From Apostichopus japonicus (Eukaryota > Echinodermata > Holothuroidea > Aspidochirotida > Stichopodidae): DNA of 64,000 nt. The number at the start of each line of letters is the position of its first letter. Positions within the stretch are counted from its first letter, which is position 1. Of the stretch, positions 1 to 64,000 are shown one piece after another. The stretch covers positions 13,814,001 through 13,878,000 of the forward strand of contig NC_092563.1 in the NCBI RefSeq assembly GCF_037975245.1, in the 5' to 3' direction. Both the position numbers and the translations under genes were made by a program. Below the pieces are notes generated by a model. That model was not told the origin of the DNA. It searched no databases and was given only the letters and a program-made list of their open reading frames with translations.

Positions 1-882
1 TGTTATACTGTTGGGTGTTTGTTTTTTGTGTTTTTTTTTTGTGATAAACCAATGACCCGAATTACATGCAAACCAGTCTGAACCAGACGACAATTTTTTT
101 ATGAAAACAAGAAATTTGGTTTTTAAGTTATTACGCAGTTACTTTGATAGCGTAAAATAACATATCGTGTGTAGTAGACGTTGTGTAACGTGTTTCAACA
201 CGGGAATGGCAATCCGATAGATGTTTCGATATTAACTGTTTTCGTTTAAATACACGACCCAATTAAAATCATTATCCTCCCCACCCCCCCCCCCCATCCC
301 CCAATCATCGTGCTTTCCGATGTGATAGTTCACATATAAAGGAATCCCAATACATTTGCTTATAATATGAAAGAGATTTAGACATTTCTACAGAACACAC
401 AAGATGACTGAATGTCCCAATGAGGAAAATTTCCTCGAATGTTGTAATAAAAACAGTTTAAGAATGTTGACCAAAAGGTGACTATATTTGAGTATATTTG
501 GTGGCCAATACAGCATACCTGTAAACCACAATATCTCATTAACAGACGATGGTTTTTATTTGCTATTTGGAAGGAATTGTTATTCCGGTCATCGTTGTTA
601 TAATACGAAAGAGTGGTTTTATTGTTGTTGTTTTTTTCCTTGTCGGTTCATGGATATCGTGTATTCGGGACCAACGACATGATTGCCATAATAGAAATGA
701 TGATAGTAATAACAATACAACATAACAATAAATAATAACAATAACAATAATAATAAACACAGCAACATGTGATTAATCGAAGGGAGTGTTTTTCATGTTA
801 CTGTAACAATTAGTCGAAGAGGATATAACTTCGGTTTCTCAAAATAGTGAAATAAATCGAAATGTCCTTGTCCTTTATACAG
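1..882. other. Left edge: no exon recognised
   Basis: No open frame here has convincing splice sites or a recognisable domain. It is most likely an intron or the upstream part of the CUB/EGF/HYR gene whose first visible exon starts at 883. A poly-C tract lies near 285-300 and AT-rich simple sequence near 700-760. Confidence 0.5.
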
Positions 883-9569
<8,687 letters not shown>

Positions 9570-10249
9570 ACTGCAAGCTATAGACAGAAAAAAGGTTGTA
9601 TCACGTGACGATTGGATTTAGTAAAAAAAAACTCCAAAAGATTGAAAATACTTGATACTGCTTTTATGACGTAAATTGTCTACATGCAGAACAAATATGC
9701 TTCTGTGAATATTCAAAGACCAAAATTAAAAGAAAATGATAGCACTATTGTTTATATTGATCACCAGTTTCATTTGAAGTAGATCGATATTACAACAAAT
9801 CGCAAAACAATTTGTAGAATTTTTAATCCAAGGGAGATTGCTTATCATGATGCAACGATTTCCAATCTGATAAATTTGATGAGAGGGGGGGGGGGGGGGG
9901 AGTGTTATAGTCTGCGAAAGTGATATATTGCAACTTGTCTTCCAAAAATCACATCATTTCGTCGGAACTCATGCACGAAACGGGTCCTTAAACTGCATTA
10001 TATTTTATACTGTAAACTCTACATAGGTAAACCGCATTGTTTGATCGACCGAGCATTAAAAAAAAAAAAAAATCATCAAATGAAAAAAAAAAAATCCGCT
10101 GGCTATGACGTCACGATGACATAGCTCGGGGACTATGCTGTGACGAAAATATTACACACCATAAATCTTTCATAAAAACTGGTATGAACGTTTCTTCGTT
10201 AAATAACTGATTAAATCTAACGGTTAAAAATGTATGATTTTTATAGGGA

Positions 10250-10252
<3 letters not shown>

Positions 10253-10291
<39 letters not shown>
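10253..10291. repeat. (TA)n microsatellite
   Basis: Pure TA alternation of about 39 bases in the spacer. Confidence 0.9.
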
Positions 10292-10293
<2 letters not shown>

Positions 10294-11276
10294 GAAAACA
10301 AAAGTGAACAAGATATGACTAAAAAATGATTTTTTAATAAAACAAAGAAATTACTGGCTAATTAGGGATTCGATATAACCATCAGAAACAGCTATGCAGA
10401 TACATTTTTTTTCACATCTATCAACAAACGAAAAAAACGGATAAATATGAAATTCGTTTGCATATCGGTATTTAACTGTAATTAAACGTTAAATAAACAA
10501 TTAATATTCATATGACTTGATTTTTAGGTATGATGACATAAACTGTTTTGATATTTTTCATTTCTTATTATTCTTATGTAAAAAATTTTCTATAACCGCT
10601 GTCTCATGACGTCAGCATAGCGTTACAGGATTAACACGCATACACACAAAACAAAAACAATATATATAATAAATAATTAATTAATTAATTTTAAATTAAT
10701 TAATTTTAAATTAATTAATTTCAGTTATGTCACAGCGAATAATTTATTAAACTTCTTACGTAATATCCCAAACGTCTTTTTCAACATTTAAAATATTAAC
10801 CTAGAAATAAATTATCGAAGAGACGAAAAACCTAAACAAAACAAAACGGGGAGGGGGGGTGGACAGTAATAATTTTACCATTTTCACAAACTAACAACTA
10901 GATTCTGAACTATTTCCGAACAATTATAAGTCTTTTGTAAGCTATTGTAGTTTAATACAAAATTGGTAGGTGTAATGTTTAACATTTTTGTCTTCACATA
11001 TCTAAATACTGAATACAACAAATTAATCTTTACTTACAACGTAAAATGACGTTCAGTTTGCAACATCTAGCCATCGATTTGAACGTCATTGAGCCATATA
11101 TACATTGCCCTTTATATTACCTATGATATACCGGTACGTGGGTAGTGGGGAAAGGGGGGGATACATGTGTCGTGCAAACTGTCGAATGTTTCCATTTTTA
11201 ATATGAGGCACGAACCCTGAACTTTAGACGTTACATGGATATGCTTGAATGCGCAGGAATGATAATGGTTCTTCAG

Positions 11277-11373
11277 GGACACAAAACCGGAGCACCTCTA
11301 GAAGAAGAGCAATAAACACACGGAAAGAAAGTCGGAATGTATGAGTTACAAAATAACGATGATGGCGGGAATT
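11277..11373 (+). pseudogene. Decayed copy of the CUB/EGF/HYR protein's C-terminal tail
   Basis: After an acceptor-like CTTCAG, the sequence reads GHKTGAPLEEEQ then stop. The real tail at 9470-9512 reads GHKPGAPLEEEI. Nucleotide similarity continues past the stop: GGAATGTATGA and GATGGCGGGA match the real exon's end with indels. The rest of the exon, including the membrane helix, was not found next to it. It is a remnant of a duplicated terminal exon. Use as an alternative 3' exon is less likely because the splice phase does not fit the visible upstream exons. Confidence 0.7.
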
Positions 11374-12099
11374 AAGGGCATTTCTATTCATATCGAACGA
11401 AAAGTTGGTACGTTGTCGTTTCAGGTTATAACCGGGAACTATATAAGTATAACTACATGTTGAGGTTGAAATCTCACAAGATCAGCATAATTCATGGTTA
11501 TGTATGTTAATTGTCACTGTTATGTTTTAAGGCACTCTTTTGTTTATGTGGAATAAATACAATCACTATATAGACCAGGTAAAAGTGAATTCATGCAAAA
11601 TGTATTTAACAAATTTTGATTTGCGATATAGGCCCGCTAGATATCGCTTGCAACATCGCCTTCACTCGTGTTCATATAACCCCTGTTACATACGTGAGGA
11701 AATGTACATCACGTGTGAATCCAAATGCCCAAAACTGTCCACCTGTGCCGTAGTATTCAATACCACTTCAATACCAATACCACTATTTGTACCGTCAATA
11801 CCAGTGCTTTGAAGCAGGATATTGGAGGACAGTTTAGAGAGGTATTAGCATTAGAGAAAATGTCCCAACTGGCTGGGGGATCCAACAATATGAAACTATC
11901 TGCATGGTGGAATATGTTATTGAAAAAAGACAACGGTGACCAATCATGTGGAACTATGGCCGTATTTCACTCCGGCTGGTTTGATAACAAAGTCCTTGTG
12001 CAGTTAAAAAGTTGTCACATTCAGAACGATATTTTGTTTTATATACATTACTTAGTAAAGACGACTGTACAGGCTTTTTCGTTACAACATTATTACCAG

Positions 12100-12102
<3 letters not shown>

Positions 12103-12152
<50 letters not shown>
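12103..12152. repeat. (TA)n microsatellite
   Basis: Pure TA alternation of about 50 bases. Confidence 0.9.
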
Positions 12153-12154
<2 letters not shown>

Positions 12155-14783
12155 TTTATTTACCCTTTAGATCATTTGATATACACTTGACATCTAATGA
12201 TATGATATCGTATTGCCTATTTGTCTTTCTTACTTTCGGCTGTATACGACACAGATTCTGCTCAACACTAACATGATTTAATGTATCACACGGTTTCGTG
12301 TAGCGGCATTAGATCTTTTGTGTATTATTTCACCGCTGTTGTTACCACATAGTGAGGTTGTTATTTTGATTCAAGAGGTTATATACTCAGTGTATATGTA
12401 ACTTAAATCACAGTATTTTTTACTATTTATTACAGCGGTTAATCGTATATTATTACGCGGGTTCGTAAAAAATGTCTTTCTAAGAAACTCAACTCCTGAT
12501 TACCGTATAAAGTAAACGAAGTTATTAAAAAACAGTGTACATATTTTAGTTTGTAAATATTATTAATATCCAAGGGCTTTCCTCAATAAATTTATATCAT
12601 CTATTGAAAATTTGGGTTTCTTTGGCCATTACTTCAAGCTTCCGTGAAATGCACATGAGAAAAATATTAATCCAATTTCGCTGATCGAGTGGCTTGGTCC
12701 TTCCAGTTCGCTCTTGTCAGGAATTCAAACTCAAGCATCCTTAAAACATGTGTGCATGTGGGTATCCTTTTTAATGAAAGTCACCCAGGAAAGAACCTGG
12801 GCACGAAAAACCGAACGACTGATCCGCTCTCAACCCCAGTCCCCTTGCATCGAGACTGACTGTGTGATCATCGTCAGGTGTGAATAACGATTCCCCTATA
12901 GAAAGAGGGAACATAATGCTACACACGACCTTAGCCAAATGGCCGAGAAGCAAGAAGGCCATGTCTGCGCGTGGATACTGTATATGTACTTGATTTGAAT
13001 TTAGACTAGAGACTTGAACAGATGGGTTCTAAGATCTCACTCAAGATTTGCCGCGAACTTCTCCCAAAACGTTTGACTTCTAACTTGGTGGGTAATGTAG
13101 GCGTCGGCGGGTGGGGGGCTGTGATTGACACTTACGTCTCCTAGAAAAGAGCAGCAAGGAATATCTCAAAATGATATAACCTTAGGGGCTTCTCAACTGG
13201 AACCCCGCTGGGGCTTTTAAATACATTCCAATGACATTGAATGTTTCTCTCACCTATATTTTTTTTTTGTACTTAACATCTGAAAGGTAAAAAATGCATA
13301 GCTCGAGTCCCCAGGATCGTCCCACCAGGGTTTAGAATACATTCCGGAGAAACATAATCTCTGACATGTGTTCTCGTGTTTTAAACTCGCTACGGGGGAA
13401 CACTCTGTCAAAATGACAAAATATGGTACGGTCTTGAATCTTCAATCTGGAGAAAGGCCCCCAGACAGCGTTACAAGTACAAATCACCCACTGAAGTCGA
13501 CCCACCATAAAAAACCTCCCGATACCCAACGGAATTGGAATTCAAAGAAATCCTGTCCTCAACAGAGAACACCGGCTAGTGCCTGGGCCTATTGGGTGGA
13601 AAATATGACTCTCCTTTTGGGGCAAATTTACATTGCTGCACCTTGTCGCTATATGCCATTCCAGCCCCAGTCATCCAGCAAAACCAGATCAATTTTGACG
13701 CTAAGCCGACTAATTTTTGTTATCGTAAACCGGGTTTATCTATTTATACAGTTAATAGTAAACGGTATTTGAAAATCCGAAGTGTGCTTGCCCTCCAGTT
13801 AGTTTGCCTGCGGCCACGCCCACGGTGGGTATGCACCTATAGCCGAGGGTGTAGTCCCGCCGTGATTTATTACGTCACTGTGCAGAAGTTAAAGGTCAAA
13901 TAAACTTACCGCACACACATTTTGGCAACAATACGCACATGCTAAAGTGAAAAACTGGCGGAAACTCTCAAAGTTAGGATGTCAGACTCAGGTTAACGGA
14001 GGTCAATGGTTCAAAATGGCCAAAGATGTGAAGCGACTCCATCCAAACAGCAAGATTTCAAAGTTTGGGTTATGAGGTGTAGTGCCTCCTTGACTTATGA
14101 TGTCATGCGGTTCATGCGGTTTGGGTGAAATTGTTACTGATGTCAGATATAGACCACATAAAAGAGGAACCTTTTTTCTTTAATGTGGTGCTAACCGAAC
14201 CTCTCATCTAGGTCGATAACTCAAATTAATCGAGTAAGAAGAAAGAAAAAAAAACAATACCTTTCTTATTTATGCACTAATTGAACAACACACACACGAC
14301 CGCAGTTAAGCATAATACACACACACACGACCGCAGTTGTAGTACTGTGTGTCATGTCTAACTGTCCTTTTTCTCTTAGTAGCTGCTTTTTAGAGTCTGC
14401 TCTTAGTGGCTGCTACCTTCAATGTGGCCTTTCTTACGACCTGTATCTTATAAGTTATGCACAGGGGAGCGATAGCTCCTACTAGTCTATGGAACGCGAA
14501 TAGGGCAAGCTTATTTCGTTGCTAAGTTTAACGGAATTTTAGACATCAACGTGAGTTTGAGCAACAGCATGGTAAAACAGCAGCAACAACTTTAGTTTAG
14601 GCAACAACAAACTTAGATTAGACAACGTGGACGCGCGAAAAGGGCAAACTGAATTCGTTGTCTAAACTTACGTTGTTGCCATCGGCGCTGTTCAACAATT
14701 GCTTTACCACGTGGGCTTCATATGATTATTAAACGCAGGGGGTTGGCTCTTACGAAGATCTAGAGAGGACATGGTAAAAAAAA

Positions 14784-14900
14784 ATTATTACGTACGTACG
14801 TAATATTTATAACGTACGTACGTAATATTTATAACGTACGTACGTAATAAATATTATGTACGTACGTAATATTTATCACGTGCGTACGGTACGTGATAAT
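14784..14900. repeat. Array of ACGTACGTACGT palindromes
   Basis: Four to five blocks of the self-complementary word ACGTACGTACGT are separated by TAATATTTATA spacers, with a period of about 25-27 bp. The last unit is degenerate. Confidence 0.85.
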
Positions 14901-14921
14901 TTTACGTTCTATACTGAAGAT

Positions 14922-14925
<4 letters not shown>

Positions 14926-14998
<73 letters not shown>
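14926..14998. repeat. (TA)n microsatellite
   Basis: A pure TA alternation of about 73 bases between the ACGT array and the satellite. Confidence 0.95.
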
Positions 14999-15000
<2 letters not shown>

Positions 15001-15138
15001 TTTTTTATTTTTTATTAATATTACAACGTGCACACAATTGTTTCCGGGGACCTTAGCTCCCGTGTCGGAGAAATCCTGGAACCATCCCTGCATACCAAAT
15101 GGACGTTAACAAACATTACTGAGTTTTCTGCCTGTATT

Positions 15139-16510
15139 TAGTGAAAAAAAGCTTCAAACCCAAACCCTTCTTGGCGCATGTTGGCTGAAATGCGCCCAAA
15201 ACATTTCTTTACATTTCCTGCATGCATTTAGAGTATTTCCGTCATTGTTAAAAAAAATTCGCGTTTTCGACATGCCTTTAGTGAAAAGACCTCAACCTCA
15301 CCCCTTTCTGGCGCCTATTTGCTAAAATGCGCCCAAAACACCTTTTCACCCTGTCTTAACAAAATCATCTAGTTGTGAAAAATGTTGTGAAAAAAAAAAA
15401 AATCCGCGTTTTCGACCTACACTAACTGAAAAAAGTCTCATACCCCCACTCCATCCTTGCACATATCGGCAAACAACTTTTCCGCGTTTTCGACCTGCAT
15501 TTAGTGATAAAAGCCTCAACCCCCTCCCCTCACCCCTTCCTGTCGCATTTTGGCTGAAATGCGCAGATCAAAAACATTTCTTTTCCCTCCCTTAGCAAAC
15601 TCCTCTAGTTCCGGCTTTTCTTGAAAACATTTCCGCGTTTTCGACCTGCATTTTGTATAAAAAAAATTCCCCCCTCCCGCACCCCTTCCTGGCGCATATT
15701 GGCTGAAATGCGCCCAAAACACTTTTTTACCCTCTCTTGACAAAATCATCTAGTTTCGCCATTGTAAAAAAAAACATTTCGCGTTTTCGACCTACACTAA
15801 CTGAAAAAAAATCTCATACCCCCACTCCATCCTTGCGCATATTGGCAAACACTTTTTCCGCGTTTTCGACCTGCATTAAGTGAAAAAGCCTCAACATCCT
15901 TCCTCACCCCCTTCCTGGCATTTTGGCTGAAATGCGCCGGCCAAAACCCTTCTTTTCCCTCCCTTAGCTAACTCCTCTAGTTCCGCCTTTGCTAAAAACA
16001 TTTTCGCGTTTTCGACCTCCATTTAGTAAAAAAAAACAGCCTACAACCCCTCACCTTCCTGGCGCATATTGACTGAAATGCGCCGAAAACTCTTAACCTT
16101 CCGCCTTGACAAATTCTCTAGTTTCGCCATTCATTGTGTAAAAAAAAACATTTCCGCGTTTTCGACCGGCATTTAGTGAAACAAAATCTTCTATCCCCAC
16201 CCCTCCTGGCGCATACTGGCTGAAATGCTCTCAAAGTTTTTTTCACCCTCTCTTGACAAAATCATCTAGTTTCGCCATTGTAAACAAAAAAAACATTTCC
16301 GCGTTTTCGACCTACACTACCCTCCCTTGACAAAATAATCTAACTCATCCATTGTAAAGTACGATTTCCGCGTTTTCGACCTACATTTACTAGCTTTAAA
16401 CCCGCACCCCTTTTTGGCGAATATAGGCTGAAATGCGCCCAAAAGACTTCGTCACCCTCCCTTGACAAATTCCTCTCGTTTCCGCGGTTTCCGCGTTTTC
16501 GACCTTACTA
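15139..16510. repeat. Satellite-like array, unit ~147 bp
   Basis: The landmark CGCGTTTTCGAC recurs at about 15261, 15405, 15482, 15632, 15780, 15859, 16005, 16155, 16301, 16368 and 16493. Most spacings are 144-150 bp, with some half-units of 67-79 bp. Each full unit also carries TGGCGCATATTGGCTGAAAT and a CTCTAGTTTCGCC segment. Copies have diverged by substitutions and homopolymer indels. Apparent open frames inside it are by-products. Confidence 0.9.
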
Positions 16511-16544
16511 TATAGCAAGGTCGATAACGCGGAAACCGCGGAAA
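16479..16544. repeat. 28-bp-arm palindrome at the end of the satellite
   Basis: The arms 16479-16506 and 16517-16544 are inverse complements with one mismatch around a 10-base loop (ACTATATAGC). The arm contains the satellite landmark GCGTTTTCGACC, so the array ends in an inverted half-unit. The following ~75 bases repeat TTTCCGCGG several more times. Confidence 0.85.
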
Positions 16545-16743
16545 CCGTTGATATCGAACCCGGTTTCTCGATTTCCGCGGTTTCCGCGGTTTCCGCGTTT
16601 CCGCGTTATCGACCTGGCCATCTTCGTACGTTCTTGCTGCCTGGGTTTAGGAAAACAGTCCTGTGGACAAGGCCGCCTTTGTTCTTCGCATATACGGGAA
16701 GTTACTAGAGGAGCAAAGTGGGCGGGGTCAGCTCATGTATGTA

Positions 16744-17400
16744 CAAGGGCGGCGGAAGCACTTTCAATCTGGGGGGGGGGGGGCACCAACATCAAAGGGC
16801 ACTTTGCAGAAATTCCATTGGACTGATGCAGCATTATATTTAGTACCCTTTATAACTCTTATTGCATTATCTTATTTGCATATACACATCACTCCATCAA
16901 CGCCCCCCCCCCCCCACCCCCCCCCTCAAGGAAAATATGCATATAGCACTGCAATATCCAATGTGCAAATTGGGAAACAAGGAACAAGTTTTCTTTTGAG
17001 ACAAAATGAGGTGAAAACATGCTATATAGTTGCTAATGTAGGAATCATCTGAATTAGAGTTTAATTCTTGATAATATCTTAACATTTTTTTTTCCATTCG
17101 AAATAGCTTTGAGTTTGACCAACTAAAAGTCAGGGGCGTAGCCAGGATTTGCAAAGTTGTATGCACGACTATCTGAGCGGAGAGCCACCATCGGTTGGCG
17201 CGGAGCGTAAAAGAAATTTTTGGGTTTTACAAACCCCTTAGATGGCCGGAAACGGCCCTTCCCGAGTGTTCATTCTGGTTTCCTGGCCTCTAATTGCTAA
17301 CTTGAGACACCTCAATTTTTATGTAGAAAAAGGGCAAATTTTTAACCTGAGGAAAAGTGGGGGTACGTGCCCCCTGTGCCCCCCGGTTCCGCCGCCCTTG
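16744..17400. mobile_element. hAT-like non-autonomous element, 657 bp
   Basis: The ends are CAAGGGCGGCGGAA and its inverse, TTCCGCCGCCCTTG. Perfect 8-bp target duplications, TGTATGTA, lie at 16736-16743 and 17401-17408, the hAT signature. There is no transposase frame. The right part, from 17132, starts with CAGGGGCGTAGCCAGG and shares the hairpin core with the MITE at 7980, so one element may be nested in the other or share its end. Confidence 0.85.
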
Positions 17401-17767
17401 TGTATGTAGCATGGTGGAGAGCGTTGACCGGCTTGTAATTGGGTCGGGATATGTGTCAATCTTACTGACTATTTCGTAATTGGTCAGTAAATTAACGACG
17501 CGTATGTATATACAGCGCAAGTCGAATTTCGAACGAAATGCCCATATTTTTTATAACACGTGATTGGGCAATAACGTTAGTTTAGACAAGTTTAGACAAC
17601 AACGTAGGTTTAGACAACAACGTAAGCTTAGACAACAATGTAAGTTTGAGCAACAACATGATAAAACAGCAGCAACAACCTTAGTTTAGACAGCGAAATA
17701 TGGTTGCCCTTTTCGCGTTCCATATTCGCGTTCCATAGACAAGTGGGAGCTATCGCTCCCCTGTGCA

Positions 17768-18835
17768 AAAATCGTATATTACGGAGTTGTGCATGGCTTC
17801 TAAAGACACGATTTCTTAAGAAGAACTTAAGCAGTTTCAAGTTGCGGATTGAAATCATTTCACTGTCATACAGGATCGAAATTATAAGGTCAATCAGACG
17901 GGAATTATAGGTATTTATCCGTTTAGTGGGTTAGGCTAAAAATAGTTCGTGTCGACAATGCCTAGGTTATCCTATTAATATTAGTATGATACTTGATAGG
18001 CTACTGTATATAAGGCCTAGGCGCGTTTACATGCCTAACATTATTTATAGTTTCAGTACCCTAGACCTAGGCTAGGCTATTGCCTAGGCCAACCAAGCTG
18101 TACCAATTCCACAGAACAGATTCATGTCATGTGAACTACCACATACCTTTTCCTGCAAATTTCCAGAATTTGAAGGGACATGTATGCACTGCCCATCCAT
18201 ACATGCTTTGCAACAATACAGATACTATTACTAAGCTAGGCTACTGTAGATGGATAGGTCTTGCGAACAAAAATTGACATCCCGGAAACTGAATCAATCC
18301 CATTCGTACTTTGGGTACTAATTTAGAATCTGTACCATTTGACTACCCGATCCCTAACCCTATTCCCTACTTCCTAACCCTAAACCCTAACCTTAATTCC
18401 TAACCCTATTCCCTACATCCTACCCTTTACAGTTGTTTACAGGGATTCTGCCGATTCGAAGTAAGCTTTCCCATCCATATGGTACGGATTCTAAAGTTAG
18501 GCCATACTTTTATTGTAGGTATATAGAAAGTTAACATGTTTTCAGATTTTCCTGGTGAGATTTTCGTTTTTGCTGTTACGAAATGGGTATGTAAAATAAT
18601 GAAGCCTAGACAATTGTAAACATGTAAGGTAGGCCTAGCAATATCTGCAACAACAAAAGGAGTTTAAATCCCTGATTGACCTCGTGAGAGGCCCTACGGG
18701 GAATAATAACATTGTTTTTATAATAATAGAATTATACATAGATATATAAATGATATAAGACCTAGTGCACTATGTGATTCTTTCTCACCTTCATCATATT
18801 GTTTGTTTCTGACAGAATAGCCATAGACAGTAACC
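17768..18835. promoter_or_regulatory. Upstream region of EMC4
   Basis: There is no coding signal. It contains a dense set of CCTAGG/AGGCCTA words (about 17960-18090 and 18600-18770) and degenerate telomere-like CCCTAA words (18351-18418). A spliced 5' UTR is possible: an acceptor-like TTTCTGACAG ends at 18815, just before the EMC4 start. Confidence 0.4.
18351..18418. repeat. Degenerate telomere-like CCCTAA repeats
   Basis: CCCTAACCCTA, CCTAACCCTAAACCCTAACC and CCTAACCCTA occur within 68 bases, with variant units such as TTCCCTA. This is the C-strand of the animal TTAGGG telomere word, about 420 bp upstream of the EMC4 start. Confidence 0.75.
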
Positions 18836-21337
18836 ATGGCCAATACTGTAAACGTTATGAAGAATAAACGCCATAAGTGGGCTATAGATCTCACAAGGTA
18901 TGGTATGTCGTTTTGTTACATATATATGTATATGTAAATATTTCCATAGTGCGGCATTTTAAGGTTATGTTTCAAATATGTAGTATGGGAGACCATTCAA
19001 ATTGAAGCAAGCTGGTGGCATTGATCGGCAATCTTACACAAAAGTCACAGAATATTACTTGCAATAAAATTGCAGTTGATAAGACTACCATTTTTCCACC
19101 AAGTCAAGTTTAAGGAATAAGTCTTCAAGGTCTACGTAGAGTTCTCAAAATTTAGTGGCCCAGACGCTTTATCAAGTTGTAAAATTAATGTGGAATTTTG
19201 TCAACTTTTTTTTTTCTTTTTCATAAAAGTTGTCTATTCCAGTTAATGGCATGCATTGTTATGGCATTTGAGTATCTGAACACAATCACAGATGGATCAA
19301 TATCTTAATTTTGTAAAGCTGAAGGTTTACAGTAGATATTATCGGCTGTCTCTCTAACCAGAGAAGAAGTAGTTTTCATAGTTTTCTGTGTGTATGGTGT
19401 TTCAGATCTAAGCAGGACAGAGGGGAGAGATCTGACCTGACAGCTCCCATCGGGTACTCATGTGACAGAATGGCATCGGAAGCTGTCTCCCGGGAAACAG
19501 ATTCTAATCTTGTTGCCAAGGTAACTATCAATTTTTTTATTTGTGAGAGCATACATAGAAGAGAATGTTCAGCATGGAAAAGAATGATAGGCAGTATGTC
19601 AAATTGGAGTGGGGGGGGGGGGGGGGTTGAGAAGGAAAATTCATGATGGAGGGGAGAAAGGTGCTTCTACAATTTTCCTTTCATTATGAAATGGAATGAT
19701 TAAGTATCGGTGTAATGTTGTAGGTTGTTCCGTGTGTTTGTCAATCGTTGGATGCATTCAGATCATTTGAAATTTACCTCCTCATTTCCAGAAATGTTGG
19801 GATATTGCTCTTGGACCACTTAAACAACTCCCAATGAATCTATTTTTGATGTACATGGCTGGTAGCACCATATCTATCTTTCCCATCATGATGGTTGGTA
19901 TGATGGTGTGGCGACCAATCCAGGCGCTGATGTCCTTAAAGACAAGTAAGTACTAAACAAAGAGGCTAGTGTTGCATGATTGTGCCAGCCTACAGTCGCT
20001 GAATGAGGGATTGTATGCTTTCAGATTGAACTTTTTTCCTCAGAAATTTTCTTCTTTTTTTCATATTTTTTCTTCACATTATTAATATTTTGAAGAATAC
20101 GAAAGACAACGCCTTGTTGTGTTCATCCTGCAAATTTGTGAAGGATGCGAGGAATGGGGTGTATCAGTAACGATGCAACCCAGGATTATACAACAGCTGT
20201 AAGTGATGTCACTGTAGTGAAGACATTGTCAACTTTGTCAACATGTTTGATATCAGGATGGGATTTTAACCAACTACAAAACTGAAATAAATTTCTGAAA
20301 TTTCAATCTTCAAGAAAGGTTACTTTATATTCCAGCAATAAGACCTCTGGGCAGATGCTGTCAATGGCAATTGGGAAAGTTATCACGTCTATGATGTCCA
20401 AGGTTTTCTCTGTCTTTGGTATCAATCATTTTCATTAACGTTCTCAGAAACCGTCTTTTTCAATTGACTTTGTCCTCCTTCTTCTTCTCACCAGCTTTCA
20501 AGTTATTAGAGGGAAGTCCACAAGCCTACATCCAGATGTTCGTGTTTTTTGTTTCAAATCTCCTCGGTATTGCCCTTGCGCTCTATAAATGTTCATCGAT
20601 GGGTCTCCTACCGATATATTCTTCGGATTGGTTATCCTTTCTTGAGCCTCAAGAGGTGAGTTTCTTTTACCAGAACTGTGCTATCGTTCAGTAAACAGAT
20701 ATACGGTCAGAAGTTGTTGGGGTTAATCAATCCACGAGGTAACTGTGCCTCACCTTTCCTCCACAGTGATTGAGAAGATATATTTGCTGTTTGCTTCCGA
20801 AACAATTATTAGGTTTTATTTACAAGTGAAAAGGTGCATGTGGACATGTAATTGTATATACTGTACACAATATAAGTCATATATGTTAAGGTTTTCTACT
20901 TTTTTTGGGGGGGAGGGGTAGTTTTTTTTATAGGTGTTAAGGTTATCTATTTTCTTTGATGTATGTATGTTAATGGGAGTACTCTATTCGATTAAACCCA
21001 AAAGGGTTTCTTAGTTTACTTATTTTCACATTTTTTATTTATTTGCAGTTATATTGTCTTGTTCACCTTGTTATACTATGTGATGAAACAAATAAGAAAT
21101 AAATAATAAATATTGTAACAAATGTTGCAATAAATGATGATTTAAATTTTCATGGCAGGTTGACCTCAAGATAACCTCTTTCCATTGTGATTATTCAGAT
21201 CATCATGTTTCATTAATCTGCAGAGAGCTGATGACCATATTAAACCAGCCATTGCTGATCTCAAAATTTGCATTTATTTTTGTTTCTTCATTATTCACCA
21301 GAGAATGGAATATTCTGGAGGTGGCCTTAGTTTCTAA
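18836..21337 (+). CDS. EMC4: ER membrane protein complex subunit 4
   Basis: Five coding exons: 18836-18897, 19406-19520, 19792-19945, 20495-20655 and 21302-21337 (TAA at 21335-21337). They encode 175 residues, against about 183 in human. EMC4 is a small subunit of the ER membrane complex, which inserts tail-anchored and multipass proteins into the ER membrane. Family hallmarks are present: the [10 protein letters not shown] segment before the first hydrophobic stretch, [20 protein letters not shown], a second membrane region ending [19 protein letters not shown], and the C-terminal SGGG tail in its own tiny last exon. The ATG sits in ACCATGGC, a good Kozak context, and the N-terminus is the expected hydrophilic cytosolic segment. 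All junctions are phase-consistent. A possible AATAAA lies at 21665-21670. The next gene, VPS9D1, is convergent and more than 10 kb away. Confidence 0.96.
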
Positions 21338-22606
21338 GATGAAAGGTGGCTCACCACTTCCGACCTTTGGTTTAGATACATGACCGAAGGTACCCACTCT
21401 CCATCCATGCAAGTTACTATTACACAGTGAATATGAGAGAAGTGTCTGACGTCTTTGTACAAACTTTAGCGAAAAGTGACTTGAGAACATGGCGTACTTT
21501 AAAGACAAATTGTTTGAGAAGAACTCTCATTCATCAGAATTTATCCAAGCTAGGGGCTAGAGATGGAGCATTCTAGTACTATTTGTCGTATAAATTTGGT
21601 ATCAATACATATTCTCACTGTTTTTTCACTATATGCCTGAAAATCATGAATTGCTTGGTAGTGGAATAAAAGCAGGCTGGCCTAACGATGGAGAGGGTAC
21701 AGGGCATTCAGCTCAAGGGAAGGATGAAATTTGACGGTGACATCAAGAATGAAACTCATCCAACTAAATCATCAAACCTTTGAGCTTTAACACATGTTAC
21801 AGGAGCTGTACATTTACTATTCATAATGGGAAAGAAATATCTAATTTTGTTGCTGGTACTGTGAACTCGGTGCAGGCTTTATGGAAAGTTCAGTGGTTTT
21901 GCCGCACAGTGATGTGGTATGACCCTCATTGTGGGGAGTATATATGTTACTTGCAAAGTCTTTGTTCTGTTGGAGTGTGACTGTACAGTGCTTTTTTAGT
22001 ATAATTGTCACACCATCCATGCTGGACTGTTAACAAGTAGTCAGTAAAACTACCGCAGGATAAAGCTTGGTGTGATATAGACTCTGCCGAGACTGCTCAC
22101 CGACGCGAATGAGTCTCCCTACATAAAAGTAGGAACTTGTTGCTACGGCTGTTATATTTCCTCCCCTTTCTACGGAGGCCTGCACGATCACAGGAGGAAC
22201 GAATCACACACAGACGCCAATCACAGGAACGAATCACTCATAGAGTGATGAACTATAGTAAGGATCGACCCAGCGCATTTGGCAAAGAATAATTTGCAGA
22301 TACACCTTAACAAAGGCTACGTGTGATATGAAATGTACCACTACTACTACTGGATCCTTGGACTGTTCAAGAACAAAAAACAGCAAAAAGTACAGCAACT
22401 TGTCCACATATTTATAAGTATAAATAAGCTATGCAGGGCAGAGACATGCATAGAGTTCCTCAACGACCTTGGACTCCATTCTAGCCTACGTGACTTGTTG
22501 CTTTCCAACATTTAACAATGCCATCTATTCATGCAGAAAAACCAGAATACAAGTAGCTTAAAGTCTGGCAGACCTATAACCTATAGCTAACACTGAATAA
22601 AACCAA
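21338..22606. other. EMC4 3' UTR and spacer
   Basis: A candidate polyadenylation signal, AATAAA, lies 328 bases past the EMC4 stop (21665-21670). Nothing else is recognised, and the short open frames have no domain or conservation support. Confidence 0.5.
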
Positions 22607-23016
22607 TTTCAAAGCCTGCATTGGTGTGGTAACAATTAGGTGATGTTTGAAAGCCTGCTTTAGTGTTGTGATGTTTGAAAGCCTACATTAGTGCTGTAAT
22701 CTTAAGGTGATGTTTCAAAGCCTGCATTAGTGTTGTAATCCTAAGGTGATGTTTCAAAGCCTGCGTTAGTGTTGTAATCATAAGGTGATGTTTCAAAGCC
22801 TGCATTAGTGTTGTAATCATAAGGTGATGTTTCAAAGCCTGCATTGGTGTTGTGATGTTTGAAAGCCTGCATTAGTGTTGTAATCTTAAGGTGATGTTTC
22901 AAAGCCTGCATTGGTGTTGTACTCATAAGGTGATGTTTCAAAGCCTGCATTAGTGTTGTACTCATAAGGTGATGTTTCAAAGCCTGCATTGGTGTTGTAA
23001 TCATAAGGTGATGTTT
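22607..23016. repeat. 39-bp minisatellite, array 1
   Basis: About ten units containing GATGTTTCAAAGCCTGCATT are separated by GTGTTGTAATCATAAG variants; some units are shortened. Because 39 is a multiple of three, the minus strand shows an 87-residue open frame with a 13-residue period, but there is no start context or other coding sign. Confidence 0.93.
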
Positions 23017-26000
23017 TTATTTTATATTTCTTTTTACATTGATGATGGATGTTAATATTTATACATGCAAGAAGCTCGTTTTCAATTACATTGTTACAGT
23101 AGGTTCAGTGGAATCTCGGTTGTTTGTGTGCAGGAGTAGAATGTTGGGGGAGGGGGGGAGTGGATATAATATACTAGTTTATATCTCATTGGAAGTCCTT
23201 TGTACCTTTAATCTTCAGTCTACCCCCCCAGGGCCCCCCCTATTGATGAATCGACCATTAATCCAGTCTGTATTACATTTGCAAGCTGTTATAGTTTTAC
23301 ATACATGGGTATGTATTGTCCACAAGCGAATGCCTTACAGATGCCAACCTCAACCCGTATTGCATGACTCTCAATGTGTACAGACAAAATGTGTATTATT
23401 ACATAGAGCAGGGGTCGAAACTGATCTTGCGGTTCACAGTAAACTTTTTTGATCCAATCTGCTGACCGCATCTTAAATTGAGGGATGACAAAATGGAAAT
23501 ATGAAATAATTACACTACCTACAATAAAAAATAAAAAAACTTGGAATAGTCCTATATGTCCATCTGTTTTGTTGAGCAAATTTAAGATTCAGTAAAAATT
23601 CATCCAACTCACGTTGTCTTTTTCCTTTGTCTCGTCATCTAAGTTAAAGAAGGGGTGTGGGGTCGGGGGGGGGGGGGGCGGTGGAAGGGTTGGACTCAGT
23701 TTTGACAGCAGTTACTATGGCAATTTGCCATATAGTAGATCTTGAATGTTATTTCGGGTCATGGCACAGATGAACTTGTTGTTGAAGTTGTTGAACTTGT
23801 GAACTTCATGAATGTCATGAACTTGTGAACTTCATGAACTTGTTGTTGAAGTTGCATGTTGTACTATACACACTGGCTCTGTACTGTGAATGTTGACTGC
23901 ATATAGAATATATATTAACCGACTTTGTTCACTTGGAATATTGGAGATAACTTAGAGTGCTTTTTTTTACCCCTCCCCCCCTTGTTTTTCTTTCTGTTAT
24001 CTTACACATTGTGTGCAATAAAAATGATATACTGCATGAAATGGTCTGGGTTCTATTGATTGTACACTTTCTTTGTGGTATCATTGCATATGTTGTCAAT
24101 GAAGGGAAGAAAATACACTTGAAAGTGCAAATTCAATTCCTTTTTGAGATGTTTGTCTTTTTTTCTATTTTTCTTTTTGAAATCATTAAGTGGTTATAGT
24201 TTTCAGTTAGTCCTACCATATACTTAAATTATATAAAACTTGATATTTTGCTGACCTTCTCAACCTAAACTGCTGTCGCAGTTATACTGCAGGAAGCAAA
24301 GTTCATACTGCTTGGTTTATCATTTTGTAGCACATGACAAAGAAGCTTTTGAGAAAGTGGTGATACGGGGGATGGGGGGGGGGGCATAAAACCTGGTGGG
24401 ACTTGGGGACCATCCTAAGTGGATTTTTGCTTATGTATAGCAGGTGATTAAAGCAGGCAAGTTTAGCAGTCTTTTATTAAACATATTTAGTAAGACTTTT
24501 CATTCAACAGTTCCAGATTGCCTGGCACTCATGACTCTTTGTTTCATAAATAAAAATGTATAGTTATTGAGGAACAATAGTGTGCACAGGCTTTGAAATG
24601 TGTGTGGAGGGGGGGGGGGAGGGGGTATTCTAAAAGCTCTGTGGCTGAACCTATATGGAAGGGCCAAGAAGGGGATTGGCCCTGGAGTCGTTGAAGATTC
24701 CCATGCTGGGGGGGGGGGGTCAAAAACAAAATATTAAATGTCAAAAGGTGTATTCCAAGGCATATTTAGACTATACACTATGTCTGTAATTAGCTCTAAA
24801 CACAAGGGCTGTTCTAAAAAGGCTCTTGACATTTTGTGATAGGGGAAAGAATTATGGTTAGTTGGTGACAAAATTCAGCATCTGCTTTATGACAAAGTTT
24901 ATGATAAACATGTATAGAAAACTTACTGAGAAACTTTTATACAGTGTTAAGGTATATTTATTAAATGAGAAATATTACAGTTGGTCTGTAAGGTAGGTTA
25001 CCTTAGATCCTCTTTAATATAAAATTTGCATATTTTCAACAACAAAAAAGGAGTAAATAATGTTACCAGGAAAGATTATGTACGTACTGGACATTACATA
25101 AGGTAAGCACCATATAAGATGAAAAACAAAAGAAACTATGGGTTGCAACCCAAAGGTAGGTACCTGAACAATATGTGCTGGTGTTGTGATGTTTGAAAGC
25201 CTGCATTAGTGTTGTAATCTTAAGGTGATGTTTCAAAGCCTGCATTAGTGTTGTAATCCTAAGGTGATGTTTCAAAGCCTGCATTGGTGTTGTACTCATA
25301 AGGTGATGTTTCAAAGCCTGCATTGGTGTTGTACTCATAAGGTGATGTTTCAAAGCCTGCATTGGTGTTGTAATCATAAGGTGATGTTTTTATTTTATTT
25401 TTCTCTTTACATTGATGATGGATGTTAATATTTATACATGCAAGAAGCTCGTTTTCAATTACATTGTTACAGTAGGTTCAGTGGAATCTCGGTTGTTTTT
25501 GTGCAGGAGTAGAATGTTGGGGGGAGGGGGGGGGGGAGTGGATATAATATACTAGTTTATAAGTCATTGGAAGTCCTTTGTACCTTCAATCTTCAATCTA
25601 CCCTCCCAGCCCCCCCCCCCCCCCTATTGATGAATCGACCATTAATCCAGTCTGTATTACATTTGCAAGCTGTTATAGTTTTACATACATGGGTATGTAT
25701 CGTCCACAAGCGAATGCCTTACAGATGCCAACCTCAACCCGTATTGCACGACTCTCAATGTGTACAGACAAAATGTGTATTATTACATAGAGCAGGGGTC
25801 GAAACTGATCTTGCGGATCACAGTGAACTTTTTTGATCCAATCCGCTGGCCGCATGATTTTAAATTGAGGGATGACAAAATGGAAATATGAAATAATTAC
25901 ACTACCTACAATAAAAAATAAAAAAACTTGGAATAGTCCTATATGTCCATCTGTTTTGTTGAGCAAATTTAAGATTCAGTAAAAATTCAACCAACTCACG

Positions 26001-27533
26001 TTGTCTTTTTCCTTTGTCTCGTCATCTAAGTTAAAGAAGGGGTGTGGGGTCTGGGGGGGGGGGCGGTGGAAGGGTTGGACTCAGTTTTGACAGCAGTTAC
26101 TATGGCAATTTGCCATATAGTAGATCTTGAATGTTATTTCGAGTCATGGCACAGATGAACTTGTTGTTGAAGTTGTTGAACTTCATGAACTTGTTGAAGT
26201 TACATGCTGTACGATACACACTGGCTCTGTACTGTGAATGTTGACTGCATATAGAATATATATTAACCGACTTTGTTCACTTGGAATATTGGAGATAATT
26301 TAGAGTGCTTTTTTTACCCCTCCCCCCCCTTGTTTTTCTTTTTGTTATCTTACACATTGTGTGCAATAAAAATGATATACTGCATGAAATGGTCTGGGTT
26401 CTATTGATTGTACACTTTCTTTGTGGTATCATTGCATATGTTGTCAATGAAGGGAAGAAAATACACTTGAAAAGTGCAAATTCAATTCCTTTAAGTTGAG
26501 ATGTTTGTCTTTTTTTTCTATTTTGCTTTTTGAAATCATTAAGTGGTTATAGTTTTCAGTTAGTTCTACCATATACTTAAATTATATAAAACTTGATATT
26601 TTGCTGACCTTCTCAACCTAAACTGCTGTCGCAGTTATACTGCAGGAAGCAAAGTTCATACTGCTTGGTTTATCATTTTGTAGCACATGACAAAGAAGCT
26701 TTTGAGAAAGTGGTGATACGGGGAATGGGGGGGGGGCATAAAACCTGGTGGGACTTGGGGACCATCCTAAGTGGATTTTTGCTTATGTACAGCAGGTGAT
26801 TAAAGCAGGCAAGTTTAGCAGTCTTTTATTAAACATATTTAGTAAGACTTTTCATTCAACAGTTCCAGATTGGCTGGCACTCATGACTCTTTGTTTCATA
26901 AATGAAAATATATAGTTATTGAGGAACAGTAGTGTGCACAGGCTTTGAAATGTGTGTGGAGGGGGTGGGGGGAGGGGGTATTCTAAAAGCTCTGTGGCTG
27001 AACCTATATGGAAGGGCCAAGAAGGGGATTGGCCCTGGGGTCGTTGAAGATTCCCATGCTGGGGGGGTCAAAAACAAAATATTAAATGTCAAAAGGTGTA
27101 TTCCAAGGCATATTTAGACTATACACTATGTCTGTAATTAGCTCTAAACACAAGGGCTGTTCTAAAAAGGCTCGTGACATTTTGTGAAAGGGGAATGAAT
27201 TATGGTTAGTTGGTGACCAAATTCAGCATCTGCTTTATGACAAAGTTTATGATAAACAAGTATAGAAAACTTACTGAGAAACTTTTATACAGTGTTAAGG
27301 TATATTTATTAAATGAGAAATATTACAGTTGGTCTGTAAGGTAGGTTACCTTAGATCCTCTTTAATATAAAATTTGCATATTTTCAACAACAAAAAAGGA
27401 GTAAATATAAATGTTACCAGCAAAGATTACGTACGTACTGGACATTACATAAGGTAAGCACCACATAAGATGAAAAACAAAAGAAACTATGGGTTGCAAC
27501 CCAAAGGTAGGTACCTGAACAATATGTGCTGGC
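22850..27533. repeat. Tandem segmental duplication, two ~2.35-kb units
   Basis: Unit 1 (about 22850-25178) and unit 2 (about 25179-27533) are direct copies over their whole length. Each starts with the 39-bp minisatellite and ends at the segment GGTACCTGAACAATATGTGC. The offset drifts from 2373 to 2351 bases, mainly through indels in homopolymers and a GAACTTGTTGAAGTT simple region near 23770. No gene is recognised inside. The 96/97-residue minus-strand frames in each copy differ mainly at amino-acid-changing sites. Confidence 0.93.
25177..25392. repeat. 39-bp minisatellite, array 2
   Basis: Five to six units of the same family as the array at 22607-23016, at the junction of the two duplicated units. 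Such minisatellites are plausible sites of unequal exchange. Confidence 0.92.
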
Positions 27534-29863
27534 TCAAAAGAACGAAAAGAAAATCATATAATATTAATAAAATATTGTGTGAAAGTTCATCAAAACAAAC
27601 CATAAGGTGGGTCTTACTTGCTATGAAAAGTTTATATTCTGGAATGCCCACCCTTCTAGATTACCAATGTTATTTGTTCACTCTCTCTCTCCTACCCTGT
27701 TTCCATGGAGAACGTAAATTTTATTTATGATTCGGGAAAGGACTCATCAATAATATTTCGATTCGAAAGGTTCAAGATAACTTCTCCAAGATTTCTGCTC
27801 CTGTTTGATATGTGTAAATATAAAATATGCTATATTTCAGGCTAGATATAACAACCAGGGAGTTGTTCCATGATAACAGCTCCCGGTAACATTTGTGTTG
27901 ACAAACGATGAAATAAACTATCACAGGCTGAGATTGAAAATTATCTGTTGAAGATTAATTGAGAAATATTGAAATTGGTAATAAAAATGAAAAACCAACT
28001 ATACTCATTTTACCCAATTAAGTCAGAACTAGTTAAATAGTGTTGATAAAACAACAAAAAAGACAACCTTGACAAAAAGTCAGTAATATTATCAAATTGG
28101 AAATATGTACCATCACCACTACACAGTGACGTAGCTAAAACATGAATGGAAAGGGGAGGGAGGGGAGGGGTGGGGTGTAGGTCACCGAATGGCAACAGGG
28201 ATTTTCAAAAGGGTGGTTGCCCACCGCCAACCCCCCTCCACATAGCTAAATTTATTAAATTGAAGGGGGTTTTATATCAACTGACTTCCTGTAGTGAATT
28301 GCTTTCCTTATGATAGAAATACACTCCCCCACCCCACCCCCACCTCCTTATTTTAAAGAAAATTGAGGAAAAAAGTTTTACACTTCAGTAAATTTGAAAG
28401 CCAGAATAACTGAAAATTTTATTCCCTTTCTTTAATGCAAGCTGATAGAATTTCCATTTTGTTTTTCAATCCTTGGGAAAATATTGTTAGGCTCGTATGG
28501 GAAAAGCCAGGTATCACTTTCGAACATTTTTTAACGTCACTACATGTTGGGGCACTGTTCATATGACCACAAAAACCTAATTATTTGTGCAGATAAAAAC
28601 AATGCCGGTTTAACCCCGACTAGTACCCGATTGAACCATCTGCTTCACCCTACACTTTAATTTGCAGGAAAAAACCTGAAAAGAAAAGGTTCGTTTTTTC
28701 TTGCCTGGAAGTGCTCACAGAGACCCCTTGGCATTGAAGGGCACTTGACGTTGGGAGCCTCTAGGCACTTTCCCCATCTCACCGATGAGATAATGCAACT
28801 TGAGATATAAACCAGTGTTGCGATAGCATTAAGTATTGACAAGTTGAGGTGTCTTAAAGTTTGCTTTCGATAAATGAATATCTCTGGCAATAGTTGAATA
28901 AGGGATCATGGTATCAGGACCAATATTGTCCTTGTAAGCTGTTCAAATCCAGTCCCCCCTCCCCCCCCCCCCCCCCCCCCCGAAAAAAAGTTGACACAGC
29001 AACACATTCCTTGTTTTCGTCTGGTCTGTGCAGCAACTTATATGCCAATAAAATTGGTATTTTGTGACAGTCCAAAAGTCTTGAAGTGAATCTGTTTGGC
29101 TTTATAAACGTTAACATGCAATGGCTGCCATGTTTCAGGTTTGCATACACACATTTTGGAACACTGGGATTAAATTTGCATAGCATGAGATTCTTGATCA
29201 CATTCGACTAGTACATTGTTGTACAGTCAACTTCGATTTTCCTGTGCAGAAAATGGAACATGGAAATAATCGTTTTCAAGCGATACGTTGCATGAGCTGT
29301 TTTGGAGTTGTGTTAAAATTATCGTGCCTATTAGAGCACTGTAAAGCACAAGTATTGCATTAAGCATTGTTAGATACCATGAATAGTCCCTAACCATGCT
29401 TGAAAAGATTTTCAGAAAAGAGGGTTTTTTTTCCCTCCTCAAAAAAGAAGGCAAGAAAAGTTGCTCAGAGCAGTATTCACGGTTTTGTTGTATTTCATAT
29501 TTCATAAAACGATTGTAATTTAAATAAATGAAATAACAAAAAGGAAAGATTTCAAATTCCCGAAAAAGGAATGAACAAACAAAAGACATTTATAAAACTT
29601 GCCAAAAAAAGCATTCTTGTTGAACAATTGTCCTGATGAGTCATCGGTACAAAACTATGCTGACGAAACAGACGGAATAACAGAGGGCTTTTATGTTGAA
29701 TATATTAAACCTTCAGACCATCCTATATTGAGCTTTAGAGAGGTATCTTTGCATTTTATCACCAAATTTCACCAAATCTACACTGAGCGTTACTCAGACA
29801 AAAGATAGCAGTTGATCAAATAAACACCCTTTATTATTCAAATTAACATTGCTTAATAGCAAG

Positions 29864-29898
<35 letters not shown>

Positions 29899-31136
29899 TA
29901 ACACTAAATATTCTAGTTTAGAAAAATCTTTGTTTGGTTTAATATCTGTATTACTCATTTTATGAAAATAGCATTTCAAACATCTGATAATTTTTGTAAA
30001 CTTTGTCTTTGGGATTTGAAATGAATAGTTAGATTTAGTCAAATAAATTTTGACTAAATTGTTATGGGATTCCATGAAGTATACATCATTTACAGAAAGT
30101 AATGCCAAACAGCTGACTTTACAAGATTCAACATTAAGAAGAAGCAAACTGGATCCCAGTTAAATGAGTTGTCAATAATATACCACTGACCCATTTCTAC
30201 ACCGATCCCTCAACATTTTTCAAAGTGGACAAAATATATTTCTTTTAATTTACAAAAATTTTGAATTTTTTTATAATTTTATTGCACATAATTTTGCTCA
30301 ATATTTGTAACATCATTATTTAACCTTATAACCTTTTTGATCTTTTTTTGCTATTCAGCAATGGAAGCTTCAAATCGTGTCATCTGACAATTTAACTCTC
30401 TCCTTTTTACTTGTAAGAAGTTTCGTCTCAACTATTGGTTGCCACCAAACTTTTCTTTCTTTGATTTCAGATGCATCTATTGGCTCTTGACTAGTGTCTA
30501 AGGGCTGTTCTTAAACCTTTGAACGATGAGTAGGCTCTTTCTAGGTTTCCTGTCCGTCTTGAGATTAAAGAAATGTTGTTTACAACATGGTAGAAAGTCA
30601 TGATACCATTTGTTCATTGCAACAAACTATTTGTCACTGTTCCAAATGAAGTAACGTTGGGCCTGATGGTGTTTTGCCTTCCCCATTTTTTTGTTAGTCA
30701 TCAACTCTTTCTTAGCTAAACCTGCTACATATGTTACTGGTATCAGAGCACCAAGGAATTGTTGGCCCCTCCCCCTAAATACGAAGACTTCCTTCAACCT
30801 CTGCTGCTGATAAGTTTGATTCAGCTTTGACAATGCTTGATGCAGGATTTGAATGCGTGAAGTTTACATTATTTATGGACATAGCCCGCAACTTCATGAA
30901 GGCATCTTTGAAAAGGTATCCTCCAAGCAATTAGGAAGGGGTGGAGGGGGGTGGATGGTGGAGCTATATTTCTACATATCCACCGACTGCACCACTGTAG
31001 TAAGAGCACGAAACACGACGGAGACAGGCGAAATATAAGAAAGGTGTGTAGATTCAAGGCCGTCTGAAATTTAGGCACATGAAAGACAAAATAAGGTATT
31101 GAAAAGGAAAAACACAAAAAAGTTGATAATACTGTT
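27534..31136. other. Gene-free spacer
   Basis: No exon, RNA gene or complete element is recognised. It holds poly-G/poly-C tracts (for example 28953-28981), a (TA)n run at 29867-29898 and isolated open frames such as 29599-29808 without known domains or splice context. Confidence 0.5.
29867..29898. repeat. (TA)n microsatellite
   Basis: TA alternation of about 31 bases in the spacer between the segmental duplication and VPS9D1. Confidence 0.9.
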
Positions 31137-31437
31137 ATAAATGTGTAAAAGTAAATTGACCTGATATTTTGATCATAGCAGGATCTTCTTCAGAGGTTAA
31201 ATGACAAGTAACACTAACAGAAGGGACAAAAACATGCAGAGAATACAGACAGGTTAATGAGCATGGTGAACACAAAGAGATATATGTAAGGGGAAGAGTA
31301 GACAAGGAATGGAGAGAAGAAAGAAAGAAACCAACAGGGGAAGAGGAGAGGTAGGAGATAAACAGTGGAGGAACAATAAGAGGATTAAGGGAAGGGGGTA
31401 GGGAATAACTGGAGAAGGACAACGGCAGAAAGGTGTG
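31137..31437 (-). mobile_element. Hammerhead-bearing repeat, copy C
   Basis: The minus strand reads a pyrimidine-rich block, then CCTGTCTGTATTCTCTGCAT, then a hammerhead-like motif (31160-31198), then a TTTACACA tail. It closely matches the plus-strand copies at 31441-31605 and 41490-41833. The ribozyme core is mutated. It lies about 575 bases past the VPS9D1 stop in the same orientation, so it could fall in a long 3' UTR. Confidence 0.75.
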
Positions 31438-31440
31438 AAG

Positions 31441-31605
31441 AAAAACCTGTCTGTATTCTGTGCATGTTTTTGTCCCTTCTGTTACTGTTACTTGTCATTT
31501 GGCCTCTGAAGAAGATCCTGCTAGGATCGAAACGTCAGGCAACTTAACTTACTTTTACACATTCTCTTACACAGGCTCTCTAGTGGATAAAGCAGTTTGC
31601 TTACA
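31441..31605 (+). mobile_element. Hammerhead-bearing repeat, copy A (5'-truncated)
   Basis: It starts within the CCTGTCTGTATTCTGTGCAT segment, carries the best hammerhead motif (31501-31542), then the tail ACACAGGCTCTCTAGTGGAT. It faces away from copy C, making an inverted pair. Hammerheads of this type are known from Penelope-like elements and retrozymes; no reverse transcriptase is present here. Confidence 0.75.
31501..31542 (+). ncRNA. Type-I hammerhead ribozyme motif (copy A)
   Basis: The conserved core elements are present in order: CTGAAGA (31506-31512), stem II GATCC/GGATC (31514-31518 with 31524-31528, loop TGCTA), GAA (31529-31531), then ACGT (31532-31535) as a 2-bp palindromic stem III and C31536 as the cleavage base. 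Stem I is GCCT (31502-31505) with AGGC (31537-31540), extendable past a bulged G. One unpaired A (31513) between the core A9 and stem II is unusual. The loop-free ACGU stem III is typical of Penelope-like-element hammerheads, which act as dimers. Activity is not tested. Confidence 0.7.
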
Positions 31606-31612
31606 GTATGAT

Positions 31613-31618
31613 TTTATT
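31613..31618 (-). terminator. Candidate VPS9D1 polyadenylation signal
   Basis: TTTATT on the plus strand reads AATAAA on the VPS9D1 strand, 155 bases past the stop. It lies at the edge of the hammerhead repeat copy A. Other AATAAA words lie further downstream. Confidence 0.4.
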
Positions 31619-31672
31619 TTAACTTTTACAAATGAAAGTATAGCCCAAGGTTTTCTATGTTTGCTATTAAAT

Positions 31673-31810
31673 CCTTCCATTTACTCACTGAGAAGGTGTA
31701 ATCTTATTCTTCTGACAGTTTGAATACATAGCTCAGTGCAGTATTCCATTAACTCACTGAGGAGGTGTAATCTTATTCTTCTGACAGTTTGAATACATAG
31801 CTCAGTGCAG
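31673..31810. repeat. 69-bp tandem duplication of the VPS9D1 stop-codon region
   Basis: 31673-31741 and 31742-31810 are near-identical direct copies. The right-hand copy contains the last 38 coding bases of VPS9D1, including the stop at 31773-31775. The left copy therefore lies in the 3' UTR. Confidence 0.92.
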
Positions 31811-34800
31811 TTTGTATGGTTGTCAGACAGTAGCCTTCTTTCCCAAACAGGTATCTGTGAAAGGAATCAAAGATTAAAACAAAATGGATGCTGTTGAAAG
31901 GTTTCCTGCAAGTAATATCTGCAGTAATGTGTACTTCATAACACAGGCTTTGTTAGTGGATCAGGGAGGGGTAAGGGGGAGGGCGATATAACAGCTGGAA
32001 GTTTAGACAAACCAAAAAACCTAAAGCATTTCTTGCACATTTCAATGGATATTTCGTTTTGAAGTGTTACCAACAATTTGAGCCATTGAAATAGCTTCTC
32101 ATCACCAATTGGTCTATAGAATAGGTCAAGTAAAATTTGAAAAAAAGTAACAAGTTCTAATTTTAACATTGACCAATATTTCCATACCTCAGTATCTCAA
32201 ACTATGTTCACTTCAGTGGAGTATTAATGACATAATGATACAACTTTTTCTGTGTGCTAAATGCCATTTTTGTGGTTCCTCAACAGATGGCTAGAGTGAA
32301 TTTTTACAGTGCTATTGTAGTTTTTTATAAATTTTATTATTTCATCTATAAGCTGCTTCATGATTAGTTTTAATACATAAGACAAATGACGGTCCACAGC
32401 TAATCTGAATTATGCCTCATGTTCCAAATATTCTTCAATGCTTTTGGAAAAGCAACTTTCTCAGACAAAAAAAAAAGTCTTCTACAGTGAGCATATTCAT
32501 TCCAATTTGAGAATGTTTAACTAAATATGAAATAATTCTCCTGCAGCCTTACCGTATGGATAGCGTGAAAATGACACAAAAATTTCTTACCCTTCTTGTA
32601 TAAACATCTCCATGGCATTCACTTCAGAAACTATTGTGGGCAGACCAGACTTGAGAAGAACGAAACTCAGAATCGGTAGTAGGTCGTCGCAACCACTGGC
32701 GAAGAAAAAGATACAGTACTGTACATAAAAGCATCAGAGATCGACTGAGGGAAAATATCAAGATTCTAAACAAGAAAGGGCACCTTTCATTTTGGAAAAT
32801 ATTTCCTTCTGTTGTGTCAACAAAATGGCTCTCTCAGAAATGCTCCTCTATTCCCCTAACCCCCCTCCTCCCCCATCCCCTAAACCCCTTCCCCCTCCCC
32901 ATCACCTAAAACCTCCCTTCCCTTCATCTACTCCTACCCTGGTCCCCGTCCTCTGTTGGCAGTTTGTAATAACTTAATGGCCAAAACACATGGCATTTTA
33001 CTTACACGGTCACATGTTTACTTTGGCCATCTGTCTCATAGTGTTGGTTAACGCACTGGATTACCCCACTGGAAACACGCACTGAGAAAATAAAGTGCAC
33101 AGTATGGATAAGTATTCTAGCTACCTTAGGGGGAATATTACACATTCTTTTGGCAGTGCCTGGGAAGCATGATAAACAAGAAATAATATCCAATAAGCAA
33201 GAGTGTACAACACTATAAATATTATTATCTCAGAGTTAGAAGGCCTGACCTTTCAACCCTAGCAGCATCTTCATAGAGGCTCTGATATATTTACCTACAC
33301 AGGCTTTTGCAGTAGACCAGGAGTTTGCTGACACTTTCATCTGCATTTTCAGAATTGTATTATTAGCTATAGCTCAAGTATATTATTACCTATAGCTCAA
33401 GTTTAGTATTAGCTATAGCTCAAGTATAGTTAGAGCTATAGCTCAAGTTTAGTATATTATAGCTCAAGTTTAGTATTAACTTATGCTCAAGTTTAGTATA
33501 TTATAGCTCAAGTTTAGTATTAACTTATGCTCAAGTTTAGTATAGCTATAGCTCAAGTTTAGTATTAACTATAGTTCAAGCTTAGTATTAGATATAGCAC
33601 AAGTATATTATTAGCTATAACTCAAGTATATTATTAGCTATAGCTATAGCTCAAGTATATTATTACCTATAGCTCAAGTTTAGTATTAGCTATAGCTCAA
33701 GTATAGTTATAGCTATAGCTCAAGTTTAGTATTAATTATAGTTCAAGTTTAGTATTAACTTATGCTCAAGTTTAGTATATTATAGCTCAAGTTTTGTATT
33801 AACTTATGCTCAAGTTTAGTATAGCTATAGCTCAAGTTTAGTATTAACTATAGTTCAAGTTTAGTATTAGATATAGCTCAAGTATATTATTAGCTATAAC
33901 TCAAGTATATTATTAGCTATAGCTCAAGTATATTATTAGCTATAGCTCAAGTATATTATTAGCTATAGCTCAAGTATATTATTAGCTATAGCTCAAGTAT
34001 AGTATTAGCTATAACTCAAGTATATTATTAGCTATAGCTCAAGTATTTATTAGCTATAGCTCAAGTATATCATTAGTTATAATTCAAGTATAATATTAGC
34101 TATAGCTCAAGTATAGTATTAACTATAGCTCAAGTATATTATTAGCTATAGCTCAAGTTTATTATTAGCTATAACTCAGTATATTATTAGCTATAGCTCA
34201 AGTATATTATTAGCTATAACTCAGTATATTATTAGCTATAGCACAAGTATGTTATTCGCTATAGCTCAGATTTAATATTAGCTATAGCTCAAGTATAGTA
34301 TTAGCTATAGCTCAAGTATAGTATTAGCTATTGCTCAAGTATAGTATAAGATATAGCTCAGGTTTAATATTAGCTATAGCTCAAGTATAGTATTAGCTAT
34401 AGCTCAAGTACAGTATAAGATATAGCTCAGGTTTAATATTAGCTATAGCTCAAGTATATTAGCTATAGCTCAAGTACAGTATAAGATATAGCTCAGGTTT
34501 AATATTAGCTATAGCTCAAGTATATTATTAGCTATAACTCAAGTATATTATTAGCTATAACTCAAGTATAGTATTAGCAATAACTCAGTATATTATTAGC
34601 TTTAACTCAAGTATATTATTAGCTATAGCTCAAGTATAGTATTAGCTATAACTCAAGTATAGTATTAGCAATAACTCAGTATATTATTAGCTTTAACTCA
34701 GTATATTATTAGCTATAGCTCAAGTTTAGTATTAACTTATGCTCAAGTTTAGTATAGCTATAGTTCAAGCTTAGTATTAGATATAGCACAAGTATATTAT

Positions 34801-37800
34801 TAGCTATAACTCAAGTATATTATTAGCTATAGCTCAAGTATATTATTAGCTATAGCTCAAGTTTAGTAATTAGATATAGCTCAAGTATATTATTAGCTAT
34901 AACTCAAGTATATTATTAGCTATAGCTCAAGTATAGTATCAGCTCGAGTAAAAAACACAACATCAAAAACATGAGGCCATGGGAAAAGATATTCAGAAAG
35001 AATGATTGTTTTCTCCTTGGAAACCTGCCAAAATAGGACAAAATGCAATCAAAAGTCAAATTATTCAGCTATTCAGAAAGAATGATTTTTCACGCTGTGG
35101 TTTTTCAAATGAACTATTTTTGGAAGAAACAACAAAGGAAACCAAAGAATATTAGACAAAGGACGACGGGTTTTGTTAAACTTGAACAAAAGAGCAAAAA
35201 AACGCTGATTATTGAAAAGAAACGATAGGCTTGATAGGGGATGTAAATGAATTAGGGGGAAAAACACCAATCACATGGAATGTCCCTTTGTTCCTTTGTT
35301 GTTTTATTGCAAGTTATTGAATATTCTAAAGGGTCTTACGGTAGCTATAGCAGGAATCCAGTCAATAACATATATAAAACCAAAATAGTTTTATTGAAAT
35401 TTGCCTTTGATGTTTTGATGATTCATATCCCAGTAAAGATGTGACCTTGTATTGGTCATTTTTTCCCAAAAAATCTACATTTTTAATTAGATGTACTTTA
35501 TATATATCAAAACCAAGATGTGTCAATGACTGAGTCACATGTCTCACTCATATTCAGTTACGTGAGGAGATAAATAGTCTCAGATGTTGTATACTTAAAA
35601 CAAAAACAAGGAAAAAAACATTACTTATCAGAGAAAAAAATCCATTCTAAAGTCTTTGTCTGATGCAGTTCATATATTGAGCCAGTGTGTCCTTATTCGA
35701 AACTGAAATTGTATATATAAAAATAGTGGGCTCGAATTTAATGAACGAAAATGAACGAATAGGGTTTGTAGAAACACAATCAGTCGGTTTTATATCAAAC
35801 GTGGTAGCTTGATCCCAAAGAGAAAACATCACAAGGATGGATCATGACCACATCATTTACCTAATATCGAATAGTAAGATCCACCAAAGAGTAGATTAAT
35901 ATAATTAATGTCGAACTGAAATGACCCTCTTATATATTCACAGTGCTGTGTGCACCAACCACATTGACAAGTCAGAGACTACCAGATTTGATTTTGTCAT
36001 CCTTTCCCCAGCCCCCTCCTCTGCCACCAATGCCCCCCTCCTCCCCTTCCTTCCCCCTACAGTATGGCTGGGATACACCTCTCTAGTAGGCATCACCACC
36101 AATATGAACTGTCAAGATATTGTTTGCTTTGTCCAGCCACATATGTACACTATTAATATGACTTCTTTAAATGGTGTACCTTCTACCGCAGTACCCAAAC
36201 ATCATTGCCTCATATGTCCTTTCTAAAATATCATTTGAAACTCGCTTCATATATCAAACTCAATCTGTTAAAATGAATGCCAAAGACTTTGATCGTTCCA
36301 AATGAAGAGTAAACGTATAGTTACCCAAGCATTCCAATTTATCGGCAGGGCAGTCCAACTTTGCCAGTTCCAGTACTTCCTCCACGATGGGGTAGTACGG
36401 GTAGGGCTCAGTCGACGGTGTCGAGCTACCTTCCGACTTGAGACAAAATTTCTCACTGATGCCGATATGTTCTGGCAGGGCATGGAGGTATCTCGTCATG
36501 GCAGTCGCTACTTGGACTTCCTTGTCATTATTTATCCTCCTGAGGAGAAAACACAGAATAAATAAACAAAATCAATTCTTGGCTCTTCATTGGACAGTTT
36601 TATGTAATAGTTATTTAATGAAATAATGTTAATATTTACAAATGCAGGAAAAAACTGTTTTAAGCGGTTCCCACGAAATCACTCGAAATGACGCAACAAC
36701 AATAAAATGTTATATAACTGCATACTGATCTATTGCTGGTGTAAGGGAGACAAATTTCATTAAATGGTGGTCGGACAAACTATGATGTTTTGCACAAATG
36801 GTGGTCAGACTATGGTGGTTTGAACTAGTGGTTATTACAAATTAACTTGCTACATCAGCTAATCTATAACGTTAATACTAAAACTATAAACAAGTGGTTT
36901 TTACAAAGGCAAATATTTGTAGCTTTTGACAGAAGTCGCACCTTATGTTACCATTGACTGAGGTTCTATGATTAAGGTTTTGAACACCAACAGATTGATA
37001 TGTAAATAGAAAAACCTTGTAAGTAGAATCAAAATATCTATTTCAAATAACTTGTGCCGGTTAAATTTTAAACTGGCTATTGGGTTCCTTTCAACTTTAC
37101 CCACCTGCTGCATGATCAAAGACCAAAAATTTGACTGTATTCCTCACTCTAGAAAATTTGTACAAATTTGCTTTTTTTTTGCAATACTTTGTGACAACTT
37201 ATCATCTGCTAGGTGAATGCTTCATTTCATAACAATGTGTGGACTAAAGTGAACACATTTTAGTGTGAACACACACTAAAGTGAACACACTAAAGTGAAC
37301 ACACTAAAGTGAACACACTAAAGTGAACACACTAAAGTGAACAGTTAGAGGTACCTTTTACCTTTACAAGACCAGTTTAAAACCACAAGATTATTGCAAA
37401 TTCAACACAAACTGCAGCTTTAACACAGCTTCTGTCTTTGGTCAGCCGCTTGTTAACAATTTTACCAACCAAAATGACTATGACTAAAAAAAAGTGAATG
37501 TAAAATAGTTCAACTAGGACAATTACTCAGGATATTTTTTTTTCACAAATAAAATAGAAAATGAATGAGTAATATCATGAATTTGATTTGACAAACCGTG
37601 TCCCATTAATTATACACTTTTCCAAACTTTTAATAACTGCATTTTTGTAAATTAAGTGATAAAATTTATATAAATATTTTCCCAGCCCTATTTTTTTTTT
37701 TGGGGGGGGGGTTTGTTTCTTTGAAATGAACCTGGATACGTGAAACAAATATAGATTTACTGTGATAGGCTTGTAGTGTTAAATTTTATGAAACATTTGA

Positions 37801-40800
37801 AACAACAACTTTGACAAGCTTCCTTGAAAGAGAGAACTTTATATTGTTAAAGAATGCAGTTTCAAATACCTGAAGAAACTAAACAGTGATGGCCAAACAC
37901 CAGGAAAGAAATGACACTCAATGATAGTCAGACATTGTTCCTTAGCAACCGCACTAGCCAGCTCTTCATATACTGTCACCAATAGACTCACAAGCTTCTC
38001 TGTCAACGAAAAAAAAGAACGGAAAAATTCTGAAAAAAAGAGGGCAGAGTTAAATATTGGCTGGAACAGCATTCCAAGACCTGACTTCAAAGTCGCAGCT
38101 TAGTTGGTACCTAGCTCACTGTATCTGCACACGCAAAAGGAAATCTGACAAAAATCTTTACACATTATTTCTTTTTATTTACTAATATTCTTCAAATGAC
38201 GTCATTGAATATTTTCAATAGCATCTACCTGGGGCATCATTTTAATCCTGTGTTGTTTCCATAGCTTACCGAGAACAATGTCTGTAAATATTTCAATCAA
38301 GAGAATGTTGCTTTATATGAATGTTTATGAAAACGTGAACCCACCGACCATCTGTTTGATCTCTTTGGAAATATTCTCCATATGTCTCTCCATGGCTTCC
38401 GCTTGTAACCTCTTGACCTTCTCTTCTTCGGACTCTTCTCGTTCAGATTTCTCGTTCGCACTTCCACCCACTTCCTCTGGCAGCGTCACATTATCGTCTG
38501 TTCCATCGACATCATTACTGCTGTCGGTGCTCACTCTTAATGTTGCTATTTCAGTACCTGAAATCTCTCCTAGACTAGTTGTTGCGTTAGCTTCTAAATC
38601 GTTTTCTTCTCCCTCTCCATCTGATGAATATTCATCATGACATGAAGATTCATCTAGATTCTGATTGGCTGGATCCAGAGTCATATCAGCAGCAGTCTTT
38701 AAATCACTCCTAACTTCCTCGACAACACCCTTAAACTTCTCGACGACACTTGCTGGGGTCTCCTCCTCCTCTTCTTCTTCCATCGACATTCCTTCTTCTC
38801 TTTGAACTTTGACCTCCCTCTTTTCACCTTGCATATGATAAGCCAGTCCCATGTCATCGGAACTTTCGTCAATCAACTCTTCAATTAATTCCTCAAACAT
38901 TTCGTCCCCCTCCCATGAAACAATGTCTTGGCCGACATCTCGTAGCATTTCCTCGTATCTCTCGGAGCTTCTAAATGTCAGGAGTCTTGCCATGAAATCA
39001 TCGCTAAATATAGGTCCTTTCGGTTTAGTTTCCTCAAAGCTATCTGCATTGATAACCTTCCTCCCTGTGTTGAAGAAAAGTTTCATTTGTTTTTATTCAC
39101 TTAAATATTTTAAAATTAAAAATATAAATTTTCAGACAATAAATTGCATTTCCAGCTTTACAACCTTTATCACTTCAGAACTTAGTCTCAAGTTGTCGAT
39201 CTTAGATCAGTTCTAACATTTTGTCACCTTCAACGAGTGTTAATTAGCATAAACTTATTAAAATAATTGTCCCAGACAAACCTTTTTACTCATCACACAC
39301 CACAAACAAAAGCACTGAATTAAAGTAATTAAAGTATTAAATTAAAGTAAATTAAAGTAACTAACGTAATTAAAGTTCCATATCTTTACTATAATTTAAG
39401 AAGGAGATTCCACTTTCCAACAGATGAACCGATTGAAATAAGTGCAGTTACATACAAACACACTTGAACACCAAGAACGATTGTTGATATGTCGCATTGA
39501 TACAAGGAATTGGGAGTGTTAGCTGAGAGTGTTAGCTCAGTGGTTAACGCCGGTGCCTTTCAATCATTAATGAATGTCGTCCAGTTACAGAGTTGTTGAC
39601 AATTGACAATTCATAGTCATGGATGTTAAATATGAATCTTAGAGACTGACTTTGGTCAGCCTGCGGCTTTGATAAGCTAATGATAGCTTCATCGCGAGTT
39701 CCTGCTTGCAGGAGGATCTAAAATACAATTGTCAGAAAACTTGAGAACAGCCAGAATCCCACTTTCAAAACAAAGAGAAACACTTTGCCTCTAGACCTAC
39801 AAAACATTACAAATAGCAGTCCAATCTAATTTTTTTGGCATATTTAGCAGCCTACCAGAAAGTTCTAAGATGGTAACATCCTGTAATGGAACTCTCACAT
39901 CATCGTTGCTGTAGTCCATTGTAAGCGGTTCGAGTTTTCCACAGATGACTCCCTGGTAATGCTGGAGCAGCTGAGAGAACGGATGAGTTTGATCCTTGAC
40001 GATGTCTTTAATCAGATCCTGGATGGCGTTGGTGTCTTTAGGCGATGCCCGCAACCTCTCGTGTTGCTCCTGAATCCATAGCTTTGTGTGTGATAGAATA
40101 ATCAATGATATTGCAAAATACACATAAAGAGATGGTGTTAACTCATGATGCAGATCGAAAATTAAATCAATCAAAGAATCAAACTTTATGAAACGAAAGG
40201 TTGTGTTTACATTATACTGTAATAAAATAATGTTACTAGGAGCCTAATGACTATGATATGAAACTTGCACACAATCCATAGCTTTGTGGGTTTAAATAGA
40301 ACAAATCAATGCTATTGCAAAATACACATAAAGAGATGGTATTACCTCAAGATGCAGTTCGAATCAATCAAACTTTATTAAAAGAAAGGCCTTGGTGATC
40401 ATCGTCCTTAAGCAAGACTGATTTATAACGGAGGAAATTGTTTTGGAAAAAATGTCAATTCCTCAAATCGTGTTTACATTATACCGTCATAAAATAATGT
40501 TACTAGGAGCCTAATGACTATGATATGAAACTTGCACACAATTATGACTTTAAAAATTTACAGCAAAAATATTCTTCTTCTTTTTTTAAAATTTAGAACA
40601 GCCTCCACCGGGATTCGAACCCGGGCCTCCCGCTTTATACGCGGACACCCTAACAAACTAGGCTATGGACGCTGATTGTATGTCCAGAGGTTCAAAACCG
40701 GTAAGGATGGTCGCAATTCCACTGTAAGCTTTTGTCACCTGTATCAAACAATACTAGTTCTGTGTTTGGTGACATACTTGCCTTACTCTAGAGATCAAAC

Positions 40801-43800
40801 ACGATTCTAACCAACTCGAAGTAATTTGTGATTCCTAAAGCCGGATCTCGAAAGGGATACTTTAAACAGGCTTTTGTTCATGAAATGGAGGTAAACGACA
40901 AAGGCAAATGAATATTTGCCATAGATCTTTAAATCTTGAAACTTACATTGTGGTTCTCGTATTCAAGTATTTGAACATAGGCTTTGTGCAGTTCCACGTC
41001 GTCTCTAGACAGACCGCCGCTCTTTGAAAACTTCTCTGCTGCAAGTCTCTCCAGCTGTTCATGTCTTTCCCTGATTTTTCTTGCCAACTGAGCAAATAAT
41101 TTCGCGTAAAGAACAAAATTAGAAGTGAACCAGCACAATCATTTCTGGGATTATAGTATAAGTAATAGTTTTATATAAAATTATAAATTATTTTTAATTT
41201 GAGAGTCTTCAGGAGACAGATAGCCAAGAGACTACTCACCTGTTTTTCTCTCTCCCTGGCTATAGCCATGTTCTCCATGAGCCTCCTTTGAAAGGTCAAA
41301 TTCTGAGGACAAAAATAAAATGTAACTGAAGACAAGCCTCATTTGTAACACCTCTCACTCTGCTAATATCTTGAGTGTTACAGTAAATATAGAGTAACTT
41401 TTAGTTGCATTAATGTCATAACATTAATAATGTTTCCCCCCCCCCCATCACTCCTCTTCTCATAGCTCTCTTCCACCCATTTTTCTCCACACCTTTCTGT
41501 CTTTGTCCTTCTCCAGTTTATTCCCTACCCCCTTCCCTTAATCCTCTCTTTGTCCCTCCACTGTTTACCTCCTACCTCTCCTCTTCCCCTGCTGGTTTCA
41601 TTCTTTCTTCTCTCCATCCCTTGTCTACTAATCCCCTTACATCTATCTCTTAGTGTTCACCATGCTCATTAACCTGTCTGTATTCTGTGAGTGTGTTTGT
41701 CCTTTCTGTTACTGTTACTTGTCATTTAGCCTTTGAAGAAGATCCTGCTAGGATCGAAACGTAAGGCCAACTTACTTTTACACATTCTCTTACACAGGCT
41801 CTCTAGTGGATAAGCAGTTTGCTAACAGTTTTATGTTATTTTTATTTTAACATTAATAATATTATTTATAATAGTTCAAAGAGCAGGAGAGTACTATCTG
41901 ACTGAATTCTAAAGAAGTCAATGCAGCTGGATCTGACATTTTGTTTGAGTTTTAGAATAATTTAGTTTCCTTTATCGTCTAAACATATTTACAATCGGAT
42001 TGAATCTGACAATCTAATTTTTATGTACTTACAACTGCAGATTGATTCTTAGATCCTGCTATCCTCTTCAACCTAGCAGAATATGCTACCATCAAGACTC
42101 TGTTTTCTCTGTAGGCTTTTTCCATCGGGCTTAACTGGTCATAGCTAGAAAATCAAGAGCGATACAGAAATTGTTATAAAGATTACAAATGTAAGACACA
42201 AACTGCTTGAGAGCTGCAGGGCACAATATGTAGACAGCATTAGAAATCCCTACACCATTGAAAATTCCAAGGATACAAAGAAATAAGAGACATGATAAAG
42301 TAATAAAAATATTTTGTAATCTGTGAGTAATCATATTTCATAATTTAACAAACTTGCTAATTAGTGAAATAAACCAGCAAAAGGAGTTTGTACATAATTT
42401 TTTGGGGGCATATGTTTCCAAGAGTAATGAATGTTGAAATGAAAATAAATATCTCTGTTGAGGAAGAGTGTGAACTACCAGTTCCTTTAAAGCTACTATT
42501 GCTAAAGTTGACACTGATTAGGTAATAAATACATTTGAGAGAAACTAGTGATTTATAAACACTCCTTATATTATTTTTTGCAGTAGTTGTTGGGTCTCCC
42601 GTTCTTGCACCAGTGATAATCATTTAAACATTTCTATTCCTAAGAATATCTGTAATAACTCATGGTACATTCCTCAGTTCTTATTTTTCCTGACTGCCTT
42701 TGAGAACGCACAATCACTGTTCATATGGATGCAATTATCATTGCATTTCTATATCAAGGAAACACAAACAGATTTAATGTTCCTTCACACACGAGTCAAA
42801 AGCCTAATTGTGACATTATCGAGCCACATGTGCTTCAAGTTGTTATGTTTTTTTCATTTATTACATTAAATTATTTTTCTGTAATGGGGTTGGCTATTGC
42901 AAAGGCTAAATCTAAACTAGTTATGACCTGTATGTAGCATTGGTCTTCACTGTCAGCAATGTCAACAATCTAACTTGAACATGGGAAAAGATAAACAAAG
43001 AGAAAGTAAAAACTTTTCCATCACATATTTACAACGTGACTCCCCTTCCCCGCACAATTTTTAAATTACTGAAGGTTATCTCCCAAACAGAGCAAGATTT
43101 CTCTTTGCTAGTTGGAGGGAGTGGTTCCTTCACAAATATCTCAGTCACAGAAGCTAAAGATTATGGTCATGTTTGTGTCTCCTTTTAAAGGCATTGAAGA
43201 CTCGCCCCAAACAGTGTTAAAAAGTTAACTTTCCGTTGCTTGCAAGTGAAGTTTTTCTCTTGTCGCTACAAAATGCAGACAGTAATGAAATATGATACCT
43301 TGTTATCTTTAGCTGGACCTGAGATGTCCATCGCTGTATCTTTTGTACACTGTGCTATTGGGTATTGACCGCAGCTGTATATACTGACTGTACACTAATG
43401 TCTATTTACCCACGGTAGCTAGCTGTGTATATATATATTCTGGGATCGATGGTGGTGTCTAACACTTCTGTTACACTTCATTAGAAACTAGGTCAGATTA
43501 CCGGCATTAGACGTTTCTTTTTGCACGAGTCTTCACACCCTTTAAAGGTACCTTAAATTGTGTGCTTGGTGGAGTGTGTCTGCCTGTGATGGAGCATGCA
43601 AATAATTATCCTCCCTATTAAACTGGAATGGAGTCTCACAAAGGGTGCAGACAAACGTTGCTTCAATCGAAATTGGGGACCGAATTGCTGATTTTATACT
43701 TTCGTAAAATATAACCTCATGCCTAAAAAACTCATCTTAATTTCACCTTAAAAAAAAGACAGTACTATCATCATACCTTCTTTTCCTTGACACAACAGTA

Positions 43801-46595
43801 GAATGTGTCGGAGATGGTGATAAGCCCACTCTAGGAGCTGGTTGATGCTGGTTAGATCTTTTCCCAGGGCTAATAGTGGCCGAATGCGCACTGTCTCTTC
43901 TTTGAGAGGGTTGAGGAGGACTAGGGGTATCTGGCAGGTGAGTGGTGGCAGGTGAAGGCTGAGGGGAGGTTACAGTGTTGGCGGTTGGCTGATGCTGATG
44001 GACATAGCGAGTGGCTGAAAAGTGATACAAATTGATCAAAGTCAAAAACGATCAGCAGTATAATATGACACTGTTTCAACGAGTTGTGTCATTTGACGTT
44101 CATAGCTATTAACTTTCCTGACTCTAGCCAAACCAAGGATTTCATTCACTGTATACAGTATATATCTCTCTAGTGGGAAAAATGTGAACAACCTGGAGGC
44201 AAGACTCAGCACAACACTGTCCTCTAACTCAGTTACTTTTATCAGAGGGAAAATGTTTCCAAACATTATGATGTCATCAATGCTTTATAAAGTCTGTTGT
44301 TTTTGCATTTCATCACCTAATTACCCACTATCTCAACATTCCCTTTCAATATAGGTTTACCTGATATCACTATGACATACTTTTCCCAAATTGAAAATTG
44401 ACAATTTTTCTTACTTTTTGAAAGAATTTTTTTATAAACAAGTGATATTGCCAAGCCCAAAATTAAAACAGTATAGGGCTTTACTCACAAAACAGCAAAC
44501 ATATCTCTGTTCTCCCAAAAAAACATTTATTTGATGGCAACTTTTCCTTCCTCATTTTGGAACTGTACTCTGACTGAAGCAAATGTCATGAACCAAGAGG
44601 ATATGCTAAAACGATTATATAAAGCAGAAGGCTCTGAAGATGATATACTTCCCAGCCAGTTCATTTCATTAAAGTTGGCTAAAACAATGAAATGAAAGTT
44701 AGTTATCGGAAACCATTTGCAACATGTCTGGTAGATTTGTTGCCTGTAATTCCAAAGATGACAATTTCTTGAAATAAGATAAAAGATATTCCAGATGGAC
44801 ATAAGAAACTTGAACTCTCTATTATAGAACAAAAAAAATTAAAATATTAAAATAGTGACACTTGAAGATTTGCTAATTGTCATCACACTCCTAATATCTT
44901 CATGTCATTCCAGAGAAGGGAGAGTATTTATATGGATATAACTTGTTACTTTGGAATCGCTTGTATTAATCCTGAGCCATACATTTTTTCTGTGGTGTTT
45001 CTGAATGCAGTTTAGTGACAATAGGGACACCAAGCGTGAGGACAATAGTTTTTCTTTTCAGAAGCTAACTTGATACCCAGTAGTAACTAACCATAAGAGA
45101 TACGGTTGTGATGTAATTCCTTCATTCTTAGCAGGTCACTAGCAGCTTTTAAATGATGCTTCACTTTCAGATATTGTCACTAGTTTTAATAAATAATGTA
45201 CGACATAAAAAACTCTCAAGACCAAACATAATTTACTGAACTTGCATAAATGTGAGAAGCCAGCTAATGTGTAAGGTAACAGTTCTGAAGCATCAGACCT
45301 GTATTTATGTTTTAAGTCTTATATTTTATACCGGAAGTTGCTCTTACCTAGTGAACATTGCAGCTCCACTAAACGTTCAGTACATTTCTGAACCAAATTC
45401 ATCATTTTCTGAGATTCTCCAGATATGAGATTACTGGCCTGGTCTCCAGCAGATATTGCTTTAAAAGAATGATAGAATATTTTCATTTTCAAGGGGGAAA
45501 AAAACTTATTGGTGTCACAAAACAGCTTGACATTCTTGTTCAAAATTCAAAACATCTCAATGCAACAATACCTGATCTATGTTTGCCATGAATACATGAG
45601 TATGTTAAATGAAAATTTTTCTGTGGTATTGATATAATAAACAGAAACCTGGGATGGTGATTTTTTATTTAAAAACTAAACTTATAAAATAAGATTTCTT
45701 AATTATTTAATCAATTTGGTGATCTTTTTATTAATAATGATAATTACTGCCAATTAATGTACTTGCTTGAACAATTCCATGTGAAATAAATGGTTATGCA
45801 AAGTTAGTTCTGTTTCTCTATTGACTTCAGTGATTTAAGAAAAGAAAAGAAAAATTAAAGTAATCTACTTAATTTCACAATTTTAATAATTCTTGCCCAT
45901 TATAACTTACTTTTCATCTTGGCTTCCTCACATAATGATCCTGATATAAACTGAAGACAGCTGAGATATTCAATATACGCTTCCTAGAATAAATAAAATA
46001 TCAATGTTTACAATGAGTAGATTGTATTTCCATGGAAAAATCTTTAATATATGTGAAAAGGCAATTTGCACAAGTTTTTCTTAATATAAAAATCAACTTC
46101 ATATTTATGGTACAGTACTATTACTGTAAGGTATCATATAGAGCTATTTGGAGACTCTACCTGACCTGAAGATTCTACCCAGTATGTTAAAGGTTATCAG
46201 TATATCCACCCCTTCCAAGAAAAGAAATTGTGTGGTAAAAATTCTTAGAATTGATCAAAAGTACTTTCTCAGATGTTGACCTTCCAAATAAATATTTTTA
46301 AATGGCTCAATTGTTCCCTAAAATGTCTAGATGAGGGGAAATGCCTTAAGGCTGGTTAGAAAACAGATGTTAGTGATCATATTTTGACATCAAATATGGG
46401 AAATGTTACTGATAACCTTTACCTAGTACTGTCACATCGTGCTATCATTTTGCTAGAATATCCTACAGTTCTTTGATCTTACAATGATAGTTACACAATC
46501 ATTACCTGGTTTTGGCCCTTTTCATCAAGCTTCATAGCCTTGACAAAACATTTCATGGCCCCTTTAAGATTCAGTGTTTGAGCTGCAGATGCCAT
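31773..46595 (-). CDS. VPS9D1: VPS9 domain-containing protein 1
   Basis: Fourteen coding exons, in transcript order: 46506-46595, 45911-45983, 45348-45458, 43777-44014, 42033-42144, 41240-41302, 40947-41087, 39856-40081, 38345-39064, 37870-37999, 36325-36539, 33006-33081, 32591-32695 and 31773-31854. They encode 793 residues (human about 630). Residues 1-95 form an MIT-like helical region ([30 protein letters not shown]). A Pro/Ser-rich linker follows, then a coiled coil with YVQILEYE, then a large acidic 240-residue segment from the 720-base exon. Residues about 600-793 are the VPS9 domain ([48 protein letters not shown]). VPS9 domains activate Rab5-family GTPases on endosomes; for this protein that is inferred from family. 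All junctions are GT-AG and phase-consistent. The start was chosen by similarity to the human N-terminus; no in-frame stop was noticed just upstream, so a longer N-terminus is possible. Confidence 0.92.
33241..33286 (-). ncRNA. Decayed hammerhead-like motif (copy D)
   Basis: The minus strand has GCCT...AGGC arms, a TGCTA loop and GAAAGGTC where copy A has GAAACGTC. The CTGAAGA core is disrupted to CTATGAAGA and stem II is partly unpaired. The flank TACACAGGCTTTT resembles the tail of copies A and B. It lies in a VPS9D1 intron next to the 23-bp minisatellite. Confidence 0.4.
33361..34950. repeat. ~1.6-kb minisatellite, 23-bp unit
   Basis: About 70 copies of TTAGCTATAGCTCAAGTATA-type units (period mostly 23 bp, with 17-31-bp variants) fill half of one VPS9D1 intron. 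The units contain the palindrome AGCTATAGCT. Higher-order repeats are visible, such as the block with TTAACTTATGCTCAAGTTTA near 33480, 33530, 33760 and 34730. Confidence 0.96.
37243..37343. repeat. 14-bp minisatellite AACACACTAAAGTG
   Basis: About five exact tandem units plus diverged units on the left, in the VPS9D1 intron between the exons at 36325-36539 and 37870-37999. Confidence 0.93.
40073..40545. repeat. Local tandem duplication over a VPS9D1 splice acceptor
   Basis: AATCCATAGCTTTGTG begins at 40073 and again exactly 200 bases on, at 40273. Similarity continues through GCAAAATACACATAAAGAGA to GAGCCTAATGACTATGATAT. The second copy has an ~80-base insertion near 40386-40465. The first copy includes the acceptor of exon 39856-40081; the second carries a decoy of that acceptor in the intron. 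Confidence 0.88.
40601..40672 (-). tRNA. tRNA-like gene, anticodon read as AUA (Tyr?)
   Basis: The 72-base minus-strand sequence folds as a cloverleaf. The acceptor is GCGTCCA with TGGAGGC (one G-G mismatch). An A-box-like TAGCCTAGTTTGTTAGG is present. The anticodon arm is TCCGC/GCGGG with loop GTATAAA, and the T arm is a perfect CCGGG-TTCGAAT-CCCGG containing a consensus B box. The loop places ATA at the anticodon, a UAU (Tyr) reader; GTA would be usual. The D stem is weak. It could be a working tRNA, a pseudogene or a tRNA-derived SINE head. It lies in a VPS9D1 intron, same strand. Confidence 0.6.
41490..41833 (+). mobile_element. Hammerhead-bearing repeat, copy B (longest)
   Basis: A pyrimidine-rich block (41490-41650) is followed by ACCTGTCTGTATTCTGTGAG, the hammerhead-like motif (41729-41768) and the ACACAGGCTCTCTAGTGGAT tail. 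At ~345 bp it matches copy C over its left part and copy A over its right. It lies antisense inside the VPS9D1 intron between exons 41240-41302 and 42033-42144. Confidence 0.75.
41729..41768 (+). ncRNA. Hammerhead ribozyme motif with mutated core (copy B)
   Basis: Stem I (GCCT/AGGC), stem II (GATCC/GGATC, loop TGCTA) and GAAACGT are intact. The core CTGAAGA has become TTGAAGA (41733), and the cleavage base is A (41763), not C. Loss of core C3 is expected to abolish cleavage. Confidence 0.6.
43184..43546. mobile_element. MITE with TTAA ends, copy 1
   Basis: It starts TTTAAAGGCATTGAAGAC and ends GTCTTCACACCCTTTAAA, an imperfect terminal inverted repeat flanked by TTAA. It is a direct, same-orientation copy of the repeat at 48511-48866, sharing ACCTGAGATGTCCATCGCTG and GGGATCGATGGTGGTGTCTA. 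It has no coding capacity and lies in a VPS9D1 intron. Confidence 0.75.
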
Positions 46596-47870
46596 TGTGA
46601 GAAAACCCACATCAATACCAGGGTTTCTGTGGTAGCAATACTACTTGAGGATGATATGGTACCTGTAATAAATGACCTGTAAAAATCAATATATACTTTA
46701 GGATAAGGCTAGGTCTGACTTGTAAAGTGGTGTGCTTTTGATGTTGCTATGTTTAGGTGTTGGCCAAGTTGGGAGCAATGTTCTTTTTATTTAGTGATCC
46801 ATAACCTGATTTAATTAATCCATAACACACAGTTAGAAATAGGCCTACAGTACTGTTAATGCCAAAAGATTGTAAATTTGACTTTATACAAAAGCACCAA
46901 TAAGAATTGATTACTATATCAGTAAAGTGGCTATGTATTAAATTTTCATACAGTCAGCAATTATGATGGTAGGCCTATGCTACTGTTGCCATACTAAAAA
47001 CAAAAGCACAAATTATAAATGTTCTTTTAAATAGTTTGTGGTAAAAGCTTGGAGATCCGTTTGATTTTGCTTTTAGTTTTATGCATCAGCTATGCAATTC
47101 AATTGTGTTTTGATCAGATTATGCCAGAAATACATTAGGCCTACAGTAATTTAGATTTGAACTTACAGCAACAGTTGGAATTCATTACTAGCCTTTATAA
47201 AATTATAGTGCCTAGGCTAGGCCTATATACACTATATTGTAATTAGGTTGCAAGTGAAATTTGTACATGCATCATAAATTGCTGTAATATTCCAGTATAT
47301 ACAGATCGACTGCAACTATTTGAATTTAAGAGCCGAGCGCTATCGCTGTATTGCTGCGACGTTTTGGACGAGAAACGTAAATACTACCCATCTACTTGCT
47401 GGTGCTACAGTAGGCCAACACTACATCATATTTAATTTCACAAGTTCGTGGAACTACTACGAGTCAAACTTTGATTGCACCTCGTAATGTAGCACAGCGT
47501 AATCTAACACAGGCTACCTTTGGAAACTTGTGACTTCACTTTCATGGGTCTTACTATAAGTCACCGGAATATCTTCATATAAACACAATAGAAACATCCA
47601 TTTAGCGCATAAATACATCAACTTGATCGAGGAATTGAGCGAATTTGATGTTTTTTCTACGAAGGAGAATTTGGGTGCACAGCGGTAAGTTTGGCTTTAC
47701 TCGATCACTCGTGGTATGATATCGGTATTATTATGTAACTGTGGTCCTGGATAACAGATACTGTGTGAATGTTTATGGCCTAGGCCTACAGTACGTCGAA
47801 GAAAAGCAACCGCAGACCTACTACAGAAAAGCCATTGGAATACTACCAGGACACGAACATTGTCATCATC
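46596..47870. promoter_or_regulatory. Divergent promoter region of VPS9D1 and NDUFV2
   Basis: The two start codons lie 1275 bases apart in head-to-head orientation, so both promoters and 5' UTRs must lie here, possibly shared. A CG-containing stretch (about 47325-47390) is a likely core. TAGGCCTA words are frequent (46842, 46971, 47138, 47217). 5' UTR exons cannot be fixed from sequence alone. Confidence 0.55.
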
Positions 47871-50800
47871 ATGATGTCGTTGGCTGGAAGACGAGTGTGC
47901 TCTCAATTGGTAAGCAAGCCTACTCATGTAACTTTCTAATGTTCTTAATTAAGGGTTTTGGCTAGGCCCAGCCTGCAATGCAGTATATATATATGATAGG
48001 ATACATATACACATACTGTAGGCGTATGCCTAGGCCTGCACTACACATATTTTCATTGCTTGTCAGATTTCGAGAAGGTTGCTTATGTGAACAGTACGTA
48101 CGATATTGATTATTGTTTGCCATACACTGTTCGCAAGTCAGTCAGTTAACATATAAGTGCTGTGGTAGATGTTATCTGACAGGTAAAGCTTGCACTTGTA
48201 GACTTTTCCATGCCTGCAGTGGAGTCCAGCACTGCAGGTCCGATTCCAGCCAGTCCAAGTCTAACGAAAGCTGAATCTTAGGTTAATCTGAGCCCAGTGC
48301 ACATTGAGTCTAAGTCTGAGCCTGTGTCCAGGCTGTGAACTATACACACTACCTCAAATTCCTGTGTAGCTTGTATTGTTTCCATCAGTAGTTCATACTG
48401 TATATCAATTTGTCCAATAATATACATGTATACATGAAGATTCTGTACTTTAGTTTATATACCAAAGAATCTTGTAGCAGAAATCAATTAAAAAATTGGC
48501 TTCACTGAGATTAAAGGCATTGAAGACCGGCCCCAAACTGTGTGCGGCGCTCTGCAAAAGTTAACTTTCCGTTGCTTGCAAATGACATTTTCTGCTTGTC
48601 GCTACAAACTGCAGATACAGTAGTAATGAAACGAGATACATTGTTTTTAGCTGGACCTGAGATGTCCATCGCTGTATCATTTATACACTGTGCTGTGGGT
48701 ATTGACCGCAGCTGTATGTACTGAATGTACACTAGTGTCTAATTACCAAAGGTAACAAGCTGTGTGCGTATTTTCTGGGATCGATGGTGGTGTCTAATAC
48801 TTCTGTTACACCTCATACGAAACTAGGTCAGATTACCGGCATTAGACTTTTCTTCAAACCCTTTAATCCCTAAAGTGGAAGATGTATTCACAAAAAACTT
48901 AAAATAATGATCAAAGAGTGAACTAAACAATATATCTTCCAATGGAAAAAAAATTGATGGACTAGCCTGGACTCAGTCTCAAGTCCAAGTCCAGGGCAAC
49001 CCAATGAGACAAATTTGAGTCCAAGGCTGACTCAAGTACTACAGTGCTCTCTACTTTTTTTTTTTCATTTAACAATTCTTAATCATTGTGGAATAATTAC
49101 TTGGAAGTTGAAGCCACTTGGAAGAAGGCTAGCCTAGGCCTTGGCTAGATACCTGGCTGAATTGGACTTAATTTTTCACTGAAACTCCAATAGGCTACAT
49201 GTTTATAACAATATGCTGACTTCAAACCCTAGGTATTTTGCAGGGATCATTTTTGGAGTTGTGTGGTATTTTGAGTTTGCTACCAACATAGCACAAGTAA
49301 GGCCATAAGTTAGGCCTCAATCAAGTTACAATAGGCTCAACTAGAGGATGGACATATAGTGAAAGAAGAAAAAACATCAGCAAAATTTGCTGTTACTCAC
49401 TGCCCTCTAGCAGTTGATCAGTGGTTGACTGGAAATGTGCAGTTAGGAAAAATCATTTATGTCCGGACTGAACTTTTGATGGTATGGAACGAGTAAGCTA
49501 TGGATGATCACAAAATACCCTGGAATAAAAATAAAAAGGGCTTGAGGAATGTTTGGTTGCTAAGATTAGTTAAGAATATTTCATCTTGATAGTTTCAATG
49601 TTATTTAATATCTATTATCTATTTAGGTTTGTAGGTCAAGCTATATGTATATGTGGTTAATTTCTCTGACTTGTGGGTATCTAGCACATTTGCTCAAAAC
49701 TAATTATTTTGAAAACAAATTGGTCACAGTAAATCATGATCTTCCAGTGATAGAATAGCGGTGCAGGTTCAGGTTGTATGTCTTATTTCATTATTTGAAC
49801 AAAGCTGATCAAACATTTACATGATATTCAAGATTTTAAATCAAATTGGTCAGTAAAGTCCTCCCTTTTAAGTCTACCTCCCCCATCCCATCCCATCCAA
49901 CCCATCCCATCATTGGTAGTCATCCCTTTAATTTGTATTCATTCTTCTTCATTTTACAGGCTAGGCAGTTAAGGAACTTCCATGGCTCACCAGCTGTTGC
50001 ATCTGAACAGCTTGTTGTGGTAAGCACTTGCAGACTTTATTTTGATTTGTGACAATTATCCTGGAGCACGAAAAATGACTAATTCAATTACTTTAATGAA
50101 ACCATTTATCACCATAGTTATGGAGAATAATTTAATTGTTTGTTTTGTGAATGATTGCAGGGATAAAGCAGATATGGACTGGAGAAAGCACAACACGCAG
50201 GGGACTTGAAATAGATATATTTGAATGTCAGTCCATATTATAGCATGATGTGGTAAATGAAAGTATGCGCTCACTCACTCTACTTAGCAGTGTATACAGA
50301 AGCAGCAAAAGAGGGGGAGGGGGGAGTAGGGGTGGAAAAATAAAGAGCAGAGCAGTATGCCTTATGCAGATGAGATTTGTTACTATTTGCTGTTGTGCTG
50401 TTATGAGTATAGGCAATGATGTGTATGGTTAATAGTTATTTCTTTAAGGTCTGTATAGTACCCAAGCCTCCCAAGGTATAGTACAGTATGTTGACTAATT
50501 GCATAAGTTTCACGTTTAGTTATAATTGAAGACGAGGTATTCCTCTTCTAAGGTATCAGTTGGTCAAATTTGATTGCCTAGAATTGTTCAGTTTTACATC
50601 AGCAATGAAAACTTTGAGGCTGTTGTAGTTTTCAAGCATTGTGCACATGAATAATGATCCTATGGAAGATAAATTACACATCCCTTGCAATATATTGACA
50701 ATTTGGCCATTTTATGTCATTAATTCTCTGTTTTCTTTTTTGTTTTCAGCATAAAGACACACCAGAGAACAATCCCAACACACCTTTTGAATTTTCACCA

Positions 50801-53800
50801 GAGAACATGAAGGTAAAGAAAGCATTTTTGCATTAATTCAAATAGAATCTTACTGAATGCTAAATTCACAACTTTTGATTATTAATATTATTGTCATTGA
50901 CATGCATACATCATTCTTGGTGTACATAGGGTCTCACCCTTCCAGTACAGTACTTGTGGTATGCCATGAGACCAACTCTAAAGTAGATGGTTGTGTCTGA
51001 TGTGTAAGTCCAACCATCAAACACTTGTAATAAACAGAAACTGACCTTTAGTTGGACCAGATGTGTACTAATCTCTTGAGAAATTCAGATACATTTTGAA
51101 ACAAAAATCAAGACTTTACTAATCCTATGGTACTTTTGTACAGAGCTACTTAGCCCAGCATACTTTCGCATAAGAATTTAGGCTGAAACAATCTTATTTA
51201 ATTTGAATCGTCTTTTTCAAAGGTAATGACACCACTTGGAAAAGGAAAAGTTAAGTTCACCACAAGCGTTTCATTAGTATTAAACACTGGTGAACTTGGT
51301 GAGAAATGGAGTAATGTTACAAATTGCAGTCGGCTCCTTATTTAAAAGTGAAATTGTTGCGTGCAATTTTCTACTTGTTTCTGAAAGACTCTGTTTCATT
51401 CTTCATCTTCTCTTCATTCAGAGGGTGAAGGATATCATCGCTATTTATCCGATCGGTCACGAAGCTGCGGCGGTGATCCCCGTTCTTGATCTGGCTCAGA
51501 GACAAGAAGGCTGGGTCTCTCTCACTGCCATGAACAAAGTGGCAGAGATCCTTCAGATGCCAAAGATGAGGGTCTACGAAGTGGCAACTTTTTACACAAT
51601 GTTTAACAGGTACGATGGTTGACTAAATGTTGCTCGTTTGAATATACATTGAAGCTTATGGGTTGGTGTTGCAGGGCTGCTTTTTGAGAATTTGTTGGTC
51701 TGGAGTCGGGGGAGGAGAAGGGGGTGAAATATCTGACAAATATTATCAAGTTGAACTCACTTAGCATAACCAGTGGGATGAACTAGTTTTGCATCAAAAG
51801 CTAAAAAATTAGTCAACCAGAGTGACCATTTGTTATGCATAAGTTTTGCTGAACAATCAACTGTTTTACATAGCTAATGAGAAAAGCCAATCTTCTGTTG
51901 GGACATCAAGCAAAATTCCCAAATCTACCAAATAGTTTGTCAGATCTGTTTTTTTGTGAGGGTTAGTGCTAGGTTGGCTAGTCATGACCCTTCAATCTAA
52001 CTTCTGCAGTGTTAGTTCTCTTTGAGAGATACTGTACCAAAAGGGCTGGTCATTGATCTCATCTAGGTTAGTTTTGGGGTTTCAAATATGAATGTGTGTA
52101 GATCCCAGAACACATAGCCATTGGATGCTAACATTTGGTCTACTGCATGACTCAGTGTCCTGCTTTGTGTGCATAATTTAGTTTACACCCCAGATGAATA
52201 TTCAGTTTGTATCAATCAATCCCAATCTGTGATGGATTCTTATTTCCTTCATTTATCAAACTCAAGAGTAGCAGTCATGTTGACATTTATAAGTGGATAT
52301 TTGTGTGAACAATTCAATTTACACCCCAGATAGTTGATGAATTTTAATTTTGTATAAACCAATCACAATCTGTGATGGACACTTTATTTCCTCTATTTGT
52401 CAGAAAAATTAATATCCAATGCAGAATGTTGACATTTATTAGTGGATATTTTACTTCTCAGGTGGAATTAGCACAAAAAAACACAACATATTTTTGGAGA
52501 AGTTATGGAAGGTTGAGTTTACTAATAAGCCATGAGGGAGAGGAACTGGCTTCTTAATTGTTGTGTGATGAAAATGGAAGGAGGTGAGGAGTGACTGTGG
52601 GATTATTGTACCTGGGGAGAGGATGGAACAAAAAGAGATGATATTTTGCTGTTCTGGTGAACATGAGATTTAAATGGTTAAAATTAATAAAGGTTTAGGA
52701 ATGTCCAGAAAGTGTTATGTGTTAATTTATTTTCTTGCTCTGATCCATATACCTTTCCAGGGAACCGGTCGGTAAATATCACGTTCAGATATGTACAACT
52801 ACCCCCTGCATGCTGCGAGGGTCAGACAGCATTAAGGACACACTCATCAGGAAATTAGGTTGGTTAATTTGCATAGTAATTATTGTTTGCATTTTTTGAT
52901 GCATTTTACATTACAAATGGAATCAAAAGGAAAACAATGTTTGTGTTTGTATTTCTGAGTGTGATGTGATTTGGCTTGTAAAAATGATAACTTACAAGCT
53001 CCATGATTGAACTTCATACTGTAGACCTAGGTCCACAAATAGGGAGTAGAGGAAGGGAGTTTCACATAGTAGACTATCTATTTTGTGAATATTTGGCAGA
53101 TTTATTACAACCTGGTAGGGCCACATTCAATAATTCCAAGATTAGCCCAAATAATTTTTGAATAAAATTGTACTTTAGACTGATCATGTGATCTGATAAA
53201 AAAATGCCTATTGCATTTTACATTTAAAAAGCATGAATGGAGATATCATGAATAATTGAGATGCAGCCTCTGCCTATTACACAGAATATTAAGAAAATAT
53301 ATCTTGTTTTATTTTTTATGTTTTCTGTGGAAACAATCTGACATTTCTGATCTTTTCATATTTCAGGAATCAAAGTAGGTGAGACCACCAAAGATAAATT
53401 GTTTACATTATCGGAGGTGGAGTGTTTAGGAGCCTGCGTCAATGCTCCCATGGTACAGATCAACGACTTCTACTATGAGGACCTGGAGGTCAAGGACATG
53501 GAAGAGATTTTAGATGACTTAAAAGCTGGCAAAAAACCAAAACCAGGCCCAAGGTAACTTAGAATGACAGTTAGATAGTTCATGGCTTAAAACGCTGGTA
53601 TGATAAAAAAAAAAGAAACAGGCCTAAGGTAACGTTAAACCACAATTGAAGTTAACTGAAGTTTTAGGAGTGGTTAGTGTGTACTATATCAAGAGGGATA
53701 TGCAATAGATTTCAATACTTCAGTTGATGGGTTAGATTACTATTGCATGAAATGAATTTATGTTCAATATGTAATTGAAATTTTTTGGTGATAGTTGCAA

Positions 53801-54119
53801 GAATAAGGTAGTCTTATTGCTTTTCCTTCAGACCACTCAGTTAAGTATTACAATTTTTTTCTTTGAATGTGTTCCCAACAGGTTTCTTCCTTTGTTACCT
53901 TCTTTTGTGATATTGGGCTTTTTTCCTTGATACTCTCATATATAGTTCATGTTGCAGTATTATAAATTTTATTCCATATTGATAAACGAGGTCATAATTA
54001 AAGTGCATCTCGTTTTCTTTCTTAGGAGTGGGCGTTTCGCTTCCGAACCGCTAGGTGGACTGACGTCATTAACAGAGGCACCGAAACCTCCAGAGTTTGG
54101 TGTCCGAGATGACTTGTGA
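47871..54119 (+). CDS. NDUFV2: NADH dehydrogenase flavoprotein 2, 24-kDa subunit of complex I
   Basis: Seven coding exons: 47871-47909, 49960-50019, 50750-50812, 51422-51609, 52761-52858, 53367-53553 and 54026-54119. They encode 242 residues (human 249). This subunit sits in the N-module of mitochondrial complex I beside NDUFV1 and carries the [2Fe-2S] cluster N1a. The four cluster cysteines are visible as CTTTPC (C-x4-C) and CLGAC (C-x3-C). Other hallmarks are [48 protein letters not shown] and [15 protein letters not shown]. The first two exons give a basic, Ser/Ala-rich presequence ([10 protein letters not shown]...) suited to mitochondrial import. All junctions are GT-AG and phase-consistent. 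A likely AATAAA is at 54698-54703. The gene is head-to-head with VPS9D1 and tail-to-tail with METTL3. Confidence 0.98.
48511..48866. mobile_element. MITE with TTAA ends, copy 2
   Basis: Starts TTAAAGGCATTGAAGAC and ends TCTTCAAACCCTTTAA. It is a second copy of the repeat at 43184-43546, in NDUFV2 intron 1. Similarity stops at the TTAA-containing ends in both copies, as expected for independent insertions. Confidence 0.75.
52185..52450. repeat. Tandem duplication in NDUFV2 intron 4
   Basis: About 52185-52310 and 52311-52450 are diverged direct copies sharing TTTACACCCCAGAT, CAATCTGTGATGGA and TGTTGACATTTAT.AGTGGATATT. Confidence 0.8.
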
Positions 54120-55956
54120 TGAACCGTATAGTATCAGTAGAGCTGTATTAGGAGAGGTTACTTGTGACAAAACCTTTCAGAAGTGCAGATGTTATTTATA
54201 CCATTTTCATGGTAGCAGAGACTTTGTTTTTGAAAGATATCTGGATTGGAATTGATTTAATAAGGATCCTAATTGAGAGTTGGTTATCTTTGTGGACATT
54301 TATTTTATTTCCAGAGGTGTTTTGCAGTTTAATGGGTTTTCTTTGCATTGATGAAGACCACCCAAGTTTCACATATATGGCAGGAAAGATAATGTCAAAG
54401 GGTTGTATATTGAAGCTGCTCTCATTTCCAGTAATCAATCTCGTAGAGGAAGAATTGCAAAATAACAGACAAGTGCATGTCTTAAACACAGAGAAATAAT
54501 GATATAGATTGGAATATCTGTGCACACAGGTGTGATGTGTTTTGTGTGTCACATATACCTCTATACATGTTGGCTGTGGGACTTATACAAGTGACATGTT
54601 CTAAAATGTTTATGTTGAATGATGGTATCATCTCTCCCCCAGTTTGAAAGAAACCCTGGTCCTATGGTTGCACGTTGCAAGAAATTCTCTGACTTGAAAT
54701 AAAAGTACCAATTCTTTAACAATTTTGTGTTGTATGTTTTATAGAGTTGACTCCTCATCTAAAATTGTTCTGACCAAAGTGAATATTCTAATATTGTGTG
54801 ACATAGTACACTATACTCCTTGCACGAGCTATCTCTGTACAGGGCCCAGATACTTCTGACACTGAATAAAGCCAAAACGAAAATTAGGTACTAAAAAAAT
54901 CATTTTATTTTATCAAAACGGCACCATAGGTGACATAGAGACAACTTTTCCAATTGAGATGTCTTTACATATAACAAGTCAAATGAAGACAGCAACATTA
55001 ATGTGCATGAATATTACATAACATGACATGAGCTCGGGATGATTACATGTCTTTACCACTGTTGCAATCAACTCCCAGAAATGGAATCTGGAAAATATCA
55101 CTTTGGCAGAAATTTGAGCAATTATGATTGCATACAGCCTAAAGAATTTATGATAATGTACCTTGAATTGCATTCTATTAAATTAAGTTGACCAACATTA
55201 GGAACATTGCATCAGACAACTTCATTTTATTGTGGAATTCAAAGATATTGGATAGGATAAAAGAACTCGCTGGTAGAGTAGTCAAACTCTCATAACCACA
55301 CAGAAATAATGAGACTCAGAGGTAACTAGTTATCTGTGACAAGACATGGTTTTAAGAAACACATAATTACAAAACTATGATAAATGTAGATCAAAGCCGG
55401 TCATTTTGTTAATCACAGTGGTAATAGTATTAATAATCATCAACAAAAATGGATTAGGGTTTGAAAAGTCATTTTGGTTTCCTTGGAAACCAGTGTCTCT
55501 TTCAAAATGGCTTCCATCATTTTGGGTTGAGCTTTGGACCATCCCTTGTCTCACTTTTGATTTACATGAGAACACCTCATCACAAATATCTCACACAAAG
55601 ACAACACTCCATCTCATACAAAGACATTACTATATATCAGAAAAAGCTAAAGACATTACAAAAATAAACCCTGGGTATCATACTCTATTTTCTTTTTGTG
55701 AGTTCTTAGGAATCATGAGTGGCTTTAACAAAACATCAGGAGTCACCGGCAAAGGATGAGCATGTAAACAATACAGGACCAAAGCACCAATAAATGACGG
55801 TGAAAGTTGTATGCATTATTCATGATCCTCACTACACTGCCTAATCCCAAGTAGGTGCACATTACTTCCAGGTAACCATGCAACAGTCCATTTGATTTCT
55901 AAATAAGGTCCTTGCAGATCACTTCCTCTCCTTCTGATACAGTAATTCTCTCATTT
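54120..55956. terminator. Convergent 3' region of NDUFV2 and METTL3
   Basis: NDUFV2 (plus) and METTL3 (minus) end tail-to-tail 1837 bases apart. Candidate signals are AATAAA at 54698-54703 for NDUFV2 and TTTATT at 54904-54909 (AATAAA on the minus strand) for METTL3. If both are used, the two 3' UTRs come within about 200 bases without overlapping. The open frames at 54164-54552 and 55375-55759 have no domain support. Confidence 0.5.
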
Positions 55957-58900
55957 CTAACTCGGTCCTAAACTTGTCGGTGGTTTCATTGCGTTCATAT
56001 CCGGGTACTTTTCTTGAAACTTTTTGATCAATTCCGGTTCCACCAGATGGACGCCATCTAGCTGGTTTCCCAAAGTGACCCTGGGGAGAATGGAACAAAA
56101 AATTCCAAATGGATGAATGAATGAACGTCACTAATATCATCCGTGACAGAATAACATTTCAATAGTCTGATCCAATAAACTGTGCAATTACCAGAAGAGT
56201 TCTTTCCACCAAAAACTGTCCACTTGACATTATCAGCAGAAGCACCATAAGGTTATCTCACCTCCAAAGAAACTTCCATACAAGATTTTTCAAAGCCAAT
56301 TGTTGTCATATTACATAGCACATAAATTGCTTGTCTGTGTGGATGTCAACAAATGATTTTAATAATTTCATTAGTAGCACCACCATTTAAACATAATTCA
56401 CTCATAGGGTCTTGTTCCATTTGATCAAGTTTCCTGTGTCTACGATACCTATAAAGCAACCAAAATCCTTCGGCTGTTTAAATTACATGATGTACCAGCA
56501 CCAGGGGTACGGCCATCATTTTTGTACTGTGGGCGGAGGGGGGGGGGGGTTAAGTTGTTATGTTGTAGAGGGTGTGGAAGGCACCCTCCCCTTTGAGTAA
56601 TTTAAGTAAAGTGGAGTATGCTTAGATGCAAAAATGGTGCTATATCTTGCAACTTTGGAAACAATGACAGAGTTTTTAATTGTTTAGGTCGCATTGCATA
56701 CACATGTTATATATTTATGTACTGTACAAAAAAGACTTTTGTAATATTCTGTCTGTCAGTTGGGGGTACACTTAACCCACTCCCTCCCCCTCCCTCCCCT
56801 CCCACAATGATTTTATTCTGGGAATATATACATATATATTTGGAATATCAGTTAAAGTTGCTATCTCAGTGTTCAAAAGCATTCATGGTGACATTAACTG
56901 GCCAAGGCAGTCTTCCCCTGCATTTTGGTATCATCAAGCAATTCTTCTTGGTTCTTCATACTTTCATGTAATAGCTACGATTGTTATAAGGAAATATCCA
57001 GCTATAATGCTATACCCTTGAGTATATGAAACTCTTTCAAACAAACAAAATGGGCAAAACATATCTTTCTTTCTTACCAATTTGGTTGAACATTGTGCAT
57101 TCTGCCAAAGAATTCTATCTTTCTCGTTCCCGGTGACAGCCTCTCGATCAATCCATAGATTTCGTCAGGTTTATGACTGGTTTGTCTGACTTCGGCAACA
57201 ATGACATCACAGTCCAAGCCTTTGTTGTACCCCTCTGGGTTACCCTTTATGCCAACCTAAGGCAAGAAGACAAAATGACTGCTGATTATTTTCCAAAGAA
57301 TGTTTTGTGGTTTCTTGTTGGGAGAGGAGGGAGGGGGGAGAGGCACCGTTTAAAAAATAAGATGGGAACAAAGTGTGAAATAAAATCAGGCAAAACCAGC
57401 ATGGCAATATCCCATTGTTTGTTTAAGTTTATGTGAGAAATAATTTGGATAAATCCAGATATTGATCGCTTCAAGCAAGATGATATTAATCATTACCAGG
57501 CAGTGCTCCTTGCCGTGGTTCAGCCAATGTCCTGTCCTTCCGGTTCGGATCAATCTTTGAAGTTGGTTTGTCTTGACCCAGATGAGTTCCTCTACTTGTT
57601 TGTATCCCCACAACCTCAAACACTCTCTCCCAAGTTCCATGGCTCTGGAAAAAAACAAATGGAAGGACAAGTATTTAACAAAATACTTGCATACCAGATC
57701 CATTAGAGGAGGGATTCTGAAAAGGCGACCCACATGCAGAATCCAGCCCATGAAACACTTCGATGCACCTCACTATACTATATATTGTCCCACAACCTTG
57801 GACTACTTGGGTATGCGGACTCCTGGGGGCCTTAGGCTTGGACATCCTACCAGCGTACACTTTATATTGCCCAATCTAGCTATAGTGAGATTTTTTATTC
57901 TGTCCCGCAATTTACCCCATTCGATCTTTTTCTCTGGTCTACGTAGGAACATCAATTGAGGACCACTGCTTCGGGGGTAATGAGGTACAGCATGGTACAA
58001 GAGTTCCATTACCATATGATGTGTGGTAGTCTGCCACGGACTAAGTGTGTCTGTTTTCTGTCTAATATTTGAACACTAACGGCAAACTAGGTTTAAATTT
58101 AATTTAATGATGCAATAACCACTTCCTACTTCAAGCTACTCTCAAAAACAGTTTGGTAGAATTGGAATGATTGTTCCAGAGAATCCTTCAGGAAGGGTTG
58201 TTCCAGAGACTCCTCCAGGAACGCAAAATAAGAGGGCAGAGGATGAGTAGAGGATGGGTAGAGGATGAAATTCCAATACCATTGACATTCAAATTGCTCA
58301 TTTTCCTTGCCCTCTACATTGTGACTCCATAATATATGATTCAAGGCTACTAGAACAGCTATATAATTGTCTAAAATATAATGTTTTACCTGCCAGTGAC
58401 CCAGAGAAAGAGAAAGCCATCGTCTTGTATGCTCGGTATGCCTAGTTTCCTCATCTCGTCGTCCTGCATGGTACCGTAGGGTAACTCCATGTGAATATCC
58501 CAGGGTGGATCTGCCATGATCACAGCATATTTACCTAGCACTGATTTATCCAGGTACCTGATATCACACTGGATCCACTAAAAGTTTAATGAATATGAAA
58601 AGAAATAAAACTTCAGACAGATATTTTTAGTAAATTTGAGGGAGTTAGTTAATTTCAGTATAACCAAACTACTTTACTTTACTCTTTTTTTTTTGGGGGG
58701 GGGGGGGGGGGCTGGAACACTTACTGGCCTATATGGTAATGTTGAACTTGAAATGTTATGTAAAGATCTCTGTGGACATAGCGTCCTTAGAAAGGAGCTT
58801 CTTTAGTGTGGTATGATCATTTTCAGTAATTGAGCTAACTTTGTCGAGAATTACATTAAGATAAATTATTGAAGATTACCATTAGCCCAATATAATGATA

Positions 58901-61900
58901 CCCCTCATAGATATATTCACCGAATAATTGTTACTTGAAGAGAGTAACTAATGAGTCTGATGGATATTAAACATTTTCTCGCCCAGACACTTCCTTCTTT
59001 ATTCTGAACTAAAACTTGACTAGTCAGTCTCAAGAAATGTTCTTTTTTTTTGTGGATTTCAGTGTGAAATAGTGTCAAATGCTGACTAAGCTTTACTTTA
59101 TCATGTCAATATCTATCATTTCCTGGTTAAAAGTATTTTATTACTGAATTTGACAAATGGGTGTAGGGATTGGTAACCATTCAGTTACCTGTGCTGGTAG
59201 CATGGTTAACTTGCTATCTCTCCTTTCGGTCGTTTTAGCTGGAGATGCAACTATCTTCTCCACTGGAGTGGTAGAGTTCTCAACTTCATAATGGACATAC
59301 TGAAAGAGAAAAACAAGGGAAAGGCGATGATTTACTGTAGCTATCATTAAAAGTGATTTCTTCTCTTGTGTGTGGCTAGTGTCCACAGTATCTTGCAGAC
59401 GTTGCGTACCATCAAGTAGAGCACCCCATGATCTGAAATATTGTTTACTTACTCCCAATATTTATGTGCAGCTTATGATCTATTATAAATAAATAAATAA
59501 AAAAAAGTCTCAGAATGGATTGTTCTACATCCCTAGCCTTCAACAGTTCTAAAAATTATATTGGTCTGTTCAAGCATGAAATTGTGTCTATGTGAGATCC
59601 AAAGTGCTACTGAAGCAAAACGCTTCTCCCAACCTAAGTATTTCTAGACTGAGGTCAGGACACATGTGTAAGGACATATGAAACCAGAGTATTCAAGCTG
59701 GGAGGTTGTTTTTTATCTCTGAGGTTTGGCAATGACAGTTCAATAACTTATTAAACAAATGAAGCAGATAAATGCTTTGTTACTCAGAACCAACCCAAGA
59801 AGAGTTCATTGGTCATATGAATTCTTTCACTATTTGGAAGAATTCTAATGGTGGACAGCTGCAACGTCTGATAATGCTTTTACATAATGTAGTAATCATT
59901 ACCTTACAGGTGTCCATATGAAAGCAAGTGTTCAGGAAGGAGCAGTCACCCAATGATTCTGAAATGAAGAAAGGATAAATAAAGCAATCAATTTGAAAAG
60001 ATCTTCTACAATTAACCTATATGTGACATAAGAGATTATTGTATGTCATCTAATCTTCCCAACAAAATGACTACAAATGGTGGTCAGACCAACTACCTCT
60101 AGATGATAGATTTTAATTTCAATTTAATTAAATGTTGGTTTATTAGAAACATTCCAGAAATTAAAATTCTCCAAAAAAAAAATCTCCTTGTTTATTGTTT
60201 AAAGATCATGTCATCATAGATGGACACATGCCAGTGCAAGTTAAAAACAAAATCCACTTAAATATTATTGTAGTTAGTTTGTATGCACTTACCATCTGTG
60301 TGATCTTTGATAATTCTCTTAAAATGGAGCTGAAACAAAAAAAAAAACAAAGAAACAAAACTGATCAACTTATCACTACACCCTTCACTTTTGATTCTTA
60401 CTCAGCAATGACAAAAGTTTCCTTTTTTTAAAAAAAAATTTCAAACAATTGATACTTTTCACTTCAACTGTAAAGTATGACTTGCAGGGAAGAGACAGGG
60501 TGAGGAGGGATGGGGGGGGGGGACATTATAAAAGGGCTAAATTAAAGTAGCAACTTTTCCTTACCTTATCACAGGAGGGCTTAACTTTACTACATTCTTC
60601 TCTTGTTCCTCTGGAACAAAATTCCCTCACAGATCCTTCAAAATAATAAAAGAACGGAAACAAAATTGAAAAGTTTAACAATTTGAAAGCAGATATAAAA
60701 TGGGTCTCATAACCCACTGTTCCACATGAAAAGAAACTGTATTATGGTTAATACGTTTATAAAAATCAAACTAAGACACCCCCCCCCTAGATTTCTCCCA
60801 CCAACTGAGTGACTATTTGACTTTTGATTCCACTTCGATATTTTTTATTTTTTTATTGCCCATGCAGTCATTTTTCAGACTAGTATCATTACACATCACA
60901 TGCAAATTACAAATTGAAAAATACATCAACTTTTGCTTCAGTCATTCTTTGAATGAAAATTGAGTATCAATGCATTGTTAACAGACTTTCAATATCATGT
61001 GTTAGCATAAAATAAAAAATTAATCAGCATTTCATTCATACTTAGTAAAGATTCATAAATCCTATTGGTCCATTCAGGTCAGCTGACCGTGGTTAATCCT
61101 GTGAGTAACGAACGGTAAAATTACGGGGCATCACTTTAATAAATCTTTGGTTATATGTAACCAAAAATGTTTTGTTTTATGATTTTTCCCCCACAAAAAT
61201 GGTAGTGTATGAATGAACGGGGTTAATCAACGGTCTAGCGTGCGTTACTCACATGATTAATGCACTCCGGGTGTTAATGCTATCGCTGGATGCACTCGGG
61301 CTCCGCCCTCATGCATCGCTTGCATTATCCCCCGATCGTGCATTAATCCTGTGAGTAACGCACGCTAGACCGTTGATTAACCCCTTATTAATTCATAAAG
61401 CTGCTATTAATCCACTTCATAGGTGACATATAATTTCTCACCTTCCTTTGACTTAAATTTCTCGGCCAACGACTGTTCCTTGACCGTTGGTACGCTCAGC
61501 AGGTCAAACAGCTCCTTGCCCATTTCTTTACTCTGGAAGAGGAGAGAGAGATAGAAATAGATTATTTTGTACACATGAACAAACAGCAACATTGCATATG
61601 ATTGCTGTTATGATTAACAATTTCCAGAAATAATGAAATATTCTTTGAAAGTGTGAGATTCTTCCACTGGTCAGACAGGATTGGTCTGTAATTGTCTTTA
61701 GCACAAAGTTTGTAAAATTATTAAAAATGATAAATTAAACTTTTTTTTTGGTATGATGTTAACATTGCATGCTGTACTAACTGTACTATGCGAACCAAAA
61801 TCACACACACAAACTTCGCACTAACCAATGACTTGATCATTTTGAAATATGAATATATAGTTTTTTGGGGGGGAGAGGGATGGGGGTTTGGGGGGGTTTA

Positions 61901-63387
61901 CTTTTGTTTTCTTCACAATTCAAATCTCCAAAATCACGCACACATACTTCGCACTAACCAATGACTTGATCATTTTGAAATATGAATATATATAGTTTTT
62001 ATTGGGGGGGGAGAGGGATGGGGGTTTGGGGGGGGTTTACTTTTGTTTTCTTCACAATTCAAATAATGGATATATTTCATTTTACAAGGAGTGTAATGAC
62101 AGACACAAAAAGACCTGTCTTGAGCATGGAATGTATTTGTTACATTATTGTATTTGGTAAATATCACAGCCAGGTCTGGCTTCAAGGACAATTATGTCAC
62201 TAAGCCACCTTTATTAAGCCTCATAAATTTATGATACAGTGAAATGAGAATACGTTATACTTGATCCCATATATCCCAGGCACCCTAATTGACCCCAGGC
62301 CCTGGTACTGTGCCCACCCTTACCACCCTCTTGTCAGGCTGGAGTGGTAGCATGTCATACAATTATGTTGATGGAACTGTACCTTTACATCTGCTGTGTC
62401 ATTAAAATAAGGTATCCATAAAATTCATTATTAATAAAATGATAATATGCAGTTATGTCTACAAGACCATGGTATTCACTTACCAAATTCCTTGCATAAA
62501 AATATTGATGTTTTTAAACTAAATTTTATATTTAAATTGATATGTTAATTTTATATCATGGTCTCTTTACATAACATTAAGTTAAGACTAAAGAGCTCTT
62601 GAACATTACAATATTTTTCAATGGCAGCAATAAATTGATTCATTGTTGATTGGAGACACATTCACGGACCCAAGAAAGGGAAATATGTCCTGTGGATGCT
62701 CCTATCCTTCAAAGAATGCATTTTGTTCATAGTTACCTCTTGTTCTTTAAATGTTGTTGATAGAAGCAGGCTCTCAACACTGTCCTCTTCTGCCTTGGGC
62801 TTCACCTTAGATGAGGTCATCTGTGCCTTAGCCAGAGGGACATTCTCATCTCTGCCAGGGGAGCTAAGAACAAGAAGAGAAGTTAGTTGGAATAGATGAC
62901 AGTAAGTAGGACATCCTTAAAGTAAAAACTACTTAATATCAATAATAACTATGTCAAAATGACTCTTCCATTATCATCACCGGTAATGACAAAGTCTTGA
63001 AAACCTTCCATTTTCTTGCAAAACTATGAAAAAAAAAGACATTTACATGGATATGGACATTACATGGATTTGGACATTTGATGGATGTGGGAAAGTATTG
63101 CTTACGCTTCAGTTCCGATACCCATGTTTGGCACACTTTTGATTTCAATATAGACTGATGTTTCTAGTACTATCCTGAGATAACAGGTCTATTAGTGCGT
63201 CTCAATCATTCGGCATAGCAATCATCCATATAAATAAATAAATATTATAAATAAATAAGCAAACAAACCAACAAACCAACCAACAAACCAATCAATGAAT
63301 GTTATTTACAAAAACTTACTCCTCCCGCTTTCTCTTGAGAGAATGAGAACTCTGTCCGGTCTTTGACGGACCTGTCAGTCCAGATAT
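55957..63387 (-). CDS. METTL3: N6-adenosine-methyltransferase catalytic subunit (N-terminal exons outside window)
   Basis: Eleven coding exons, in transcript order: 63320-63387, 62737-62863, 61442-61532, 60565-60635, 60293-60329, 59903-59958, 59189-59299, 58390-58577, 57497-57644, 57078-57256 and 55957-56080. They give the last 399 residues (human 580 in all). METTL3 pairs with METTL14 and puts m6A on mRNA in the nucleus. Two CCCH zinc fingers are visible (C-x7-C-x5-C-x3-H in the REFCSRGT region; C-x5-C-x5-C-x3-H in GDCSFLNTC). So is the catalytic DPPW at about fragment residues 210-213, followed by IHMELPYGT. Further family landmarks are [45 protein letters not shown] and the C-terminal NQLDGVHL. 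A basic KRKR stretch in the first visible exon may be a nuclear localisation signal. The first visible exon begins in phase 0, so at least one more exon lies past 63387, apparently beyond the window edge. Confidence 0.97.
61219..61384. mobile_element. Foldback element, 166 bp
   Basis: The arms 61219-61264 and 61339-61384 are inverse complements over 46 bases with one mismatch (GGGGTTAATCAACGGTCTAG...). Pairing continues less perfectly toward a GC-rich centre (CTCGGGCTCCGCCC). A partial third copy of the arm (GGTTAATCCTGTGAGTAACG) lies at about 61093. It sits in a METTL3 intron; no target duplication is clear. Confidence 0.85.
61796..62064. repeat. Tandem duplication, ~132-bp unit, METTL3 intron
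   Basis: 61796-61924 and 61928-62064 share CTTCGCACTAACCAATGACT, TGGGGGTTTGGGGGG and TTGTTTTCTTCACAATTCAA almost exactly. Confidence 0.93.
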
Positions 63388-64000
63388 CTGAAGTATTCCA
63401 GAAAAGACAAAAGCAAATGCAACTCTGTGTCAGTCATTGTCAAATAATAAATAAAATTCATCATAAGAAAGATTTTACATCTATAGATAAGGCAGTGGAC
63501 TAGATGACTCAACCCTTGTAGTAAGAAACTCTCTTTCATTTTATAGATATGACTTATCTACCGAAGAAAATCATATCCTTAAATTGGAAATTCACATTTT
63601 GATGAAACCCCTTTGAATTCAGGGTGCACTTACAGCTAAGAAAAATCATTCTGTCTCAGATTTCAAGAAAAATTAAACAATAAAATTATACAGAAAAGTG
63701 AAAGAATTTGAAGAACATAGGCCATGATGACATCACAGGCTACCTACTCTCATCTGTTTGTATTGGAGATATAAACGATTTATCCCTCAAGAGTAAGTTA
63801 GCTCCAAAAGAACAATACCTGGGGTTCAGACCATTAAACATCAATTCTGAACCATTAAGAGTCGATGTGAACACAACCTCAAGATTGTGAAAATGTTTAG
63901 TCTGAATGTGAACTTTGAGGATGATGTTGTTTCCCCTGTACGTGTCACATGATCATCCATCACTGAAAAACTCCTTTAACAATCACATACATTTCATAAT
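63388..64000 (-). other. METTL3 intron at the right edge
   Basis: No METTL3 N-terminal exon could be matched here on the minus strand. The open frame at 63708-63890 has no splice or domain support. Confidence 0.55.

Follow-up and report, generated by a model that had tools for sequence, protein, structure and literature searches.

The best explanation of the hammerhead-type motif in this Apostichopus japonicus DNA is that it is a minimal type-I hammerhead without a stem III, placed near the 3' end of a non-coding repeat of about 417 bp that is of Penelope-like element (PLE) type and equates to a PLE pLTR, and we put the probability of this reading at roughly 0.8. The window (the whole stretch of DNA that was analysed, 64 kb in length) holds four copies of the repeat, here called A, B, C, and D, and the motif lies in copy B. 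We regard the element as ordinary in kind, its type of motif being already known from Penelope, and the solo insertion that forms copy C as the more interesting part.

An initial annotation had claimed a hammerhead at 31501-31542, and direct reading of the region found the letters, their order, and their spacing to be as described. Stem II had been given as 5 bp long; the stem is indeed present, but it can be 6 bp. The parts of the copy B motif are as follows, each read from the letters:

31502..31540, + strand, the minimal type-I hammerhead motif of copy B, from sequence, pattern statistics, and fold
31502-31505 (GCCT) with 31537-31540 (AGGC), + strand, stem I
31506-31512, + strand, core CTGAAGA
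31513, + strand, extra A following core A9
31514-31519 (GATCCT) with 31523-31528 (AGGATC), + strand, stem II, 6 bp with a GCT triloop
31529-31531, + strand, GAA
31532-31535, + strand, palindromic ACGT (loop-free stem III)
31536, + strand, C17, with the predicted cut directly 3' of it

Copy B thus combines stems I and II with a loop-free palindromic stem III. The segment 31506-31536 on the forward strand is the sole match in the 64 kb to a hammerhead core of this kind, and the pattern CTGANGA..GAAACGTC was matched once in the window vs. not at all in 100 shuffles. When the stems were required together with the core on both strands (a 4-bp stem I, a stem II of at least 4 bp, and a 2+2 stem III), one real match was obtained, as opposed to none in 60 windows simulated with a first-order Markov model. 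At -11.5 kcal/mol, the minimum-energy fold of 31502-31540 forms both stem I and stem II. Because this fold has a z of -1.50 and 14 of 200 shuffles are equally stable, folding energy alone is weak evidence, and the pattern statistics are the stronger support for the motif. The claim of a hammerhead-type motif was therefore upheld by its core, stems, and spacing, which neither the shuffles nor the simulated windows reproduced. A dimer fold generated with RNAcofold, which does not represent crossing pairs, gave a structure other than the double hammerhead and was set aside.

The covariance-model check that the initial annotation had proposed went against the motif. At the gathering threshold, Rfam returned no hammerhead model match in the whole window, and with E up to 10 the region around the motif yielded no hammerhead family, only other families (including mir-3689 and CRISPR-DR7) that all fell under their cut-offs. 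As such, the motif was not assigned to the canonical type-I hammerhead of Rfam. Since it has no stem III, this null result is neither decisive nor a refutation.

Repeat detection found copies A and B as an inverted repeat that is 89% complementary over 107 nt, and BLAST within the window widened this inverted repeat to a family of four copies:

about 31443-31140, - strand, copy A, from BLAST, 90.2% to copy C over 307 columns, inverted relative to copy B
31444 to about 31620, + strand, copy B, 5'-truncated but tailed at its 3' end, facing copy A head to head
41432-41848, + strand, copy C, a 417-bp solo unit made up of a pyrimidine-rich 5' part, a hammerhead, and a tail
33276-33247 (BLAST piece 33280-33234), - strand, copy D, a decayed hammerhead relative, 78-79% over 48-49 columns
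33280..33409, + strand, tail-like sequence akin to the copy C 3' end, adjoining copy D in the opposite orientation

In the BLAST alignments, copy B has 87.5% identity to copy C over 200 columns and 88.3% to copy A over 120; its 3' end was placed by eye where the match between B and C stops, and a lenient BLAST alignment reaches 31641. Copy C matches copy A from 41480 on. Its first 48 nt, unmatched in A, were counted as part of the unit because of the flanking repeat described below. Copy C has a GC content of 0.43, and its 5' part is 82% pyrimidine. An AC-rich tail is kept in copies B and C, while copy A ends earlier and has no recognisable tail. The tail-like sequence beside copy D is 63% alike over 130 columns (E 4e-05 in BLAST with lenient scoring), and its end is overlapped by a 23-bp tandem repeat of 10.6 copies at 33361-33598. 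Short stretches resembling the 3' tail (ACACAGGCT...) with no ribozyme on the same strand also occur at 31941-31965, 33297-33321, and about 37418-37464, the weaker ones scoring near shuffled queries. For tail-only matches at about 37.4 and 18.2 kb, the score was 19 vs. at most 18 for three shuffled queries, and we make no claim for them. A covariance model built from the four copies recovers those four, which is circular for its own source sequences, and its next match is unconvincing at E 0.91. The surveyed portions of the literature on hammerheads and PLEs contained no description of this repeat.

Copy B is the only one of the four to retain the whole core, i.e., CUGANGA ... GAA together with the A-U pair of stem III and H17; the other three have damaged cores. 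The ribozyme of copy D has a broken core with, by alignment, a T at position 7, and those of A and C are as follows:

31163..31193, - strand, decayed hammerhead of copy A, with G12 changed to A, ACGT changed to ATAT, and one stem II pair broken
41733..41763, + strand, copy C hammerhead, stems intact, carrying T in place of C3 and A in place of C17

The change from ACGT to ATAT in copy A alters both CpG sites seen in copy B. The extra A after A9, which had been flagged as an atypical oddity of copy B, proved not to be one: it aligns in all four copies and is therefore a family trait. Folds of the single copies gave z values of -1.50, -0.71, -2.02, and +1.39 against shuffles. Covariation across the four copies amounts to one both-sided change, an A-U pair in stem I of copy A where B and C have G-C, and 248 of 500 shuffles matched it.

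These data bear on the reading that the likeness to a hammerhead arose by chance, or is a relic likeness, without any ribozyme history. The damaged cores in three of four copies, the covariation no higher than in shuffles, the lack of an Rfam hammerhead match, and single copies whose folds beat shuffles by a modest margin at best are what such a reading would expect, but it would also have to account for conserved positions and both stems occurring in the right spacing exactly once in 64 kb and in none of the 100 shuffles or 60 simulated windows. A comparison with collections of viral and prokaryote contigs points the same way: among the at least 169 core-pattern matches listed there, four had a stem II of 5 bp or longer, and none combined a stem II of 4 bp or longer with a stem I of 3 bp or longer. 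We consider a chance likeness very improbable. The pattern matches in those collections (32 and 19 viral and at least 118 prokaryote) were dropped as candidate relatives, their number being, by our estimate, about what chance would produce.

Copy C is flanked by an exact 13-nt AT-rich direct repeat:

41419..41431, + strand, likely target-site duplication of copy C, 5' half, 13 nt
41848..41860, + strand, likely target-site duplication of copy C, 3' half, 13 nt, its first base also being the last of the unit

As controls, we took pairs of stretches from the same window at the spacing of copy C. With tandem repeats left unmasked, 1.2% of 5000 random pairs reach 13 nt; with tandem repeats masked, none of 5000 pairs reaches 12 or 13, nor does any of the 360 in an AT-matched subset. 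The masking filter is strict towards copy C, since 15 of the 41 bases of its 3' flank count as tandem repeat and are masked. A looser filter that admits the flanks of C, applied stepwise, left four of 10,556 positions with at least 12 nt, all four of them at copy C. In the unfiltered stepwise scan, 161 of 12,700 positions reach 13, six of them at copy C; among the matches listed, the others form two groups near 15.4-15.9 kb and near 33.4-33.8 kb, the second of which starts within a tandem array. Judged by eye, the match between B and C runs four bases into the 13-nt repeat and then diverges, while the lenient BLAST alignment of the two continues to 41865. Because of the 13-nt repeat and this divergence, copy C is best read as a single insertion of the 417-bp unit with a likely target-site duplication. 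The proposal of a small ribozyme-bearing and apparently non-autonomous retroelement is supported by this solo copy. A tRNA gene (40600-40672, - strand, 53 bits with Rfam) is located about 0.8 kb from copy C.

The finding of copy C also led us to drop the reading of the A/B locus as a foldback or MITE DNA transposon, in which A and B would be its terminal inverted repeats with a spacer between them and any resemblance to a hammerhead would be incidental. The arms of about 116-120 nt, set about 188 nt apart according to BLAST and repeat detection, do look like such an element. However, copy C stands alone, flanked by a direct repeat of its own and lacking an inverted arm, so terminal inverted repeats are not found at the unit ends in each copy, and the apparent spacer is the 5' part of the unit, as seen from A matching C over 307 columns. 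We take a DNA transposon to be extremely improbable. No significant target-site duplication was found for the A/B pair, the best candidate being a 10-mer with one mismatch; this 10-mer was estimated to be at chance level and the eight bases beyond the arms agree, by eye, only in part, so neither was used.

With A and B head to head, the ribozyme copies at this locus are inverted rather than in tandem, and excision of a unit-length RNA is therefore not expected here. We calculated pairing probabilities for seven stretches with a thermodynamic model, in which kinetics and protein play no part. In transcripts without arm A, the predicted pairing of stem II is 0.6-1.0 and that of stem I is 0.1-0.7, whereas for the two transcripts that include A as well as B, the predicted value for the ribozyme stems is 0.0 and the hairpin is predicted to prevail. 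A circular RNA from this locus is unlikely, since pairing with the inverted partner is predicted to sequester the ribozyme. The circle of 170-350 nt suggested in the initial annotation thus fared poorly, given the inverted arrangement, the single intact ribozyme, and a predicted stem pairing of 0. Copy B, although its sequence is intact, is probably a relic, being bound in the hairpin, as modelled, in any transcript over both arms.

The same arrangement weighs on the reading of the repeat as a metazoan retrozyme, i.e., a non-autonomous element arranged in tandem, with canonical type-I hammerheads making two cuts in its transcripts and circularisation following. The unit resembles the metazoan non-LTR retrozymes treated in the available part of PMC7229834 in being short and non-coding with a type-I hammerhead, its GC content is below 50% (0.43 for copy C), and metazoan retrozymes have been proposed, in that same part, to be moved by PLEs as well. 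Unlike the copies here, those retrozymes are tandem, carry canonical ribozymes, and give circular RNAs. Neither BLAST within the window nor repeat detection over 30000-33500 and 31000-33600 found tandem direct copies of the unit, which is solo or inverted throughout; moreover, the predicted 4-bp stem I does not have the canonical further stem and loop, and stem III is loop-free. A retrozyme is, in our view, quite improbable.

Searches with Pfam to E 1 in all six frames of 29200-33900 and 39800-44500 detected no RT or GIY-YIG domain, in keeping with the claim that the ribozyme-bearing repeat shows no protein: no retroelement domain was found in these two 4.7-kb stretches. With no such ORF beside the copies, the repeat is not an autonomous PLE here. 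The sole Pfam matches in the two stretches are to the VPS9 domain (E 5.2e-05 and 0.041, 24 and 14.7 bits, both under the Pfam cut-off of 27). The VPS9-domain frame, part of an intron-split gene that the initial annotation named VPS9D1, stops at 31775-31773 on the reverse strand, and the motif does lie downstream of it as claimed, about 237 nt past the stop and on the opposite strand. RNA made from the VPS9 gene would contain copy B as its opposite strand and, if extending that far, the decayed ribozyme of copy A. A 69-bp tandem duplication with 97% likeness (31675-31811) spans the C-terminal codons and stop of the VPS9-domain frame, its second copy falling past that stop. Elsewhere, domains were found in four of nine open frames scanned (2Fe-2S thioredoxin, MT-A70, CUB, and HYR), and two long forward-strand open frames at 23012-23452 and 25513-25836, about 2.4 kb apart, have very similar translations and represent either a local duplication or another repeat.

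For a non-coding PLE-type repeat of this kind, we infer the PLE machinery, the cleavage, and the role of that cleavage along the following lines. The repeat would be copied by an enzyme that an autonomous PLE encodes at another place in the genome. This enzyme would nick AT-rich DNA and begin reverse transcription from either of two positions 3' of the ribozyme, and the two start sites would account for copies with and without the tail. The 5' end may be truncated during copying, and an inverted second copy may sometimes be added. Cleavage by the hammerhead would fall between C31536 and A31537 and would probably require either the pairing of two motifs through ACGT or the help of protein, and this cutting would trim the RNA of the element.

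More tentatively, the repeat may be a self-contained mini-PLE, a 417-bp, pLTR-only, solo element moved in trans in the manner of a SINE. Its mobility signal would then be the hammerhead together with the roughly 108 nt that follow, and the extra A behind A9 would be a fixed feature of its core; we hold this to be possible though not the likelier case. PLE hammerheads are widespread, and the part of PMC7761336 at hand describes their role as unknown. In a short, pLTR-only element that has a clean target-site duplication, the cis signals on which PLE machinery depends would stand isolated, and what the ribozyme does could be tested on a 0.4-kb template instead of a whole PLE.

Cervera and De la Pena in 2014 and Lunse, Weinberg and Breaker in 2017 reportedly described small hammerhead variants of PLEs and proposed that they cleave as dimers. 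As far as the sources seen in part describe them, these small variants share with copy B a type-I layout, a palindromic stem III, and a location in non-coding or pLTR sequence. In the sections drawn on here, PLE hammerheads are minimal type-I motifs without helix III that occur in pLTRs or dispersed in non-coding DNA (PMC6155905; PMC7761336), they are described as acting as dimers (among PMC6155905, PMC7761336, PMC7229834, and PMC6466107), and the double-hammerhead form needs tandem copies (PMC6466107). BLAST gave no such tandem arrangement, the copies in the window being inverted or solo.

The bdelloid Penelope, as presented in excerpts of PMC3846280, offers a close parallel to copies A and B in its head-to-head inverted pLTR and an optional 31-bp tail on one inverted pLTR, and solo pLTRs exist there too. 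Target-site duplications of 8, 9, and 10 bp accompany three of the copies described, and other copies have none; several of the solo pLTRs, according to the same excerpts, have no associated duplication, whereas copy C has a likely one of 13 nt. The present repeat shows the pLTR architecture of a head-to-head inverted copy and an optional tail, with a target-site duplication for copy C only.

For the anole PLE PAc, a Poseidon element, the consulted part of PMC11167929 reports that the hammerhead has stems I and II, that the ORF opens at stem II, and that reverse transcription initiates 111-118 bp into this ORF, with AT-rich DNA being cut. Stems I and II, the AT-rich target, and the optional tail are all as in the repeat described here, where the unit ends about 108 nt past the start of stem II vs. 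the 111-118 of PAc. PAc differs, per the same source, in belonging to a coding element, whereas the copies here have no RT or endonuclease domain alongside, and the present tail, taken as the distance that separates the end of A from that of C, measures about 62 nt vs. the 30-40 bp quoted for PLEs. That part of the paper also reports that hammerhead mutants insert unaffected in vitro, that the RNA is cut only with protein present, and that no reads start or end at the cut site, so a trimming role is unproven even in the anole PLE. The suggestion of kinship with Penelope-like elements gains its support from anatomy: the ribozyme near the 3' end, the optional tail, and the head-to-head A and B fit the PLEs of PMC3846280, PMC11167929, and PMC7761336 as far as the parts seen describe them.
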